A program made the position numbers and the translations under genes. From the NCBI GenBank assembly GCA_024404115.1, contig JAKSQM010000002.1:124001-188000 (forward strand): a DNA stretch of 64,000 nucleotides, in the 5' to 3' direction. Position 1 is the stretch's first letter. Every line of letters starts with the position of its first letter. Source of the stretch: Clostridia bacterium. GTDB taxonomy: Bacteria; Bacillota; Clostridia; Oscillospirales; Acutalibacteraceae. Under the pieces are notes generated by a model. That model ran no database searches. It was not told the origin of the DNA and saw only the letters and a program-made list of their open reading frames with translations. Positions 1 to 64,000 of this stretch are shown in pieces.

Positions 1-1977
1 ATAATTTCAAAGAACGGTGTTGCTATTCTTGACGATAAAAAGAGCCTTGTTATAAATGATGACGGCACTGTTTCACCATTTGATAGAAGTAGGGATTATT
101 ATGTTTTTGCTTACGGTCATGATTACCGTGAAGCACTTTCAGATTTTTATAAAATCACAGGTGAAACTCCGCTTTTGCCACGCTTTGCTTTGGGTAACTG
201 GTGGAGCAGATACAAGGCATACACGCAGGAAGAATATCTGAATCTTATGCGCAAATTTAAGGATAAAAAAATCCCTATAACTGTAGCAACTGTTGATATG
301 GATTGGCACTGGGTTGATGTTGTTGGAAAGTTTGGCGAAAGCGCAAAAAATCAAGCTATTCCTAAAAATCCCAGTGAGCTGGTGCAGGGTTGGACAGGCT
401 ACAGCTGGAACACAGACTTGTTTCCAGATTATAAAGAATTTTTGCAAAAGCTTAAAGAAATGAATCTTCATACTACGCTGAATGTTCATCCCAGTATGGG
501 TGTCAGATGGTTTGAGGATCAGTACAAGGAATTTGCGGAATTTATGGGATTTGACCCGCAGGAAAAGAAGCAGATTCCCTTTGATATGACCGATAAAAAA
601 TTTGTCGAAGCGTACTTTAAATTTCTTCATCACAAGTATGAAAATGACGGTGTTGATTTCTGGTGGATTGACTGGCAGCAGGGGAGCAAGACAAAAATCC
701 CAGGTCTTGACCCATTATGGGCATTGAATCATTATCACTTTATGGATTCTGCCAAAAACGGCAAGCGACCGCTGATACTTTCAAGGTTTGCAGGCGCAGG
801 CAGCCACCGCTACCCCTTAGGATTTTCGGGTGACACAGCAATTTATTGGAGCGCACTGAAATTCCAGCCATATTTCACTGCAACCGCTTCGAATATTGGC
901 TATAGCTGGTGGAGTCACGACATTGGCGGACACAGAGGCGGTAAAAAAGAAGATGAACTTTATCTTCGCTGGCTTCAGCTGGGCGTTTTCAGCCCTGTGA
1001 ACAGGCTTCATTCAAGCAACAATGAGCTTATGGGCAAGGAGCCATGGAAACATTCAAAGCAGATTGAAGCTTGTGCGGAGGATGCGCTTCGTTTAAGACA
1101 CAGGCTGTTGCCGTACATATACACAATGAATTATCGCTGTCATAAATCTGGCACACCGCTTGTTGAGCCGATGTATTATTCTTTCCCCGAAGAAAATGAG
1201 GCATACAATTGTAAAAACCAGTTCTATTTTGGCAGTGAAATGATTGTTGCACCCATCACTTCAAAGTGCGATAAACACACGCTGACAGCCTGCTCTGATG
1301 TGTGGCTCCCTGAGGGCAAATTCACAGATATTTTCACCAACAAAACATACATTGGCGGCGAAAAAATCAGAATGTTCAGAGGAATGGAATCTATCCCTGT
1401 TCTTGCAAAAGAGGGCGCAATTATTCCACTTTCGGCTGACGGAGAAACAAACGATATTTCATTGCCAAGTCAGATGGAAATTCTTGTTTTCAACGGCAAC
1501 AATTCCTTTGAAATGTATGAGGACGACGGCGAAACAAACAACTATCTTGACGGCGAATTTGCATTCACAACATTCACTGTTTCTGATGACGGAAAAGATT
1601 TGACTTTCACAATAAAAATTGATGACGATAAAAAAATTCTGCCTTACAGAAGCTATGTTCTTTCTTTCAGAAACATAAAATCTTTCAGCAGAATTGAGAG
1701 CGAAAATGCAGAAATAAATGTTTTGAATGACAGCGAATTTGTAAAGATTTCCGCACGAAAAAATAACACAGAAAACGAAATAAAAATCACTGTTAGAAAC
1801 TATCTTCCTCTTGATGAAACAGACAAAGCCGACGAGTACATCAACCTTGCATCAAAGTATAATTCTTTGAATTTCAGACGAAACTTTTTTGCAAAATCTG
1901 CGCCGAAAGGCGAAACTGGGATTTTCACTCCACGCAGGCTTAAAGAGCAGTTTGAAGAAGTAAACAAGATGATATAA
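1..1977 (+). CDS. Glycoside hydrolase family 31 enzyme (alpha-glucosidase/xylosidase-like), 5' end missing
   Basis: Partial gene: the frame is open from base 1, so the start lies upstream of the window. It encodes an alpha-glycosidase of the GH31 (beta/alpha)8 type. The catalytic nucleophile motif WWIDW is at bases 661-675 and the acid/base motif SGDT at about 826-837, with GH31 landmarks LGNWW and SWWSHDIGGH around them. A beta-rich C-terminal region with MYEDDGET (distal barrel-associated domains) follows. No signal peptide can be judged because the N-terminus is absent. It converges on the FAD oxidoreductase at 2013 and ends at a hairpin terminator. Substrate (alpha-glucoside, xyloside or sulfoquinovoside) cannot be decided from these residues. 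Confidence 0.93.
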   Translation: MISKNGVAILDDKKSLVINDDGTVSPFDRSRDYYVFAYGHDYREALSDFYKITGETPLLPRFALGNWWSRYKAYTQEEYLNLMRKFKDKKIPITVATVDMDWHWVDVVGKFGESAKNQAIPKNPSELVQGWTGYSWNTDLFPDYKEFLQKLKEMNLHTTLNVHPSMGVRWFEDQYKEFAEFMGFDPQEKKQIPFDMTDKKFVEAYFKFLHHKYENDGVDFWWIDWQQGSKTKIPGLDPLWALNHYHFMDSAKNGKRPLILSRFAGAGSHRYPLGFSGDTAIYWSALKFQPYFTATASNIGYSWWSHDIGGHRGGKKEDELYLRWLQLGVFSPVNRLHSSNNELMGKEPWKHSKQIEACAEDALRLRHRLLPYIYTMNYRCHKSGTPLVEPMYYSFPEENEAYNCKNQFYFGSEMIVAPITSKCDKHTLTACSDVWLPEGKFTDIFTNKTYIGGEKIRMFRGMESIPVLAKEGAIIPLSADGETNDISLPSQMEILVFNGNNSFEMYEDDGETNNYLDGEFAFTTFTVSDDGKDLTFTIKIDDDKKILPYRSYVLSFRNIKSFSRIESENAEINVLNDSEFVKISARKNNTENEIKITVRNYLPLDETDKADEYINLASKYNSLNFRRNFFAKSAPKGETGIFTPRRLKEQFEEVNKMI

Positions 1978-1982
1978 AAAAG

Positions 1983-2014
1983 CACGGAGTTCGCAATGAA
2001 CTCCGTGTTATTTT
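1983..2014 (+). terminator. Intrinsic terminator between convergent genes
   Basis: A perfect 10-bp stem (1983-1992 with 1998-2007), loop GCAAT, then TTATTTT. It serves the GH31 gene on + and lies immediately after the stop of the facing minus-strand gene, so it may act for both. Confidence 0.8.
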
Positions 2015-3323
2015 ATGGGATTTTTACATCAAAGCTTTCGATTTTTTTGCTCCACTTTCTGATTTTAAGAATGTCGAATTTTTCGGGAGCATTTTTATAT
2101 GTTGAAGCGGCTCTGCCACCCTGAATGAGTCCGTTGATAATTGCAAGGAAGAAAGGTGGATTTTTCATACCTCTTGCAGCCTTGCCCAAAAGTGCAGAGA
2201 TATTTGTGTTTTTGCCTGCGCCTGCAAGGTCGGATGACTGAATAACATCATTCTCAAAAAGGAAGTCAACACCCTCACTTGGAATTGAAAGAATGGAGTT
2301 TTTAAGTCCCTCATTTTTTGCTGTTTCTCCGCCATAAAGCTTGTGAAATTCACGGTTATATTCCCAAAGATTTTCTCTTGAAAAATCGCTGGCTTTTTTG
2401 ATTGTATTTGCAAGAAGCTCACCTGCAAGAAGTGAAAGGTCAATGCCCATGCCGTTCATAGGAGTTGTCATAAATGCGCTGTCGCCAACTGCGGCATATC
2501 CGTTATAAACCATAAGGCTGAGGGGGCGTCTGACAGGGATAACACCGTAATTACCGCCGTGCAAAATTTCGTCAGTGAACCACGGATGGCTCTCTCTGAA
2601 AATTTCAACCTGTTCCTTAACTTTGTTATCGTTAATGGGGTCAATTCTTCCAATTAAAATGTCAACATTGTCATCATTTGTGCAGAACCATGAAAGTCCT
2701 TTTTCGCCCTCGTGATACATATAAACTTCAAAAGGAACTTCGGGCATTTTTGCTTCAGTATCTCTTTTATAATATGCTCTGTAAGCGTAGAAAAGGTCGC
2801 CACGGCGAGGCGATTTTTCAATCTCTGCGCTGTCTGGCAGATTCTTTCTGATAGGGGAGAATGCACCGGCGGCATCAATAACCATATCTCCGCTGACTAC
2901 ACCGTCTGATGTAACAATGCCGGTTACAAAATTTTTGTCAATAACAGGCGAATAAACCTCTGTTGAATAGATAAAATTAACACCGCACTTCTCTGCGTAA
3001 TCAATAAGCATATTGAGCAGGGGAACACGCCACATAATTTTCTGGCGGTTATCAGCATTGTAATTTATAATAACTTTTTTGCGTTTTGCAGGGCTTACAA
3101 AAGCACAATCGCCTCTGTATCTCCAGCATCCGTCGGGGAAATCTTTTTCGCTTTTTTCAATAAGACGGGCAAGCAGAGAGAAAGTGAATCTGTCTTCCCA
3201 GTCATGACCTAATTCTTCTCTTTTTTTCTTTTCAAAAACAGTAACATCAAATCCATTTTTGGCAAGCTTTGCAGCGGCAATTATTCCGCCATGACCTGCG
3301 CCAACAACAATAATTCTTTTCAT
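2013..3323 (-). CDS. FAD-dependent oxidoreductase (geranylgeranyl-reductase/FixC-like fold)
   Basis: A 436-residue flavoprotein. The N-terminal Rossmann motif is VVGAGHGG (GxGxxG with His at an unusual place), followed by the acidic Glu at the end of beta2 (VTVFEKK), and a C-terminal FAD motif GDSAFMTTPMNGMGIDLS. The ATG at 3323 is chosen because an AAGGA site lies 9 nt upstream; a TTG nine bases earlier abuts that site. It is clearly paralogous to the oxidoreductase at 34642-35937 (same GHGG motif, same DLG.DW motif, same C-terminal motif), which leads a putative catabolic operon. Substrate unknown; reduction or oxidation of a glycoside, polyprenoid or aromatic compound are all possible for the fold. 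Confidence 0.8.
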   Translation of the reverse strand: MKRIIVVGAGHGGIIAAAKLAKNGFDVTVFEKKKREELGHDWEDRFTFSLLARLIEKSEKDFPDGCWRYRGDCAFVSPAKRKKVIINYNADNRQKIMWRVPLLNMLIDYAEKCGVNFIYSTEVYSPVIDKNFVTGIVTSDGVVSGDMVIDAAGAFSPIRKNLPDSAEIEKSPRRGDLFYAYRAYYKRDTEAKMPEVPFEVYMYHEGEKGLSWFCTNDDNVDILIGRIDPINDNKVKEQVEIFRESHPWFTDEILHGGNYGVIPVRRPLSLMVYNGYAAVGDSAFMTTPMNGMGIDLSLLAGELLANTIKKASDFSRENLWEYNREFHKLYGGETAKNEGLKNSILSIPSEGVDFLFENDVIQSSDLAGAGKNTNISALLGKAARGMKNPPFFLAIINGLIQGGRAASTYKNAPEKFDILKIRKWSKKIESFDVKIP

Positions 3324-3383
3324 ATTGCACAATCCTTTTTTAAAAGATAATCTATTTTAGCATATATTTCTAATTTTATCAAT

Positions 3384-3412
3384 AAAAAAGTCAGGAACGA
3401 TACGCTCCTGAC
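3384..3412 (-). terminator. Terminator of the glycosyltransferase gene
   Basis: On the minus strand a 10-bp stem with one mismatch (3390-3399 with 3403-3412, loop ATA) is followed by six T residues. Confidence 0.8.
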
Positions 3413-3421
3413 TAAAAAAAA

Positions 3422-4369
3422 TTATTTGCCTAAATGGTTTTTTACAAGATAAACGGGTCTGTCTTTGGCTTCAAGATAAATTTTTGAGAGATATTCGCCG
3501 AGAATACCAAGGCAGAGAAGCTGAATACCGCCAATAAATAAAAGCAGGAAAACAATGCCAGTGGTGCCTGTGATGCTTACGCCAGTGCAAAGGCTGTGAA
3601 TGAGAACAATCAAAAGGTAAATCACAGAAGCGATTGAAGAAAATGCACCGACAAAAGTTGAAAGCTTCAATGGGAATGTGGAGAATGAAATAATACCCTC
3701 AAGAGCGTATTTCATAAGCTTCATTACGCTCCATTTTGATTCGCCAGTGGCTCTTTCCTCAGCGGTGTAGGGAATATAAACAGTGTTGAAGCCAACCCAG
3801 CTGAAAAGTCCCTTTGAAAATCTGTGATACTCTGTCATTTTTAAAACAGAATCAATTACATTGCGATTGAAAAGACGGAAATCAGATGCACCGTCTTTAA
3901 ATTCAACATCAGAAACCTTATTGATGAATTTGTAAAACATACTTTTAACGCTGGACATTGCCTTGCCTTCGCTTCTGCTTTCCTGATACGCAGTTACGCA
4001 ATCAACGTCGGGGTCATTTTTCATAATATCAAGCATTGAAAGAACAACTTCGGGACGCTGCTGCAAATCAGCATCAATAACGCAGGCCTTTTCGCCTTTA
4101 GCGTTGTTAAGTCCAGCATAAATTGCCGCTTCTTTGCCAAAATTTCGGCTGAAAGATATAACCTGAATGTTATAATTCTTTTCATTATCATAAAGCTCTT
4201 TTAAATTTTTGTATGTTTCATCTTTGCTGCCGTCGTCAACAAAAACAAATTCATAAGTGAAATCTTTGCCTGCAAAAACTTTTGCAACTTCGCCGAAAAA
4301 CAGCTTAACATTATTTTCTTCGTTAAAGCAGGGGACAATAAGGGATAAATCAATTTTTTTATCTGACAT
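3422..4369 (-). CDS. Family 2 glycosyltransferase with C-terminal membrane anchor (GtrB/DPM-like)
   Basis: A 315-residue GT-A glycosyltransferase that would transfer a sugar from a nucleotide donor to a polyprenyl phosphate at the membrane. Visible motifs are SLIVPCFNEE at the N-terminus, VDDGSKD, the metal-binding DADLQ, and DFRLFNR. Two hydrophobic helices occupy about residues 220-250 and 260-290, as in bactoprenol glucosyltransferases. The ATG at 4369 is chosen over an upstream in-frame start because AAGGAAGTG sits 6 nt before it. It is monocistronic with its own terminator. The acceptor and the sugar are not identifiable. Confidence 0.88.
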   Translation of the reverse strand: MSDKKIDLSLIVPCFNEENNVKLFFGEVAKVFAGKDFTYEFVFVDDGSKDETYKNLKELYDNEKNYNIQVISFSRNFGKEAAIYAGLNNAKGEKACVIDADLQQRPEVVLSMLDIMKNDPDVDCVTAYQESRSEGKAMSSVKSMFYKFINKVSDVEFKDGASDFRLFNRNVIDSVLKMTEYHRFSKGLFSWVGFNTVYIPYTAEERATGESKWSVMKLMKYALEGIISFSTFPLKLSTFVGAFSSIASVIYLLIVLIHSLCTGVSITGTTGIVFLLLFIGGIQLLCLGILGEYLSKIYLEAKDRPVYLVKNHLGK

Positions 4370-4467
4370 TTTAATCACTTCCTTAAAATTTATTATAGCA
4401 AAGTATATCGTTAATTTCAATATCATTTATAAATATAAAAAAATAAAAAGAATTTTTAAAATATCTA

Positions 4468-4496
4468 TTGACAAAAGACTTCTAATGTGGTAATAT
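4468..4496 (+). promoter_or_regulatory. Sigma-A promoter of the tRNA cluster
   Basis: TTGACA at 4468-4473, 17-nt spacer, TAATAT at 4491-4496; transcription would begin just before tRNA-Gly. Confidence 0.8.
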
Positions 4497-4513
4497 ATGC
4501 AAGTCGTAAAGAC

Positions 4514-4587
4514 GCGGGTGTAGTTTAGTGGTAGAATTCCAGCCTTCCAAGCTGGTCGTGTGGGTTCGATTCCCATCACCCGCTCCA
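4514..4587 (+). tRNA. tRNA-Gly (anticodon TCC)
   Basis: The 7-bp acceptor stem GCGGGTG/CACCCGC closes a full cloverleaf, with anticodon loop CTTCCAA, T-arm GTTCGATTC and encoded CCA at 4585-4587. Confidence 0.96.
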
Positions 4588-4597
4588 TATAATATGT

Positions 4598-4674
4598 GCG
4601 CCAATAGCTCAGCTGGATAGAGCAACTGCCTTCTAAGCAGTAGGTCAGGGGTTCGAGTCCCTTTTGGCGCGCCA
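4598..4674 (+). tRNA. tRNA-Arg (anticodon TCT)
   Basis: Acceptor GCGCCAA/TTGGCGC, anticodon loop CTTCTAA on stem ACTGC/GCAGT, GTTCGAGTC T-arm, discriminator G and encoded CCA. It lies 10 nt after tRNA-Gly, so co-transcribed. Confidence 0.96.
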
Positions 4675-4677
4675 TAT

Positions 4678-4755
4678 GGTGGGTATAGCTCAGTTGGCTA
4701 GAGCGCCAGATTGTGGCTCTGGAGGTCGTCGGTTCGAGCCCGATTACCCACCCCA
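4678..4755 (+). tRNA. tRNA-His (anticodon GTG)
   Basis: Anticodon loop TTGTGGC on stem CCAGA/TCTGG. The additional G at 4678 faces the discriminator C at 4752, the G-1:C73 pair typical of tRNA-His. CCA is encoded. Only 3 nt separate it from tRNA-Arg. Confidence 0.96.
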
Positions 4756-4764
4756 TATTTTTCA

Positions 4765-4799
4765 GCGCGGAGTCGAGAAATTGACTGCGCACTTTTTTT
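4765..4799 (+). terminator. Hairpin with T-tract between tRNA-His and tRNA-Gln
   Basis: GCGC (4765-4768) pairs with 4787-4790 and AGTC (4771-4774) with 4783-4786, with a two-base bulge, followed by CTTTTTTT. Either a partial terminator or a processing stem; no good promoter lies between it and tRNA-Gln. Confidence 0.55.
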
Positions 4800-4811
4800 A
4801 ATTAAATACAT

Positions 4812-4886
4812 TGGGGTGTCGCCAAGGGGTAAGGCAAGGGACTTTGACTCCCTCATCCGCTGGTTCGAATCCAGCCATCCCAGCCA
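4812..4886 (+). tRNA. tRNA-Gln (anticodon TTG)
   Basis: Acceptor TGGGGTG/CATCCCA, anticodon loop CTTTGAC, T-arm GTTCGAATC, discriminator G and encoded CCA at 4884-4886. Last member of the cluster. Confidence 0.96.
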
Positions 4887-4891
4887 GAAAG

Positions 4892-4920
4892 ACACCCACA
4901 GGTAGATGTGGGTGTTTTTT
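4892..4920 (+). terminator. Terminator of the tRNA operon
   Basis: A perfect 9-bp stem ACACCCACA/TGTGGGTGT (4892-4900 with 4907-4915) followed by TTTTT. Confidence 0.9.
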
Positions 4921-4952
4921 ATGTCAAATAATATAATTAGGGTTGTATTAAT

Positions 4953-5804
4953 ATGAAAAAAAGTAGAAAAACTTGGTTGTTTTTATTGATAGTTGTTTTA
5001 GCTTTGTTTGCGTTCCCTTTGGTAATAAACATTGCTTTTAAATATAACAGTGGTATAAAATTTTTCCAAGCAGAGTGGAGTTCAGGAGATGCTTTAGGAT
5101 TTTATGGTTCAGTAATTGGGACCATCGGAACTGTATTTCTTGGATATGTTGCATGGAAGCAAAACGAAAGATTAACCAAAATTGAAGAAAATAATTTTAT
5201 TAATGAAAATGCCTGTCCTGTTGTCGTAAAAGAAATGGCATTTTTTGGCTTTAAAAACACAGCAGTTAATTTTGATCGCCATGAAGAACAAGTAATCGGT
5301 GGTGATGTTATTATTGATAATATCGAATCATATTTACAATACTCTTCTATTGAATTGACAATAAAAATAGAACCTTTATCAAAAGTTATACCTTCTTTTA
5401 TACATGTAAAAAACATTATATTGTGTGCAGCAAAGGAAGATAAAGAATATTCTCAATCATTATCTTGTATTTTTGTAGAAAATAAAGATGAAAGATTTTC
5501 CAAAATTGCAATGTCAAAAAATTTTTGCTTGTTCAATTGCACAGTAATTATTAAGGATGAAGACAAGAAAAAAATAATAGATAAATTAACAAGTGAAAGT
5601 AGTATTGTCATAATAAGTATTGATTTTGACATTGCATCATATAATAATACTGTTTCATCTCTAAAATGTAATGCAAAACTTAAGCCTATATTAGAGAAAA
5701 AAAGTATTGTTTCTTTTGAAGTAAAGGACGATGTTCCGCCAACGGTATTTTGGACAGGAGCCAAACAACTTTCGCATAATGAAATTAAAGTAAAAAAAGT
5801 ATAA
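4953..5804 (+). CDS. Hypothetical membrane-anchored protein, AT-rich orphan beside the tRNA cluster
   Basis: A 283-residue protein I do not recognise as a named family. It starts MKKSRKTW with a strongly hydrophobic helix at about residues 7-27, and a second at about 45-64 (GFYGSVIGTIGTVFLGYVAW), then a charged helix (KQNERLTKIEEN) and a largely beta, cytoplasm- or exterior-facing domain of about 200 residues without cysteine-rich or nucleotide motifs. Such WSSGDALGFYGSVIG segments are common in uncharacterised Firmicutes two-helix membrane proteins. Codon use is more AT-rich than its neighbours, and it sits alone just downstream of a tRNA operon, suggesting recent acquisition. The Shine-Dalgarno is weak (TTAGGG). 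Confidence 0.75.
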   Translation: MKKSRKTWLFLLIVVLALFAFPLVINIAFKYNSGIKFFQAEWSSGDALGFYGSVIGTIGTVFLGYVAWKQNERLTKIEENNFINENACPVVVKEMAFFGFKNTAVNFDRHEEQVIGGDVIIDNIESYLQYSSIELTIKIEPLSKVIPSFIHVKNIILCAAKEDKEYSQSLSCIFVENKDERFSKIAMSKNFCLFNCTVIIKDEDKKKIIDKLTSESSIVIISIDFDIASYNNTVSSLKCNAKLKPILEKKSIVSFEVKDDVPPTVFWTGAKQLSHNEIKVKKV

Positions 5805-5882
5805 AAAATAATAGTTTATTGTTGCAGAAGTATAAACTAAAGAATATACTTCAATGTTTATCTTTAATATAATTGCATAAAA

Positions 5883-5924
5883 CCGCTGCTGGATTTATTA
5901 TCCGATAGCGGCTTTATATTTTTT
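5883..5924 (+). terminator. Probable terminator of the orphan membrane gene
   Basis: An imperfect hairpin (CCGCT 5883-5887 with AGCGG 5907-5911, inner pairs TGGAT with ATCCG) followed by TTTATATTTTTT. Confidence 0.6.
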
Positions 5925-5965
5925 ACAAATAAATTATAAATTTATAATAAATTTTTAGAAATATG

Positions 5966-5994
5966 TTTGCAAAATGACATATATGTGGTATAAT
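5966..5994 (+). promoter_or_regulatory. Promoter of the dTMP kinase gene
   Basis: TTTGCA at 5966-5971, 17-nt spacer, TATAAT at 5989-5994. Confidence 0.7.
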
Positions 5995-6055
5995 TGACAA
6001 GGTTATGACACAATTTGTAAAGTTATCTATTAAAAAACGATTAGGTGATATGTTT

Positions 6056-6724
6056 ATGGGAAAACTGATTGTTATTGAAGGACTTGACGGAAGCGGTAAA
6101 TCAACCCAGCTTGACCGCCTTGTTAAAAAAATTCTTACAACAACTGATATAAAAATCAAGCAGATTAAACTGCCCGATTATGACAGCGAATGTTGTGCCG
6201 CTGTTAAAAAATATCTTAAAGGTGATTTCGGCAAAACACCAGAGGATGTCAATGCTTATGCGGCATCATGCTTCTATGCTGTTGACAGATTTGCAAACTA
6301 TAAAACAAAGTGGAAAGCAGATTATGACGATGGCACACTGATTATTGCCGACAGATACACAACATCAAACGCATATCATCAGGCTACAAAGCTTCCAAAA
6401 GAGCAGTGGAATGATTATTTTAAATGGCTTGAAGATTTTGAATATAACAAAATAAAAATTCCAAAGCCCGATGCAGTTATTTATCTTGATATGCCCATTG
6501 AAATTTCGCAGAAAATGATGTCTGAAAGATACAAGGGCGACGAAAGCAAAAAAGATATTCACGAGGCGAATATAGATTATCTTTTTAAATGCAGAGAGGC
6601 TGCAAAAGAAGCCGCAAAAGCCATGGATTGGTTTGTTATTGATTGCGCTGACGGTGAAAATCCCAGAACAATTGAATCAATCGGCGAAGAAATTGATAAT
6701 TATGTAAATAAATTCTTATATTAA
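6056..6724 (+). CDS. tmk: Thymidylate (dTMP) kinase
   Basis: A 222-residue P-loop kinase that phosphorylates dTMP to dTDP. Motifs in order: IEGLDGSGKSTQ (P-loop, residues about 7-18), a DR motif in VDRFANY, DRYTTSNAYHQ, and a lid-like region ERYKGDESKKD. The ATG at 6056 is chosen because AGGTG lies 8 nt upstream; an in-frame ATG at 6005 lacks a ribosome site. Length is close to the family norm of about 210. It stands alone rather than beside holB as in Bacillus. Some members of this family act on other deoxynucleoside monophosphates, which the sequence cannot exclude. Confidence 0.9.
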   Translation: MGKLIVIEGLDGSGKSTQLDRLVKKILTTTDIKIKQIKLPDYDSECCAAVKKYLKGDFGKTPEDVNAYAASCFYAVDRFANYKTKWKADYDDGTLIIADRYTTSNAYHQATKLPKEQWNDYFKWLEDFEYNKIKIPKPDAVIYLDMPIEISQKMMSERYKGDESKKDIHEANIDYLFKCREAAKEAAKAMDWFVIDCADGENPRTIESIGEEIDNYVNKFLY

Positions 6725-6736
6725 GTGCAAAATCTA

Positions 6737-6765
6737 TTTACATTTTTTGGTAAAAGGTGTAAAAT
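6737..6765 (+). promoter_or_regulatory. Promoter before the DJ-1 family gene
   Basis: TTTACA at 6737-6742, 17-nt spacer, TAAAAT at 6760-6765. It probably drives the 6795-12948 gene run. Confidence 0.65.
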
Positions 6766-6794
6766 AGTATGGTTAAGAAAGGGGCGAACCTTAA

Positions 6795-7340
6795 ATGCTT
6801 TACGCTTTTCTCGCAAAAGGATTTGAAGAGGTGGAGGCAATAGCCGCCATTGATGTTATAAGACGAGCAGAAATTGAAATTTATACTGTTGGAATCGGTT
6901 CAAAAATCGTCAGCGGTTCACATAATATTCCAGTTTTTTGCGACCTTGATGAATCCGAAGCAAAAATAGATGATTCGGTTGACGGAATACTTTTACCTGG
7001 CGGAATGCCCGGAACACTCAACCTTGAAAATAACGAAACTGTCAACAAGTTTATTGATTATTGTGTTGAGAATAACAAGCTCGTTTGCGCAATTTGTGCC
7101 GCACCGTCAATACTTGGTCATAAAGGCATTCTCGAGGGCAAAAAAGCAGTTTGCTTCCCCGGTTTTGAATCAGAGCTTAAAGGTGCTGAGCTTAGCTCAG
7201 AATTTGTTGCTGTTGACGGCAATATTATCACCGCAAAAGGAATGGGCAGTGCTGTTGATTTTGGACTGAACATTGTTGAATATTTTAAAGGTAAAGAAAA
7301 AACAGCCGCTCTCAGAGCTTCATTACAGTGCCCCAGATAA
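6795..7340 (+). CDS. DJ-1/PfpI family protein (YajL/ThiJ-like)
   Basis: A 181-residue flavodoxin-like protein of the DJ-1 superfamily, related to deglycases and oxidative-stress proteins. The nucleophile-elbow cysteine is at residue 101 in CAICAAPSILG, and the partner glutamate lies in the N-terminal GFEEVEA motif. LPGGMPGT and the late GMGSAVDFGL segment are typical of the family. AAAGGGG precedes the ATG by about 10 nt. It is followed 21 nt later by mltG, so is probably the first gene of a run. The precise substrate is unknown. Confidence 0.9.
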   Translation: MLYAFLAKGFEEVEAIAAIDVIRRAEIEIYTVGIGSKIVSGSHNIPVFCDLDESEAKIDDSVDGILLPGGMPGTLNLENNETVNKFIDYCVENNKLVCAICAAPSILGHKGILEGKKAVCFPGFESELKGAELSSEFVAVDGNIITAKGMGSAVDFGLNIVEYFKGKEKTAALRASLQCPR

Positions 7341-7361
7341 ACCGAAAGGAGGTTTGGCTTT

Positions 7362-8927
7362 ATGGAACCTATGAACAAAAAGCAAAACGACAATGATGTT
7401 GACATTGACTCATTGCTTGCATATTACAAATCAGATGACTCAAAGCAAAAAAGCAATTTATCAGCCAACACCAGAAGAGCAGATAATAAAGCTAAAGCCG
7501 AACCGCTGTCAAGTTCCGCAGTGAAAGGCGTTAACGCCTCGCAGGATAGCAGACAGCCTCAGCAGAAGAAAAAGTTTGTTGTCAGAATTGACGATGATGA
7601 ATATAATTATTCAGGCAGTTCAAGTGCTAATAGCAGCCAGAAGCCTGCTGATAATTCATCAATTTATTTTTCAAATTATAAAGGCAGAAACGCAAGAGTT
7701 ACAACTAACAGCAGTAATTATTCAAGACCTGCATCTTCCAGCCAGCACAGACCGACTTCTTCATCACCTGCGAAAAAAACTACAGGTAAAAAGAAAGTTG
7801 GTAAAAACATCAAAACAGTCGGCGGCAGGTTTGCAACCGTACTTTTTGCCTGCATAATTCTTTTTACTTCTATTGCATCATATCTTTCTATTACAACTAT
7901 CAACGATATTCTTGCAATAACTGAATCTGATGATTCTATTGAAGTAAGAGTTTATAAACATAACTCAAAGGGCGAGGAAGACCTCACTGATGACCTTTCA
8001 TACAGCGAGATTATTGATATTCTTGCAGATAATAACCTTATAAGCAGAAAAGAAGTATGCAAGCTCTTTGCGAAATTCAGGCATTTTGATAACGAGGCTT
8101 ATAAATTCAAGCCAGGCGTTTATACATTTAAAAAGAGCATGGGCGTTGAGGGTATGCTTTATAAATGTCTTCAGCAGAACAAAACCGCAGAAACTGTTAC
8201 TGTCAGCTTCCCCGAAGGATGGACAATCACACAGATGTTTGAAAAGCTTGAAAAGAACAAGGTTTGCACTGCAAAATCACTTTATGCTGTTCTTGATGCT
8301 TATATGGAAACTCACAGTGATGACTATGACTTCCTTAAAAATGTTCCGCAGGACGAAAAGAGATATCAGGTTTTTGAGGGTTATCTCTTCCCCGATACCT
8401 ACGATTTCTATGTTGAGTCTGACCCCAACTTCGTTATAGACAAGTTGTTCAACTCATTTAATTCTCATTGGAACCCCGAATGTCAGGCACAGGCACAGAA
8501 GCTTGGATATACAATGGATCAGATTATGATTATTGCATCCATCATTCAGAAAGAAGCTGCCAACAGCTCACAGATGAAAGATGTATCTTCTGTACTTCAT
8601 AACCGACTTAAAAACTCAGTTAACTATCCGTCAATCGGATGTGATTCAACTTACGATTATATTTCAAACTACTTTGATGCCGCAAACTTCGCAGTATCTC
8701 AGAAAGCGTATTATATCAGCGTTTATAAAACAGATACTAACAGAGGCTTGCCGCCAGGACCAATTTGTAACCCAGGTCTTGATGCTATTGAAGCAGCTCT
8801 TTTCCCGACAAGCACAAACTACTATTTCTTCCAGCATGATAAGTTCGGAAAGATTTACCTTGCAGGCACAAAGAGCCAGTTCGATTATGATTACAGCGTA
8901 GTTCAGAGAGTAAATAACAGTGATTGA
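7362..8927 (+). CDS. mltG: Endolytic murein transglycosylase MltG (YceG-like)
   Basis: A 521-residue membrane enzyme that cleaves nascent peptidoglycan strands. The first ~150 residues are polar, Ser/Asn/Lys-rich and probably disordered in the cytoplasm, unusually long for the family. A single membrane helix lies at about 157-180, then the extracellular YceG domain with the catalytic glutamate at residue 398 in IIASIIQKEAAN, followed by SVLHNRL and the RGLPPGPICNPG motif. A strong AAAGGAGG site precedes the ATG. The stop overlaps the start region of the U32 gene. The order mltG then U32 peptidase recalls yrrL-yrrN/yrrO of Bacillus. Confidence 0.95.
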   Translation: MEPMNKKQNDNDVDIDSLLAYYKSDDSKQKSNLSANTRRADNKAKAEPLSSSAVKGVNASQDSRQPQQKKKFVVRIDDDEYNYSGSSSANSSQKPADNSSIYFSNYKGRNARVTTNSSNYSRPASSSQHRPTSSSPAKKTTGKKKVGKNIKTVGGRFATVLFACIILFTSIASYLSITTINDILAITESDDSIEVRVYKHNSKGEEDLTDDLSYSEIIDILADNNLISRKEVCKLFAKFRHFDNEAYKFKPGVYTFKKSMGVEGMLYKCLQQNKTAETVTVSFPEGWTITQMFEKLEKNKVCTAKSLYAVLDAYMETHSDDYDFLKNVPQDEKRYQVFEGYLFPDTYDFYVESDPNFVIDKLFNSFNSHWNPECQAQAQKLGYTMDQIMIIASIIQKEAANSSQMKDVSSVLHNRLKNSVNYPSIGCDSTYDYISNYFDAANFAVSQKAYYISVYKTDTNRGLPPGPICNPGLDAIEAALFPTSTNYYFFQHDKFGKIYLAGTKSQFDYDYSVVQRVNNSD

Positions 8928-8928
8928 T

Positions 8929-10164
8929 ATGAATGAATTTATAAACGCCCCGGAGCTTCTTGCTCCTGCAGGGGACAGAGAAAGATTTGACAAGGCACTG
9001 TATTTCGGTGCAGATGCCATATATGTTGGCGGTGCGGAGTTTGGTATGAGAACCGCACCAACCAACTTCTCTTTTGAGGAGTTGACAGATGCTGTTCAGG
9101 CAGCACACAAAAAGAATGTTAAGGTTTATCTTACCTGCAATACTGTTCCGAGAAATAATGAGCTTGACAGGCTTCCATCATTCATTGCAAAGGCAAGGGA
9201 TGCACAGGTTGACGCACTTATTATTTCAGACCTTGGAACAATGCGAACAGCTAAAAAGGTTGCACCCGATGTTGATATTCATGTTTCAACACAGGCAGGT
9301 ATCACAAACTACGAAACAGCCAATGTTTTCTATGACCTTGGCGCAAAAAGAATTGTAACCGCAAGAGAGCTTTCCTTAGATGATATTGCAGAAATGAGAG
9401 CAAAAATTCCCATGGATATGGAAATTGAGTGCTTTGTTCACGGTGCAATGTGTATGTCGTTCTCTGGCAGATGCCTTATTTCAAATTATCTTGCAGGTCG
9501 AGATGCCAACAGAGGCGATTGCGCTCAGCCTTGCAGATGGAAATATCACCTTATGGAAGAAACAAGACCAGGCGAATATTTCCCCATTATTGAGGATGAC
9601 AACGGCACATACCTGATGAATTCAAGAGATATGTGCATGATTGAGCATATACCTGAGCTTATAAGTGCTGGTATTTCATCTTTTAAAATCGAGGGCAGAG
9701 CAAAGTCCGCCTATTACACAGCTGTTATCACCAACGCTTACAGAGCGGCAATTGACGCATTTATGAAATGCGAAAATAAATCTGATTTCGTTCTTCCTCA
9801 GTGGATTTCAGAGGAAGTCAGAAAGGTCAGCTATCGCCAGTATTGTACAGGCTTTTATTATGGCAGACCGCAGGATAATGCAGAGATGTATTATGAAGGT
9901 GGCTATCGCCGTGAATGGAATGTTGTTGCCGAGGTTATTAAAACCGAAAACGGCAGATTATACGGCTTCCAGCGCAACAGATTTTTTGATGGCGACGAAC
10001 TTGAGGTTATGCAAAAAGGTGCTGAGCCTTTCACAGTTAAAGTCAGCGATTTAAGAGATTCAAAGGATGAGCCGATTGAAAATGCGCCGCATCCGATGAT
10101 GAATTTCTCTTTTAAATGTGATAATATTATTTCTGACGGAGCAATTCTTCGCAAGAAAATGTAA
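8929..10164 (+). CDS. U32 family peptidase (TrhP/YrrO-like, tRNA hydroxylation type)
   Basis: A 411-residue protein of the U32 family, whose members include collagenase-like proteins and the prephenate-dependent tRNA U34 hydroxylation proteins. The U32 signature is present as ECFVHGAMCMSFSGRCLIS, and conserved cysteines continue in GDCAQPCRW, consistent with an iron-sulfur or metal site. It opens with ELLAPAGD. The start is either GTG 8920 (inside mltG) or ATG 8929; I prefer the ATG, translated by coupling since no clear Shine-Dalgarno is seen. The MltG neighbour supports a housekeeping tRNA-modification role over secreted proteolysis; there is no signal peptide. Confidence 0.88.
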   Translation: MNEFINAPELLAPAGDRERFDKALYFGADAIYVGGAEFGMRTAPTNFSFEELTDAVQAAHKKNVKVYLTCNTVPRNNELDRLPSFIAKARDAQVDALIISDLGTMRTAKKVAPDVDIHVSTQAGITNYETANVFYDLGAKRIVTARELSLDDIAEMRAKIPMDMEIECFVHGAMCMSFSGRCLISNYLAGRDANRGDCAQPCRWKYHLMEETRPGEYFPIIEDDNGTYLMNSRDMCMIEHIPELISAGISSFKIEGRAKSAYYTAVITNAYRAAIDAFMKCENKSDFVLPQWISEEVRKVSYRQYCTGFYYGRPQDNAEMYYEGGYRREWNVVAEVIKTENGRLYGFQRNRFFDGDELEVMQKGAEPFTVKVSDLRDSKDEPIENAPHPMMNFSFKCDNIISDGAILRKKM

Positions 10165-10187
10165 ATTGATACAAGGGAGGTAATGTG

Positions 10188-12530
10188 ATGGCAACAAAGA
10201 AAAAGAAGAAAAGAAAGTTTAAAAACGGCATTTCCAACACTTTTGCTGTTCTGATTTCTATAATGGCTGTCTGCTTTTTTACAATGGTTATCGTTGTGGG
10301 CTTTATAGGCATCAATGCAATAGCTGCTATTAACGGCGATGCGGCAATTTCTCTTTCAAGTATCAAAAGCAGTCTTAACCAGACTACATTTCTTTATGCT
10401 ACTGACTCTGACGGTGAAACTGTTGAGCTTGCCCGACTTCACGGAACAGAAAACCGTGTCTGGGTTAACCTTGAAGATATTCCAGAGGATGTTCAGCATG
10501 CATTCGTTGCACTTGAGGATAAAACATTTTATAAGCACAACGGTGTTAACTGGAAGCGTACAGTTGGCGTTGCTTTGAAAAACAACAGTCAGGGCGGTTC
10601 TACAATTACACAGCAGCTTATTAAAAACATAACTGGTAACAACGAAACAACTTATGTTCGTAAATACCACGAAATTCTCACTGCTCTCAACATTGAAAAG
10701 GCATATGCAAAAGAAGGATATGAGCCAAAGGACGAAATCCTTGAAGCATACCTTAACACAATTTATCTTGGTCATGGCTGTTACGGAGTTCAGACAGCGG
10801 CAGAGAGCTATTACGGCAAAAATCTTGAGGATCTTAATCTTGCAGAGATTGCCGCTCTTGCTTCAACAACCAAGAACCCATATGCGCTTGACCCGATGTA
10901 TCACAGAGAAGACAATAAAGTCAGAAGAGATTATTGTCTTAAATGTATGCTTGATCAGGGCTATATTTCAGAAGACGAATATAAAGAGGCTCTTAACACT
11001 GAGCTTGTTCTTGTAACTGATGATAATTATCAGGGTAGTCAGGTTAAGAAAGAAGAAGAGAAAAAGGAAGAGGAAACAAAGGTACAGGGTTACTATGTTG
11101 ACTTTGTTATAAATCAGGTAATCAGCGACCTTATGGAAACTCAGAATTGCTCAAGAATCGAAGCTTCCAACATCATTTACGGTGGTGGACTTCAGATTTA
11201 CACAGCAGTTGACCTTGAAGTTCAGGAAATCCTTGAAGATGTTTATGTGAATCGTATTGGATTTATTGATAAGAAAAAGGCACAGTCTTCAATGACTATT
11301 ATGGATTATCAGGGCAGAGTTGTTGGCATCATCGGCGGAGCTGGCGTTAAAGAGGGTGCTCGAAGCCTTAACAGAGCTACAGACTCTCCAAGACCTCCAG
11401 GATCTTCAATCAAACCCCTCTCAGCTTATGCTCCTGCAATGCATGAGGGTAAGATTTATTGGTCATCTATGATTGCTGATAAAACCTGCACAACTGTAAA
11501 TGGTAAACCGTGGCCTAAAAACTATAATGGCGATTACGGTAGCGGTGCAAATATATCTGTTCAGGTAGCTCTTGCACGCTCGCTTAATACAATTCCAGCA
11601 AGTATCATTTACAATCCAACTAACTATGATATGGCCCTTGGTCAACAGAACTCATATAAATATCTTACTGATAAGCTTCATATTTCAACATTGAATGAAG
11701 AGAACGGTGATAACGGTGTTCAGCGTCTTGCAATCGGTGCTTTCTCTTATGGTGTAACTTCGCTTGAACTTACTGCTGCATATTGCACACTCGGCAATGG
11801 TGGAAAATATTATAAGCCATATTCATATTATAAAGTTCTTGATTCAAGCGGTGAAGTTGTTCTTGATAACACGCATAATCAGGGTGAACAGGTTTTCTCA
11901 GCAGGTACAGCAGATGTTATGCGTGAAATGATGAAAACTGTTATCACTTCATCAATCGGTACTGGTTATGGTTACGGTGTTGACAGATTTGAAACATTTG
12001 CAAAAACAGGTACTACCGACGATTACAAAGATAAATGGTTTGCTGGCGGTACATCACAGTATTTTGCATCTGTATGGTATGGATATGACCAGCCAGAGCG
12101 AATTTATTGCGCTTCAACAGTTAATCCTGCTGGTGAAATTTTTAAGGTTGTAATGAATCGTGTTCATAAGAATCTTTCACCTAAAGAGATGGAAAAACAC
12201 AGTGATATTATTCAGAAGTATTACTGCCCATACTGTGGAAAGCTTACAAATTACAGCAGCGGTTCAGCATATCTCGGTTGGTTTGACCCAGATAATCTCC
12301 CTTCATACTGTGTAGGCAGCCACTATTCATCATATTCAGGCGGCGGTACAACCAGCGGCTACACAGGTGGCGGAACCACAGGCGGTGCTGGCACAGGCAC
12401 AACAACAGGCGGAACAACAACTGGTGGCGGTACATCCACAGGTGGTGGTACTGGTGCTGGCACAACAACAGGCGGCGGTACTCCAACTGGTGGCGGCGAC
12501 GCTGGCGGTGGCGCAGAGGCTGCGGAATAA
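10188..12530 (+). CDS. Class A penicillin-binding protein (PBP1A-type) with Gly/Thr-rich tail
   Basis: A 780-residue bifunctional peptidoglycan synthase. A Lys/Arg-rich cytoplasmic start is followed by one membrane helix (about residues 19-45), the GT51 transglycosylase domain (EDKTFYKHNGVN, GGSTITQQLIKN, KDEILEAYLNTIYLG) and the transpeptidase domain with SXXK as GSSIKPLS, SLN, and KTGTT. After the catalytic domain comes a CPYCGK segment with a further Cys some 30 residues on, then a roughly 65-residue tail of Gly, Thr and Ser. The ATG at 10188 is preferred over GTG 10185 given AGGGAGG 7 nt upstream. The 3' end nearly touches ruvX. Confidence 0.95.
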   Translation: MATKKKKKRKFKNGISNTFAVLISIMAVCFFTMVIVVGFIGINAIAAINGDAAISLSSIKSSLNQTTFLYATDSDGETVELARLHGTENRVWVNLEDIPEDVQHAFVALEDKTFYKHNGVNWKRTVGVALKNNSQGGSTITQQLIKNITGNNETTYVRKYHEILTALNIEKAYAKEGYEPKDEILEAYLNTIYLGHGCYGVQTAAESYYGKNLEDLNLAEIAALASTTKNPYALDPMYHREDNKVRRDYCLKCMLDQGYISEDEYKEALNTELVLVTDDNYQGSQVKKEEEKKEEETKVQGYYVDFVINQVISDLMETQNCSRIEASNIIYGGGLQIYTAVDLEVQEILEDVYVNRIGFIDKKKAQSSMTIMDYQGRVVGIIGGAGVKEGARSLNRATDSPRPPGSSIKPLSAYAPAMHEGKIYWSSMIADKTCTTVNGKPWPKNYNGDYGSGANISVQVALARSLNTIPASIIYNPTNYDMALGQQNSYKYLTDKLHISTLNEENGDNGVQRLAIGAFSYGVTSLELTAAYCTLGNGGKYYKPYSYYKVLDSSGEVVLDNTHNQGEQVFSAGTADVMREMMKTVITSSIGTGYGYGVDRFETFAKTGTTDDYKDKWFAGGTSQYFASVWYGYDQPERIYCASTVNPAGEIFKVVMNRVHKNLSPKEMEKHSDIIQKYYCPYCGKLTNYSSGSAYLGWFDPDNLPSYCVGSHYSSYSGGGTTSGYTGGGTTGGAGTGTTTGGTTTGGGTSTGGGTGAGTTTGGGTPTGGGDAGGGAEAAE
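12342..12520 (+). repeat. Low-complexity Gly/Thr codon repeat encoding the PBP tail
   Basis: Degenerate repeats of GGC/GGT and ACA codons encode blocks such as GGGTTGGAG and TTGGGTSTGGG at the extracellular C-terminus of the PBP; prone to length variation. Confidence 0.75.
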
Positions 12531-12531
12531 T

Positions 12532-12948
12532 ATGATTATTTTATCAATTGACTACGGTGATGCAAGAACAGGCGTTGCAATATGCGATTCCCTTGAATTT
12601 CTTGCTTCACCTGTTGAAGTAATACATCAAAGCTATGAGCCAAAGGTGCTTAACCGAATTGATGAGCTTTGCAAAAAGCACAAACCACAGCAGATTGTTG
12701 TTGGACTTCCCAAAAATATGGACTCTTCCATTGGCGAAAGGGCGCAGAAATGTATTGATTTTGCCGATAAAGTAAGAGAGATTACAGGCATTGACACCGT
12801 AATGTGGGATGAAAGACTTACAACTGTTGAGGCTCATAATTACCTTAATAACACAAACACGAGAGGGCAGAAGCGCAAGAATGTTGTTGATGCTGTTGCC
12901 GCAACAATTATTTTGCAAGATTACCTCGACTACAGAAAAAAACATTAA
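12532..12948 (+). CDS. ruvX: Putative pre-16S rRNA nuclease / Holliday junction resolvase RuvX (YqgF)
   Basis: A 138-residue RNase H-fold nuclease, standard length. Motifs: SIDYGDARTGVAI at the N-terminus, VVGLPKNMDSSIGERAQ, the DERLTT motif, and the final DAVAATIIL with acidic Asp. The ATG is 2 nt after the PBP stop; the longer upstream open frame just runs through the PBP tail out of frame. In Bacillus the same gene (yrrK) lies beside mltG, so the neighbourhood is conserved. Family members process the 5' end of 16S rRNA; Holliday junction cleavage is less certain. Confidence 0.93.
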   Translation: MIILSIDYGDARTGVAICDSLEFLASPVEVIHQSYEPKVLNRIDELCKKHKPQQIVVGLPKNMDSSIGERAQKCIDFADKVREITGIDTVMWDERLTTVEAHNYLNNTNTRGQKRKNVVDAVAATIILQDYLDYRKKH

Positions 12949-12952
12949 AAAG

Positions 12953-12991
12953 AAAGGATTGCCGCATTTTCAGATGCTTCAATCCTTTTTT
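12953..12991 (+). terminator. Terminator after ruvX
   Basis: A 9-bp stem AAAGGATTG/CAATCCTTT (12953-12961 with 12980-12988) with an inner GCAT/ATGC pairing, followed by a T run. It overlaps the 3' end of the opposite-strand permease gene. Confidence 0.8.
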
Positions 12992-13341
12992 GATTTTTGC
13001 AATAATTCTCTGATTCCCATTATAATCAGCATTATGCCAAATATTTTTGAAAGTATATTTCCCGAAATAACCGTTGTAAGATAAAGCCCGACCGCAACAC
13101 CAGGCAGGGCAGAAAGCAAAAAGGGGAGTGTCCTTTTAAATTCAATCAGCTTATTTTTGGTGTGAATTATCAAAGCAGTTATGGCTGACGGAATAAAAAA
13201 TATAAGATTCATTCCCTGAGAGGGGAGTTGCTGGAATTTTAATACCTGCGTGAGGTAAATAATAAGTATTCCGCCTCCGCCAAATCCCATTGCACCAAGG
13301 ATGCCAGCTCCAAAAGATGCAATTATATTCCAGATTGTCAT
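12979..13341 (-). CDS. TSUP-family half permease (TauE/SafE-like), second of a pair
   Basis: A 120-residue integral membrane protein with about four hydrophobic helices, the size of one half of a TauE/SafE (TSUP) anion exporter. It begins with IIASFGAGILGAMGFGGGGI, the glycine-rich first-helix motif of the family. Its start overlaps the stop of the companion half by 4 nt, so the two are translationally coupled and probably assemble into one transporter. Substrate (sulfite, sulfoacetate or another organic anion) is unknown. Confidence 0.82.
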   Translation of the reverse strand: MTIWNIIASFGAGILGAMGFGGGGILIIYLTQVLKFQQLPSQGMNLIFFIPSAITALIIHTKNKLIEFKRTLPFLLSALPGVAVGLYLTTVISGNILSKIFGIMLIIMGIRELLQKSKKD

Positions 13342-13688
13342 CTCAGCACCATCCTTATTCCTGCCCAGATGATAAACACGGCAAAGATTTTCTTTAAGAT
13401 TTTTTGCGGAATTTTAGGCAATAATATTCCGCCAGCAATTGCTCCTGCAATTCCACCTGGCAAAAAAATCAGCGTATCTTTTACGCTTGCGAATCCGTTT
13501 ATATGATAAAATATTGCGCTGATTATGCTAAGGGGAAGAATCACAGCAATAGCATTTGCGTGGGCCTTGTTTTGCTCCATGCCGTCTTTTTTCAATGCGG
13601 CAACGGTTATTATTCCACCGCAGGCACCAATGAGGGAATTTATCAATCCAATCAAAAAGCCAGTAATATATTTGTTCCTATTTTTCAT
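13338..13688 (-). CDS. TSUP-family half permease (TauE/SafE-like), first of a pair
   Basis: A 116-residue membrane protein with about four helices. ITGFLIGLINSLIGACGGIITVAAL is the repeat motif found once in each half of full-length TauE permeases (shown here in part: GLINSLIGACGG). With the downstream partner it reconstitutes a roughly 236-residue, eight-helix transporter. No stop-codon damage or frameshift is evident between them because each has its own start; the split looks functional. Confidence 0.8.
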   Translation of the reverse strand: MKNRNKYITGFLIGLINSLIGACGGIITVAALKKDGMEQNKAHANAIAVILPLSIISAIFYHINGFASVKDTLIFLPGGIAGAIAGGILLPKIPQKILKKIFAVFIIWAGIRMVLR

Positions 13689-13731
13689 AGATATATCATT
13701 CCTGCATAATAGTTAATGTGGGGTGATAAAA

Positions 13732-14478
13732 TTGAAATTTAAAAAAAATCTGAAAACAGCCGTTGTGGCAGTTATATTGGTGTTTATTATTCTTCTCATT
13801 ATATTTGCGATTTATGCAAAGTATAAAAATGATGCCATAGGTGTTTTTACGCAAAATCCTTTGAAGCAGACAGTTATTGTTGATGCAGGTCATGGCGGGG
13901 CAGACGGCGGCGCAATTGGTGTTGATGGCACAATCGAGAAAGAAATTAACCTGCAAATTGCAAATAAGCTTCGTTGTATCTTGCAATTATACGGCTATAA
14001 TGTTATTATGACAAGGGATGACGATGATTCCATTCACGATGAGAGTGCAAAAACGATCCGTCAGAAAAAGGTTTCAGACATTCATAATCGTGAAAAAATT
14101 ATTATTGAAAACCCCGATGCAGTTTTTATCAGCATTCACCAAAATAAATATTCAGATGCTTCTGTGCATGGAACGCAGGTTTTTTATTCAAAAAATAATC
14201 CGCTGAGTCCTTCTCTTGCGCAGAATGTTCAGAATTCAATTGTTGATAACCTGCAAAAGGATAATTATAAAAAAATAAAGAAGTCGGGTACAGAAATTTA
14301 CCTGCTTTATCATTCGCAGATTCCGTCAATTATGGTGGAATGTGGCTTTGTTTCAAACAGCAACGATCTTTCTGATTTAAAAGACGGAGAATATCAATTA
14401 AAGCTTGCCGAATCAATTGCGGACGGCATATTAAATTATTATAAAGAACAGGATGAAAACAATGGCAGCAAAGGATAA
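13732..14478 (+). CDS. cwlD: N-acetylmuramoyl-L-alanine amidase, CwlD type
   Basis: A 248-residue zinc amidase with an N-terminal membrane helix (about residues 8-28) and an Amidase_3 domain: VDAGHGGADGGA (His ligand), the Glu ligand in EKEINLQ, SIHQN (second His), and VECGF with the catalytic Glu. SIHQN and the size fit CwlD, which with PdaA makes muramic lactam in the spore cortex. The TTG at 13732 is chosen: GGGGTG lies 6 nt upstream, the same spacing seen in several other genes here. The 3' end overlaps radA by 17 nt. Confidence 0.88.
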   Translation: MKFKKNLKTAVVAVILVFIILLIIFAIYAKYKNDAIGVFTQNPLKQTVIVDAGHGGADGGAIGVDGTIEKEINLQIANKLRCILQLYGYNVIMTRDDDDSIHDESAKTIRQKKVSDIHNREKIIIENPDAVFISIHQNKYSDASVHGTQVFYSKNNPLSPSLAQNVQNSIVDNLQKDNYKKIKKSGTEIYLLYHSQIPSIMVECGFVSNSNDLSDLKDGEYQLKLAESIADGILNYYKEQDENNGSKG

Positions 14479-15832
14479 GTCAATATTTGTCTGCTCTGAA
14501 TGCGGATACGAAAGTGCAAAATGGTATGGTCAGTGCCCTGGGTGCAACTCATGGAACACAATGGCTGAAGAGGTGAAAACTGTTTCATTTTCAAAGAAAA
14601 CAGGTACTTCTTCTGCAAAAAGGCTGACCGCTCATAAGCTTACAAATATCACAACTGACGAAGAAATCCGTTACAAAACTGGACTAAATGAGCTTGACAG
14701 AGTTCTCGGTGGCGGTCTTGTTAAAGGCTCGCTTGTTTTGCTCAGCGGCGACCCTGGCATAGGCAAATCAACAATTTTGCTTCAGATTTGTCAGTTTATC
14801 GGCAAAAATCTCAGTATTCTTTATGTATCAGGCGAGGAATCTGCCAATCAGATTAAGCTGAGAGCCGACAGACTTGGTGTTTATACAGATAATCTTGAGG
14901 TTTTGTGCGATTCTGACATGGAGAGTATCTGCGAATATATCAAAACAGAAAGACCGAGCCTTGTTATAATCGACTCAATTCAGACCGTGGGCATACAGGG
15001 GCTTTCAAGCTCCACTGGCAGCGTAACGCAGGTTAGAGAATGCACAAATCTGCTTATGGTAACAGTGAAATCTCTTGATATTCCTGCTATTATCGTTGGT
15101 CATGTAAATAAAGACGGCAATATCGCAGGTCCCAAGGTACTTGAACACATTGTTGACGCTGTTTTATATTTTGAGGGCGAAAAGAATATGTCCTACAGAA
15201 TTTTGCGTGCCGTTAAAAATCGTTTTGGCTCAACAAACGAAATCGGTGTTTTTGAAATGCTCGATACTGGTCTTGCTGATGTTGAAAATCCGTCGATGAT
15301 GCTAATTTCCGGTAGACCGAAAAACACATCAGGCTCTTGCGTTGCCTGCGTTATGGAGGGCTCACGACCAATCCTCGCAGAGGTGCAATCCCTTGTTGCC
15401 ACCACCAATTTTGGTAACCCACGAAGAATGACAAATGGATTTGACTATAACAGGCTTTCCATGCTCCTTGCTGTCCTTGAAAAAAGGGGAGGCTATTTCT
15501 TTGGAAACACCGACACTTATGTAAATGTTGCAGGCGGATTGAAAATTGATGAGCCTGCGTCTGACCTGCCGATTTCAATTGCGCTGGTTTCAAGCCTTAA
15601 AGATGTTCCTGTTGATGAGGATGTTATTGCTTTTGGCGAGGTTGGACTTGGCGGCGAAATCAGAGCTGTAAGCAACTGTGAGCAGAGAATAAAAGAAGCG
15701 GCTCGCCTTGGTTTTAAGAAGTGCATTATTCCGTATCACAATTTTAAAAATCTAACCGCATCTGCAAAAAACACTAAAATAGAGATTGTCCCTGCAAGAA
15801 CTATCAGAGCGGCCTGCGACGCAGCATTGTAA
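14462..15832 (+). CDS. radA: DNA repair protein RadA/Sms
   Basis: A 456-residue RecA-like branch-migration ATPase. It shows an N-terminal zinc finger (CSECGYESAKWYGQCPGC, residues about 9-26), Walker A GDPGIGKST, Walker B LVIIDSIQT, the RadA-specific KNRFGS motif, and a C-terminal Lon-like domain. The ATG at 14462 has AGGA 8 nt upstream; an ATG nine bases earlier is part of that site. It overlaps cwlD and leads into the DUF6873 gene 16 nt later. Confidence 0.96.
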   Translation: MAAKDKSIFVCSECGYESAKWYGQCPGCNSWNTMAEEVKTVSFSKKTGTSSAKRLTAHKLTNITTDEEIRYKTGLNELDRVLGGGLVKGSLVLLSGDPGIGKSTILLQICQFIGKNLSILYVSGEESANQIKLRADRLGVYTDNLEVLCDSDMESICEYIKTERPSLVIIDSIQTVGIQGLSSSTGSVTQVRECTNLLMVTVKSLDIPAIIVGHVNKDGNIAGPKVLEHIVDAVLYFEGEKNMSYRILRAVKNRFGSTNEIGVFEMLDTGLADVENPSMMLISGRPKNTSGSCVACVMEGSRPILAEVQSLVATTNFGNPRRMTNGFDYNRLSMLLAVLEKRGGYFFGNTDTYVNVAGGLKIDEPASDLPISIALVSSLKDVPVDEDVIAFGEVGLGGEIRAVSNCEQRIKEAARLGFKKCIIPYHNFKNLTASAKNTKIEIVPARTIRAACDAAL

Positions 15833-15848
15833 CAGGGGAGTGGTGCAG

Positions 15849-16601
15849 ATGATACAACCGCTTCAAATGCCCAATTTGCCGCAGAGTAGAGTTCGTCATG
15901 TGGCAGTGAGTGATTTCAGTGAACTTTTATTGTCAAAGTTATCTGAATTAAAAATCGAGCCGATTATAACAATAAATTCCGCAAATCTTGATGAAAAGAT
16001 AAATTATCACACTGATATGCTGATGCTGAATTTATCAAAAGGTGTGATTTTAGCGGATAAAAGTCAGAAAGATAATTTTGTGAAACTTTTAACAATAGGG
16101 TATAAGTACAGTGAATTTAATTCACAAATCAAATCGCCATATCCAAACGATTCGCTTTTAAATGTTGTTTTTATGGGTGATAAGCTAATATGTAATCCCA
16201 AAACAATTGATAATTCAATCATAAGTTACGCAAAACAAGCTGACATCAAAATTATTCCTGTTAATCAAGGATACACAAAATGCTCGGTTTGCGTTTTGAA
16301 TGACAATGCAATTATTACCGATGATGAATCAATACACACAGCCTGTGAGAATTTTAAGATTGACTCGTTGCTGATTTCCAAAGGCTCAGTTAAGCTGAAA
16401 GGATTTAATTACGGCTTTATTGGTGGCTGCACAGGTTTGATTGATAAAAATAAATTGCTGTTTAACGGTGATATAAACTGTCATAAGGATTGCAATAAGA
16501 TGCTTGATTTTCTCAAAAAACACTGCATAAAGCCTGTTATTATTGAAAATCAGCCATTGTGCGATATTGGCAGTATTATCCCGCTTACAGAAGAAATATA
16601 G
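15849..16601 (+). CDS. DUF6873-like protein of the guanidine-modifying-enzyme (GME) fold
   Basis: A 250-residue soluble protein that resembles the Clostridia DUF6873 GME-fold family (arginine deiminase/amidinotransferase superfamily). Possible active-site features are HTDMLML, NQGYTKCSVCVL and the late GGCTGLIDKNKLLFNGD. The assignment is from memory of the family motifs and not from a search. AGGGGAG precedes the ATG. It is co-directional with radA (16-nt gap) and ends at a hairpin terminator. No substrate can be proposed beyond an arginine- or guanidine-like compound. Confidence 0.6.
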   Translation: MIQPLQMPNLPQSRVRHVAVSDFSELLLSKLSELKIEPIITINSANLDEKINYHTDMLMLNLSKGVILADKSQKDNFVKLLTIGYKYSEFNSQIKSPYPNDSLLNVVFMGDKLICNPKTIDNSIISYAKQADIKIIPVNQGYTKCSVCVLNDNAIITDDESIHTACENFKIDSLLISKGSVKLKGFNYGFIGGCTGLIDKNKLLFNGDINCHKDCNKMLDFLKKHCIKPVIIENQPLCDIGSIIPLTEEI

Positions 16602-16686
16602 CGATTTTTGCTTATTTTCCCTCCCCTAAATTATACAAAATTTTTATTTTGTATAATTTTAGATAAATAAAAATATGATACTTTTC

Positions 16687-16727
16687 ACCTGCCTGCATTG
16701 AATCAGTTCTTTGCAGGTTATTTTTTG
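16687..16727 (+). terminator. Terminator after the DUF6873 gene
   Basis: CCTGCA (16692-16697) pairs with TGCAGG (16712-16717), then TTATTTTTTG. A second AT-only hairpin (TTATACAAAAT/ATTTTGTATAA) lies just upstream at about 16632-16660. Confidence 0.65.
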
Positions 16728-16761
16728 TCTTAATTTGATAATACTACTAACGGTGATAATT

Positions 16762-17436
16762 TTGCTTGCAACACTTATTCGTGGCTTTATTTTATACATT
16801 TTTATAATTATCTGTATGCGTTTTATGGGAAAACGGCAGCTTGGCGAGCTTCAGCCAACGGAGCTTGTTATTACAATTCTGCTTTCAGAGATTGCATCAA
16901 TACCTATGGAAAACAACGATGTACCGATGATTAACTCTATATTTGCTGCCCTGCTTTTGGTCTGCCTTGAAATTATAAATTCTGTCATAATTATGAAAAG
17001 CACAAAGGTCAGGTATTTGCTTCAGGGAAAGCCTGCAATTGTTATAAATGACGGCACGCTTGATCAGAAAAAATTAAAGGCATTGCGTTTCACTGCCGAT
17101 GATATTCTTGACCAGCTTAGGCAAAAAGATATTTTTGAGCTTGAGCAGGTGCAGTATGCCGTGGTGGAAACAAACGGAAGTCTGAGTGTTATGAAAAAAG
17201 GTCAGTATGACTCCCCTACCAACAGTTCTTTTGGATTTAAAAGTGAAAAGCAAGGCATCCCGATTCTTGTGGCAAACGATGGAAAATATATTGAAACTGT
17301 CATAAAAGAATGTGGATTTAAAATGAAAACAATCGAGAAAATTTTAAAGAAAGAAGAGGTTGATATTTCTGAAGTTTTGATTTTGCTTTTGGATAAATAC
17401 GATAACTACACTTTAATTAAGAAGGAAAAATCATGA
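16762..17436 (+). CDS. DUF421 domain membrane protein (YetF/YcaP family)
   Basis: A 224-residue protein with three N-terminal membrane helices and a cytoplasmic C-terminal domain. The family hallmark MGKRQLGELQPTELVITILLSEIAS(IPMEN) is present in part as MGKRQLGELQPTELV. The TTG at 16762 is chosen because it gives the canonical short N-terminus and has GGTG 6 nt upstream; an earlier in-frame TTG at 16711 lies inside the preceding terminator. The last four bases overlap the DUF4363 gene, its usual partner in Clostridia. Function is not established; sporulation-linked members exist in Bacillus. Confidence 0.85.
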   Translation: MLATLIRGFILYIFIIICMRFMGKRQLGELQPTELVITILLSEIASIPMENNDVPMINSIFAALLLVCLEIINSVIIMKSTKVRYLLQGKPAIVINDGTLDQKKLKALRFTADDILDQLRQKDIFELEQVQYAVVETNGSLSVMKKGQYDSPTNSSFGFKSEKQGIPILVANDGKYIETVIKECGFKMKTIEKILKKEEVDISEVLILLLDKYDNYTLIKKEKS

Positions 17437-17753
17437 AAAGGTTTTGCTGTGCGATAATTATTTTACTTTTGACTATTACGGCTTCCGCTTTTTTGAACTT
17501 TAAAATTATAAAAATTTCTGACAAAATTTCCCGTGCATCCAGCGAAAAAAATGAGAACAAAATTGTAGAAATCTGGGAGAAAAATAACCTGCTTTTTTCT
17601 CTTGTTTTAACGCAGGAAAAGACCGAAGAAATTGAACTGATTATTGATGATATTTCAAAAGAAAAAGCTCCCTCAGATTTACTGAAGAAGCTTAAAAATG
17701 AAATGGATGGAATCAATGATTCAATGAAGCTAAGTTTAGAAAATATTTTTTGA
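17433..17753 (+). CDS. DUF4363 family protein
   Basis: A 106-residue protein with an N-terminal hydrophobic helix (about residues 5-24) and a helical, charged remainder rich in Glu and Lys (SEKNENKIVEIWEKN), matching the small DUF4363 proteins typically encoded after DUF421. It starts within the DUF421 stop (ATGA overlap), indicating coupled expression. It ends 2 nt from the end of the convergent nucleotidyltransferase gene. Confidence 0.75.
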   Translation: MKRFCCAIIILLLTITASAFLNFKIIKISDKISRASSEKNENKIVEIWEKNNLLFSLVLTQEKTEEIELIIDDISKEKAPSDLLKKLKNEMDGINDSMKLSLENIF

Positions 17754-17754
17754 T

Positions 17755-18918
17755 TTATTTAAGCCCAGCATCATCAAATCTTTTTGAATCGTTTTTATCA
17801 GAAAGCGCAACGCCTTTTAATCTGTATCGAATACTTCCACTGCTTTTTATCAGTGTTGAAAAAATTCTTTTTATCCAATAAAAAGGCAAAAGAAACGGAT
17901 GCTTTTTTAACACAGAATAGCGTGCCTGCATATAATTTTTTTCTGGGAAAATTGTTGTTAAAATATACTTGAATTTACTCTGCTTTTTTTTGTCATTTAA
18001 AAGAAAATCGTTAAGCTCGTGATTGGTAGATTTGCCATAAACTCCGCTTGAAATTATGTATTCGCCCACAGCGTCAAATTTGCCGTTAAATGAGCCACTA
18101 AACCATTTGAATGACATATCTCTCATTTTCTTTTCAAAGCTCTTTAAGCCTGTTTTATCAAGCTCTGAGGCGATATAATCATAATCTAACTCATTTTTGT
18201 AAGCGGAATTATACACAAAAACATCACAGACTGAGCGTATTCCCGTTCCGCAAATCTGATAATGCTTTGCCATATGAGCAATGAGAAAAATGTAGTAATC
18301 TTCCTTAGAAAATTCGTAGCTGAATTGCTTATTTTTAATAAGGCGGGCACGCTCAAATCCAGTGCCGAAATAGCTGTGATATTTGTCAAGGCTTTCGTCA
18401 ATCAGCGACTTGTGAAGCTCAATATGAAGCCCTTTTCCTTTTGAAAAAGAGCCGTGCAAAAACTCCTCAGAATCAAAAGAATAGCCGTGATTTAACATAA
18501 TTTCTGCTGCCTTTTGAAGCTCATTTCCAACAAGAATATCAACGTCGCCCATTGAACGCAAATAGGGCTGCGGATAAAGATTTTTTATAACAAATCCTTT
18601 TAAAACAATGTGCGGAATTTTGTTCGCTTCAAAGTCATCACAGAGAAGTTCAATTTCAGTGCTTCGCTGTGCTTCTATCATCATTGAACGCAAAACATTT
18701 TCGTTAAAAATTCTTTTGATTTTTTCTGGCAATTCAACATCAGAATTTTTTAGTCCAAAAGCAACAATGTTAAGTATCTTATGCTCTGCGCAAAACTTGA
18801 TAAAATCCTCCCAGTTATCGGTATTAAAATCGGTAACTTTTTTGTTGCAGAATACAGATGAAATAACACTGATAGCAAGAGAAGCATAGTTTAATATTTC
18901 TTTATTTTTTTTAGCCAT
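17755..18918 (-). CDS. Nucleotidyltransferase family protein (NTP_transf_5-like)
   Basis: A 387-residue protein of the uncharacterised nucleotidyltransferase group. The core is HIVLKGFVIKNLYP followed by RSMGDVDILV, where the DVD pair supplies the metal-binding acidic residues, and later IELHKSL. Such genes are often found with capsule or cell-surface polysaccharide loci, but here it is isolated, facing DUF4363 and diverging from mgtE. AGGGGAGC is its ribosome site. The nucleotidylated substrate is unknown. Confidence 0.72.
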   Translation of the reverse strand: MAKKNKEILNYASLAISVISSVFCNKKVTDFNTDNWEDFIKFCAEHKILNIVAFGLKNSDVELPEKIKRIFNENVLRSMMIEAQRSTEIELLCDDFEANKIPHIVLKGFVIKNLYPQPYLRSMGDVDILVGNELQKAAEIMLNHGYSFDSEEFLHGSFSKGKGLHIELHKSLIDESLDKYHSYFGTGFERARLIKNKQFSYEFSKEDYYIFLIAHMAKHYQICGTGIRSVCDVFVYNSAYKNELDYDYIASELDKTGLKSFEKKMRDMSFKWFSGSFNGKFDAVGEYIISSGVYGKSTNHELNDFLLNDKKKQSKFKYILTTIFPEKNYMQARYSVLKKHPFLLPFYWIKRIFSTLIKSSGSIRYRLKGVALSDKNDSKRFDDAGLK

Positions 18919-18990
18919 AATCAGCTCCCCTTTCGTAGTATTATTTTATAATATTTTTTGCGATTTGTAAACTGTATTTCAAAAAAACTC

Positions 18991-19019
18991 TTGACAATAT
19001 TTTGCTTAAATTGTAAAAT
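18991..19019 (+). promoter_or_regulatory. Promoter of the mgtE leader transcript
   Basis: TTGACA at 18991-18996, 17-nt spacer, TAAAAT at 19014-19019. Predicted transcription start near 19026, leaving a 160-nt leader before mgtE. Confidence 0.8.
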
Positions 19020-19050
19020 GACTATATAAATTTAATGTGAGGTGAATTTT

Positions 19051-19134
19051 TTGAACGGCGACGGCAGTCCAGTGCGATTGTGCACATTAACAAATTACAA
19101 CAGCAAAAGAGAAAGAGCCGTTCAGGAAATTTAA
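19051..19134 (+). CDS. Leader peptide of mgtE (27 residues)
   Basis: A short ORF starting at TTG 19051 with GAGGTGA 6 nt upstream, the same arrangement used by several real genes in this window. The peptide begins MNGDGSPV, has a central LTNYNSKRERAV and ends QEI before TAA. It lies wholly inside the mgtE leader. Its codons 18-22 (19103-19115) are complementary to the terminator just before mgtE, and its first codons (19053-19059) to 19117-19123. This fits a translated attenuator peptide; the Asp-Gly-Ser-Pro start recalls, but is not homologous to, MgtL. I know of no described leader of this kind for mgtE. Confidence 0.62.
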   Translation: MNGDGSPVRLCTLTNYNSKRERAVQEI

Positions 19135-19186
19135 TTTTTCTGATTTATTTTTGTTTGCCCTTTCCTTTTGCGGAAAGGGATTTTTT
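19103..19186 (+). promoter_or_regulatory. Attenuator (antiterminator/terminator switch) before mgtE
   Basis: The terminator is a perfect 8-bp stem (19158-19165 with 19172-19179) followed by T6, ending at the ATG. The competing antiterminator is 19103-19115, which pairs with 19160-19171 with a single bulged base. The 3' arm of the terminator also carries the mgtE Shine-Dalgarno (GGAAAGGG), so the hairpin could block translation as well. No M-box consensus is seen. Confidence 0.68.
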
Positions 19187-20560
19187 ATGGATAATAAAGC
19201 AATTACAGAAATTATTGAAAAAATGCTTGCCAACAACAAATTTTCTGCGCTGAAAGAGCTTCTTACAGAAATGAATGTTGTTGACATTGCGCAGGCGATT
19301 GAAGAAACCGAACTTCCAGAAAATCAGGTGCGAATTTTCCGACTTCTTTCTAAAGATTATTCCGCTCAGGTTTTCTCTTATCTTGATTCAGATTCACAAG
19401 GCGCAATCGTTGAAGCTATTACAAACACTGAGCTTAAATTTCTTATGGAAGATATGTTTGTGGACGATGCGGTTGACTTCCTTGAAGAAGTGCCTGCAAA
19501 TATCGTTACAAGAGTTTTGGCTCACACCAACCCCGAAACACGAAATCTTATTAACAGATTTTTAAACTACCCCGAAAATTCAGCGGGCAGTATTATGACA
19601 ATTGAGATGGTGTCTTTCCCCGAAACATACACCGTTGATATGGCAATTGCCGAAATCAGAAGAACCGCTCTTGATAAAGAAACAATCTACACCTGCTACT
19701 GCACAGATTCACAAAGAAAGCTTGTTGGTTCTGTTCCTTTGAGAAGGCTTATTGTGTCCCCTGGCGAATCAGAAATCAGAGATATAATGTATGATGATGA
19801 CCAGCTTTTGTTTGTGAATACACTTGACGATCAGGAGTCTGTTGCAGCTCTTGCAAGAAAATACGACTTGCTTTCTGTTCCTGTTGTTGATAACGAACAG
19901 CGTCTTGTTGGTATCATTACAATTGACGATATCGTTGACGTTATCGAAGATGAGAACACAGAGGACTTTGAAAAGATGGCTTTGCTTCTTCCCTCAGAAG
20001 ATCAATACCTTAAAACAGGCGTTCTCACCCTTACCAAAAACCGTATTATCTGGCTTCTTGTGCTTATGGTTTCTGCCACATTCACAGGTCAGATTATTGA
20101 GGGATTTGAAGATAAGCTTTCGGCTATTGCAGGCTTGACCGCATCCATTCCCATGCTGATGGATACAGGCGGTAACTCAGGTAATCAGGTATCAACACTT
20201 ATCATCCGTGGTCTTGCATTGGGCGATATTACCATTAAAGATTATTTCAAAGTATTGTGGAAAGAAATTCGTGTTGCTTTCCTTTGCGGTATCACCCTTG
20301 CAGCTGTAAACTTTGTAAGAATGTATATTCTGAGAATGATTACAGGCAGCCAGACAGAAACACCTGTTTTCATCGTTGTTTGTCTTTCAATGCTCTGCGC
20401 AGTTATTGTGGCAAAGATGATTGGTGCTTCGCTGCCGATGCTTGCTAAGCTGTTGAAGCTTGACCCTGCGCTTATGGCAGGACCTATGATTACAACAATT
20501 GTTGACGCACTTTCACTTCTTATCTATTTTGGATTTGCAAGCCTTATTTTAACAGTGTAA
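19187..20560 (+). CDS. mgtE: Magnesium transporter MgtE
   Basis: A 457-residue Mg2+ channel. Cytoplasmic MgtE N domain (about residues 10-120, helical), two CBS domains (about 125-255, with VGSVPLRRL and LVGIITIDDIVDVI), a connecting helix, then the membrane domain with about five helices containing MDTGGNSGNQ, part of the ion pore, and PMLAKLLKLDPALMAGPMITT. ATG 19187 follows directly on the T-tract of the leader hairpin; GGAAAGGG is the ribosome site. Expression appears to depend on the leader switch. A strong terminator follows. Confidence 0.96.
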   Translation: MDNKAITEIIEKMLANNKFSALKELLTEMNVVDIAQAIEETELPENQVRIFRLLSKDYSAQVFSYLDSDSQGAIVEAITNTELKFLMEDMFVDDAVDFLEEVPANIVTRVLAHTNPETRNLINRFLNYPENSAGSIMTIEMVSFPETYTVDMAIAEIRRTALDKETIYTCYCTDSQRKLVGSVPLRRLIVSPGESEIRDIMYDDDQLLFVNTLDDQESVAALARKYDLLSVPVVDNEQRLVGIITIDDIVDVIEDENTEDFEKMALLLPSEDQYLKTGVLTLTKNRIIWLLVLMVSATFTGQIIEGFEDKLSAIAGLTASIPMLMDTGGNSGNQVSTLIIRGLALGDITIKDYFKVLWKEIRVAFLCGITLAAVNFVRMYILRMITGSQTETPVFIVVCLSMLCAVIVAKMIGASLPMLAKLLKLDPALMAGPMITTIVDALSLLIYFGFASLILTV

Positions 20561-20575
20561 ATTAAATATAAAAAG

Positions 20576-20617
20576 AATGGTTATGAGAATTCAGTTGATT
20601 CCCATAACCATTTTTTT
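20576..20617 (+). terminator. Terminator after mgtE
   Basis: A 15-bp stem with one mismatch (20576-20590 with 20598-20612), then T7. It lies at the 3' end of the convergent ABC-F gene too. Confidence 0.9.
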
Positions 20618-22529
20618 ATTGCATTTCTTCTGCTTCTTCAATTTTTATCTGCAAGTCTTCCCATTCGTCATAAAGAGAGTTATGTTCGTCATTGAGCTTT
20701 TGCAGGTTTTCTGTCAGCTCCATTATCTTTTCATAATCAGATTGAATATCGGGGTCTGCCATAGCATTGTTGGTTTCTTCAATTTCGCCCTCAATTCGCT
20801 CAATTTCACTTTCAACAGTTTTGAGTCTTGTTTTCATCTTGCGAAGATTTGATGCAAGCTCTTTTTTGAGCTTATATTCGTTGACCTTAACAGGCTTTTT
20901 CTCAACAGTTTCCGCAACAGGCTGATTGCGTTTGTGAGATATATAATAATCATAGTCGCCCACATATTCGTCAATGGCGTTTTTGTTCATTACAAGAATT
21001 CTTGTGGCAAGCTTGTTTATAAAATAACGGTCATGAGAAATTATGAAAAGTGTGCCGTCAAAATCACGCAGTGTGTTTTCAAGTGCTTCTCTTGAAAATG
21101 CGTCAAGGTGGTTGGTAGGCTCGTCAAGCAAAAGGAAGTTATGACCGCCAAGCATCAGTTTAAGAAGCTCAACTCTTGCAATTTCACCGCCGCTGCAATC
21201 TGCAAGGTGTTTAAAAACATCATCACCTTTAAAGAGGAATGCCGCTAAAGCATTTCTCACGGAAGTCTGATTCATTTTAAGGTACTGATTCCACACATCG
21301 TCAATGACAGTTCGGTTGTCGTCAGGTATCTTTTTAATCTGCTCGTAATATCCTTTATAGATGTTTTCGCCCCAAGTGAGCCTGCCACTGTCAGAAGCGT
21401 ATTCGCCCATAATAATTCTGAAAAGCGTTGTTTTGCCGCATCCGTTATCACCAAGGAGAAATACACGCTCACCTTTTTTAATGTTGAAATCAATACCGCT
21501 AAACAGCTCTTTATTGCCGAATGATTTTGAAAGATTCTCTGCGAAAACAATATCGTTTCCGCTTTCAAATTTAGGGGTAAAATCAAATCTGATTTTTTCA
21601 ACTGCACTGTCTGGTACAACAAGCTGTTCCTTTATTCTTTCAATCTGTTTTAGCTTGCTTTCAGCGGTCTTGATGTTACGCTCTCTGTTCCACTGCCTTT
21701 GCTGTGCAACAATGCCCTCAATTCGCTGAATTTCCTGCATATCACTGCGGTATTTATCTTCAATCGCTCTCTGCATAGATTCTTTTTTAACAAGAAAATC
21801 AGAGTAGTTGCCGATATATGAATAGCCTTTGCCGTTTTCAATCTGAATAGTTTTGTTGGTTACTTTATCAAGGAAATAACGGTCATGAGAAATTACGATT
21901 ATGTTGCCTTTATAGCCGAGGATGAAATCTTCGAGCCATTCAACAGATGAAATGTCGAGATGGTTTGTAGGCTCGTCAAGAAGCAATAAATCTGAACGGG
22001 AAAGCAACAGCTTTGCAAGCGTAACCTTTGAACGCTGACCGCCGCTTAATTTTTGCGTTGAAATATCAAAATCTTTCTCAGAAAAGCCAAGACCGATAAG
22101 TGCGCTCCTTGCCCTGCTCTTATATGTCAGACCGCCCTCACGCTCAAATCTTTCCTGTAAATCTGATTGAAGCGCAATGTTTTTATCAATATCAATGCCC
22201 TTTTCAAGCTGCATATTTACATATTCAATTTCGCTTTCAAGGTCTTCAAGATAATCAAAAACGCTGATAATCTCTTCATAAAGAGTTCTGCCCTTAACAG
22301 AGCAGGTATGCTGCTCCATATAGCCAATGCGTGTGTCTTTCGAAATGAAAACATTGCCCTCATCTGGCTGATATTCGCCTGTGATAATTTTAAACAGCGA
22401 GGTTTTGCCGGCACCGTTTACGCCAACAAGACCCGCTTTTTCGTCATTTTTTATATCAAAAGAAAGGGAAGAAAAAATCTTTTCTTCGCCAAAGCTCAAG
22501 GATAAATTTTGTGCAGATAAAATAACCAT
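20616..22529 (-). CDS. ABC-F family ATPase (YdiF/Uup-type)
   Basis: A 637-residue soluble protein with two ABC ATPase domains and no membrane segment, so a ribosome-acting ABC-F factor (translation or antibiotic-protection). First domain: GVNGAGKTS and LSGGQRSK, with LLLDEPTNHLD. Linker with the P-site tRNA-interacting helical region (about residues 240-310). Second domain: GDNGCGKTT, CSGGEIAR and LLLDEPTNHLD. A C-terminal coiled coil spans about 545-637. GGAGAG precedes the ATG. The sequence does not show whether it confers drug resistance; length and C-terminal coil resemble the housekeeping YdiF/Uup groups. Confidence 0.93.
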   Translation of the reverse strand: MVILSAQNLSLSFGEEKIFSSLSFDIKNDEKAGLVGVNGAGKTSLFKIITGEYQPDEGNVFISKDTRIGYMEQHTCSVKGRTLYEEIISVFDYLEDLESEIEYVNMQLEKGIDIDKNIALQSDLQERFEREGGLTYKSRARSALIGLGFSEKDFDISTQKLSGGQRSKVTLAKLLLSRSDLLLLDEPTNHLDISSVEWLEDFILGYKGNIIVISHDRYFLDKVTNKTIQIENGKGYSYIGNYSDFLVKKESMQRAIEDKYRSDMQEIQRIEGIVAQQRQWNRERNIKTAESKLKQIERIKEQLVVPDSAVEKIRFDFTPKFESGNDIVFAENLSKSFGNKELFSGIDFNIKKGERVFLLGDNGCGKTTLFRIIMGEYASDSGRLTWGENIYKGYYEQIKKIPDDNRTVIDDVWNQYLKMNQTSVRNALAAFLFKGDDVFKHLADCSGGEIARVELLKLMLGGHNFLLLDEPTNHLDAFSREALENTLRDFDGTLFIISHDRYFINKLATRILVMNKNAIDEYVGDYDYYISHKRNQPVAETVEKKPVKVNEYKLKKELASNLRKMKTRLKTVESEIERIEGEIEETNNAMADPDIQSDYEKIMELTENLQKLNDEHNSLYDEWEDLQIKIEEAEEMQ

Positions 22530-22599
22530 TTTTTCTCTCCAAATTTTTTTGATATTGTATCACATTTTATCATTTTTTTCAATATTTATGTGTTTTATA

Positions 22600-22629
22600 T
22601 TGAAAATTAGCTTAAAAGTGTGATATTAT
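22600..22629 (+). promoter_or_regulatory. Possible promoter for the alpha/beta hydrolase gene
   Basis: TTGAAA at 22600-22605 and TATTAT at 22624-22629, 18-nt spacer. Confidence 0.45.
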
Positions 22630-22668
22630 GTATTAACAAACCGTAAAATTTTGAAATGAGGTAGTTTT

Positions 22669-23568
22669 ATGGAAAAAGCTGAATTAAAAGAATTACTTAA
22701 AAAATGTGAAAAGCTGGAGCTTACAGATGAAAGTCGAAAAGGTCTTTTCGGCAAATTTATCAAGCTCCCCTGCGGTAACACACATTATCAGATGGAGGGC
22801 GACGGTGAGCCTGTTGTTCTTGTTCACGGCTATGCAACTCCCTATTTTATATACGATAAAATTTATGAAGCACTCCTTGCAAAAGGATACAAAGTTCTTC
22901 GCTATGACCTTTTAGGCAGAGGTCTTTCAGAAAGAGTTAAGAAAGACTACACACCTGAGCTTTTTGCAACACAGCTTAATGAGCTGACAGAAGCACTTCT
23001 CGGTGATGAAAAGTTCATCCTTTTCGGCACATCAATGGGCGGAACTGTTACAACATCTTTCTGCCGTCTTTTCCCAGGAAAAGTTAAGAAGCTTGTTCTT
23101 CTTGCCCCTGCTGGTATGGACAGCTTCAAGCCACCTCTTTATATGCACCTTTGCGCTGCTCCTGTTCTTGGCAAGCTCCTCTTTAAGATGATTGGTAAGG
23201 GCATTCTTGTTAAGCGCTGCGCAGGCGAAATGATTAACTCAAAGGGCGAGGTTGACGATTTTATGCGTAAATTCGCTTTCTGCGCTCAGTATAAGGGATT
23301 TATTGAAAGCACACGCTCAAGCCTTAAAAACACAATTATGAGAACTGACGAGGATGTTAAAGGCTATTTTGCAATTGCAGAGCAGAAGATTCCCACACTT
23401 TGCATCTGGGGCACAATCGACAAGACTATGCCTTATTATCAGATAGACCGATTCAAAGAGATTTATCCCGAAGCAACATTTGTTACATTCGAGGGTTCAG
23501 GTCATATCTTCCTTTATGACGAAGCAGAGAAAACACTTGATGTTGTTTTCCCGTTCCTCGGCGAATAA
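22669..23568 (+). CDS. Alpha/beta hydrolase
   Basis: A 299-residue cytoplasmic hydrolase. The oxyanion motif VLVHGYATP is at about residues 47-55, the nucleophile elbow FGTSMGGT at about 120, and the late GSGHIFLYDEAE supplies the catalytic His; an Asp within GTIDKTMP is the likely acid. ATGAGGTAG precedes the ATG. It is monocistronic, flanked by its own promoter-like sequence and terminator. Substrate unknown. Confidence 0.88.
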   Translation: MEKAELKELLKKCEKLELTDESRKGLFGKFIKLPCGNTHYQMEGDGEPVVLVHGYATPYFIYDKIYEALLAKGYKVLRYDLLGRGLSERVKKDYTPELFATQLNELTEALLGDEKFILFGTSMGGTVTTSFCRLFPGKVKKLVLLAPAGMDSFKPPLYMHLCAAPVLGKLLFKMIGKGILVKRCAGEMINSKGEVDDFMRKFAFCAQYKGFIESTRSSLKNTIMRTDEDVKGYFAIAEQKIPTLCIWGTIDKTMPYYQIDRFKEIYPEATFVTFEGSGHIFLYDEAEKTLDVVFPFLGE

Positions 23569-23578
23569 TTAAATTTAG

Positions 23579-23607
23579 TACCGCAGAGCTTTCTGCGGTA
23601 TTTTTTT
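23579..23607 (+). terminator. Terminator of the alpha/beta hydrolase gene
   Basis: Perfect stem TACCGCAG/CTGCGGTA (23579-23586 with 23593-23600) and T7. Confidence 0.9.
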
Positions 23608-23639
23608 ATGGGTCAGACATATAATTTAGTGGTGATAAT

Positions 23640-24341
23640 ATGTTTGACAGCTTCTTTGATTTATTTAAAAATTTACTTGTATTTATTCTTCATGTTAATT
23701 CGCAAAATTCCTTTCCCCCTGCCCTTAAAGCCAAGGAGGAAGAACAGCTTGTGAAGCTTGCTGAAAAAGGCGACAGAAAAGCGAAAAACAAACTGATTGA
23801 GCATAATTTGCGCCTTGTGGCTCATGTAATCAAAAAATACTATGCCAACACATCTGATCAGGAGGATTTAATTTCAATCGGCACAATCGGACTTATAAAA
23901 GCCATTGACACATTTAAATCCGATAAAGGCACTCGCCTTGCTACATATGCCGCACGGTGCATTGAAAATGAAATTCTCATGTATTTCCGCTCACAAAAGA
24001 AAAATTCGCAGGATATTTCTGTCAATGAGCCAATCGACACAGACAATGAGGGAAATCCGCTGACATTGATTGATTTAATATCAACAGAGGACACAATTCT
24101 TGACGATATTTTTCTTGTTTCAATGAGCAAAAAGCTCTATGAATTTATTGAGGAAATCGACAACGAAAGGGATAAAACAATTATCTTTATGCGTTACGGA
24201 TTAAATAATAAAAAACCGCTGACACAAAAAGAGGTTGCAAAAAGACTTTCAATTTCCCGCTCGTATGTTTCAAGAATTGAGAAGCGAGTTCTTGCTCAGT
24301 TGAAGCAAAGATTTGATGAAGAAGTCGGTGAAACAAAGTGA
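23640..24341 (+). CDS. sigK: Sporulation sigma factor SigK (pro-sigma-K)
   Basis: A 233-residue sigma-70 family protein for late mother-cell transcription. An N-terminal hydrophobic pro-sequence (MFDSFFDLFKNLLVFIL) precedes the SFPPAL junction, as in pro-sigma-K, implying proteolytic activation. Region 2 follows (NLRLVAHVIKKY, DLISIGTIGLIKAID, ATYAARCIENEIL) and region 4 with a helix-turn-helix (TQKEVAKRLSISRSYVSRIEKR). GGTGATAAT is the ribosome site. The gene is continuous, with no skin-type insertion. A CATATAAT element at 23618-23625 could be a sigma-E -10. A lipoprotein gene overlaps its stop. Confidence 0.93.
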   Translation: MFDSFFDLFKNLLVFILHVNSQNSFPPALKAKEEEQLVKLAEKGDRKAKNKLIEHNLRLVAHVIKKYYANTSDQEDLISIGTIGLIKAIDTFKSDKGTRLATYAARCIENEILMYFRSQKKNSQDISVNEPIDTDNEGNPLTLIDLISTEDTILDDIFLVSMSKKLYEFIEEIDNERDKTIIFMRYGLNNKKPLTQKEVAKRLSISRSYVSRIEKRVLAQLKQRFDEEVGETK

Positions 24342-24787
24342 AAAAAATAGTTATATTTCCGTTTATATTTTTGCTGATTTTTACATCGTGTATTCAAAGA
24401 AGCAGAAGCTGTGATATTTTTGATTTTTCTGAGAGAATTAACAAATCTTTTGGCAAAGAAATCTGCGATGTAAATACGCTTTCCGTGTCAGAAAATAATG
24501 TGATTTACTGGTTTCCCGAAACATACAAAAATGCAGTTGTTTCTTTTTATGTGAACGATAAGACGGGCAACATTGAAAAATGTTCCGTTGTTTTTAACAG
24601 TGAAAAAGCAAACAAAATTCTTATAGAAAAAGTGAAAGAAGCGTTGTTTTTTAATAATCCGTATATGAGCGAAAAAGAGTATAAAACAGAGAAATATATT
24701 TCGTATATTTTTGAGGACAGCCGCTATAAACAGGAAAACACACAGCCGAATTTAAAAAAAGAAATAAAAGAAGAGGATTTGTATTGA
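24338..24787 (+). CDS. Putative lipoprotein of unknown function, coupled to sigK
   Basis: A 149-residue protein I do not recognise. It begins with a type II signal peptide (MKKIVIFPFIFLLIFTSC), lipobox FTSC with Cys at residue 17-18, followed by a small charged domain. Start is GTG, overlapping the sigK stop by 4 nt, so translation is coupled. Likely exported and lipid-anchored; the genetic link hints at a mother-cell or sporulation function, though that rests only on position. Confidence 0.65.
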   Translation: MKKIVIFPFIFLLIFTSCIQRSRSCDIFDFSERINKSFGKEICDVNTLSVSENNVIYWFPETYKNAVVSFYVNDKTGNIEKCSVVFNSEKANKILIEKVKEALFFNNPYMSEKEYKTEKYISYIFEDSRYKQENTQPNLKKEIKEEDLY

Positions 24788-24830
24788 AAAAATTGCCTTT
24801 TGGGTGTATAATCCTATGGGTGATTTAATA

Positions 24831-25538
24831 ATGGATAAGTATTTAATTGAAATTCATGCGCATACATCAGATGTAAGTAATTGCGCAGATATGCCTGCAA
24901 AGGATGCAGTTAAGCTCTTTGCAGAGAATGGCTACAACGGAATGGTGATAACTGACCATCTTCATTCTTATGCTATCAGACGCTTCCTTAAAAAGCGACC
25001 CAATGGCGATTGGGATGATATAATCGACTGCCTTCTTGAGGGTTACAAAATCGCTCTTGAAGAGGCAAAGAAATATCCAGGCTTTAAGGTTTATCTTGGC
25101 TGTGAGCTTCGCTTTGATGAATATGACAATGACTATCTTGTTTTTGGTCTTAGTGAGGACAAGCTCCGTCAGATGAAAGATGTAAATAAGCTCTCTACAC
25201 TTGAGGGTATTAAGTATGTAAAATCCTTTGGATGCACTATTATTCAGGCTCATCCTTTCAGAGATGACATGGCAATTGTTGAGCCGGGTTATCTTGACGG
25301 TGTTGAGGTTCATAACGGACATCCTAACCACGATTCAAGAAATGACATTGCTCTTGCATGGGCAGAGAAATTTAATTATATTAAAACATCAGGTTCAGAT
25401 TTCCACGGTGAATGTATGCCAAATTCGGGCATTTACACCGATGAGCTTCCCGAAAATGAAGAAGAACTTCGCAAGATAATTGCAGAGGAAAGATTTACAC
25501 TTAGACTTGGCACTAAAAAAGAAAGCCTGCCACAATAA
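24831..25538 (+). CDS. PHP-domain phosphoesterase
   Basis: A 235-residue metal-dependent phosphoesterase of the polymerase and histidinol phosphatase (PHP) fold. Metal ligands in order: EIHAHTSD, VITDHLH, GCELRF, QAHPFR, and SGSDFHG near the end. The ATG at 24831 is preferred over an upstream GTG because GGGTGAT lies 7 nt before it. It could be a histidinol phosphatase-like enzyme or act on small phosphorylated compounds; no his genes are nearby. Confidence 0.85.
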   Translation: MDKYLIEIHAHTSDVSNCADMPAKDAVKLFAENGYNGMVITDHLHSYAIRRFLKKRPNGDWDDIIDCLLEGYKIALEEAKKYPGFKVYLGCELRFDEYDNDYLVFGLSEDKLRQMKDVNKLSTLEGIKYVKSFGCTIIQAHPFRDDMAIVEPGYLDGVEVHNGHPNHDSRNDIALAWAEKFNYIKTSGSDFHGECMPNSGIYTDELPENEEELRKIIAEERFTLRLGTKKESLPQ

Positions 25539-25549
25539 GGCAAGCTTTC
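25515..25549 (-). terminator. Terminator of the dpaAB operon
   Basis: On the minus strand a stem GAAAGC plus TGCC paired with GGCA plus GCTTTC (25521-25531 with 25539-25549, one mismatch) is followed by six T residues. The + strand copy lacks a T-tract. Confidence 0.75.
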
Positions 25550-25554
25550 ACGAT

Positions 25555-26127
25555 TTATAAAATTATCGGTTGAATTTGCTCGTTGTTTAAAGCGGATTTT
25601 ACAGTGTCCTCAATCTTTTCAAAATCGCACACAATTGACCGTGGCTTTTTAATAGAATCGTCCTGTTTGAATGGCACAAAGAAAATATTTCTTACATTCA
25701 TAAGTCTGCCGATATTTTGCGCAGAAGCACCGAGAGCATCATTGGTTGAAATGCCGAGGATAACGGGTCTGTTGTTTCGCAAATGAGCTTTAACAGCCAT
25801 TGTAACGGTTGTGTCGGTTATTCCATTAGCCAGCTTTGCAAGTGTATTTCCAGTACACGGCGCAACAACAAGTGCATGGAACATCTTTTTGGGACCGATT
25901 GGTTCGGCTTCAACAATTGATTTTATTGCTTTGTTTCCGCTTATTTTTTCAACCTCTTCAATGAAGTCTTTTGCTTCAAAAAATCGGGTGTCGGTTTTGG
26001 ATGCAAAGTCAGAAAAAATCGGTGTTATTTCTAAATTTTTATGAGATAAAATTTTTATTTGTTCAAGAGCTTTTGAAAAGGTACAAAAAGAACCGCAGAT
26101 TGCGTATCCTAATTTGATTTTTTCCAA
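25555..26127 (-). CDS. dpaB: Dipicolinate synthase subunit B
   Basis: A 190-residue flavoprotein-like subunit (SpoVFB) of dipicolinate synthase, which makes the spore-core chelator dipicolinic acid in the mother cell. Features: GYAICGSFCTFSKAL, FSDFASKTDTRF, VVAPCTGNTLAKLANGITD and SNDALG, typical of this family of the flavoprotein fold. The start is TTG with a GGAGGGGGG site, inside the end of dpaA (19-nt overlap), indicating translational coupling. Confidence 0.93.
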   Translation of the reverse strand: MEKIKLGYAICGSFCTFSKALEQIKILSHKNLEITPIFSDFASKTDTRFFEAKDFIEEVEKISGNKAIKSIVEAEPIGPKKMFHALVVAPCTGNTLAKLANGITDTTVTMAVKAHLRNNRPVILGISTNDALGASAQNIGRLMNVRNIFFVPFKQDDSIKKPRSIVCDFEKIEDTVKSALNNEQIQPIIL

Positions 26128-26933
26128 AGTCCCCCCTCCTCTATTATGTTAATAATTGTTTCTGCGATTATAATGCCTGCCGTTTTCGGAACACATTTCC
26201 CCGGCAAAGATGAAAGAATATTCACTTTTTTGTTAATGCTTTCTGTGTAATCAAAATCAAACCCAAACGGATTGGATGAAACATCAATTAAAATGGCTTC
26301 GGGCTTTGTTTTTCTAAGAATTTCTTCACCGAGAATTTTCACAGGCACAGTGTTAATTATAACATCAGAATTGCTTATAATTTTTGGGGCATCCTTTATA
26401 AGATATGCTTTCATTCCGTCGGATTCTGCGTCCGCAACAGTTGAATATCTTCGTGAAAAAGAAAGAACATTCGCACCAAGATTTTTAAATGTTTTGCAGA
26501 TTGATTTTCCGCATTTGCCGTAACCAATAACAGAAACAGTAAGAGAATTTACAGTAACATTGATGTTATTCAGCACAAAGCTGAGAACGCCCTGCGCTGT
26601 TGGTACTGCGTTTTTTTGTGCAAATTCATCACGGGCATTGTAATCATAAAAAGGAATATTTCTTTCGCTGAAATAGCGTGAAACATATTCGTTGGCTTTG
26701 CCGATAAAAATGGTTGTGTTTTTGTTGGCAAGCTTCAAAAAATCGTCTATGGGAATGGTTGTTCCCTTAATAATTTTATTGTCAATTGTAAAAGGCAATG
26801 GCAAAATAAAAGCATCACAGTTTTGAATATCGCTAAGATGATTTGATGTAATTGTTTCAAATCCGTTTTTTGAAAGGTGCTTTGCCATAAATTCTGTTCT
26901 GCCATCGCCGCCTAAGGCAATAAACCTGCTCAT
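26109..26933 (-). CDS. dpaA: Dipicolinate synthase subunit A
   Basis: A 274-residue Rossmann-fold subunit (SpoVFA) that with DpaB oxidises dihydrodipicolinate. The NAD(P) site is VIGYGKCGKSICKTF (about residue 135 onward), with FALGGDGRTEFMAKHL-type N-terminal motif (seen as IALGGDGRTEFMA). GGTG precedes the ATG by 5 nt. A sigma-K-type promoter lies 44 nt upstream. Presence of dpaAB means this lineage does not rely on the EtfA route used by some clostridia. Confidence 0.93.
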   Translation of the reverse strand: MSRFIALGGDGRTEFMAKHLSKNGFETITSNHLSDIQNCDAFILPLPFTIDNKIIKGTTIPIDDFLKLANKNTTIFIGKANEYVSRYFSERNIPFYDYNARDEFAQKNAVPTAQGVLSFVLNNINVTVNSLTVSVIGYGKCGKSICKTFKNLGANVLSFSRRYSTVADAESDGMKAYLIKDAPKIISNSDVIINTVPVKILGEEILRKTKPEAILIDVSSNPFGFDFDYTESINKKVNILSSLPGKCVPKTAGIIIAETIINIIEEGGLWKKSN

Positions 26934-26976
26934 TTTTTCACCTCTTTAGGTAAGAAGATGATTTAATCATCTAATA

Positions 26977-27003
26977 TAATATATGAAAATCAGATTTTTC
27001 TGT
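26977..27003 (-). promoter_or_regulatory. Sigma-K-like promoter of dpaAB
   Basis: On the minus strand AC (27003-27002), 16 nt, then CATATATTA (26985-26977), an exact match to the Bacillus sigma-K pattern AC-N16-CATAnnnTA. Confidence 0.68.
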
Positions 27004-27028
27004 GATAATACAAAAAGGAGTTTTAATT

Positions 27029-28405
27029 GTGGCTGAAATTAAAGAACTTTTAAAAACAGTTAAAAGAATTCATTTTATCGGTATCGGCGGTTCGGGTATG
27101 TGCCCTATTGCCGAGATTCTTCATGCACAGGGCTACAGCCTTTCGGGTTCAGATAACAACGAAAGCGACACCCTCACAAGAATTAAAAATATGGGTATCC
27201 CTGTTGCAATGGGTCAGCGTGCTGAAAACATTGAGGGTGCAGAAATGATTGTTTACACTGCCGCTCTTTTGAAAGATAACCCAGAGCTTGTTGCGGCTAA
27301 AAACTCTGGCATTCCCACATTTGAGCGTGCAGAGATGCTTGGCGCAATAACAGATATGTTTAAAAACTGCATTTGCGTTTGCGGTACTCACGGCAAAACA
27401 ACAGTTTCTTCAATGCTTACTCAGATGCTTATTGAAACAGGCAACGACCCGTCAGCTGTTATTGGCGGCAAATTGCCCCTTACCAACAGTAACGGCAGAG
27501 TTGGCAAAACTGAAAATATGGTTTGCGAAGCCTGCGAATTTGTTGATACATTCTTAAAGCTATTCCCCGATATTGCCGTTATTCTTAATGTTGACGAGGA
27601 TCACCTTGAATATTTCAAAAACCTTGAAAATATCATTAAGTCATTCAGAAAGTTTGCCACAATGGCAACAAAGGCTATTATTTTTAACGGTGATGACGCT
27701 AATACACTCAAAGCCGTTGAGGGCATTGACGATAAAGACAGAGTAACATTCGGCATTAAAAATACGAACGATTTCTATGCAGAAAATATTGGAATGGTTC
27801 GTGCATATGCTCATTTTGACGCTTACCATAAGGGTGAATTTTTGGCTCATGTTGAGCTTAATGTTCCAGGTGAACACAACATTTACAATGCTCTTGCCGC
27901 AATCGCCGCCGCTGTTTATAACGGAATTGATGCAAAAGAAGCTGTTGAGGCACTTCAGCACTTTGGCGGAGCTGGCAGACGCTTTGAAAAGCTGGGCACA
28001 TATAACGGCATTGACATTGCAGATGACTATGCTCACCACCCCGCAGAGCTTAAAGTAACACTTGAAGCCGCTATGAAAATGGGTTACAACAATGTTTGGG
28101 CAGTTTTCCAGCCGTTCACATATTCAAGAACTGCAATTCTTATGGATGACTTTGCCGAAGTTTTGCAGATTCCCGATAAATGCGTTATGACAGAGATTAT
28201 GGGTTCACGAGAGATAAACACCTATAATGTTTACACCTCACAGCTTGCAGAGAAAATCCCAGGCAGTGTGTGGTTTAACACATTTGAAGAGGTAGCACAG
28301 TATGTTTTTGATAACGCAAAAGAGGGCGACCTTGTAATTACACTTGGCTGCGGTGATATTTATAAAGCCGCAAAAATCCTTATTAAAAAGTATCAGAACA
28401 AATAA
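27029..28405 (+). CDS. murC: UDP-N-acetylmuramate--L-alanine ligase
   Basis: A 458-residue Mur ligase that adds L-alanine to UDP-MurNAc. N-terminal UDP-binding motif HFIGIGGSGMCPIA, ATP site CVCGTHGKTT (about residues 112-121), central NVDEDHLEYF, and the third-domain motif DDYAHHPAE. The GTG at 27029 is chosen because AAGGAG lies 8 nt before it. Length is typical. It diverges from dpaA and is followed by an inverted-repeat element. Confidence 0.96.
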   Translation: MAEIKELLKTVKRIHFIGIGGSGMCPIAEILHAQGYSLSGSDNNESDTLTRIKNMGIPVAMGQRAENIEGAEMIVYTAALLKDNPELVAAKNSGIPTFERAEMLGAITDMFKNCICVCGTHGKTTVSSMLTQMLIETGNDPSAVIGGKLPLTNSNGRVGKTENMVCEACEFVDTFLKLFPDIAVILNVDEDHLEYFKNLENIIKSFRKFATMATKAIIFNGDDANTLKAVEGIDDKDRVTFGIKNTNDFYAENIGMVRAYAHFDAYHKGEFLAHVELNVPGEHNIYNALAAIAAAVYNGIDAKEAVEALQHFGGAGRRFEKLGTYNGIDIADDYAHHPAELKVTLEAAMKMGYNNVWAVFQPFTYSRTAILMDDFAEVLQIPDKCVMTEIMGSREINTYNVYTSQLAEKIPGSVWFNTFEEVAQYVFDNAKEGDLVITLGCGDIYKAAKILIKKYQNK

Positions 28406-28420
28406 AACTATATAAAAAAG

Positions 28421-28645
28421 TAAAGGGACTGTCGAATTTAGATGCAGAAAGCGTTTTCTTCGCTCCAAAGGTGTATGCGATACTTCGAGAGGGCGAAAAA
28501 ACGCTTAGAAAAACTATTATTATAATTTGTTTATTTATATAAAAATAACGGATTTAAGATTTAAACCTGAGTTTCGGTTAACCTTAAATCCATTTTATTT
28601 TTATCTCGTTTTTCGGTCTGCGCTAAAGGCGACAGTTCCTTAAAT
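28421..28645. repeat. MITE-like inverted-repeat element, ~225 bp
   Basis: Imperfect terminal inverted repeats of about 30 bases bound the element: TAAAGGGACTGTCG at 28421-28434 matches 12 of 14 with the complement of 28630-28643, and the similarity runs on through a TTTAGxxGCAGA block on both sides. Inside are two more hairpins (AAGCGTTTT...AAAACGCTT at 28449-28506, and the terminator at 28550-28591). No coding frame. GGGACTGTC-type ends are common in clostridial transposable elements. No second copy is seen in this window. Confidence 0.5.
28550..28602. terminator. Bidirectional terminator of murC and the lipase-like gene
   Basis: GGATTTAAG (28550-28558) pairs with CTTAAATCC (28583-28591), with a second, imperfect TTAAACC/GGTTAA pairing inside, then ATTTTATTTTTAT. 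Confidence 0.65.
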
Positions 28646-28647
28646 TT

Positions 28648-30222
28648 TTATTTAGATTTGTTTTGCTTGATATATGCAATAAGTGCTTCAAAAAGATTTC
28701 TCAATGCCTTAAAGAATGAAATTTTGTATTTCTCCGTTGTGGTGTCCATATTTTCTTCTGTCATAGGCACCAATTTTTCGTCAGTGAACACAAGATACTG
28801 CGGAAATTCCTCTTTTTTGTCGATTGTGAGGTTGTCAATATTGACCATTGCATCAACAAGTCTGTCGGCATCAGTCGGGAATTCCTTGTGCGAAATATTC
28901 TTTATAAACCATGTTTTATCGGGGAAAAGGCAGGTGGAAGCATCAATCTGCTTATCGGGAGAAATGTATTTGTATGTGCCAAGCTCTTTTGCACGGGCAA
29001 TATATTTTCTGCTCAGTGTTTTGTTGAGCGTGGCAGTGGTTGCGCCCATAGAGCCGTCAAAAACAGTTACATAAGAATCTGATAAAACATCATCGGGCTT
29101 TGAAAGCGGAATGTGCTGGAAGCCGTATTTTGTGATGTTATAAATTTCAATGCCTTTTTCAGCGTAAGATCTGAAATGCTGCGGTGCTTTCACCTGAACT
29201 TTGTAGTGGTAATTATCAATAATATCAATGAAATTTGCCAACTTTTCCATATCTGCGTTATGGAAAACATTAGCCTTAGCACGGTCATAGTCCTTATCGC
29301 TCACCATGCACCAGAATCCCGGCCAAGTGCCGAATGATTCAATAAGAATCTGCGGCATAATATCGAGATAGATTTTATCCCACACATTATTTACAGACAA
29401 GCAGGCAAGGTCAATAATATTCATTTTGTTAAGCAGTGTTATTGACGCATTGACAAGCTTATTTACAACCTCGTCAGCCGAGATATTAAGATCGTGAACG
29501 AATCTTTCAACAGCATCTGCACTAAGGTCAATATTACCTGCAAAAGTTTTGCTGATAATATCTGTTCCGTTCAATGCGCTGGCGTATGAAATGAAATCGC
29601 TAATATACTCACCGTCATATTTTTCCATATAAGCGGCGGCAATGCACGAGCCCTCACAGCGACCCGAAATTGCAACATGGTCATAGCCAGTTATTCTGAC
29701 AACATCACTAATAAATTTATGCAGGCTGTCCGCAACCTCCCACGGGTCAAGTCGCCAGTCATAATTAAAAGTAAATGCTCGTGTGGCATATTTGCCGTTT
29801 ACCTTTTTTCTGTTCTTGATTTGCAATTCAGTGTAAACAGGGTGAGATGCAATATTATCTTTTGTATGTCCGTTTTCGTCAAGAGCAAGCTCTGAAAACA
29901 TAGGATTCAGAACATCACGGATGAGATTGCCGAAATCAGTCCATTTCTGAGTTACAACAGCCTTTGCAAAAACATCAATATTGTCTTTTGCAATCTGCAC
30001 AATTTCATCTGTGTCATATTTAACGGGATAAACTTCTTCTTTTTTGACACCGTTTTCATATCTGAAAAGCGGTGCGCCCTGCCCTGGGATATATATTAAA
30101 GGAATATCAGTGCCTGGTTGAACAGTGCTTTCGGCGAATACAGGCAGACAAACAGCGAAAGAAGAAAGTATTATAATTAAAGCGAGGATAAAAGAAAACG
30201 TTTTTGCGATAAATTTTTTCAT
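28648..30222 (-). CDS. Secreted alpha/beta hydrolase, LCAT/lipase-like, with cysteine at the nucleophile position
   Basis: A 524-residue exported protein: signal peptide of about 31 residues (hydrophobic core, cleavage near PVFAES). The mature protein has the lecithin-cholesterol-acyltransferase-like motif FNYDWRLDPW and a nucleophile elbow reading ISGRCEGS, where the usual Ser of GxSxG is Cys. A helical lid-like region follows, and the polypeptide ends in an amphipathic, aromatic tail (FFKALRNLFEALIAYIKQ). It would act outside the cell on lipids or acylated glycans, if the Cys is active. Ends at a shared terminator. Confidence 0.78.
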   Translation of the reverse strand: MKKFIAKTFSFILALIIILSSFAVCLPVFAESTVQPGTDIPLIYIPGQGAPLFRYENGVKKEEVYPVKYDTDEIVQIAKDNIDVFAKAVVTQKWTDFGNLIRDVLNPMFSELALDENGHTKDNIASHPVYTELQIKNRKKVNGKYATRAFTFNYDWRLDPWEVADSLHKFISDVVRITGYDHVAISGRCEGSCIAAAYMEKYDGEYISDFISYASALNGTDIISKTFAGNIDLSADAVERFVHDLNISADEVVNKLVNASITLLNKMNIIDLACLSVNNVWDKIYLDIMPQILIESFGTWPGFWCMVSDKDYDRAKANVFHNADMEKLANFIDIIDNYHYKVQVKAPQHFRSYAEKGIEIYNITKYGFQHIPLSKPDDVLSDSYVTVFDGSMGATTATLNKTLSRKYIARAKELGTYKYISPDKQIDASTCLFPDKTWFIKNISHKEFPTDADRLVDAMVNIDNLTIDKKEEFPQYLVFTDEKLVPMTEENMDTTTEKYKISFFKALRNLFEALIAYIKQNKSK

Positions 30223-30346
30223 TTTTCACCCATCTTTCATAATTTCCTATATCAAATTTCGTAATTTGAATTATTATCTTTTTGTTATATTTTAACATTC
30301 AACAATTAAATTTAACATAAAATAGGGATTATGTCAAGAAAAGCGT

Positions 30347-30377
30347 AAAAAAACCGCCTGCCAAAGACAAGCGGTTT
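30347..30377 (-). terminator. Terminator of the 30384-35937 operon
   Basis: Minus-strand stem AAACCGC/GCGGTTT (30371-30377 with 30351-30357, plus two inner pairs) followed by a run of seven T. Confidence 0.8.
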
Positions 30378-30383
30378 AGAAAA

Positions 30384-31163
30384 TTATAAGCTTTTAAGAA
30401 GTTTGCCTGCAAGTAAAGTTTCAGACTCGAAATCAATGCACTGCGCTTCAACTGAGCAGGTGTCGCATCCTGCAAATTCGAGAGCGTCAACATATGCTTT
30501 GTAGTCAAATTCTGCGTTGTCCTGTGGGAAATCTCTTTTAAGTCCTTTTTTGCTCACAGGATTGCAGATATGAGCGTGCTTCAGCGAGCCTTTAAGCTGT
30601 TTTACATCCTCAAGGGTGTCGCCCTCGCCTATCATATGGTAAATATCTGCAAGGCATGAAATGTTTTCTTTGCCAGAAAGGACAGCCAGCATTGTACCCT
30701 CTTTAATAGTGTTGATGATGTTACATTCGTCTTTTCTCAAAGGCTCTGTAACAATGGTGATGCCGTATTTCTCTGCAAGGGGTGAAACAACATTTTTAAG
30801 AAATTCACCAAGCTGTCTGAATCCCTCGGCATAGCTTACGCCGTCGGGCACATTTCTTGCTTTGCTTGAGCCAAAAGCTATCTTTTTAAGACCGATTTCA
30901 GCACCTCTTTTCATACCATTTTCGATATAAGAAGCAATTGCGTCAAGGTCGCCGTTGATTATGGGTAAATCCTTTGGCAAAAAGCCGTTTGCCGCCTCAC
31001 ATTTAATATTATTTTCATTAAGAGCATCTTTGAAAGCTTCAAAAACGCTGTCATCCGCTCTTGAAAGACTGCAAAATCCGCATTCAACATAGTCGAAGCC
31101 TGCGTCTGCAATCATTTTAACTCTTTCGGGGCTTTCAATACCCATACACATTCCAAATCTCAT
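30384..31163 (-). CDS. Sugar phosphate isomerase/epimerase-like TIM-barrel protein
   Basis: A 259-residue AP-endonuclease-2/xylose-isomerase-like barrel. Candidate metal ligands are the Glu in DYVECGF, TEPL (about residue 148), the Asp/His of CLADIYHM, HAHI and a final EAQ. Last gene of a five-gene minus-strand operon, 1 nt after the upstream hydrolase. With an FAD oxidoreductase and a glycosidase-like protein in the operon, isomerisation of an oxidised or rare sugar is a reasonable idea but is inference. Confidence 0.78.
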   Translation of the reverse strand: MRFGMCMGIESPERVKMIADAGFDYVECGFCSLSRADDSVFEAFKDALNENNIKCEAANGFLPKDLPIINGDLDAIASYIENGMKRGAEIGLKKIAFGSSKARNVPDGVSYAEGFRQLGEFLKNVVSPLAEKYGITIVTEPLRKDECNIINTIKEGTMLAVLSGKENISCLADIYHMIGEGDTLEDVKQLKGSLKHAHICNPVSKKGLKRDFPQDNAEFDYKAYVDALEFAGCDTCSVEAQCIDFESETLLAGKLLKSL

Positions 31164-31164
31164 A

Positions 31165-32136
31165 TTAAACCTCTGCTACTGTATTGTTCATATATTTTTC
31201 TTTAAATTCAAGGATTTTCTTTTCGTATTCTTCACTGTTTTTGCGATAGCTTGCAGTATGCCCTGCGTGCTCAACAAGAAGAATATCCTTTTCACTCTGA
31301 CAGGCTCCGTAAAGCTCCTGACACATTCTGAAAGGAATGAAGCCGTCAGCGATTCCGTGAACAAAAAAAACGGGGATTTTTATATTTTTAACGGCATCAA
31401 TGGGGGTAATGTCATAATAAGAAAAACCTGTTTTCTTTTTGTGGATGAAGTCAACACTGCGCATAAGCGGAGCAGAAACGGCGGCAGGAACTTTTAAAAC
31501 ATCCTCAAAAAGTCCGTGAAGTGTTGAATATCCGCAGTCAGAAATCATAAATTTCACATTTTCGGGAAGCTTTTCGTTTCCTGCAAGAAGCACAACCGTT
31601 GCACTGCCCATTGAAATGCCGTGAAGCGCAATTTCAATATCCTCACCGAAATTTTTAATAAGGAAGTTAATCCAAATGGTCATATCTTTGCTTTCGTAAT
31701 AACCGAAGCTTATCATATCGCCCTCGCTTGCGCCCTCTGCCACATGGTCAACAAGGAACACATTGAAGCCGTTATCGTGATAAAATTTTGTTATAAAACG
31801 GAACTCGCCCTTGCCCTGATTTCTGTAGCCGTGAGCGCAGAGTACAAATTTATTGCTCTTTTCTGCTGCTTCAAGGTAGAATCCTTTAAGAGCCTGTCCC
31901 CTGTCGTTTGTGATGGTAAATTCCTCAAATTCCTGCTCATGCATCCACTCAACACGAGGGTCTTTTTTTGATGGAGCGGCAGGAGCTTTTTTCTTTGCCA
32001 TTTTTTTCTGTGTTTCATTTATAATTCTTGGTATATTAACATTTCTGTCAAATATCTCGTGAAATGTGAGATATGAAATACCAAAATGAGCTGCCGCCGC
32101 AGAGGCGACAATAACGGGAAGCGTTGATTTTTTCAT
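31165..32136 (-). CDS. Membrane-anchored alpha/beta hydrolase (YqkD-like)
   Basis: A 323-residue hydrolase with an N-terminal hydrophobic stretch (residues about 6-26) then a basic, Ala/Lys linker. Core motifs: FVLCAHGYRNQGKG (oxyanion region), LVDHVAEGASEG, nucleophile HGISMGSA, VHGIADGFIP with the acid Asp, and HAGHT with the catalytic His. Resembles Bacillus YqkD-type serine hydrolases. Fourth gene of the operon; spacing 12 nt from the metallo-hydrolase and 1 nt to the isomerase. Confidence 0.82.
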   Translation of the reverse strand: MKKSTLPVIVASAAAAHFGISYLTFHEIFDRNVNIPRIINETQKKMAKKKAPAAPSKKDPRVEWMHEQEFEEFTITNDRGQALKGFYLEAAEKSNKFVLCAHGYRNQGKGEFRFITKFYHDNGFNVFLVDHVAEGASEGDMISFGYYESKDMTIWINFLIKNFGEDIEIALHGISMGSATVVLLAGNEKLPENVKFMISDCGYSTLHGLFEDVLKVPAAVSAPLMRSVDFIHKKKTGFSYYDITPIDAVKNIKIPVFFVHGIADGFIPFRMCQELYGACQSEKDILLVEHAGHTASYRKNSEEYEKKILEFKEKYMNNTVAEV

Positions 32137-32148
32137 AATAAATCTCCC

Positions 32149-32931
32149 TTAAAAATTGTATGTGCATCCGTCTTTGCAGATCACACCGCCATCTTCGCCG
32201 AATGCATCTTTAACACGCTTTTCGGCAGATGGATAATCTCTGAAAATGTATCCTCCGTTGTGGGTAAACATCACCTTTTTAATGTGCTTGCCACAGCGAA
32301 TAATTTCAGATTTTATATCCTCAATCTGATGATGCCCTGTTTCAACAAAGAAAGCATCACATTCTTCCGGCAAAATAAAATCAATATCTTCAAGGCGCAT
32401 ATCACCCGAAAAAACGAATGTTTTGCCCTCACACTGAACGGTGAAAGAATATGACTGATACTTTCCGTCCTTTTGAGGCATATGGTTTGTGTGCTTTGCA
32501 GTCACTTTTATTTCTCCGTTGTCATAGATTATTCCGTCGGCGTATGGCGTGGTGCAGTGGGCGTAATTACACTTAAAACCGCCCTCTGTGTTTTTGAGAA
32601 CAGCCATAAATCCGTCAACTGTTTCTTTGCACGGGGTGAAAATACTGATGTTTTCGTTGTGAGTAAGTCCGCTTTTTTTGACAATACCAACCTTGCGGAT
32701 ATACCACAAAAGATTGCCAAGACCGCCAACATGATCCATATGAGGATGCGTGATGAAAATTGCCTTTGTTTTTAAAAGGTCAATTCCCATATTATGTGCA
32801 GTGTATGCACCGCACTCCCCTGCATCAATAAAATACAGGGAAGTTTCGGTTTCAATAGCTGTTGAAACGTGGTGGCACTGCGGATATGGCTGTGTGCCCG
32901 AAGCAGTGCCGAGAGTGTGAATTTTTATCAT
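32149..32931 (-). CDS. MBL-fold metallo-hydrolase
   Basis: A 260-residue metallo-beta-lactamase-fold protein with the zinc motif THPHMDHVGG (about residues 60-69), a later HTNHMP, FSGDMR with the bridging Asp, and a final FTHNGG. RNase Z/phosphodiesterase-like subgroup. It follows the glycosidase-like gene by 6 nt and is in the same operon. The substrate is not evident. Confidence 0.82.
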   Translation of the reverse strand: MIKIHTLGTASGTQPYPQCHHVSTAIETETSLYFIDAGECGAYTAHNMGIDLLKTKAIFITHPHMDHVGGLGNLLWYIRKVGIVKKSGLTHNENISIFTPCKETVDGFMAVLKNTEGGFKCNYAHCTTPYADGIIYDNGEIKVTAKHTNHMPQKDGKYQSYSFTVQCEGKTFVFSGDMRLEDIDFILPEECDAFFVETGHHQIEDIKSEIIRCGKHIKKVMFTHNGGYIFRDYPSAEKRVKDAFGEDGGVICKDGCTYNF

Positions 32932-32937
32932 ATCAGT

Positions 32938-34623
32938 TTATTTCTGCTGTGTGGGGCCCATATTTGCCGCACCAGTGTAAACAACATCTTCGGGAAGCGG
33001 ATAATACTTTGGAATCTCACTATCTCTCTGATAAAGGCGAACATGCTCTCCTCTTGGTGTCATATCAACAACATCACAGCCACGCCAGTAAACTGTAAAC
33101 TCTGTGCCTCTTGCAATTTCTTTTTTTGCAACTGTTTCAATGGGGAATGTGAGAATAAGCACATCGTTTTCTGCAAGTTCAAATAATACAGTGCCGTCAA
33201 CAATCTCGCCCTTAACTTCTTTGCCATTGATTGTGAATGTAAGCTTTTCGCCCATCCAAGCATAAATTCTATAACCAGCCTTGCAATTTTTCTTTGCTGT
33301 GATAGTGATTTTGCCCTCATTTGGAATATCTGACTGAAGCTTAACTGCATCTGTTTCTTTATCGCAGGGAATGTTGACAATTAAAGCACCGTTTTCATCT
33401 GTGATAACATTATCCCACGCAACTTTAAGTGCCACAGGAGCAGTACCAACGCAGCAGCCTGCGATTGAGCGGAAGCGTGTAAGTGAAATTGAGTTAGGTT
33501 CACTGCCGCCTGTAAAACCGCCAATCATACGCTTGTCAATATCTCTGTATGTAATTCCATTGCCGTTTGGCTTTGTGTTATCGCAAACAACATAGCCTGT
33601 GTATTTAACCTGATTTTCAACAAACTGATTTCTGATGAAAAGGTTCATATCGTTCCAGTATTCTTTAAATCCGCACTTAATAAGCTCGTCTGCGCAGATA
33701 ATCATATCTCTGATACAGCAAGTTTCACAATGCTCCTCGTTCATTGGATGCCACTGTGCATATTCGGGAATCCAGCCGAAATCACTTGAAAGTGAGCGAA
33801 CATAATCGTAAATTGCCTTGCCTTTTGTGATGTATTTCTGATTATCAATAAGTCTGCCAAGCTTTACAAGTCCGCAGGCAAACCATACAGCAGAATGAAC
33901 ATGACCGAAGAATTCCATTCTGTAGTTGAAATATCTTGATGGACCAAGCACAAAGTTTGCGATACCGCATGCAAGGTCAAGGGCAACCTCGTCCCCTGTC
34001 AGCTCGTATCTTCTTACAAGAGCCTGAAGCATAACAGCGTTTCTGATGGCCTGCTCGCCTCTGCCAGTGTGCCTTGTAAAGTCAAAACCGCCCTCTTTAA
34101 GGTAAACATCGTTAGGAAATTCATAAATTGGCTCGTCCTCTGTGAAATCGCCAGACCAGAAAGTGCGTACCTTTCTGTGAATTACAAGTGAGCGCATACC
34201 TCTGATAAGCTCACTTGTGCGTTTTTCGTTTTCTTCGTCATCGGGATACTGCTCTGTAATTTTGTTAAGCGCAGGGAGAATATAGCCCATTTCGTGGAAT
34301 GATGAGTGAACAGTGTGAGTCCACGGATATTTTTCGCAGAAGCGAAGTCCGTGCTCGCCCCATGATTTCATAAGATGACGGCGAAGTGATTGTTTAACAT
34401 CATCACCTTTGTCAGTGCCAAGCATTTCCATAGCACTTGCAAGTCCCTCGTACCATGAGCCAACAAGCTCAGCGTCATCAACACGGCAATGTGCAGCCTC
34501 AGCAGGCTTTTTGTTGGGGAGCAAAAGCCAGTAAGGCAGGTTATCGTATTCTTCGTCAACCATATTTCTTATGTAGTGAAGCACAAGCTCTGCGCTCTCT
34601 ACAGGATTAAATTTATCATACAT
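32938..34623 (-). CDS. Glycosidase-like alpha/alpha-barrel protein (distantly GH127/DUF1680-like)
   Basis: A 561-residue protein without a signal peptide. The first ~400 residues look like an (alpha/alpha)6 barrel with HTGRGEQAIRNAVML, FGHVHSAVW and the Cys-rich EEHCETCCIRDMI, which recalls the Glu/Cys zinc cluster of GH127 beta-L-arabinofuranosidases. A C-terminal beta region (ITITAKKNCKAGYRIY) resembles the beta-sandwich of that family. ATG 34623 is chosen because AAGGTGG lies 7 nt upstream; a GTG start at 34635 overlaps that site. Second gene of the operon. Family placement is tentative. Confidence 0.6.
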   Translation of the reverse strand: MYDKFNPVESAELVLHYIRNMVDEEYDNLPYWLLLPNKKPAEAAHCRVDDAELVGSWYEGLASAMEMLGTDKGDDVKQSLRRHLMKSWGEHGLRFCEKYPWTHTVHSSFHEMGYILPALNKITEQYPDDEENEKRTSELIRGMRSLVIHRKVRTFWSGDFTEDEPIYEFPNDVYLKEGGFDFTRHTGRGEQAIRNAVMLQALVRRYELTGDEVALDLACGIANFVLGPSRYFNYRMEFFGHVHSAVWFACGLVKLGRLIDNQKYITKGKAIYDYVRSLSSDFGWIPEYAQWHPMNEEHCETCCIRDMIICADELIKCGFKEYWNDMNLFIRNQFVENQVKYTGYVVCDNTKPNGNGITYRDIDKRMIGGFTGGSEPNSISLTRFRSIAGCCVGTAPVALKVAWDNVITDENGALIVNIPCDKETDAVKLQSDIPNEGKITITAKKNCKAGYRIYAWMGEKLTFTINGKEVKGEIVDGTVLFELAENDVLILTFPIETVAKKEIARGTEFTVYWRGCDVVDMTPRGEHVRLYQRDSEIPKYYPLPEDVVYTGAANMGPTQQK

Positions 34624-34641
34624 TTCGGGTTCCACCTTTTA

Positions 34642-35937
34642 TTATAATTTAGCGTAGTCAGCTGCCCAGCTTTCGACAACTTCTTTGCTATAATTTTTCG
34701 GAATATTTCTTTTAAGCTTTTTGGCAAGCCATGTTTTTCTGAGAATTGATATAAGCGGCAAATAAAGCCTTGGTCTGAAAATAACAGCAAGCTTCTGAAT
34801 AAGCTGAACGATTGAATATCTTCCGCCAGTGCCTGCAATTTCTTTTTCTGTCATAATTCCTCTTTCCATAAGGAAATCAATATCTGACGCATCAAGACTT
34901 GACATAAGGCTTTTTATAATTGCAGAGTTATATCTCTTTTCAGATTGAGTTTTTATGTAAAGGAAGTTATACATCCACAGGTTTTCAACGCAGCAATCGC
35001 CATTGCAGGTGCTGACAGTTTCTGAAAGGAGCTTGCCTGCAAATATGCTCAAATCAATGCCCGACCCGCTCAAAGGCTCTGTCATATACGCACTGTTGCC
35101 AACTGCGGCATATCCGTTGCATACAAAAACAGGCAGAGATTTGCCAAGCGGAATTCTGTCGCTTTTACCGCCTCTGATGATCTCATCACCCATAAACGGA
35201 TAATCGGTTTTGAAATCCTTAACAGCTTTCTTAATATCTTCGCTTGTTAAAGAACCAAATCCGCCAACAAGAATATCCATATATCCGTCTTTGGTGATTG
35301 CCCAGTCCATACCAGCCTTACCGCAATGGAAGAAATATATATTTGATTCGGGGTCAGTGATTGTGTTGTCTGTTTTGTTATAATATGCACGCCACGCATA
35401 GAAAACATCTTTGTTATCAACCTTGTTTGAAACGCCGAAAACATCGGGAAGAGAAAGCCTTACAGGCGAATACAATCCGCAAGCGTCAATAACAAGGTCG
35501 CCACGGAGCTCGACGATACCGCCGTTATTTTCGTATCTGATGCCCACAACGCTGTCTTCTGTGCAGATAGCAGAAAGAACCTTGCTTTCAAAAATGATGT
35601 TTACACCACATTCCAGTGCAAAATCAATCAGATGGTTTATAAGGAACTTTCTGTCCATATAAGCATAGCTCTGACTTGCCTCTCTGTCGGGTACAATTTT
35701 AACATTTTTTTTAGGGTTATAGTAACACATCCTGTCGGCAGGAAGATAATTTGATTCATCGGGGATTGGCAGACCTGCATCAACAAAATCTCTTTTGCGA
35801 ACGCTATCGTGCCAGTCATATCCTAAATCTTCTCTTTTAGCTGCTTCAACAACGGTAACATCAAAGCCTTTCTGTGCCAGATTTGCGGCAGCGGTCAGAC
35901 CTCCGTGTCCACAGCCAGCTACAACAATTTTTTTCAT
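34642..35937 (-). CDS. FAD-dependent oxidoreductase leading a catabolic-looking operon
   Basis: A 431-residue flavoprotein of the geranylgeranyl-reductase-like fold. It has VAGCGHGGLTAAANL (FAD site with GHGG), VVEAAKREDLGYDW, the mid-region DLVIDACG motif, and a C-terminal FAD motif VGNSAYMTEPLSGSGIDLS. It is a paralog of the protein at 2013-3323. GGGAGGTG precedes the ATG. As first gene it diverges from an AraC regulator 130 nt away, which probably controls it. Oxidation of a glycoside or reduction of an unsaturated substrate are both possible. Confidence 0.82.
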   Translation of the reverse strand: MKKIVVAGCGHGGLTAAANLAQKGFDVTVVEAAKREDLGYDWHDSVRKRDFVDAGLPIPDESNYLPADRMCYYNPKKNVKIVPDREASQSYAYMDRKFLINHLIDFALECGVNIIFESKVLSAICTEDSVVGIRYENNGGIVELRGDLVIDACGLYSPVRLSLPDVFGVSNKVDNKDVFYAWRAYYNKTDNTITDPESNIYFFHCGKAGMDWAITKDGYMDILVGGFGSLTSEDIKKAVKDFKTDYPFMGDEIIRGGKSDRIPLGKSLPVFVCNGYAAVGNSAYMTEPLSGSGIDLSIFAGKLLSETVSTCNGDCCVENLWMYNFLYIKTQSEKRYNSAIIKSLMSSLDASDIDFLMERGIMTEKEIAGTGGRYSIVQLIQKLAVIFRPRLYLPLISILRKTWLAKKLKRNIPKNYSKEVVESWAADYAKL

Positions 35938-36067
35938 AAACCGACACCTCCCAAATTTATCACTTTTTTCTTGATTTTATTATACATTTGTAATATAATG
36001 ACTTATAGCACAATTACGCAAAACAACAGGATTTTTATGCAAAATTCGTCAAATTGAGGTGATGTAA

Positions 36068-36886
36068 TTGAAAAATACTGCAAGATACGAGGTTCAGCCA
36101 AAATCACCGCTTAAAATTATTACATATCATTTTGAAAATCATGTAAAAATCTGGCGGCACTGGCACGAATACCTTGAGGTAATTTATCTTGTTCACGGTC
36201 AGTTCACGCTCAAGGCAGATAACAAAACTTTCAGCGTTTCAGACGGCGATATTATTGTGTTTAACCCATTTGAAGTTCACGAAAGTATAGTTCTTTCTGA
36301 AAATAATGAGTATTATGTTTTTGTTATTCCGCCCGATTTTATTCAGAGTTGGCAGGACGACAAGCAATATAAATTTTCAAATGTGATTAACGGCAGTGTC
36401 GAATGTAAAAAGGCTATCAAAAAAGCGGCAGAGGCAACGGAGAATCCAAGCAGAGATCAACAGCTTTTGTTAAACGCTGAAATTTTCAGATTTTTATACT
36501 ATGCGGCGTCAAATTATGCTGCCGAAGCAGACAGTGAAATTGAAATACCTTTGAAGAATAAACACATCGTTGAAGATGTGAAAACGAGGATAGAATATTG
36601 CTACGCTGAGCCCATAAATATTGAGCTGTTAGCCAACGCATTTTTTATAAGCGTTTCTCACCTGCAACATCTGTTTAAGGCGCAGACAGGTATGACAATC
36701 ATTGATTTTATTAACAAAACGAGGATAGAAAACTCTTGCACCCTTTTAAAAAACACTGATTTGCATATTTCAACAATCAGCGAAAAGGTCGGGATTTTTG
36801 ATTACAATTATTTCTCAAGAATGTTTAAAAAATACATTGGAATTACACCGACACAGTACCGAAAAAATTCACACGAAAGCCAATAA
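36068..36886 (+). CDS. AraC family transcriptional regulator
   Basis: A 272-residue regulator: N-terminal cupin-like ligand domain (HWHEYLEVIYLVHGQFTL, GDIIVFNPFEVHES) and a C-terminal pair of helix-turn-helix motifs (NAFFISVSHLQHLFKAQTG and ISEKVGIFDYNYFSRMFKK). The start is TTG with GAGGTG 6 nt upstream. It diverges from the 30384-35937 operon and is 15 nt ahead of the secreted phosphoesterase, so both are candidate targets. The cupin suggests a small sugar-like effector. Confidence 0.92.
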   Translation: MKNTARYEVQPKSPLKIITYHFENHVKIWRHWHEYLEVIYLVHGQFTLKADNKTFSVSDGDIIVFNPFEVHESIVLSENNEYYVFVIPPDFIQSWQDDKQYKFSNVINGSVECKKAIKKAAEATENPSRDQQLLLNAEIFRFLYYAASNYAAEADSEIEIPLKNKHIVEDVKTRIEYCYAEPINIELLANAFFISVSHLQHLFKAQTGMTIIDFINKTRIENSCTLLKNTDLHISTISEKVGIFDYNYFSRMFKKYIGITPTQYRKNSHESQ

Positions 36887-36901
36887 TCAGGAGGTTATTT
36901 T

Positions 36902-38626
36902 ATGAATAAAAAATCTATAAAAATTCTTTCAGTTTTTCTTTGCATTATTTTGGTAATTTCAAGCATTCCAATTGCTACATTTGCAAAAGAAAAAGAGCTT
37001 AAATTTACTATTGCATCAGACACACATTTTCAGTGCCGTTCTGATGTTGGCGCCCTTACAAGTGCAGATGACTTTGGCGAGTTTGCTGAGGGGATGTTAA
37101 ACAGTGAAACATACTATCACGCAACTTTTCAGGGGCAAATGAACCATGAATCTGAGGCGATCAACAGAAAAATGTTAGAAGAGTTTGCAAAATCTGACAG
37201 CGATTTTCTTCTGATTCCTGGCGATTTAACCTGCGGAAAAAGAGAATCTCACAAGCAGTTTGCTCAGCTTCTGAAAGACACTGAAAAGAAGAGCGGAAAG
37301 AAAATTTTTGTTATCTGCGGCAACCACGATTGCGACACAGATAACCTTGATAAATACATAGATATTAACGAATTTAAGAAGCTTTATGCCGACTTTGGAT
37401 ATAACGAAGCGGTGGCAAAAGACCCGAATTCTGCCTCATATGCGGTTGATCTTTCAAAGGAATATCGCCTTATTGCAATTGATTCCTGTATCTACGGTGA
37501 GGACAACGGACAGGTAACAGACAGCACCCTCAACTGGGTTATTGCACAGGCAGAGAAAGCAAAAGCAGATGGCAAAAATGTTATGGCAATGATGCACCAC
37601 AGCCTGCTCCCCCACTTCAGTGTTCAGCCAATGATTAAAAATTATGCTAAAATCGCAGAAAAAATGGCAAATGCTGGCATAAAAGTTGTATTTTCAGGTC
37701 ATCTTCACGCAAATGACGCTTCTGTTGCAAACACAAAAGAGGGCAACACAATCTATGATATTCAGACAGGCTCGCTGATTACCTCACCTAACGCATATAG
37801 AATTGTGAATGTTACAAGCGAAAAAATCAACATTGAAAGCCGTTATATTACCGAAATTGACACTAAATATCTGCCAGAGGGATTTTCTGAAACACAGCTC
37901 AATGCTATCAAAAATGACTTTGCGTCATACTCCAGTGGATACTTTGAGGCTGGCATCTGCCGTTGGCTTAACAGGTACATCGGTTCTGCTGGAAAGCTTG
38001 GAAAAATGATAAAGCTTTCACCCGATTCTGCTGGCTATAAAATCGTTGATTCTCTTATGAAAAATGTTGGTGAAGCGTTGCTTCTTCCTATCTATGATGA
38101 CGGCAAAACTCCAGAGAAAATTGATTCTATAGAAGAGATAGCAAAGCTTGCCAATGTTGAGCTTCCAAAAAGCAATTATGAAAAGGTTTATCAGCTTGCG
38201 GCAAAGATTATGGGTGGTTTTTATCACGGTGATGAAGCAGAGTCGCTGAAAACTGTTGAATTTCCGCTGTTTTATGCCTGCTTCAAGGCGGTGCTTGTAA
38301 GAACAATTTCCAACCTCGCTTTCAGCACAAAAACATCAAAGGTTTTTAACTCCCTTTCACAGCAGATTTTTGGTGTAGCACCCTATGAAAAGATGCTCTC
38401 AGATTCTGAAAAAATCCTCTATTCAAGCAAGGCTGCCGATAACATTCTTGAATCGCTTCTTTTCAATCTTTGTGATGGACTTGTAACCGATTTAAGTGAG
38501 CCGTCTGACATCAATCTTTCAATCGACGGATACGGAAAAAATGACAGCTTTAATAAAGAGTTCCAGTTAAGTGTTCTGAAAAGAATAATATACTTTCTCA
38601 AAGGCTTTATTGCCTATATATTATAA
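36902..38626 (+). CDS. Secreted metallophosphoesterase (calcineurin-like)
   Basis: A 574-residue exported protein: signal peptide of about 28 residues (IPIATFAKE cleavage region). The calcineurin-like dinuclear metal site is complete: SDTHF, PGDLTCGK, CGNHDCD, MMHHSLLPH and FSGHLHAND. About 270 residues of helical C-terminal domain follow, of unknown role, and the chain ends in an amphipathic tail (LKRIIYFLKGFIAYIL) like that of the secreted lipase at 28648. TCAGGAGG precedes the ATG. Probable substrate is an extracellular phosphodiester or phosphomonoester. Confidence 0.9.
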   Translation: MNKKSIKILSVFLCIILVISSIPIATFAKEKELKFTIASDTHFQCRSDVGALTSADDFGEFAEGMLNSETYYHATFQGQMNHESEAINRKMLEEFAKSDSDFLLIPGDLTCGKRESHKQFAQLLKDTEKKSGKKIFVICGNHDCDTDNLDKYIDINEFKKLYADFGYNEAVAKDPNSASYAVDLSKEYRLIAIDSCIYGEDNGQVTDSTLNWVIAQAEKAKADGKNVMAMMHHSLLPHFSVQPMIKNYAKIAEKMANAGIKVVFSGHLHANDASVANTKEGNTIYDIQTGSLITSPNAYRIVNVTSEKINIESRYITEIDTKYLPEGFSETQLNAIKNDFASYSSGYFEAGICRWLNRYIGSAGKLGKMIKLSPDSAGYKIVDSLMKNVGEALLLPIYDDGKTPEKIDSIEEIAKLANVELPKSNYEKVYQLAAKIMGGFYHGDEAESLKTVEFPLFYACFKAVLVRTISNLAFSTKTSKVFNSLSQQIFGVAPYEKMLSDSEKILYSSKAADNILESLLFNLCDGLVTDLSEPSDINLSIDGYGKNDSFNKEFQLSVLKRIIYFLKGFIAYIL

Positions 38627-38640
38627 AGGTATAGAAAAAT

Positions 38641-38671
38641 GACCTCTTGCTTTTGCAGGAGGTCAAATTTT
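38641..38671. terminator. Terminator between convergent genes
   Basis: A 10-bp stem with one G-T pair, GACCTCTTGC with GCAGGAGGTC (38641-38650 and 38655-38664), followed by AAATTTTTT on + and by TTTTT on minus. Confidence 0.85.
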
Positions 38672-39682
38672 TTATATAAGTTTTTCAAAATTTTTCCAGC
38701 CTTCGGCGGCATAAAATCTATGCCCCTCAGAGCCGATTGCGTGAACAATATTTTGCGGATTTTCTGATGCAGAATAAATCAATTTTGCACGCTCAAATTC
38801 TGCTTTTGCGCCGTCAATGGGGAAGATGCCGTCTGTAACGCCTGAAACGATAACAAGCGGCTTCGGTGCGCTCATTCCCGCAAGCTCTGCCATATCAAAA
38901 TATTCTGCCATATGAGGAATGTAGTTGCAGGCACAGTGATGCTTCTCGCCGATTGAATTATAAAATGTGCAGAATGCGCAGGATGGAATTGCCGCTTTGA
39001 TTCTGTCCTCAAGTGCGCTGACATAAAATGTGGCAGTCCCGCCGCCAGAATTTCCCATACAATAAATTTTGTCTGTATCGAAATACTCTGAAAACTCCTT
39101 TTCAACAACATCAATGGCACGCATTATATCAAAAACTCTGCTGCCGATAAGCGTTCTGCCTGTAAGCAATGCTGCCAAAGCCGCACCGTGGCAATCTGGC
39201 TTCGGGTTGCCTCCCCTTTCGCCCATACAACGCTGGTCCATAACAAGGGCGCAGATGCCTTTTTTGATGCACTGAACGGAAAAATCTCGGTCGCCGTTCT
39301 TTATTTTAGGCTCGTCAATTTCATATTTGGCAATTCCCAGCGAAATGTGCATACCTGTTCCATGACCCTGCAAACAAATCATCAGCGGTGGTTTTTCGCA
39401 AGTTTTATTTTTTGGAATAATAAAATAGCACGGAACAGTTGAATTCTCTTCGCTTGTGAACGTGAATCTGATTTTGCGGTGGTCAGAAAGCTCTTCATCA
39501 CTTTCAATAACAAAATTGTCGTCGCATTTTATAAATTTATCCATACCCAGTAATTCACGAAGCTTGGCACGGCTTTTGACTTTCCACTGGTCAAAACTCT
39601 CTTTCTGCGGGTCAAAAGCATATGCAGGCTTGACTTTTTTTAAATAACTTAACTCTGTTGAGTGTGAATGTTCAATGTTCAT
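38672..39682 (-). CDS. Alpha/beta hydrolase, acetyl-xylan-esterase/dienelactone-hydrolase-like
   Basis: A 336-residue cytoplasmic hydrolase. Motifs: MICLQGHGTGMH (oxyanion region), VMDQRCMGERGG, nucleophile MGNSGGGTATF (about residue 215), VSGVTDGIFP with an Asp, and GSEGHRFY with the catalytic His. Comparable to the abhydrolase group that includes bacterial acetyl esterases. Last gene of the epimerase-ribokinase-esterase operon, 9 nt after the kinase. Deacetylation or deacylation of a sugar before phosphorylation would fit the neighbours. Confidence 0.8.
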   Translation of the reverse strand: MNIEHSHSTELSYLKKVKPAYAFDPQKESFDQWKVKSRAKLRELLGMDKFIKCDDNFVIESDEELSDHRKIRFTFTSEENSTVPCYFIIPKNKTCEKPPLMICLQGHGTGMHISLGIAKYEIDEPKIKNGDRDFSVQCIKKGICALVMDQRCMGERGGNPKPDCHGAALAALLTGRTLIGSRVFDIMRAIDVVEKEFSEYFDTDKIYCMGNSGGGTATFYVSALEDRIKAAIPSCAFCTFYNSIGEKHHCACNYIPHMAEYFDMAELAGMSAPKPLVIVSGVTDGIFPIDGAKAEFERAKLIYSASENPQNIVHAIGSEGHRFYAAEGWKNFEKLI

Positions 39683-39691
39683 AGTATCACC

Positions 39692-40585
39692 TTATTTGTT
39701 TTCACTCAAAAATTTTTCAACTTCTGCATTTTCGGGGATTGTTTCGGCTGCTCCGTATTTGCCGACAACTATTGCAGACGCCGCACTTGCCTTAATAAGT
39801 GCCTGCTTCGGGTCAGCGTTTGTGAGAAAATCATTGAGAAAATAGCCTGTGAATGTGTCCCCTGCGCCAGTTGTGTCAACTGCATTCACTTTAAATGCAG
39901 GCACTTTAACATAAATTTTATTGTCTGCATAAATGGCACCGTCTGCACCAAGGGTCATTATAATTGAACTGTCGGGGCAGATTCTTTTAAGCTCGTTGAC
40001 AGCCTCATCAACAGTGTTTTTCTTTGAAATGCTCATACCCTCAGATTCGTTGAGAATAAGAAAATCAACCTTGTTAAGAGGAAGATTTATTATTTCCTCA
40101 ACATACGGTGATGGATTGAGGGCAATTTTGATGCCCTTTTCGTGAGCTTTATTTATCATATATTCAACATTTGATGTTTCGTATTGCAAAACCATAAGGT
40201 CGCCTTTCTTGAAATTTTCAAGAACTGCATCGCAATCTTCTTTGGTAATTTCGTGGTTTGCACCTTTAAAAAGAATCATCTGATTCTGTCCGTCTTTATC
40301 AACCTCAATGACCGCATGACCTGTGAATCCGTCAGAAACTTTCACAAATTCAGTGTCAACGCCGCTTGCAGAGAGAAAATCGGTGAGCATTTTGCCGTCT
40401 TTGCCAACACAGCCTGCCATATAGACCTGAACTCCCGATTTTGAAAGGGAAATTGCCTGATTCAGACCCTTTCCGCCAACATGAAGCTCATATTTTTCGC
40501 AAGAGAGCGTTTCGCCTTTTTCGGGCAGATTTTTAAGAGAATATACTTTATCTATGTTAAGCGAGCCGAAAACAAGATATTTCAT
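39692..40585 (-). CDS. PfkB-family carbohydrate kinase (ribokinase-like)
   Basis: A 297-residue kinase. N-terminal PfkB signature region GGKGLNQAISLSKSG, and C-terminal signature DTTGAGDTFTGYF with the catalytic Asp; length equals ribokinase. It sits 1 nt after the epimerase. In such a context it may phosphorylate ribose or a rarer ketose; calling it rbsK would overstate the evidence. Confidence 0.88.
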   Translation of the reverse strand: MKYLVFGSLNIDKVYSLKNLPEKGETLSCEKYELHVGGKGLNQAISLSKSGVQVYMAGCVGKDGKMLTDFLSASGVDTEFVKVSDGFTGHAVIEVDKDGQNQMILFKGANHEITKEDCDAVLENFKKGDLMVLQYETSNVEYMINKAHEKGIKIALNPSPYVEEIINLPLNKVDFLILNESEGMSISKKNTVDEAVNELKRICPDSSIIMTLGADGAIYADNKIYVKVPAFKVNAVDTTGAGDTFTGYFLNDFLTNADPKQALIKASAASAIVVGKYGAAETIPENAEVEKFLSENK

Positions 40586-40586
40586 A

Positions 40587-41258
40587 TTATGCCTCCCCTA
40601 TTTTCTGGCGGAACAGTGCAATGCCATCTTCAAGTGAAAAGTCTTTGTTAAATACGCTTGATGTGCCAGCAACAAAAATGTTTGCGCCTGCTTTTTTCAT
40701 CTTAACGGCATTTTCAAAGCTTACATTGCCGTCAACCTCAATTTCAACATTGGAATATCCTTTGCCGTCAAGGTATGAACGGAGATATGATATTTTTTCA
40801 AGGCAGGACGGCACCATCTTCTGACCTGCAAAGCCTGGGTTAACCGCCATAATCATAACGCCGTCAATATCGTCAAGAATATAATCAAGCACACAAATTG
40901 GTGTTGACGGATTAAGAGCCACAAATGCCTTTGCTCCGCATTTTTTAATCTGTGCAAGTGCTTTTTGCAAATGCGCAGTGCTTTCTGCATGAACGCTGAC
41001 TATATCGCCCTCACCAAACTGAAACCACGAAAGCTTCTCCTCTGGCTTTTCTATCATAAGGTGAATATCAAGCGGAATGTTGCAAATCTTTTTAATAGCT
41101 TTGCAATAATCGGTGCCAAGGGTGAAATTCGGCACAAAATGACCGTCCATAATATCTATATGAAGATATTCTATTCCGCATTTTTCAAAAGTATCAAGTG
41201 TTTTAGTCAGTGATGTTATGTCTGCACACATCATTGACGGTGAAATTTTATCTGTCAA
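40587..41258 (-). CDS. Ribulose-phosphate 3-epimerase family protein (Rpe/AlsE-like)
   Basis: A 223-residue TIM barrel. Metal ligands and family motifs: ISPSMMCAD, HIDIMDGHFVPN, HLMIEKPEE, MAVNPGFAGQK, and EVDGNVS. The substitution of MDGHFVPN and the sequence PSMMCAD fit either D-ribulose-5-phosphate or D-allulose-6-phosphate epimerases. The start TTG at 41258 has GGAGTG 6 nt upstream; a GTG nine bases earlier overlaps that site. First gene of the three-gene operon with a good promoter. Confidence 0.87.
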   Translation of the reverse strand: MTDKISPSMMCADITSLTKTLDTFEKCGIEYLHIDIMDGHFVPNFTLGTDYCKAIKKICNIPLDIHLMIEKPEEKLSWFQFGEGDIVSVHAESTAHLQKALAQIKKCGAKAFVALNPSTPICVLDYILDDIDGVMIMAVNPGFAGQKMVPSCLEKISYLRSYLDGKGYSNVEIEVDGNVSFENAVKMKKAGANIFVAGTSSVFNKDFSLEDGIALFRQKIGEA

Positions 41259-41287
41259 GTGTATCACTCCGTAATTTAATTTAAAAG

Positions 41288-41316
41288 ATTATACCATTAA
41301 AGGGCAATATTTTCAA
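41288..41316 (-). promoter_or_regulatory. Promoter of the epimerase-kinase-esterase operon
   Basis: On the minus strand TTGAAA (41316-41311), 17-nt spacer, TATAAT (41293-41288). Confidence 0.78.
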
Positions 41317-41389
41317 CATTACATATTGCATTATTTGCCGTTTGGCATTAAAATAGTAGGAAAATAAATCAGCTACAGGAGGTATCATT

Positions 41390-42130
41390 ATGTTTGATGT
41401 TAAAGCTGTTACAAATGAATGTATTGAATGGATCAGAAATTTCTTTGAAGAGAATGGCAAAGGCTGTAATGCTGTTGTTGGCATTTCTGGCGGTAAGGAT
41501 AGCTCAATTGTTGCCAATCTTTGCGTAGAGGCTCTTGGTAAAGACAGAGTTATCGGCGTGCTTATGCCCTGCGGAGTTCAGAGCGATATTGACATGGCAA
41601 AGCTTCTTGTTGAGCATCTTGGAATTAAGCATTATATTGTTAATATTGAAGAAGCTGTTAACGGTGTTAAAAATGCGCTTCCTTTTGAGCTTACCGCTCA
41701 GAGCAAAACAAATCTTCCCCCAAGAATCAGAATGTCAGTTCTTTACGCTGTTTCACAGAGCCACAACGGCAGAGTTGCCAACACCTGCAACCTTTCTGAG
41801 GATTGGGTTGGCTATTCAACAAGATATGGCGATGCAGCAGGCGACTTCAGCCCCTGTGCAGGCATTACTGTTACAGAAATGCGTCAGATTGGCAAATATC
41901 TGGGACTCCCCTCTGTTCTTGTTGAGAAAGTGCCTACAGACGGACTTTGCGGAAAAACTGACGAGGAAAACCTTGGCTTCACATACGAATCACTTGATAA
42001 GTATATCAGAACTGGTGAAATTGATAACGATGAAACAAAGGCAAAAATTGACAGACTTCACAAGATGAATCTTTTCAAGCTTCAGGTTATGCCCTCATTT
42101 AACCCCGAAATTGAAAAAGCAATTGACTGA
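41390..42130 (+). CDS. nadE: NAD(+) synthase (ammonia-dependent type)
   Basis: A 246-residue N-type ATP pyrophosphatase that amidates deamido-NAD+. P-loop VVGISGGKDSSIVA (about residues 28-41), NTCNLSEDWVGYSTRYGD and the late GFTYESLDKYI are the NadE motifs. No glutaminase domain, so it uses ammonia. CAGGAGG is the ribosome site. An SGNH hydrolase follows by 9 nt. Confidence 0.93.
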   Translation: MFDVKAVTNECIEWIRNFFEENGKGCNAVVGISGGKDSSIVANLCVEALGKDRVIGVLMPCGVQSDIDMAKLLVEHLGIKHYIVNIEEAVNGVKNALPFELTAQSKTNLPPRIRMSVLYAVSQSHNGRVANTCNLSEDWVGYSTRYGDAAGDFSPCAGITVTEMRQIGKYLGLPSVLVEKVPTDGLCGKTDEENLGFTYESLDKYIRTGEIDNDETKAKIDRLHKMNLFKLQVMPSFNPEIEKAID

Positions 42131-42139
42131 GGTGAACTT

Positions 42140-42739
42140 ATGTCAGAATTAACATACGAAAAAGACGGTGCATTTGCACTTGAAACATTTGAGTGGGACA
42201 GCCCTTGGTGGGAACACACCGAAAACAAAAATGCGCCCCGTGTTTTATATATAGGAGATTCAATCTCTCACGGCACAAGACCTGTTCTTAACAGATTGGC
42301 AGAGGGCAAAATACTTTTTGACGGATTTGCAACATCAAAAGCTCTTGATAATCCGTATTTTGCGAAATCACTTGAGCTTTTTATGGCTCAGGAAGAAAGC
42401 CGGAAGGCTATTATCTTTAATAACGGACTTCACGGCTGGCACCTTGATGATGAACAGTATAAGTCTTATTATAAAGAGATGCTTACATTCCTTAAAAAAC
42501 AGGGTGTGCCTGTTTATGTTGTGCTTACAACTAATCTGCCTAAGGACGATGAGCAGAATAAGCGTGTTATTTTGAGAAATGCAATTGCAAAAGAGGTTGC
42601 AGATGAACTTGATTGCAAGGTGATTGACTTATATTCAGCATCGCTTACCTGCACCGAGCTTTATCTTGGTGATGGTGTCCATATGAAAGAGGCTGGCTAT
42701 ACTGTCCTTGCAAAAGAAATTCTTAGCAAAATTGGCTGA
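42140..42739 (+). CDS. SGNH/GDSL-type hydrolase
   Basis: A 199-residue cytoplasmic hydrolase. Block I YIGDSISHG (Ser nucleophile at about residue 42), block III NNGLHGWHLD, and block V GDGVHMKEAGY with the Asp-His pair. No signal peptide. Cotranscribed with nadE (GAGGTG before the ATG). Substrate unknown; deacylation of a sugar or ester is typical. Confidence 0.85.
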   Translation: MSELTYEKDGAFALETFEWDSPWWEHTENKNAPRVLYIGDSISHGTRPVLNRLAEGKILFDGFATSKALDNPYFAKSLELFMAQEESRKAIIFNNGLHGWHLDDEQYKSYYKEMLTFLKKQGVPVYVVLTTNLPKDDEQNKRVILRNAIAKEVADELDCKVIDLYSASLTCTELYLGDGVHMKEAGYTVLAKEILSKIG

Positions 42740-43021
42740 TTTTTGGTCGAGGTCAAAAATGATATAATTTTTGTGATTAAAATTGTGCAATTTGTCTAAT
42801 GGCATGCGATAACAGACACGGTGTCTTGTAACAATCTCTGTGTATTTTGCTGATACTTTTTGGTCAATTTTAAAAAATTAACAACAAAAATCGAATATTT
42901 ATACTGAATAGGATGTATATTGTACTGAACTTATTGCAAGTTTATGCACAATATGCATCCTTTTTAACTAACTATCCAAATTTTGTCTTTTATACCGCTA
43001 AATGTTTGTTAATATACACAA
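42740..43021 (+). other. Non-coding stretch upstream of the secreted repeat protein
   Basis: No ORF or known riboswitch is evident. A weak AT hairpin (ATTTTTG/CAAAAAT, 42747-42767) follows the SGNH gene. GACAC-G-GTGTC at about 42814-42825 is a short palindrome flanked by ACA/TGT, possibly an operator. The remainder is AT-rich. Confidence 0.4.
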
Positions 43022-43049
43022 TTGAAAAATATGATAGTTATGCTATAAT
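43022..43049 (+). promoter_or_regulatory. Strong extended -10 promoter of the secreted repeat protein
   Basis: TTGAAA at 43022-43027, 16-nt spacer ending in TGC, TATAAT at 43044-43049. Confidence 0.78.
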
Positions 43050-43105
43050 TTAAATCACCAAAGCACAAAAAAATACTTCATGTCAATTTAAGGAGGAAAA
43101 CCACA

Positions 43106-44593
43106 ATGAACAAAAAAATCTTAAAACTCATCTCTGCAATCCTCGTAATGGTAATGATTGCAACAGCAGCTCCCCTTATGGGATTCGCAACAGACTCAGG
43201 CCTCAACACAAAAATCACTTACATCACAAACACACTCGGCGGCGTTAAGATTGACGTTGAAAAGCTTGGCGAAGGCGTTAAGTACGACATCTACCGTAAA
43301 ACAGCAGACACTGATTACGAAAAGATCATGACAACAGACGCTAAAACAACAATCATTGATAAGACAGCTGTTAACCTCACAATCTACACATACGATGTAG
43401 CAGTTGCAGGCGGCGAAAGAAGCGGTCTTGAAAAGACAATCAAATACATTCAGGCTCCCACTCTTTCAGTTGAGTGCGTTGACGGTAATGTAATCGTTCA
43501 CATCAACCCTGTTGAGGGCGTTGATCACTACAGCGTAAAACGCCGTGATGTTGCTGTTTCAACTCTTTACAACAGACTTGGCGAAACAGAAGCAACAGAA
43601 GATCCTTATTTCGTTGATACAACAGCAAAGGGCGACACAAAATATGTTTACGCAGTATCTGCTATCCACGAAGGCGACAACAGCTATTATACAACATACA
43701 CATTCACAACTCCTGCTTTCTCATTCCTTTCAACTCCCGTTAAGCTCACAAATGTTGACCAGGGCGTTAAAGTAGCATATGACAAAGTAGAAGGCGCAAA
43801 GAGCTACACAGTTTACAGAAGAGAAGAAGGATCAAACAACTGGGTTGAGCTTACAACATTCAAACCCACATCATACTTCTATTTCGTTGATAAGAGCGCA
43901 GTAAGCGGCACAATTTATTATTACTCAGTAGGCGTTACAACAAATGAATCACGTGCTCGTTATGACGCAGAAACAGACACACATATCCTTTATCTTGCAG
44001 CTCCCACAGTTTCACTCGCATACACAGATGACGGCGTTGAAGTTAGATTCACAGAGAGCAACGGCGCAGAAAGCTATCAGATTCTCCGCAAAGCAGCTAA
44101 CGAAACATCATACAAAGCAATTGGCACAGTAAAGGCAGACAGCGATTCACTTTCATTCATCGACAAAACAGCAGTAATCGGCGAAACATACACATATGCA
44201 GTACGTGTATTCAACAACACTCAGTTTGATGCAAAATACAACAGCTACTTTAAAGGTCAGAACTTTGAATATGCAAACTTCTCAGAAGATGCAGACATCG
44301 TTACAATCGACTTCGTTGACGCAACAGATGATGTTGTAGCAGTAGAAGCAATCGCAGAGCCCGACGCTATCATGCTCAGCAGCACAGCAGACGAAGAAAT
44401 CGTTGACACAGTTAAAGATGTAGTTGCAGACGTAACAACAGAAGCAGCAAATGTTGAGCTTTCACAGGTTCTTGATTTCATCACAGGTATCCTTGCTAAC
44501 CTCGGTGTTGACACAACAATTCTTGAAAATGTATTCAACTTCATCGCTCAGGTAGTTGAATTCGTAAACAACACATTTTCATTCGCAGCATAA
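43106..44593 (+). CDS. Secreted protein with fibronectin-III-like repeats, probably highly expressed
   Basis: A 495-residue exported protein. Signal peptide of about 28 residues (MGFATDSG cleavage area), then about four beta repeats of 80-90 residues with the recurring pattern hydrophobic-GVxVxxxxxxGAxxYxIYR...FIDKTAVxGxxYTYAV, as in fibronectin type III domains. An acidic linker and a hydrophobic amphipathic C-terminus (FNFIAQVVEFVNNTF) follow; there is no LPXTG, dockerin or SLH motif. Codon choice is shifted to AAC, ATC, TTC and ACA, unlike neighbours, which suggests high expression. GGAGGAAAA precedes the ATG. Confidence 0.8.
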   Translation: MNKKILKLISAILVMVMIATAAPLMGFATDSGLNTKITYITNTLGGVKIDVEKLGEGVKYDIYRKTADTDYEKIMTTDAKTTIIDKTAVNLTIYTYDVAVAGGERSGLEKTIKYIQAPTLSVECVDGNVIVHINPVEGVDHYSVKRRDVAVSTLYNRLGETEATEDPYFVDTTAKGDTKYVYAVSAIHEGDNSYYTTYTFTTPAFSFLSTPVKLTNVDQGVKVAYDKVEGAKSYTVYRREEGSNNWVELTTFKPTSYFYFVDKSAVSGTIYYYSVGVTTNESRARYDAETDTHILYLAAPTVSLAYTDDGVEVRFTESNGAESYQILRKAANETSYKAIGTVKADSDSLSFIDKTAVIGETYTYAVRVFNNTQFDAKYNSYFKGQNFEYANFSEDADIVTIDFVDATDDVVAVEAIAEPDAIMLSSTADEEIVDTVKDVVADVTTEAANVELSQVLDFITGILANLGVDTTILENVFNFIAQVVEFVNNTFSFAA

Positions 44594-44719
44594 TCAATAA
44601 GTAATATACTTAATAAAACAAACAGACCCCAAAATTTATACACTAATAAAATGCATTCCCCTTCTTAAAATTAAATTGGATTTACCGATCGGTCCATTTA
44701 TTATAATCCTCTGAATAAA

Positions 44720-44781
44720 CCACCACAAAACACCTTCTATAGTTTCGCACCCTGAGAAACCGTAGGAGGTATTTGTGGTGG
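44720..44781 (+). other. Long stable RNA hairpin downstream of the repeat-protein gene
   Basis: CCACCACAAA pairs perfectly with TTTGTGGTGG (44720-44729 with 44772-44781), with further ACCT/AGGT, CTA/TAG and GTTTC/GAAAC pairing inside. No T-tract follows, so it is more like an mRNA 3'-stabilising structure or small RNA than a terminator. Confidence 0.5.
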
Positions 44782-44814
44782 ATGTTTCTATTTAATATGT
44801 GGATTAAAAGAATA

Positions 44815-44850
44815 CCACCCTCTCATATCTCTATGAAAGGGTGGATTTTT
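44815..44850. terminator. Terminator between convergent genes
   Basis: CCACCCT with AGGGTGG (44815-44821 and 44838-44844) plus TCAT/ATGA inside, followed by ATTTTTATTT on +. Confidence 0.8.
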
Positions 44851-44864
44851 ATTTGTGTGTTATT

Positions 44865-46109
44865 TTACTGTTTGTTTTCTTTTGGAGCGTCAAGTCTTAA
44901 GAAATCACCATACATATTTGTGTAATATTCTTTAATCTTATCATATGAAAGGTTGCCTGAGCCGTGTGCCGCTGCAAGCTCCTGTGAATACTCTGCAAAA
45001 GGAATGATTCTTACATTTGATTTGCCATATTCATAATGTGTAACAGTGGGAATAAAACCAACATTGCTGATTGATATTGCGCCTGTGTCATAGCTCTTTT
45101 CAACAGTAACATCTGCAAGACCGCCGAGGGTGTTCTCGAAGTTTGCCTGTGTTGAAATAAGATTGCCTAATGACCATATAACCAGTGCTTTGCTGCCGTC
45201 TTCTCTTGTGAGATATTCGATAGGCTGGAGTACGTGAGGACCTGTGCCGATAATAATGTCTGCGCCGTAATCAACAAGCTTCTGAGCTATCTGACGCTGT
45301 GAATCATTTGGTGTTGTAATATCTTCCTGCATCCAGTGCATAGAAACACAGCAGATGTCTGAAGCTTCTTTGTTTACTTTAATTACCTTTTCCATTGTCT
45401 GATAAAGCTCTTCTTGTGAGTGGCGTTCATCTGTAAGATAAACAAGACCTAAATCAGAATCAGCAGGAACTATAAGACCGTTAAGATACTGTGTGAATCC
45501 GCAGAATGAAAATTTAATATCATTCTTTTCAATTACCTCTGGCTTGAACATATCGTCCCATGTTTTGTAAAGTCCGGTGAGGATAATGTCTTTCTTCGAG
45601 TGGAACAGCTCATAATCTTCAAGCGCACCAGAAAGGAATTTATCCATAATATGGTTTGTGGACTGATTGTAAACATCAAAACCAAGTGTAATCATCTGGT
45701 CAAGAAGCTCGGGCGGAGAATTGAAAAGCGGATAAGATGATGCCGGCTGTGATGGAACAATTGCAACTTCCTGATTTAAAAATGCAACATCAGCATCTTT
45801 AACTATGCCTGCAATTTTTTGATAAGGTGCGCTGAAATCGTAGCCGCCTGTGGTTGAACGCTGTTTTGCCTGATCAAGTATCGCCTGATGAATAAGGTTA
45901 TCGCCTGCACAAATAAGATTTGCGGAGGTTTTGCCTGTTTTGGTGGTTACAGACTGGGATGTCTTTGCCGCCGCCTCTGCCGCTTTCTCTGCGTGCTTTG
46001 ATTTGAGGGTGTTTATACATCCAACAATTAAAACAACGCAAAGCAAAAGCGTGATTGCTCGTTTAAGGTTTCTGATCAGAGAACTTTTCTTTTTCTTGTT
46101 GTTTTCCAT
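44865..46109 (-). CDS. CapA family protein (poly-gamma-glutamate/PgsA-like metallophosphatase fold)
   Basis: A 414-residue protein with a basic N-terminus and one membrane segment (about residues 15-31; CVVLIVGC could also be a lipobox), then an Ala-rich helix and a CapA domain. Visible metal/active-site motifs: ICAGDNLIH, FLNQEVA, NQSTNHIMDK, SMHWMQED and IIGTGPHVLQP. Extracellular. CapA proteins are best known from poly-gamma-glutamate synthesis, but no pgsB/C neighbours exist here, so another phosphatase-like role is likely. It follows the GH125 gene by 9 nt. Confidence 0.87.
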   Translation of the reverse strand: MENNKKKKSSLIRNLKRAITLLLCVVLIVGCINTLKSKHAEKAAEAAAKTSQSVTTKTGKTSANLICAGDNLIHQAILDQAKQRSTTGGYDFSAPYQKIAGIVKDADVAFLNQEVAIVPSQPASSYPLFNSPPELLDQMITLGFDVYNQSTNHIMDKFLSGALEDYELFHSKKDIILTGLYKTWDDMFKPEVIEKNDIKFSFCGFTQYLNGLIVPADSDLGLVYLTDERHSQEELYQTMEKVIKVNKEASDICCVSMHWMQEDITTPNDSQRQIAQKLVDYGADIIIGTGPHVLQPIEYLTREDGSKALVIWSLGNLISTQANFENTLGGLADVTVEKSYDTGAISISNVGFIPTVTHYEYGKSNVRIIPFAEYSQELAAAHGSGNLSYDKIKEYYTNMYGDFLRLDAPKENKQ

Positions 46110-46118
46110 TTTTTCACC

Positions 46119-47402
46119 TCAGATTATTTTATTGTCAACAGCATACTCAATAAACTCTGCAAAGAGAGAATTTGACCATGCGAACCATTCTCTCGAAAAT
46201 TCTTTTGGATTGTCTGCGTTAAAACCCTCGTGCATAAAGCCTGTGTCGCCATCTGTTGAGCAGAGAATGTCAATCACTTCTCTGATTTCTTCTGGGTCAT
46301 TTGATGTTAAACCCTGCATTGACAGCGCAATATGCCATATATATCCCTCTGGAGTGTGAGGACTGCCGACTCCCCTGCCGAATTTGCCTTTATAATAATA
46401 CGGATTATCTTCGCTTAATATGAATTTGCGTGTTCTCAGGTACATTTCATCATTTTTATCGCAATATCCTAAATAAGGAAGTGAAATAAGACTTGGCACA
46501 TTGGCGTCGTCGAAAAGTCGCCTGTTGCCCATACCATCAGTTTCGCAAGCGTAAATTTTGCCGTATTTTGGATGGTCATAAACTGCATAAGCGTCAATGC
46601 CGTGCTCAATTTCTTCTTTAAGAGTTTCACATTCAGATATAAACGCTGATTCATACGCATAGAATGTAGAGAAGATTTCAATAACATAGCCGATAACAAC
46701 AACGGCAAACATATTTGACGGCACAAGGTAGCCGAAAACGCATCCGTCATCGCTGGGGCGGAAGCCTGACCATGTCATACCAGTGTAGCTGACAGGCATT
46801 CCCCTGCCATCGTTATGTAAAGTGTCTTTCCAACGGCAATTGGGTCTTATGAAGCTGTAAGGTGATTTTTCAAAATGTCGCTGTTCAGTAATCCACTGCT
46901 TTATAATCACCTTTGCCGCCTGCTTGAAGCTTTCGTCAAAAACTGAGCTGTCGCCTGTTTCTTTCCAATACTTATAAATGAGCCTTAAAGGATAGCAAAG
47001 TGAGTCAATCTCGTACTTTCTTTCAAATACCCACGGGTCATTTCTCGGTATATCTTTAATATGACCTTTGGAGTTTGGCTCTTCATTAAAAGCATTTGCA
47101 TATGGGTCAATGAGAATATACTTAAACTGTGTTTTAATAACGCCTTTGATAATATCTCTGACCTCTTCATCCTCAACAGCAAGAGGAATGTAATGGGACA
47201 CCTGAGCGGTTGAATCACGAAGCCACATTGCAGGTATATCGCCTGTTAAGACGAAAAGTGAGCCGTCTGCGGTTTCTTTAACCGTTGTTTCAAGTGTGTT
47301 GGGATAACAGTTGCGGTAAAGCTCGGCTATTTTAGGGTAATTTTTGAGCTTTTCGCAATAGCTGTCTATTCTTTTATAGATTGAATCTGGAATTCGGATA
47401 AT
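46119..47402 (-). CDS. Glycoside hydrolase family 125 (exo-alpha-1,6-mannosidase), non-canonical start
   Basis: A roughly 427-residue (alpha/alpha)6 enzyme that removes alpha-1,6-mannose. The family hallmark [24 protein letters not shown] and the late [12 protein letters not shown] with acidic residues are present; no signal peptide. Homology clearly extends about 58 codons upstream of the first ATG (47228), yet that stretch has no ATG, GTG or TTG. The frame opens after TAA at 47423, and a GTGGGGGTGG ribosome site lies just before ATT at 47402, which I take as the probable start. A truncated product from 47228 would lose the beginning of the family core. Confidence 0.78.
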
Positions 47403-47420
47403 ACCACCCCCACAGATATA

Positions 47421-47426
47421 TTATAA
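47421..47426 (-). promoter_or_regulatory. -10 element before the GH125 gene
   Basis: TATAAT on the minus strand at 47426-47421; the -35 is poor. A start near 47414 would leave only about 12 nt of leader before ATT 47402. Confidence 0.45.
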
Positions 47427-47465
47427 CATTTTGCAACAATTTGCAATAAAAAAGGAGCGTTTTAA

Positions 47466-48182
47466 TTGAAAAAAGTGTTAAGTTCTTTCATAATAATTAT
47501 TCTTTGCTTTATATTGAGCTGCTGTAATACCGAAAACACACGCAAAGAAACAATTAAAGGCGAGCCGCTAAGTGATGGAACAGCCACATATTATATAAAC
47601 GAGAAAAACGACAGTGAACAACTGCTCCACAGCACAAGATATGACGAGAACGATAATGTTATAGAGGAATACGAATTTAAGTATTCATACGATTTAAACG
47701 GCAGAATAGTTGGTATAAGAAAAACTGATGTTGAAACAGGCAAATGCTACGAAACAGTTTATGACAGATTCAAAACGAAAACGGAGGAGATTACATACAG
47801 CAGTAACGGCGTGATTATTGATAAAAAGGATTTTCTAAAGAACGGATGCGTTAAAAAGGCTCATATTTATAATGGCGGAAATGAAACAGGATATATTATT
47901 TATGATTATTACACCGATAATCAGGTGAAAAATGAAACAGAATATGACATTGGCGGAAGAGCCGTAAAAATGACAACATACTATAAAAACAGACTTCTTT
48001 ATCAGATTAAGGATTTTGACAAAGAAGGTATGATTTGCAAAATAACAAAGTATTCTTACAAAGGCGATGTGCTGATTAAAGAATCGCTTTTTGATGCAGA
48101 TTTCAACTTATATCAGGTAACGGATTTTTCAAAAAGTCCGCCAAATGTAACCCGTTATAAAAACGGTGAACCCATAAAATAA
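47466..48182 (+). CDS. Lipoprotein with MORN/YwqK-like short beta repeats
   Basis: A 238-residue protein with a lipoprotein signal (MKKVLSSFIIIILCFILSCC) and a mature part made of short beta-hairpin repeats with the pattern YDxxGRxxxxxxY (ENDNVIEEYEFKYSYDLNGR, YDIGGRAVKMTTYYKN, FDKEGMICKITKYSYKGD). Such repeats resemble YwqK/RHS-like outer proteins. Start is TTG with AAGGAG 8 nt upstream. It diverges from the GH125 gene. Role unknown. Confidence 0.72.
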   Translation: MKKVLSSFIIIILCFILSCCNTENTRKETIKGEPLSDGTATYYINEKNDSEQLLHSTRYDENDNVIEEYEFKYSYDLNGRIVGIRKTDVETGKCYETVYDRFKTKTEEITYSSNGVIIDKKDFLKNGCVKKAHIYNGGNETGYIIYDYYTDNQVKNETEYDIGGRAVKMTTYYKNRLLYQIKDFDKEGMICKITKYSYKGDVLIKESLFDADFNLYQVTDFSKSPPNVTRYKNGEPIK

Positions 48183-48214
48183 AAAGTGGCTGAAAGCGGT
48201 TAAGCTCTCAGCCA
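48181..48214 (-). terminator. Terminator of the tsaE-tsaB-rpiB-upp operon
   Basis: TGGCTGA with TCAGCCA (48187-48193 and 48208-48214) plus AGC/GCT, followed on the minus strand by TTTTT. Confidence 0.82.
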
Positions 48215-48231
48215 TATTTTATGTGGTTTTC

Positions 48232-48861
48232 TTATTTTGTGCCGAAGATTCTGTCGCCAGCATCGCCAAGACCGGGAACGATGTAGCCGTGCTCGTTAAG
48301 CTTTTCATCCATAGCAGCGCAGAAGATTTCAACATCGGGATGTGCTTCCTGAAGAGCCTTTACGCCTTCGGGAGCGCTGATGATGCAAACAAACTTGATG
48401 TTGCGGGGCTTGCGAAGCTTAATCTGTGAAATAGCGTCAATAGCTGAACCGCCTGTTGCAAGCATGGGGTCAACAACGAAAACATCTCTCTCAGCAATGT
48501 CTGCGGGGAGCTTGCAATAATACTCAACGGGCTTGAGTGTTTCGGGATCACGATAAAGACCGATATGACCTACACGAGCTGAGGGAACAAGGTCAAGCAT
48601 ACCATCAACCATGCCAAGACCTGCACGAAGAATGGGAACAACTGCAAGCTTTTTGCCGTCAAGAGCCATAGCTTTTGTTGTGCAGATAGGAGTTTCAATT
48701 TCGATTTCATGAAGAGGAAGATCTCTTGTTGCCTCATAGCAGAGAAGAGTTGCGATCTCTTTGATAAGAGTGCGGAAATCCTTTGAACTTGTTGAAGTTC
48801 TTCTGAGAATTGAAAGTTTGTGCTGGATAAGTGGATGGTTTGTAATAGTAATATTACTCAT
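48232..48861 (-). CDS. upp: Uracil phosphoribosyltransferase
   Basis: A 209-residue enzyme converting uracil and PRPP to UMP, of normal length. PRPP-loop [10 protein letters not shown] (about residues 130-139), [13 protein letters not shown], and the uracil-binding [14 protein letters not shown] 48861 has GGAGG 8 nt upstream; an upstream in-frame extension lies inside rpiB. Last gene of a four-gene operon. Confidence 0.95.
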
Positions 48862-48883
48862 TTTATATTCCTCCGTTTTTATA

Positions 48884-49327
48884 TTATTTCTGTTTATTTT
48901 CAATAGCAGTAATCTGGTCGATTCTGCGCTGATGTCTGCCGCCCTCAAACTCTGTTGAAAGGAAAATGTCAACAAGCTCAAGACCAAGACCAATACCGAC
49001 AACTCTGCCGCCAAGTGCAAGAATGTTTGCGTTGTTGTGTGCTCTTGTCATCTTTGCGCTGAAATAATCAGAGCAGCAAGCTGCACGGACACCGTTAACT
49101 TTGTTTGCTGCAAGGCTGATGCCTATGCCTGTTCCGCAACAAAGGATACCTAAAATGCCCTCTTTAACAACATACTCGCCAACTTTTTCACCAAAAACGG
49201 CATAATCAACTGATTCGGTACTGTCTGTGCCGAAATCAACGATTTCATATCCTTTTTCAGTAAGATGAGCTTTGATGGCTTCTTTGAGTTCAAATCCGCC
49301 GTGATCTGCACCTAATGCTACTTTCAT
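48884..49327 (-). CDS. rpiB: Ribose-5-phosphate isomerase B
   Basis: A 147-residue RpiB/LacAB family isomerase interconverting ribose-5-P and ribulose-5-[40 protein letters not shown] (catalytic Cys in LCCGTG) and [14 protein letters not shown]. The ATG overlaps the tsaB stop by 4 nt. It may also act on allose-6-phosphate, as some members do. Confidence 0.94.
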
Positions 49328-50022
49328 TGTTTATCACTGCCTTTTAATTTATTTTTGAGCTCCCTTTCAGCCTGCGGAAGCCTGAGATAAACAGGCACAA
49401 GCTGGTCGGGTGCAATATAATCTGTTTTGTTAAGTGCGGCATAAAGAGCACCTGATGCCTTCTGATAACGGATGCTTTCATTTGTGAGAATGAACTTTTC
49501 GTCATCAGCCGCTTTTTTGATAAGATGTGCGCCATCACCAAGAAGATAAACTACGCTGTCAAGTGCTTTCAGCTCCTCAACAAGCTGAGAAATGCTGACG
49601 GCTCTATCCTCAGTAATACGCTCCACTGTGCCGAAATGCACCTTGAATGTGGCTGTATAAATCTGTGAACAGCGAGCGTCCATAATTGCGCAAACATAGC
49701 CGTCAAAGCTCATGCAGTTATATGCCATAGCTTCAAGGGTTGAAATGCCGACACACGGTGTGTTATTTGGAAAAGCAATACCTTTAGCGCAGGCAACGCC
49801 GATACGCACACCTGTGAATGAACCGGGACCTGTTACGCAGACAATAAGGTCAATATCGCTTACATCAATATCTGAAAGGTCAATTGCATCTTTAACAACA
49901 TTCATCAGTGTTTTTGAGTGAGTGAAGCCGTTATTAACATAGACCTCGCTTAAAATATGACTGTCATCTGCAACTGCGGCACTGGCAGGCTTTGAGGAAC
50001 TGTCAATTGCAAGTATTTTCAA
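49324..50022 (-). CDS. tsaB: tRNA threonylcarbamoyladenosine biosynthesis protein TsaB
   Basis: A 232-residue ASKHA-fold partner of TsaD and TsaE in making t6A37 of tRNAs. ILAIDSSSKPASAAVAD, GPGSFTGVRIGVACAKGIA and CAIMDARCSQIYTATF are diagnostic. TTG at 50022 is chosen: GGAGGTG lies 6 nt upstream and it gives the canonical short N-terminus. It overlaps the end of tsaE by 20 nt and rpiB by 4 nt, indicating tight coupling. Confidence 0.93.
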   Translation of the reverse strand: MKILAIDSSSKPASAAVADDSHILSEVYVNNGFTHSKTLMNVVKDAIDLSDIDVSDIDLIVCVTGPGSFTGVRIGVACAKGIAFPNNTPCVGISTLEAMAYNCMSFDGYVCAIMDARCSQIYTATFKVHFGTVERITEDRAVSISQLVEELKALDSVVYLLGDGAHLIKKAADDEKFILTNESIRYQKASGALYAALNKTDYIAPDQLVPVYLRLPQAERELKNKLKGSDKQ

Positions 50023-50446
50023 AATCTGCACCTCCGTCAATAGTGATTATGCGCTGAAATTCGCTCTCCCCTTTTTCAAAATGAATTCTGATAGAATCCT
50101 CAGGCAAAGCGTTTTCGATGTTTTCGCTCCATTCAACGGCAAGTATTCCGCCGTAATCAAGATAATCAAAAAATCCTGTTGAATACAAATCGTCCCACGA
50201 CTCAATTCGATACATATCAAAGTGATAAAGTGTGTGTTTGCCGTTGTATTCGTGAACAAGAGCAAATGTGGGACTGCTCACCTGCTTCTGGTCAATTCCA
50301 AGACCCTCTGCAAGTCCGTGGGTGAACGCTGTTTTGCCCATTCCCATTGAGCCGAACATAGCAACAACATCACCGCTTTTAAGTTTTTCGCCTATTTTTA
50401 TGCCGAGCTGTCTTGTTTCCTCTGCACTGTTTGTAACAAATTTCAA
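50003..50446 (-). CDS. tsaE: tRNA threonylcarbamoyladenosine biosynthesis ATPase TsaE
   Basis: A 147-residue ATPase. P-loop FGSMGMGKTAFTHGLA (about residues 28-43), SSPTFALVHEY, and the DMYRIESWDDL and AVEWSEN motifs. Several starts are in frame; I favour TTG 50446 because GAGATG lies 6 nt upstream, the arrangement seen repeatedly here, though ATG 50455 or TTG 50449 are possible. First gene of its operon. Confidence 0.92.
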   Translation of the reverse strand: MKFVTNSAEETRQLGIKIGEKLKSGDVVAMFGSMGMGKTAFTHGLAEGLGIDQKQVSSPTFALVHEYNGKHTLYHFDMYRIESWDDLYSTGFFDYLDYGGILAVEWSENIENALPEDSIRIHFEKGESEFQRIITIDGGADFENTCN

Positions 50447-50491
50447 CAAAATCATCTCCCGAAAAATAAGTTTTTGGCTCAAACTTGAGTT

Positions 50492-50520
50492 ATTATAACA
50501 CAAAAGACTTTCATTTTCAA
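50492..50520 (-). promoter_or_regulatory. Promoter of the tsaE operon
   Basis: Minus strand TTGAAA (50520-50515), 17-nt spacer, TATAAT (50497-50492). Confidence 0.78.
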
Positions 50521-50532
50521 CTTATTTCAGGG

Positions 50533-50561
50533 TTGAATTTAAAATAAATTTATATTATAAT
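50533..50561 (+). promoter_or_regulatory. Promoter of rodA
   Basis: TTGAAT at 50533-50538, 17-nt spacer, TATAAT at 50556-50561. Confidence 0.75.
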
Positions 50562-50593
50562 ATATAAAAGTATGTTTTCAGGAGGTCAGCAAG

Positions 50594-51787
50594 GTGCGAA
50601 CCTTTTTTAATAAATTTAGAATAATTGTTAAGGAAACAAATAAAACACTGCTTCTTATGTGTATTGCGTTGACGGTGTTTGGTCTTATCCTAATTCAGAG
50701 TGCAACAATGAATCAGCTTCAATCGGGTGATACTATTTCACGAAGCGTTCTCACAACAGCTATCGCTTCAATAGCAGGTCTTGTTGCCTGTATTGTTATT
50801 TCACTTTTTGAGCACGATTTCATAGTTAAATTCTGGCCTGTTATCGGTTTTGTTTGTCTTGCACTGATGGGCTCGTTGTTCATTTTCGGATGTTCCCCCA
50901 GTGGACGAGATGACGCATTCTCATGGCTTAAATTCGGCAGCTTCTATTTTCAGCCGTCAGAGCTTTTAAAAGTTGGTTTTGTTATAACATTCTCTGTTCA
51001 TCTTGACACTGTAAAGGATGAACTTGATAAATTTAAAAATATCGTTTACCTCGGTATGCACGCAATGGTTGCAGTTGGTCTTGTTATTCTTACAGGCGAC
51101 CTTGGCTCAGCTCTTGTTTTTATGGTTACAACAATCGGTCTGCTTTTCCTTGCAGGCGTTCAGCTTCGCTATTTTGCAATCGGTGCTGTTGCCGTTGGTC
51201 TTGCAACGCCTGTTATATGGTATGAGTTCCTCTCAGACTTCCAGAAACAGCGATTCCTTGCAGTTTATAATCCATCACAGCTTACAGAATCTACATATAA
51301 AACAGTTATTTATCAGCAGCAGCAGGGACTTTCTGCAATCGGTGCAGGCAGGCTCACAGGTCAGGGTCTTTTCAACGGCACATACACACAGGCTGGTCTT
51401 GTTCCCGAAAGTCAGAACGATATGATTTTCTCAGTTGTTGGTGAGGAGCTTGGATTTATCGGCTGTATTGCACTGCTCCTTTTTATTATGCTGATTATAA
51501 TTAAGATTGTTTCAATCGGCAGAAAGTCTATCAATAATGTTGGCAGACTTATGTGCTACGGTGTTGCGCTTATTATTGCGGCGCAGACAATTATCAATGT
51601 TGGTATGTGCATCAAGGTGATGCCCGTTATCGGTATCACACTCCCATTCCTTAGTTCGGGTGGTTCTGCAAACCTTTGTATTTATTTCCTCATAGGTCTT
51701 GTATTGAGCGTTTACCGCACATCAATTGATAGAACGCCGACTGAAATCAACAGAAACGCTATCATGACTCCTTTTGAAGAGGCTTGA
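50594..51787 (+). CDS. rodA: SEDS peptidoglycan glycosyltransferase, RodA-type
   Basis: A 397-residue protein with about ten membrane helices that polymerises glycan strands with a class B PBP. Motifs: FYFQPSELLKVGF, TGDLGSALVF (the essential Asp region), GLFNGTYTQAGLVPESQNDMIF and ITLPFLSSGGSA near the end. GTG start with AGGAGG upstream. RodA, FtsW and SpoVE are close; the short N-terminus and the single-gene setting favour RodA. Confidence 0.88.
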   Translation: MRTFFNKFRIIVKETNKTLLLMCIALTVFGLILIQSATMNQLQSGDTISRSVLTTAIASIAGLVACIVISLFEHDFIVKFWPVIGFVCLALMGSLFIFGCSPSGRDDAFSWLKFGSFYFQPSELLKVGFVITFSVHLDTVKDELDKFKNIVYLGMHAMVAVGLVILTGDLGSALVFMVTTIGLLFLAGVQLRYFAIGAVAVGLATPVIWYEFLSDFQKQRFLAVYNPSQLTESTYKTVIYQQQQGLSAIGAGRLTGQGLFNGTYTQAGLVPESQNDMIFSVVGEELGFIGCIALLLFIMLIIIKIVSIGRKSINNVGRLMCYGVALIIAAQTIINVGMCIKVMPVIGITLPFLSSGGSANLCIYFLIGLVLSVYRTSIDRTPTEINRNAIMTPFEEA

Positions 51788-51791
51788 TGTA

Positions 51792-51819
51792 TTGACAAAA
51801 CTGAAAATTATGCTATAAT
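51792..51819 (+). promoter_or_regulatory. Promoter of the FMN riboswitch-ribU transcript
   Basis: TTGACA at 51792-51797, 16-nt spacer ending TGC, TATAAT at 51814-51819. Confidence 0.85.
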
Positions 51820-51825
51820 AGCAAT

Positions 51826-51941
51826 ATCTTCGGGGCGGGGTGCAATTCCCCACCGGCGGTGTGAGTTTAACTTGAGCCCGCGAGCGAAAGCTGATCTGGT
51901 GAGATTCCAGAGCCGACAGTAAAGTCTGGATGGAAGAAGAT
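51826..51941 (+). promoter_or_regulatory. FMN riboswitch (RFN element)
   Basis: The RFN consensus is nearly complete: ATCTTCGGGGCGGGGTG at the start, CCCACCGGCGGT, AGCCCGCGAGC, CTGATCTGGTGAGATTCC, GCCGACAGT and GGAAGAAGAT closing P1. It precedes ribU, so flavin excess would stop uptake. Confidence 0.96.
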
Positions 51942-51955
51942 TATATGTTTAATCT

Positions 51956-51990
51956 CCCCGTACATTTTTGATGTGCGGGGTTTATTTTTT
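51956..51990 (+). terminator. Expression-platform terminator of the FMN riboswitch
   Basis: A 10-bp stem (51956-51965 with 51971-51980, one G-T pair) followed by TTTATTTTTT, just before the ribU ribosome site. Confidence 0.9.
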
Positions 51991-52005
51991 ATTAGGAGTG
52001 ATAAA

Positions 52006-52593
52006 ATGAAAAATTCATCAATCAGAAAAATCAGTGTTACTGCAATTATGGCGGCTTTTGCCACTGCGCTGATGTTCCTTGAGGTCAGCGTGCCGTTGAT
52101 GCCAAGCTTTATTAAGCTTGATTTTTCAGACCTGCCTGCATTGATTACATCATTTGCGTTTGGCCCTGCGTGGGGTGTTGCAGTTAGCCTTGTGAAAAAT
52201 CTTGTCAAGCTTCTTAATACATACACAGCTGGCATTGGTGAGCTTGCAAATTTCATCCTCAGTGCTGCATTTGTAGGCGTTGCAGGCTTGGTATATAGAA
52301 ACAAGAAAACAAAGAAATTTGCGCTTATCGGCGCTCTTATTGGCGCATTTGCAATGGCAGCAATAAGCTTCCCCTCAAATTATTTTGTGGTTTACCCTAT
52401 TTATGAAAAGCTGATGTCAAGAGAAGCCATCCTAGGCGCATACAGGCTCATTTACCCCAAAACACAATCTCTTGCGCAGGCACTTCTTATTTTTAATGTG
52501 CCGTTTACATTCTTAAAGGGCGTAATAAATTCAGCCATAACATTCGTGATTTATAAAAAAATATCGCCGCTTCTTAAAGGTAAATCAATATAA
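52006..52593 (+). CDS. ribU: ECF transporter S component, riboflavin-type (RibU)
   Basis: A 195-residue membrane protein with about six helices, substrate-binding subunit of an energy-coupling-factor transporter. KISVTAIMAAFATALMFLE, FIKLDFSDLPALI and AFGPAWGVAVSLVKNLV are the RibU motifs. The FMN riboswitch directly upstream supports riboflavin as ligand. ATG 52006 has AGGAGTGAT upstream. EcfA/EcfT are not in the window. Confidence 0.93.
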   Translation: MKNSSIRKISVTAIMAAFATALMFLEVSVPLMPSFIKLDFSDLPALITSFAFGPAWGVAVSLVKNLVKLLNTYTAGIGELANFILSAAFVGVAGLVYRNKKTKKFALIGALIGAFAMAAISFPSNYFVVYPIYEKLMSREAILGAYRLIYPKTQSLAQALLIFNVPFTFLKGVINSAITFVIYKKISPLLKGKSI

Positions 52594-52596
52594 CTA

Positions 52597-52623
52597 TTGA
52601 CAAACCAAGTTTACGAGTATATA
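52597..52623 (+). promoter_or_regulatory. Promoter of the SAM riboswitch-metK transcript
   Basis: TTGACA at 52597-52602 and TATAAT at 52618-52623; the 15-nt spacer is short. Confidence 0.6.
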
Positions 52624-52642
52624 ATAGCGAAGATATGAATAT

Positions 52643-52740
52643 TTCCTTATTGAGAGTAGCTGAGGGACTGGCCCTGTGAAGCTCGGCAACCTGCATAGGC
52701 AAGGTGCTAATTCCTGCGGTATTAACCGAAAAATAAGGTG
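52643..52740 (+). promoter_or_regulatory. SAM-I riboswitch (S-box)
   Basis: P1 CCTTAT/ATAAGG (52645-52650 with 52734-52739) encloses the S-box core: GAGAGTAGCTGAGGGACTGG, CCCTGTGAAGCTCGGCAACC and GGTGCTAATTCC. It precedes metK. Confidence 0.96.
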
Positions 52741-52745
52741 TAACA

Positions 52746-52773
52746 CCCCGTGGTTACACGCCACGGGGTTTAA
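52746..52773 (+). terminator. Expression-platform terminator of the SAM riboswitch
   Basis: Perfect 8-bp stem CCCCGTGG/CCACGGGG (52746-52753 with 52761-52768) followed by TTTAATTA. Confidence 0.82.
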
Positions 52774-52813
52774 TTATGTTTAGAAATAATATGTAAAAAT
52801 GGAGGAACAAAAA

Positions 52814-54016
52814 ATGGCAAATTATTTATTCACATCTGAATCCGTTACTTGCGGACATCCCGACAAAATTTGCGATCAGATTTCTGACGCTGTTCTTGAT
52901 GAAATTCTTAAGCAGGACCCCAACGGTCGTGTTGCATGCGAAACCTGCTGCACAACAGGCATGGTTCTTATTATGGGCGAAATTTCAACAACTGCACAGA
53001 TTGACATTACAAGCATTGCCCGTAAGGTTATTCTTGACATTGGCTATGATGATGCAAAGAAAGGCTTCGACGGCAACACTTGCGCTGTTCTCACAGCTCT
53101 TGATAAGCAGTCAACAGACATCGCTCTCGGCGTTAACAAATCATTTGAGTTAAAGCAGGGCATTGATGACCCATATAACCAGCACGGTGCAGGCGATCAG
53201 GGCATGATGTTTGGTTTTGCCTGTGATGAAACACCTGAGCTTATGCCCATGCCCATTTCACTTGCTCACAAGCTTGCATTAAGACTTACACAGGTTCGTC
53301 AGGATGGCACACTCCCCTATCTTCGTGCAGACGGCAAAACACAGGTTACTGTTGAATATAACGATAAAGACGAAGTTGTTGGCATTGACACAATCGTTAT
53401 CTCATCACAGCACAGCGCAGAGGTTGAGCTTGAGCAGATCAGAGAAGACATCATTCAGAATGTTATTTATCCTATTATCGACCCAGACCTCATTGATGAC
53501 GACACCAAAATCTATATCAATCCTACAGGCAGATTTGTTACAGGTGGTCCTCAGGGCGACAGCGGACTTACAGGCAGAAAGATTATTGTTGATACATACG
53601 GTGGATATTCTCGCCACGGTGGCGGTGCATTCAGCGGTAAAGACCCCACAAAGGTTGACCGTTCAGCTGCATACGCTTGCAGATACATTGCAAAGAATAT
53701 TGTTGCTGCAAAGCTTGCTAAGAAATGCGAAATTCAGCTTGCATATGCAATCGGTGTTGCGAAGCCTGTTTCAGTTATGGTTGATACATTCGGCACAGGC
53801 GTTATTGATGACACTGTTCTTGCAGAAATTGTAAGCGAAAACTTCGACCTCCGCCCCGCTGCAATTATTGATAAATTACAGCTTCGCAGACCTATCTACC
53901 GTCAGACAGCTGCATACGGTCATATGGGCAGAACTGACATTGACCTGCCTTGGGAAAAGACAGATAAGGTTGAGGCACTTATTAAAGCAGCAGGCATTGA
54001 GCATATTCAGAAATAA
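52814..54016 (+). CDS. metK: S-adenosylmethionine synthetase
   Basis: A 400-residue enzyme making SAM from methionine and [57 protein letters not shown] (phosphate loop, given in part) and the [16 protein letters not shown] motif are standard. ATG 52814 has GGAGG 8 nt upstream; an earlier ATG overlaps that site. Controlled by the SAM-I riboswitch and ends in a strong terminator. Confidence 0.97.
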
Positions 54017-54034
54017 TCAAAACATAAAAAAATC

Positions 54035-54064
54035 AGAGCTGGACGAAAATCCAGCTCTTTTTTG
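54035..54064. terminator. Terminator after metK
   Basis: Perfect 9-bp stem AGAGCTGGA/TCCAGCTCT (54035-54043 with 54050-54058), T6 on + and an A-run on the other side. Confidence 0.9.
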
Positions 54065-54070
54065 TTGCTA

Positions 54071-55975
54071 TTAAAGAATATCTTCGAGGAACTTGATGTA
54101 AAGACCGCCCTGAACTGTTCTGTGCTTAAAGCCAATCATAATTGATGTGTTGGTGTCATACCAGTCTGTCATGGGAACTCGTGAATTTGAAACATTGTAT
54201 GCGTCCCAAAGAGGAGTGATGAACTTTTCAAATTCATCATCAGAGGGTGCGAGGCATGCTGTCCAAACAAGCCAGTCAGATTTTGTGTAAGCCTTGCGGC
54301 TGTCAAGAGGCATACCGTAATAGTTGATATGCTTGCAGTTGTTAAGATATTCTGATGAGAGAACATATGGTGAGAAAAGATTTGTGTGCCAGAACTTATC
54401 CCAGACAATGTTATATTTCATGCTGAATGTGCCGGGCTTGTCGAATGCAAGGCGGAAGCTGCCGTCTTTATTAGCGGCACGCTTAACCCAGCTGTCTGCC
54501 ATATCCTTTGCAATCTTCATGTATTTGTCGGCATCCTCTGCCTTACCCTGCATTTTGAGGATAATTGAGTAACCAGCGATACCCATAATTGCTTTAAGTG
54601 AAAGGTTGCAGTTGTGAGCCATATGACCCGCAAAGTCGTCTGTACAAAGCTGATTTTCGGGGTCTTCACCGTATTTGATGAGGTATTTAACCCATCTGTC
54701 AAGCTGAGCCATATATCTGTCTGCGAAGTCTGTGTTTTTATCAACCATAGCAATGTTTGCCATAAGGATGAGCATATTGCCACATTCCTCAACAGGCATC
54801 TGCTTAGTTTTGTATTCTTCAAGAGTCTTTGATTTCCAGCCGTAACGCTGACCGTTTACAACAGGATATGTGCCAACATCGTGGGGAGCAAAGTCAAATA
54901 CCCATTCGTCAGATTCATCATATTTGAAAATTGGAACAAGCATACCCTTGAGAAGCTCAGTGTTGTAAAGAAGGAAGAACGGTGATGATGGATATGTAAC
55001 ATCAACTGTTGCTGCACAGCCGTTGCTGAAGCATTCTTTTGAAATATAAACAAGCTCGCCCTCGTCTGTTACTGCAAGCTTATGAGCGGCAAGAATCTGA
55101 CGGTACGCAAGTGAAATAATCTCTGCATATTTAATACCGCTGGAGCGTTTGCCCTGCTTATAAATATCATAAGAAACCTTGTTGCACTTAATGAGCATTT
55201 CTTCGCTCTCTTCGAGTGCCTCTTTCATAGCCTCTTCAATTGTAAGACCTTTGGTGTGCCAATAAGCCTTAATGTGCTTTTTGAAATATTCAAGAGAATA
55301 AATATCGTCATATGCAAAGAGAATGTCATATACTTTTGATGCTTCGCAAGCGAACTCTGCTGAAACGAAATTCATATTTTCTTCATCTTTGAAGCTTGAA
55401 ATGCTGCTGTCAGCTGGTGGGCAAAGGTAGAAATAACCCCAGTCAATGCGAAGGTCATCGCCGAATTTGCCAAGGATTTCCTGCTTCTTGCTGCCCATTT
55501 TAACAGCATTGATACCGTCTTTAATCTGAACAGTTTCGATTGTTACTTCGTCATCCCCTGCTTTATCAAGGCAAATCTGCTCAGAAACGGAAAGCTTAAC
55601 GCTGACCTTGTGAGCTACACCGTCAACATTTTCAAATTTAACTTTCATATAAGAAACAGGTCTTGAAAGGCGGTATAAATCATCTGTGAAAAGAGGTGTG
55701 TAGAATTTAACATTGAGAGTGATTTTTTCGTTAACAAAATCATACTCAGTAACAAGAGCGGTAACATCCATAGCAGCCTGAGTGATAACAGGATACTTTC
55801 TGTTGTTGCCCATAAAGCGGAAATCTTCGCCGTCAACTGTTACAATACCCTCAATGATGTTTTCAGCACCAGTCCAGTGAACTGTTTCTTCGCTGTATAA
55901 TTCATCAGCAGGCGACCATATTGAAAAATATGGGTCAACTGTAATAAGCGGAACTGCGGGTGGTCTTAATTTCAT
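54071..55975 (-). CDS. Glutaminase-A-like protein (DUF5127/DUF4965/DUF1793 architecture)
   Basis: A 634-residue protein without a signal peptide. It opens with PAVPLITVDPYFSIWS (the N-terminal beta domain typical of GtaA-type proteins), has a middle segment SLAYRQILAAHKLA, and a C-terminal alpha/alpha-barrel with DFAPHDVGTYPVVNGQ, CTDDFAGHMAHNCNLSLKAI and YNIVWDKFWHTNLF. The architecture corresponds to fungal glutaminase A relatives, but bacterial members may be glycosidases. Standalone gene converging on metK. Confidence 0.78.
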   Translation of the reverse strand: MKLRPPAVPLITVDPYFSIWSPADELYSEETVHWTGAENIIEGIVTVDGEDFRFMGNNRKYPVITQAAMDVTALVTEYDFVNEKITLNVKFYTPLFTDDLYRLSRPVSYMKVKFENVDGVAHKVSVKLSVSEQICLDKAGDDEVTIETVQIKDGINAVKMGSKKQEILGKFGDDLRIDWGYFYLCPPADSSISSFKDEENMNFVSAEFACEASKVYDILFAYDDIYSLEYFKKHIKAYWHTKGLTIEEAMKEALEESEEMLIKCNKVSYDIYKQGKRSSGIKYAEIISLAYRQILAAHKLAVTDEGELVYISKECFSNGCAATVDVTYPSSPFFLLYNTELLKGMLVPIFKYDESDEWVFDFAPHDVGTYPVVNGQRYGWKSKTLEEYKTKQMPVEECGNMLILMANIAMVDKNTDFADRYMAQLDRWVKYLIKYGEDPENQLCTDDFAGHMAHNCNLSLKAIMGIAGYSIILKMQGKAEDADKYMKIAKDMADSWVKRAANKDGSFRLAFDKPGTFSMKYNIVWDKFWHTNLFSPYVLSSEYLNNCKHINYYGMPLDSRKAYTKSDWLVWTACLAPSDDEFEKFITPLWDAYNVSNSRVPMTDWYDTNTSIMIGFKHRTVQGGLYIKFLEDIL

Positions 55976-56043
55976 AATTATCTCTCCTAAAATTGGGTTA
56001 AGTTTATGTTATCAAATACAATAAATTATGTCAAGTTAATAAC

Positions 56044-56071
56044 AAAAAAACCTGCTGAAAAATACAGCAGG
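56044..56071 (-). terminator. Terminator of the T-box branched-chain operon
   Basis: Perfect stem CCTGCTG/CAGCAGG (56051-56057 with 56065-56071), followed on the minus strand by seven T residues. Confidence 0.9.
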
Positions 56072-56088
56072 CTTTTGTTTATTTTGAA

Positions 56089-56625
56089 TTAGCCTTCAAG
56101 GTTAAGACCGCACTCAATTGCTTTAAGGTTCATATCAAGAAGATTTGCTTTTCTTGCAGAAACAACCTTTTTAAGTGTGGATTCAACATTGTTTGTGCTA
56201 ACTGCTCCGCTCTCTTTGATGAACTTACCAACCATAATCATATTTGCAAGGGTGGGAAGTCCAATATCATTTGCAAGACCAGTTGCAGGAACATAGAATA
56301 CCTTAACATCTGTGCGCTTGATTTTGCGTTCAATAAGTGTTGAGTCAACAAAAATCATACCACCCGGAACAACTGCATCCTCATATTTATCAAGTGAGGG
56401 AAGATTCATAGCAATAAGAATGTCTGGCTTTGAAACGATGGGAGAACCAACGGGCTCGTCGCTTAAAATAACACTGCAGTTTGCTGTGCCGCCACGCATT
56501 TCGGGGCCGTATGATGGAAGCCAGCTAAGCTGTCTGCCTTCAAGAAGTCCGTTATATGCAATGAATTTGCCTGCAAAGAGAACGCCCTGACCGCCGAAAC
56601 CTGCAATAAGTAACTGTGTAGTCAT
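56089..56625 (-). CDS. 2-oxoacid:ferredoxin oxidoreductase, gamma subunit
   Basis: A 178-residue subunit with the family start LIAGFGGQGVLFAGK and PSYGPEMRGGTANC. It carries the CoA-side domain of the 2-ketoisovalerate/2-oxoglutarate-type enzyme. Last gene of the operon, 1 nt after the beta subunit. The set alpha-beta-gamma plus ferredoxin is complete in this operon. Confidence 0.93.
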   Translation of the reverse strand: MTTQLLIAGFGGQGVLFAGKFIAYNGLLEGRQLSWLPSYGPEMRGGTANCSVILSDEPVGSPIVSKPDILIAMNLPSLDKYEDAVVPGGMIFVDSTLIERKIKRTDVKVFYVPATGLANDIGLPTLANMIMVGKFIKESGAVSTNNVESTLKKVVSARKANLLDMNLKAIECGLNLEG

Positions 56626-56626
56626 A

Positions 56627-57376
56627 TTATTTGTCCTCCTTTGCGCTTCTGTCTTTATAAACTCCTAAAGGATAATAAGGAATCATCTTATCCTCAACCC
56701 ACTGAAGAGCTGCGTCGGGAGTCATACCCCAGTTTGTGGGGCAAGAAGAAACAACCTCAATAAGTGAGAAGCCTTTGCCGTTAATCTGATTTTCAAAAGC
56801 TTTCTGAATAGCTTTCTGTGCAGCCTTAACATTTTTAACATTATTAACTGCAACACGGGCAATGTATTCGGGACCGTCAAGAGTTGCGAGCATTTCGCTG
56901 ACCTTAACGGGATAGCCTGCTGTTGTAACATCTCTGCCGTAAGGTGAAGTCTGTGTAACCTGACCAGGAAGTGATGTGGGAGCCATCTGACCGCCTGTCA
57001 TACCGTAAATTGCATTGTTTACAAAAATAACAGTGATGTTTTCGTTTCTTGTAGCGGCGTGAACTGTTTCAGCCATACCGATTGAAGCAAGGTCGCCGTC
57101 GCCCTGATATGTGAAAATAACATTTTCAGGCATTGAGCGCTTAAGACCTGTTGCAACAGCAGGTGCTCTGCCGTGTGCAGCCTCAACCATATCACAAGTG
57201 AAATAATTATATGCCATAACAGCGCAGCCAACAGGAGCAACGCCGATTGTTTTGCCCTCAATACCAAGGTTATCAATTGCCTGTGCAACAAGTCTGTGAA
57301 TTATACCGTGTGTGCAGCCAGGGCAATAATGAAGCTGAGCGTCTGTAAGGCTCTTTGGTTTTTCAAATACTATCAT
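56627..57376 (-). CDS. 2-oxoacid:ferredoxin oxidoreductase, beta subunit (TPP-binding)
   Basis: A 249-residue subunit that binds thiamine diphosphate: HYCPGCTHGIIHRL, YQGDGDLASIGMAE (Mg/TPP motif GDGD), NNAIYGMTGGQMAPTS and SSCPTNWG. It overlaps the alpha subunit by one base. With VorB-type alpha it forms the catalytic core that interconverts acyl-CoA plus CO2 and 2-oxoacid using ferredoxin. Confidence 0.95.
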   Translation of the reverse strand: MIVFEKPKSLTDAQLHYCPGCTHGIIHRLVAQAIDNLGIEGKTIGVAPVGCAVMAYNYFTCDMVEAAHGRAPAVATGLKRSMPENVIFTYQGDGDLASIGMAETVHAATRNENITVIFVNNAIYGMTGGQMAPTSLPGQVTQTSPYGRDVTTAGYPVKVSEMLATLDGPEYIARVAVNNVKNVKAAQKAIQKAFENQINGKGFSLIEVVSSCPTNWGMTPDAALQWVEDKMIPYYPLGVYKDRSAKEDK

Positions 57377-58440
57377 CAGTCGTTACCTCCTGCAAGTTTT
57401 TTGATTGATTCAAGCACCTGCTCTGGTGAAGGAATCATACCGCCAACACGGTTGCAAAGCTCAACCTTTTTCTTGCACTCTGTTGCAAGTTTGATGTCCT
57501 CAATCATCTGACCCATTGAAAGCTCTACGCTTAAAAAGCCCTTAACTTTGTCAGCAGCTTCTGCAAGAGGTTTCTTGGGGAATGGCCATACTGTGATGGG
57601 GCGAATCATGCCGACCTTGATGCCCTCTTTTCTTGCGGCGATAACAGCGTTCTTTGAAACACGGGCAGCAATACCGAAAGCAACAACGCAGTAATCTGCA
57701 TCATCCATCATAAATGACTCGTATCTTGCTTCGTTTTCTTCGATTGTTTTATATCTTTCATAACGCTCGAAGTTTGTCTTTTCAAGCTCTTCGGGGTCAA
57801 GATAAAGTGAATTGATAATGTTGTGCTGACGCTTTTTGCCGGTGCCAGTAACTGCCCAAGGCTTCTCATAAACCTTGATGTCATCTGGCTCGGGGAGCTC
57901 AACAGGCTCCATCATCTGACCCATTGTGCCGTCTGCAAGAAGCATAGCAGGCATACGGTATTTATCTGCAAGGTCAAATGCAAGGATAGTCATATCAGCC
58001 ATTTCCTGAACTGATGCGGGAGTGAGAACGATAAGGTGATAATCGCCATGTCCGCCGCCCTTTGTAGCCTGAAAATAATCTGACTGAGAGGGCTGGATGC
58101 CTCCAAGACCAGGGCCGCCACGCTGAACATTAACAATAAGTGCAGGGAGGTCTGAACCTGCGATGTATGAGATACCCTCCTGTTTAAGTGAAACTCCTGG
58201 GCTTGATGATGATGTCATAACTCTTTTGCCTGAGCCAGAAACACCGTAAACCATATTGATAGCAGAAATTTCACTTTCAGCCTGAAGGAATGTACCGCCG
58301 ATTTTGGGCATTCTTTTTGCCATATATGCGGCAATTTCAGTCTGAGGAGTGATAGGATAGCCGAAGTAATGCTTACAGCCAGCTCTTATAGCAGCCTCAG
58401 CAATTGCTTCGTTGCCTTTCATTAAAACTTTTTCAGCCAT
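57376..58440 (-). CDS. vorB: 2-ketoisovalerate-type ferredoxin oxidoreductase, alpha subunit (VorB-like)
   Basis: A 354-residue subunit: LMKGNEAIAEAAIRAGC, FGYPITPQTE, the VMTSSSSPGVSLKQEG segment, VQRGGPGLGG and a C-terminal SMGQMIEDI. This is the VorB/KorA arrangement with separate gamma, closest by motif to enzymes acting on branched 2-oxoacids. ATG 58440 has GAGGTG 6 nt upstream; an upstream ATG lies inside the ferredoxin gene. Substrate is inferred from the adjacent aminotransferase and T-box. Confidence 0.88.
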   Translation of the reverse strand: MAEKVLMKGNEAIAEAAIRAGCKHYFGYPITPQTEIAAYMAKRMPKIGGTFLQAESEISAINMVYGVSGSGKRVMTSSSSPGVSLKQEGISYIAGSDLPALIVNVQRGGPGLGGIQPSQSDYFQATKGGGHGDYHLIVLTPASVQEMADMTILAFDLADKYRMPAMLLADGTMGQMMEPVELPEPDDIKVYEKPWAVTGTGKKRQHNIINSLYLDPEELEKTNFERYERYKTIEENEARYESFMMDDADYCVVAFGIAARVSKNAVIAARKEGIKVGMIRPITVWPFPKKPLAEAADKVKGFLSVELSMGQMIEDIKLATECKKKVELCNRVGGMIPSPEQVLESIKKLAGGND

Positions 58441-58450
58441 TTCGAACACC

Positions 58451-58657
58451 TCACTTTTCAACTGTTATAACGCAATCGGGGCACATAGTTGCGCAGAAAG
58501 CACAAGCAATGCACTTATCCTGATCGGTCATTTCTGCGGGAGAATGTCCCTTTTTGTTTATCTTTTCTTTAGCAATTCTGATAATGCCTTTGGGGCAGGC
58601 AGAAACACAAAGTCCGCAACCCTTGCATATATCAGTGTCAAAAGTAACTTTTGCCAT
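58451..58657 (-). CDS. Ferredoxin-like 4Fe-4S delta subunit
   Basis: A 68-residue protein with two [4Fe-4S] motifs, CKGCGLCVSACP and CIACAFCATMCP, the electron-transfer subunit of the oxidoreductase. It lies between the P-loop ATPase and the alpha subunit. Confidence 0.95.
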   Translation of the reverse strand: MAKVTFDTDICKGCGLCVSACPKGIIRIAKEKINKKGHSPAEMTDQDKCIACAFCATMCPDCVITVEK

Positions 58658-58672
58658 TGCAATTCTCCTGTC

Positions 58673-59323
58673 TTAATAATATTTTTTCTGCAATTTAAGC
58701 ATAAACTTATTATCGCAGTCAACATCCTCAAAAATCTTTTCGCTGACCGTAGTCATCACAACGGGAAGTGAAGTCATTTCGCTGAGATTCTGTGCAAGAG
58801 GGATAGTCCTCTCAACATCCTCTGCGGTTGTTTCTTCACCGAGATTTGAGTTGTTTATAATTCCTGTAAACTTAATGCCTGCCGCCTGCTGAATTTCGTA
58901 GAAAACCTCCATAGCTTCCTCTGCATTCCTTGTAAGAGGGCGATAGAAATTCACCACAAAAAACATATCGTAGTTATTCTCTTCAAGAATATACGGCGTG
59001 AATCTGCCGAGGGCGTACGCTCCCCTGTCATCACCGCCAATGTCAAGAATAACATGCTTGTCATTTCTCATAACAAGTCCGTAGGTTTCAGCAGGGAGAG
59101 ACGGCAAATCAACATTTGTGCCTGCAAAGGGAAGCGCAACAAGCTCTATCCCCGCCTGCTCAAGTTCTTTTTGGCTGTCTTTCGTTCTGAAATACGGATT
59201 GACTATATCAAGGTCGGCAATGCTGACATTAAGCCCCTGACTTTTTAAGTCAAAGGCATAATTCAGCGCAACATTTGTTTTACCGCTTCCGTAATGTCCT
59301 AAAAAAAGGTTTACTCGCTTCAT
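58673..59323 (-). CDS. P-loop ATPase of the CobQ/MinD-like type in the VOR operon
   Basis: A 216-residue ATPase with GHYGSGKTNVALNYA (P-loop), a SIADLDIVNPYFR motif, and LDIGGDDRGAYALGR in place of the usual switch II. It resembles the deviant-Walker SIMIBI group (MinD, CobB, NifH relatives). The ATG overlaps the ilvE stop by 4 nt. Its position immediately before the iron-sulfur subunit suggests a part in cofactor loading or activation, but there is no direct evidence. Confidence 0.8.
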   Translation of the reverse strand: MKRVNLFLGHYGSGKTNVALNYAFDLKSQGLNVSIADLDIVNPYFRTKDSQKELEQAGIELVALPFAGTNVDLPSLPAETYGLVMRNDKHVILDIGGDDRGAYALGRFTPYILEENNYDMFFVVNFYRPLTRNAEEAMEVFYEIQQAAGIKFTGIINNSNLGEETTAEDVERTIPLAQNLSEMTSLPVVMTTVSEKIFEDVDCDNKFMLKLQKKYY

Positions 59324-60423
59324 TTGTTCTCAACTTTTACATCAAGAGGATATGTCCAACCCATGAAGTCTTCAACAACACCTGTCTGCATACCATAAAG
59401 TGTGTCATAAAGCTTCTGAGCAACAGGACCAACGTTACCGCCGTTTACAGTGTAATCTGTGCCGTTGTAGTTAAGGCAGCCAATGGGAGAAATAACAGCA
59501 GCTGTACCGCTTGCGAAAATCTCTTTAAGTGAGCCGTCTTTTGATGCTGCAACGATTTCGTCAATTGAAAGCTTGCCTTCTCTTACCTTAATGCCAAAAT
59601 GCTTGAGGAGCTGGATAACTGAATTTCTTGTGATACCGGGGAGGATTGTGCCGCTGTCAAGAGAAGCAGTGATAACCTCATCGTTAATCATAAAGAATGC
59701 GTTTGATGTGCCGATTTCTTCGACATACTTGTGCTCAGCAGCGTCAAGCCAAAGAACATCTTTGCAGTCATATTTCATAGCGTCCTGAGAAGCTCTCATA
59801 CCGCCGCCGTAGTTACCGCCAACCTTAGCGTAACCTGTGCCGCCCTGAGCAGCTCTGATATATTTATCCTGAACGAAGATTCTTGTAGCTGAAAGACCGC
59901 CGTCATTAGCTGCATAATAAGAACCTGTGGGGCTGAGGATGATCATAAATCTATAATGTTTTGCAGGAAGAACAGAGAATGAAACTTCATCGCCAAAAAG
60001 GAAAGGACGGATGTAAAGTGATGTGCCCGGAGCTGTGGGAATCCAATCAGCGTCTTCTTTGATAACTGCTTCAACAGCTGCAACAAGAAGGTCATCGGGA
60101 AGATAAGGCATGCACATTCTTTCGCAGGTTGAAACCATTCTTTTAACGTTCATGTCAGGTCTGAAAAGCTGAATAACGCCATCGGGACGGCGGTATGCTT
60201 TCATACCCTCAAACATCATCTGAGCATAGTGAAGAACGCATGATGCAGGCTCAATGAGAATTGGCTCATGAGGAACAACTCTGCCGTCATGCCAGCCCTG
60301 ACCCTCGTCATAATCCATAACGAACATATGGTCTGTGAAATACTTTGCAAAGCCAAGCTTTGTTTCGTCTTCGGGGCGTTTCTTAGGATTCTTTGTTCTT
60401 GTTACTGGAAATTCATATTTCAT
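59320..60423 (-). CDS. ilvE: Branched-chain amino acid aminotransferase
   Basis: A 367-residue class IV PLP aminotransferase interconverting Val/Leu/Ile with their 2-oxoacids. YAQMMFEGMKAYRRPDG, the PLP-lysine region GYAKVGGNYGGG and EIGTSNAFFM are typical of the longer BCAT group. ATG 60423 has AAAGGAG upstream. It sits between the amidase and the ATPase of the T-box operon, so valine synthesis or breakdown is the probable job. Confidence 0.93.
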   Translation of the reverse strand: MKYEFPVTRTKNPKKRPEDETKLGFAKYFTDHMFVMDYDEGQGWHDGRVVPHEPILIEPASCVLHYAQMMFEGMKAYRRPDGVIQLFRPDMNVKRMVSTCERMCMPYLPDDLLVAAVEAVIKEDADWIPTAPGTSLYIRPFLFGDEVSFSVLPAKHYRFMIILSPTGSYYAANDGGLSATRIFVQDKYIRAAQGGTGYAKVGGNYGGGMRASQDAMKYDCKDVLWLDAAEHKYVEEIGTSNAFFMINDEVITASLDSGTILPGITRNSVIQLLKHFGIKVREGKLSIDEIVAASKDGSLKEIFASGTAAVISPIGCLNYNGTDYTVNGGNVGPVAQKLYDTLYGMQTGVVEDFMGWTYPLDVKVENK

Positions 60424-60442
60424 TTCTATACACTCCTTTAAA

Positions 60443-61228
60443 TTATATATCATATATTTCTGCCTGTCTGTCGGCAAAAACATTGATGGTCTCTCTGATA
60501 TTTTTTATGATTGATGTGTCGCAGTCAGCGGAGATTATATCCTCACTCTCCCCTGCTTTTGCAAGGGTACTGCCCCACGGGTCATAAATAACTGAATTGC
60601 CGCCAAAAACAGTGTCATAAGCTGTGCCGCATGAGTTACAGCAGGCTAAGAACATCTGATTTTCTATGGCTCTTGCTTTGGTTAAGGTGAGCAGGTGGTC
60701 TTTTCTGATTAAGGGCCACTGTGAAACAACAAACAGGAAGTCAAGTCCTTTAAGGCTCATTGTTCTTGTAAGCTCGGGGAATCTTACATCATAGCAGATG
60801 ATAACTCCGCACTGGTTGCCGTCAAGTGTGAATCGGCAGATTTTGTTGCCTTTTTCATAAAAGTTATGCTCGCCCATTGGTGTGAAAAGATGTGATTTAT
60901 CGTATTCGCCGACACATTCACCGTTTCTATTGAAAATATAAGCGGTGTTGTAAATCTTGCCGTCCTTAACATTTGAAACACTGCCTGCAACGATATTTAC
61001 GTTATATTCTTTTGCAAGTGAGCCGATTTCGGCCTTGACCTTTTCGCCGTTATTATCGCAAAATGATGCGAGGTTTTCTTTTGGGAAAAAGCCAGTGTTC
61101 CATGTTTCGGGAAGAACGATAACATCTGTTCCGCTTTCAACTGCGCTTTTAATAAGCTCTTTTGCCTTTTCAAAGTTTATCTGAGGCTCAGCTAAAAGCA
61201 TATCCATCTGAACACATGATATTTTCAT
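60443..61228 (-). CDS. Carbon-nitrogen hydrolase (nitrilase superfamily, omega-amidase-like)
   Basis: A 261-residue nitrilase-fold amidase. The Glu-Lys-Cys triad is visible in VIVLPETWNTGF, EYDKSHLFTP and GVIICYDVRFPEL. No signal peptide; family members hydrolyse 2-oxoglutaramate and similar omega-amides. Second gene of the operon, 12 nt after the synthetase. A role in recycling the amide product of a transamination or in hydrolysing a branched-chain amide can be proposed but not shown. Confidence 0.9.
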   Translation of the reverse strand: MKISCVQMDMLLAEPQINFEKAKELIKSAVESGTDVIVLPETWNTGFFPKENLASFCDNNGEKVKAEIGSLAKEYNVNIVAGSVSNVKDGKIYNTAYIFNRNGECVGEYDKSHLFTPMGEHNFYEKGNKICRFTLDGNQCGVIICYDVRFPELTRTMSLKGLDFLFVVSQWPLIRKDHLLTLTKARAIENQMFLACCNSCGTAYDTVFGGNSVIYDPWGSTLAKAGESEDIISADCDTSIIKNIRETINVFADRQAEIYDI

Positions 61229-61240
61229 TATATCACTTCC

Positions 61241-63538
61241 TTAAAGCAGATTTCTCTGAATTTTACCGCTGACTGTCTTTGGAAGTTCATCCTTAAATAC
61301 AACAAGTCTTGGGTATTTATAAGGTGCGGTGTGCTCCTTAACATATGTCTGAATTTCTTTCTTAAGCTCTTCTGTAGGCTCTGTGCCCTTTGTAAGAACA
61401 ATGCTTGCCTTAACAATCTGTCCTCTTACTTCGTCGGGAGCAGCTGAAACGCCACATTCAAGAACATAAGGAAGCTCCATAATAACACTTTCGATTTCGA
61501 ACGGTCCAATTCTGTAGCCAGATGACTTGATAACATCATCAACTCGACCAACATACCAGTAGAATCCGTCTTCGTCCATCCACGCACTGTCGCCTGTGTG
61601 GTAATAGCCGTCATGCCAAACCTCTTTGGTCTTTGCTTCATCTCCGTAATAGCCAGTGAAGAGTCCGCAGGGTGCGCCGTCTTTAACATTAACAACGATT
61701 TCACCAGTTTCACCAACAGGAACATCCTTGCCCTCTGCATCAACAAGCTTAACATCATAAATGGGAGCAGGTTTGCCCATTGAGCCGATTTTGTGTGATG
61801 CACCTTTAAGGTTACCGATAATCATTGTGCTTTCTGACTGACCGAAGCCTTCAAGAATCTGAAGTCCTGTAGCCTTTTCAAATTGACGGTAAACCTCGGG
61901 GTTAAGTGCCTCACCTGCTGTTGTCATATGACGAACAGATGAGAAATCGTATTTTGAAATATCCTGCTTAACCATCATACGAAGCATTGTGGGCGGTGCG
62001 CAGAATGTTGTTATGCGATATTTTGCAAACATGGGAAGAATGTCTGCGGCATCGAATCTGTCAAAATCATAAACGAATGTTGCAGCTTCGCAAAGCCACT
62101 GACCGTAAAGCTTGCCCCACATTGCCTTTGCCCAGCCTGTATCTGAAATTGTGAAGTGAAGTCCGTCGGGCTCAACTGTGTGCCAGTATTTTGCTGTATG
62201 GAAATGACCGAGGGCGTATTTGTAGTTATGAGCAGCGATTTTGGGATAACCAGATGTGCCTGATGTGAAGAACATAAGCATAAGGTCATCACCGCCAGGT
62301 GAATTTTCATCTCTGTAATAATGTGCGCTGTAAAGAGGATATTCATCATCAAAGCTGCGCCATCCATCACGCTCGCCGTTTACAATGATTTTATTTATAA
62401 GTGAGGGGCATTTTTCAGCGGCTTTATCTACCTCATTGGCTGTTTCGCCGTCTGCTGTGCAGATAATTGTGCTGATACCTGCTGAATTGAAGCGGTATTC
62501 AAAATCGTGATCCTGAAGCTGATTAACAGCAGGGATTGCAATTGCGCCAAGCTTGTTAAGACCGAGCATTGCAAACCAGAACTGATAATGACGCTTGAGA
62601 ACAAGCATAACCTTGTCGCCCTTTTTGATGCCAAGAGATTTAAAGTAGTTTGCGCACTGGTTTGATGCACGCTTCATATCACGGAAAGTGAATCTGCGCT
62701 CTGTTTTATCCTTTGAAATGTGAAGCATCGCAAGCTTTTCGGGCTTTGTTGTGGCAAGTGCATCAACAACATCAAAAGCAAAGTTGAAGTTTTCTGTATT
62801 TTTGAATTTGATTGATGTGGGAGTACCTTTTTCGTTTTCTTCAACATCAACAAAATTGTTATAAACACGTTCTGTTGTGTCTTTCTTGTATTCATCAGCA
62901 GCTTCTTTGTAATCAATAGCTGTCTGAGGTGAAAGCTCTGGAATAGGCTCGCCTGTTGGGTTAAGAACGATAGCGTAGAAAAGGCAATCCTCGCCATCAA
63001 CAGCAATCATGCCGTGAGGTGATGAACTGTCGTAATAAATGCTGTCGCCAGGGCCTAAAACCTCTTTATGAGAACCAACCTGAACCTTTAAATGACCTGT
63101 GATAACAATATCACATTCCTGACCTGCGTGAGTTGTCAGTTCAATATCTCTGTGCTCTGCCTCTTCACTGTATGTGCAGTTAACATAAAGTGGTTCAGCA
63201 ATTCTTTTCTGAAAAGCAGACGCAAGGTTGTAATAAACCATTCCGTGAGCCTGCTCAATACGCTGACCTTTGCCAGCTCTTGTAAGTGTGTAGGACTTAA
63301 GGGTGGGGCTGACACCTTCGATAATATCTGTAACATCAACGCCAAAAGCCAGTGCGCAACGGTAAATAAACGCAAAGTTAAGGTCGCTTTCGCCGTTTTC
63401 GCATCTGAGATATTCCTCAGCGGTTACATCTGTTTTCTGTGCCATTTCTTCCGCAGTGAATCGTGTGATTTCACGAAGTTCACGGATACGGGCTGCCATT
63501 TCTTTGATTTTGAAATCGAGTCCTGTCATTTGTGCCAT
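61241..63538 (-). CDS. XRE-cupin-AMP-dependent acyl-CoA synthetase fusion
   Basis: A 765-residue, three-part protein. Residues about 10-70: XRE-type helix-turn-helix (RIRELREITRFTAEEMAQ, YLRCENGESDLNF). About 75-215: cupin (GQECDIVITGHLKVQVG, GDSIYYDSSSPHGM). From about 265: acyl-CoA synthetase of the ANL superfamily with TSGTSGYPK, EGFGQSES, YHTGDSAWMDEDG and the catalytic lysine in PKTVSGKIQR. ATG 63538 has GGAGAG 6 nt upstream. First gene after the T-box. A short- or branched-chain fatty acid is the likely substrate. Confidence 0.9.
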   Translation of the reverse strand: MAQMTGLDFKIKEMAARIRELREITRFTAEEMAQKTDVTAEEYLRCENGESDLNFAFIYRCALAFGVDVTDIIEGVSPTLKSYTLTRAGKGQRIEQAHGMVYYNLASAFQKRIAEPLYVNCTYSEEAEHRDIELTTHAGQECDIVITGHLKVQVGSHKEVLGPGDSIYYDSSSPHGMIAVDGEDCLFYAIVLNPTGEPIPELSPQTAIDYKEAADEYKKDTTERVYNNFVDVEENEKGTPTSIKFKNTENFNFAFDVVDALATTKPEKLAMLHISKDKTERRFTFRDMKRASNQCANYFKSLGIKKGDKVMLVLKRHYQFWFAMLGLNKLGAIAIPAVNQLQDHDFEYRFNSAGISTIICTADGETANEVDKAAEKCPSLINKIIVNGERDGWRSFDDEYPLYSAHYYRDENSPGGDDLMLMFFTSGTSGYPKIAAHNYKYALGHFHTAKYWHTVEPDGLHFTISDTGWAKAMWGKLYGQWLCEAATFVYDFDRFDAADILPMFAKYRITTFCAPPTMLRMMVKQDISKYDFSSVRHMTTAGEALNPEVYRQFEKATGLQILEGFGQSESTMIIGNLKGASHKIGSMGKPAPIYDVKLVDAEGKDVPVGETGEIVVNVKDGAPCGLFTGYYGDEAKTKEVWHDGYYHTGDSAWMDEDGFYWYVGRVDDVIKSSGYRIGPFEIESVIMELPYVLECGVSAAPDEVRGQIVKASIVLTKGTEPTEELKKEIQTYVKEHTAPYKYPRLVVFKDELPKTVSGKIQRNLL

Positions 63539-63566
63539 GATAATCTCTCCGTTCCAGGGCGGCAAA

Positions 63567-63838
63567 TAAAAAACCCGCCCCAAAGTTTAATGACTTTGAG
63601 ACGAGCATAATTTATACCCGCGGTACCACTCAAATTGCGCTATGCGCCACTCAGGCTCAACCAAGCCTTATGCTTTTACGCAGCAGTACGGGGAGGTTCT
63701 ACTTGTGAAAACTTTCTTCCTCCCAGCTCAGAAGCTACAAACACAAAGCACTTTTCAGCGGCTCGCACCAAACGCCGCCTCTCTGATGAAAAACATCTTT
63801 GTGAACTCTTCGTCAACGCCTTTAATATCTAAAGTCTA
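63567..63838 (-). promoter_or_regulatory. T-box riboswitch (probable tRNA-Val specifier GUA)
   Basis: The minus-strand leader contains the T-box motif TGGTACCGCG at 63628-63619, whose variable base T matches a discriminator A. Stem I is recognisable: GAAGAG, helix CACAAAG/CTTTGTG (63803-63797 with 63748-63742), the AGAGG bulge and GGTGCGAGCC loop. Between CTTTGTG and CTTC the loop reads TTTGTAG; by position GTA (63738-63736) is the specifier, i.e. valine. A Phe reading (TTT) cannot be fully excluded. Confidence 0.9.
63568..63602 (-). terminator. T-box terminator
   Basis: Minus-strand stem GTCTCAAAGT/ACTTTGGGGC (63602-63593 with 63586-63577, two G-T pairs), then GGGTTTTTT. Confidence 0.88.
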
Positions 63839-63861
63839 TCAAACTTATTATAAAAAGTCAA
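63833..63861 (-). promoter_or_regulatory. Promoter of the T-box operon
   Basis: Minus strand TTGACT (63861-63856), 17-nt spacer, TAGACT (63838-63833). Confidence 0.7.
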
Positions 63862-63915
63862 CTATTTGAAAGAATAATGTTAAATTACATCAAGAAATAA
63901 TTTAAAAACTATCAA

Positions 63916-64000
63916 TTAAAGTTTATTTCTCTGAATCTTTCCGCTGATTGTCTTTGGAAGCTCGTCCTTAAACTCAACTATACGGGGATATTTGTAAGGA
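63916..64000 (-). CDS. AMP-dependent acyl-CoA synthetase, C-terminal end only
   Basis: Partial: only the last 27 codons are inside the window. They read PYKYPRIVEFKDELPK, then TISGKIQRN, almost identical to the end of the synthetase at 61241-63538, with the ANL catalytic lysine in SGKIQR. A tandem paralog of that enzyme therefore lies upstream; whether it also carries XRE and cupin domains cannot be seen. No terminator is obvious between its stop and the T-box promoter. Confidence 0.88.
   Translation of the reverse strand, partial: PYKYPRIVEFKDELPKTISGKIQRNKL

Follow-up and report, generated by a model that had tools for sequence, protein, structure and literature searches.

A T-box leader and eight packed genes

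The window (the whole stretch of 64,000 nucleotides) carried a T-box leader, a terminator and eight packed genes on its minus strand, at 63861-56046 (-). The genes were ordered as an XRE-cupin/acyl-CoA ligase fusion, an amidase, an IlvE-type aminotransferase, a P-loop ATPase, a ferredoxin, and the alpha, beta and gamma subunits of a VorB-type oxidoreductase, with intergenic gaps of -4 to 19 bases. The features are as follows.

63916..64000 (-): 3' end of the paralogous ligase gene of the upstream Ile unit; ligase body and AUC T-box lie beyond the window
63833..63861 (-): promoter-like site TTGACT-17-TAGACT; 9/12 matches, not above a frequent shuffle outcome
63594..63825 (-): T-box leader RF00230; 101.9 bits, gathering score 93
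63736..63738 (-): specifier codon GUA (Val); spacing rule checked on five other T-boxes
63573..63606 (-): leader terminator, 14 pairs, 5' arm overlapping the antiterminator; stem search and folds
61241..63538 (-): XRE-cupin / AMP-forming acyl-CoA ligase fusion, 765 aa, putatively assigned to isobutyrate; MbcS and 3ETC matches
60443..61228 (-): carbon-nitrogen hydrolase (amidase), accessory; CN_hydrolase, 10/80 related loci
59320..60423 (-): branched-chain aminotransferase (IlvE-II); over family cut-off
58673..59323 (-): P-loop ATPase, CbiA/ParA-like; Pfam-level match, 77/80 related loci
58451..58657 (-): ferredoxin-like delta subunit, two 4Fe-4S; family match
57376..58440 (-): VorB-type alpha subunit; NF005507 568 bits, cut-off 399
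56627..57376 (-): TPP-binding beta subunit; TPP_enzyme_C, no NCBIfam cut-off reached
56089..56625 (-): gamma subunit, POR domain; POR, no NCBIfam cut-off reached
56046..56076 (-): end terminator, 12 pairs; terminator-like stem

The T-box operon described in the initial annotation, with its VOR subunits, ATPase, ferredoxin, aminotransferase and amidase, was confirmed by protein families, gene packing and T-box score. The promoter claimed there corresponded to the promoter-like site, although sites of this kind often arise by chance (23 observed versus 15.2 in shuffles), and the claimed end terminator to the 12-pair stem at 56076-56046 (-) (terminator-like stems: 13 found versus 6.9 in shuffles). 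The first gene, previously called a synthetase, encodes a ligase, but an XRE-cupin/AMP-ligase fusion rather than a plain enzyme, with its likely start at ATG 63538. The amidase gene was present in the operon as claimed; however, it was found in only 10 of the 80 related loci, some of which are incomplete, and is therefore considered dispensable rather than part of the core.

An Rfam covariance search placed the T-box at 63825-63594 (-) (101.9 bits, gathering score 93, E 2.5e-21). The specifier, read by a spacing rule (codon, one base, five bases, then GAGC), was the valine codon GUA at 63738-63736 (-), in agreement with the valine specifier proposed earlier; a non-branched-chain specifier was not seen. 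Applied by eye to the five other listed T-boxes of this genome, which precede asnS, alaS, cysE-cysS, pheS and thrS, the rule returned Asn, Ala, Cys, Phe and Thr, the right amino acid in 5/5 cases; the motif of the Cys leader ends in CAGC, not GAGC. The leader terminator folded at -24.1 kcal/mol over 81 bases and the antiterminator alone at -13.0 over 52 bases, and the two compete through overlapping arms in this member of RF00230.

Valine and isoleucine units in relatives and the ilv genes

A paralogous ligase gene just upstream (L002:1917-4181) lay under an Ile AUC T-box whose 92.7 bits fall marginally short of the gathering score (93), and a third unit, 15 kb further, carried a Leu CUC T-box (100.6 bits). 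The ligase of the Leu unit was located beside a LeuA homologue lacking the metal-binding histidines while keeping the leucine-binding domain. Among related fusion-type ligase genes, 88/106 had a T-box, and all specifiers were Ile or Val by automated reading (ATC 45, GTA 39, GTC 3, GTG 1); the other 18/106, in which no T-box motif was found, were left out of this count. Since synonymous Val codons occur before the ligases, the amino acid rather than the codon appears to be kept. All 45 Ile-specified ligases fell within one clade of 49 rows (SH-aLRT 100) containing no Val-specified row; no T-box was found for the other four. For four leaders that the automated reading missed or misread, inspection by eye gave GTA for L091 and L098 and ATC for L113, all three from the family sample, and CTC for the Leu unit L036. 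Two earlier search patterns for specifiers were dropped because they misread or left unread some rows (e.g., L041 and L059) or mostly picked an AGAGA stretch, and the T-box motif matches of L047, lying inside coding sequence, were not used.

In the genome of the window (G000; 83.8% complete, 44 contigs), no ilvB, ilvC or ilvD was found over the family cut-offs, as expected from the comparative-genomics check proposed in the initial annotation. A single ilv cluster may possibly be missing from this incomplete assembly, and given the completeness of 83.8% the case for absence rests also on relatives. There, ilvC exceeded the cut-off in 2/38 genomes with a Val unit, 6/9 with an Ile unit only and 0/3 others (Fisher test, Val-unit versus Ile-only, p 1.9e-4); the corresponding counts were 2/38, 7/9 and 0/3 for ilvB, and 3/38, 6/9 and 0/3 for ilvD. 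In a sample of the family (119/120 genomes at least 90% complete), ilvC occurred in 3/21 genomes whose best ligase was Val-type, 6/8 with an Ile-type best ligase and 65/90 of the rest (3/21 versus 65/90, p 1.4e-6), the relatives being non-independent samples and at least four genomes belonging to both sets (G105/L037, G109/L053, G017/L039 and G021/L052). A Val unit and ilvC thus occurred together in 2/38 and 3/21 genomes. VorB was rejected as a marker of ilv loss, as 39/68 family genomes with VorB over the cut-off also had ilvC (hand count); the ligase unit with its T-box marks this loss better. Citramalate synthase was over its cut-off in 0/51 genomes, a cut-off passed by only 5/14 controls. 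Threonine deaminase (TIGR01127) was over it in 3/18 genomes looked at (5/14 controls), namely one of the six ilvC-bearing Ile-only genomes and both of those that combine a Val unit, an Ile unit and ilvC. With leuB over its cut-off in 4/51 genomes (9/14 controls), leucine synthesis via LeuABCD appears unlikely in the remaining genomes, although this cut-off is strict.

The valine specifier and the lack of ilvB, ilvC and ilvD over cut-off support the previously suggested route from acid to acyl-CoA, 2-oxoacid and amino acid. The favoured reading, with a probability of about 0.85, is that the operon makes valine from gut isobutyrate and is derepressed by uncharged tRNA-Val. The earlier scope of valine and leucine stood in part: isobutyrate and valine fit the window ligase, whereas Ile and Leu have T-box units of their own outside the window. 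As to substrates, direction and tRNA response, we infer that the ligase would convert isobutyrate and ATP into isobutyryl-CoA, from which the VorB-type oxidoreductase and its ferredoxin subunit would form 2-oxoisovalerate using CO2 and reduced ferredoxin, and the aminotransferase would then yield valine. Uncharged tRNA-Val would base-pair both at the specifier GUA and at the T-box sequence, leading to the antiterminator and to reading of the genes, while plentiful valine would let the leader terminate transcription.

The opposite, catabolic direction, in which amino acid fermentation would supply branched 2-oxoacids for oxidation to acyl-CoA by the oxidoreductase, with the acids handled by the ligase, is very unlikely. 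VorB-type enzymes are reversible and known from peptide fermenters, but a T-box raises expression at amino acid shortage, opposite to the need of such a pathway. Furthermore, an AMP-forming ligase consumes ATP; fermenters that conserve energy rely instead on ADP-forming enzymes or phosphotransacylase-kinase. The ilv genes are also mostly absent from Val-unit genomes (ilvC in 2/38). The biosynthetic direction, argued earlier from T-box control, was upheld, but the T-box alone is a weaker basis than the loss of ilv genes in Val-unit genomes and the AMP-forming ligase, which together support that direction better.

Family relationships of the ligase and the oxidoreductase

The best NCBIfam match of the fusion ligase was MbcS (NF047394), at 434.5 bits against a cut-off of 850. 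The match covered residues 266-778 of the ORF as given, with the XRE-cupin N-terminal part outside, and the best solved relative was 3ETC (625 bits). With the score so far below the cut-off, the family does not settle the substrate; the ligase would work like MbcS in the proposed valine route, yet it is not filed as MbcS. MbcS of Staphylococcus aureus, likewise AMP-forming, is described as selective for 2-methylbutyrate and isobutyrate, and as feeding FabH in fatty acid priming (PMC10026030). The window ligase differs from it in scoring half the MbcS cut-off, in its fused XRE-cupin part and in the VOR and BCAT genes downstream. MacsMa of Methanosarcina acetivorans (3ETC), the closest solved ligase, is described as preferring 2-methylbutyrate (PMC10455477) and has no fused sensor domain. 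At position 470, part of the DTGW[A/G]K motif near the acyl pocket, 3ETC has Gly, as do 44/45 Ile-specified ligases, whereas 44/44 Val-specified ligases carry Ala. In the family sample, Ala was present in 22/22 Val-type ligases (window copy included) and Gly in 7/8 Ile-type ligases. The XRE-cupin part held 14/16 positions separating the Val and Ile forms.

Even less likely than catabolism is a main role of the ligase in priming the branched fatty acids of the membrane, with the other genes of the operon secondary. Its best family match, the FabH-feeding MbcS (PMC10026030), would fit such a function, but the gene is packed in one operon with VOR and BCAT genes, the specifier codons name amino acids, not lipids, and the XRE-cupin part falls outside the MbcS match. 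A side role in priming is possible.

The alpha subunit exceeded the VorB subfamily cut-off (NF005507, 568 bits versus 399) and, together with the TPP-binding beta, POR gamma and 4Fe-4S delta, makes up a four-subunit VOR. Beta and gamma matched generic 2-oxoacid families and reached no curated NCBIfam cut-off, so the substrate is not settled by family; the closest solved relatives of alpha were chains of a generic 2-keto acid enzyme and a 2-oxoglutarate enzyme. The set resembles VorB-type 2-oxoacid:ferredoxin oxidoreductases (NF005507) in its alpha score, four subunits, TPP domain and ferredoxin, but differs in being placed under a T-box and joined by a P-loop ATPase, which was found in 77/80 related loci, the other three being incomplete and starting within 152 bases of the ferredoxin gene. 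The aminotransferase exceeded both IlvE-II cut-offs (TIGR01123, 359 bits versus 250; NF009897, 447 versus 307), and a BCAT gene lay at most 8 kb from alpha in 61/80 related loci. In L055 and L058, T-boxes with CTC or ATC directly precede the P-loop/VOR genes, which ties the VOR itself to Leu and Ile. Least likely of all, an oxidoreductase for another 2-oxoacid (e.g., 2-oxoglutarate or an aryl one) in a loose cluster would suit the generic matches of beta and gamma and the solved relatives of alpha, but is opposed by the VorB-level score of alpha, the gaps of only -4 to 19 bases and the L055/L058 leaders.

Codon-addressed supply as a candidate scheme

The neighbouring Ile and Leu codon units suggest that the other two branched-chain amino acids are arranged in the same way as valine. 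Each of the two other acids would have its own activating ligase, under an AUC T-box for 2-methylbutyrate and a CUC T-box for isovalerate. The oxidoreductase and aminotransferase of the valine operon are probably shared, also making isoleucine from 2-methylbutyrate and, perhaps, leucine from isovalerate. We lean, with less confidence than for the valine route, towards a codon-addressed supply, in which three ligases, each under a T-box codon naming its acid's amino acid (GUA/GUC for isobutyrate and Val, AUC for 2-methylbutyrate and Ile, CUC/CUG for isovalerate and Leu), would share one CO2-fixing oxidoreductase and one aminotransferase in place of the ilv pathway, in bacteria living on the branched acids of others. 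The LeuA homologue of the Leu unit is perhaps a feedback sensor, and the XRE-cupin part of the Val and Ile ligases may have a similar role.

The ilv/leu operons of Firmicutes are T-box regulated, with a branched-chain specifier before genes making that amino acid. The present operon shares the tRNA-sensing leader and the specifier matching the predicted product; however, its proposed target is acid activation and reductive carboxylation, not the acetohydroxyacid pathway, and each acid-activating ligase has its own T-box. A requirement of rumen and gut bacteria for branched short-chain acids has been recognised for decades. Isobutyrate is described as a valine precursor in the rumen (PMC7356843), and in work by Allison, Robinson and others, which PMC7356843 cites, isobutyrate, 2-methylbutyrate and isovalerate are reductively carboxylated in the rumen, giving Val, Ile and Leu. 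The present proposal has the same net chemistry, but that work used culture physiology and labelling (PMC7356843), whereas candidate genes, order and control come here from sequence, in which the T-box, codons, gene order, families and gene-loss pattern were observed. The chemistry is old rumen physiology, while T-box control and the codon-to-ligase match were not found in the literature searched: none of the papers retrieved reports a T-box in front of acyl-CoA ligase or VOR genes, and two T-box surveys (PMC2494555 and PMC3766115) do not mention oxidoreductase, CoA/acyl-CoA or isobutyrate in their main text.

Annotation pipelines seeking ilvBCD would label such genomes valine auxotrophs. The T-box codon gives a direct hint to the substrate of each ligase without an assay, by which an old nutritional question becomes testable gene by gene. 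Genomes could be sorted into those needing isobutyrate and those needing 2-methylbutyrate only, with a bearing on isoacid feeding and cross-feeding.

Layout, specifier and proposed direction of the operon

The operon lies on the minus strand (63861-56046) and comprises a leader, eight genes separated by intergenic gaps of -4 to 19 bases, and an end terminator.

Features of the operon (all minus strand)
Before the T-box leader: promoter-like site (motif match)
63825-63594: T-box leader, 101.9 bits
63606-63573: 14-pair leader terminator; the 3' arm of the antiterminator serves as its first arm
61241-63538: gene 1, XRE-cupin/AMP-forming ligase fusion, 765 aa, ATG at 63538
Gene 2: carbon-nitrogen hydrolase (family match)
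Gene 3: IlvE-II aminotransferase (family match)
58673-59323: gene 4, CbiA-like P-loop ATPase
Gene 5: 4Fe-4S ferredoxin (family match)
Genes 6-8: VorB-type alpha, TPP-binding beta and POR gamma subunits (family match)
56076-56046: end terminator

A glutaminase A-like protein (GtaA_6_Hairpin, DUF5127, DUF4964; 54071-55975, minus) adjoins the operon in the same transcription direction. Elsewhere in the window, an FMN riboswitch (51822-51945, plus) precedes an ORF that resembles a membrane protein and may encode a riboflavin transporter; a SAM riboswitch (52644-52739, plus) precedes a metK-like gene. Both genes were named by eye.

The valine specifier GTA proposed in the initial annotation was confirmed, GUA being read from the Rfam alignment together with the spacing rule (codon, one base, five bases, GAGC). 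As a control, the five other T-boxes found by a genome-wide search of the source genome (2.43 Mb, 44 contigs; the window spans positions 124001-188000 of its contig) were read by eye. The spacing had been fixed beforehand, although the genes were visible during the reading, and all five specifiers agreed with the gene as named by NCBIfam.

Control T-boxes
AAC: before asnS
GCC: before alaS
TGC: before cysE-cysS, ending in CAGC, not GAGC
TTC: before pheS
ACC: before thrS

In the proposed route, isobutyrate would be converted into isobutyryl-CoA at the expense of ATP, carboxylated with CO2 and reduced ferredoxin to 2-oxoisovalerate, and aminated to valine. The AMP-forming ligase, the T-box and the missing ilv genes point to synthesis as the probable direction of the operon, which is predicted to respond to tRNA-Val. 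Of 43 P-loop ATPase members, 38 had weak matches to the NUBPL iron-transfer family, and the window copy had no NCBIfam match; a guess would be that this ATPase loads Fe-S clusters.

Formation of valine, isoleucine and leucine from isobutyrate, 2-methylbutyrate and isovalerate by rumen bacteria is old knowledge, as cited in PMC7356843. Neither literature searches nor the main text of two T-box surveys turned up a description of such genes under a T-box; coverage of T-box reviews was partial, and this negative is therefore no proof of novelty. So far as the literature found shows, both the chemistry and the regulator class are known and their pairing is new: here a T-box is paired with acid-activating ligase and VorB-type oxidoreductase (VOR) genes.

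Related loci with valine, isoleucine and leucine specifiers

An alpha-subunit search provided relatives, nearly all rumen or gut MAGs, and the best 80 loci of a longer list were analyzed. Ferredoxin, alpha and beta genes occurred in all of these best 80, and 77 carried the P-loop ATPase; the three loci without it start at most 152 bases from the ferredoxin gene. The aminotransferase was present in 61/80 and the amidase in 10/80, many loci being incomplete at their ends. The operon also occurred on contigs labelled Spirochaetales or Spirochaetaceae (L014, L015 and L016, the last with an Ile T-box), reflecting either transfer between phyla or misbinning.

With no particular codon demanded, a T-box was found at 88 of 106 ligase genes, every one of them with an Ile or Val specifier (ATC 45, GTA 39, GTC 3, GTG 1). 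Ile- and Val-specified ligases occurred together in 33/80 loci. In a ligase tree (n=101), the 45 Ile-specified sequences and four others with no T-box found made up a single clade (49 rows, SH-aLRT 100); the Val-specified ligases, including that of the window, lay outside it and did not themselves form one clade.

In the source genome's own extended locus, L002, a second fusion ligase past the window's end (L002:1917-4181, minus) has an AUC (Ile) T-box of 92.7 bits, slightly below the gathering score. About 15 kb further, upstream of the operon and outside the window, a third unit (L002:13440-17573, minus) carries a CUC (Leu) T-box of 100.6 bits, a LeuA-like protein and a TIM-barrel/AMP-ligase fusion. 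A T-box was found for 19 of 28 LeuA-like genes, all 19 reading Leu (CTC 17, one by eye; CTG 2). Both histidines of the E. coli LeuA HxH metal motif were missing in 25/25 full-length LeuA-like proteins and the Asp of LRDGEQ in 24/25; LeuA_dimer was present in both proteins scanned. At two loci, T-boxes (L055:9003, CTC; L058:9013, ATC) lay directly 5' of P-loop/VOR genes with no fusion ligase between.

Distribution of the classical ilv pathway

In the source genome, 83.8% complete, ilvB, ilvC and ilvD were all without a match over cut-off. Among 50 of the 80 relatives' genomes (set 1; the ilvB and ilvD searches also took in the source genome), ilvC passed the cut-off in eight, ilvD bringing one more genome and ilvB another. 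By unit, meaning ligase genes under a T-box of the given specifier, ilvC was found in 2/38 genomes with a Val unit, 6/9 with an Ile unit only and 0/3 with neither (Val unit versus Ile only, Fisher p 1.9e-4, uncorrected for kinship).

Set 2 comprised 120 family genomes, chosen to be at least 90% complete except the window's own, and shared at least four genomes with set 1; ilvC passed in 74/120, the set 2 counts being likewise uncorrected for kinship. A ligase match at E 1e-100 occurred in 67 genomes, of which 30 were fetched (the source genome and 29 others). The ilvC gene was present in 3/21 genomes whose best ligase was Val-type, 6/8 with an Ile-type and 65/90 of the remainder, which include 37 with unclassified ligases. 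The sole same-genus genome in set 2 (G049) had ilvC and lacked both the ligase and VorB over cut-off. Retention of ilvC in 39/68 set 2 genomes with VorB over cut-off counts against a simple story. Threonine deaminase TIGR01127 passed its strict cut-off (passed by 5/14 controls) in only one of six Ile-only genomes keeping ilvC, consistent with a requirement for 2-methylbutyrate as isoleucine precursor in these genomes.

Substrate of the ligase

The top NCBIfam match of the window ligase was MbcS, at about half its cut-off score, and its nearest solved protein was 3ETC (MacsMa). According to the respective reports, MbcS acts selectively on isobutyrate and 2-methylbutyrate and handles isovalerate poorly (PMC10026030), and MacsMa prefers 2-methylbutyrate, with Trp259 critical for substrate binding (PMC10455477).

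Only 16 positions, each 85% or more within either group, separated Val- from Ile-specified ligases, 14 in the XRE-cupin part and two in the ligase part. The XRE-cupin part (N-terminal 199 residues) may differ between the two forms in the ligand it senses or the site it binds. One ligase-part position, residue 470 (window protein numbering) in the DTGW[A/G]K motif, was Ala in 44/44 Val-specified and Gly in 44/45 Ile-specified ligases; the equivalent in 3ETC is Gly. The family sample (set 2) gave Ala 22/22 (window copy counted) and Gly 7/8, the exception being locus L108, probably from the same genome as L039. Residue 470 lies four residues before the tryptophan equivalent to MacsMa Trp259, with numbering matched via the MacsMa YHTGD motif (residues 431-435), and could line the acyl pocket. 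That the larger side chain goes with the smaller acid would fit, but the position was chosen post hoc. Judged from these sequences, the T-box codons seem to name each ligase's substrate.
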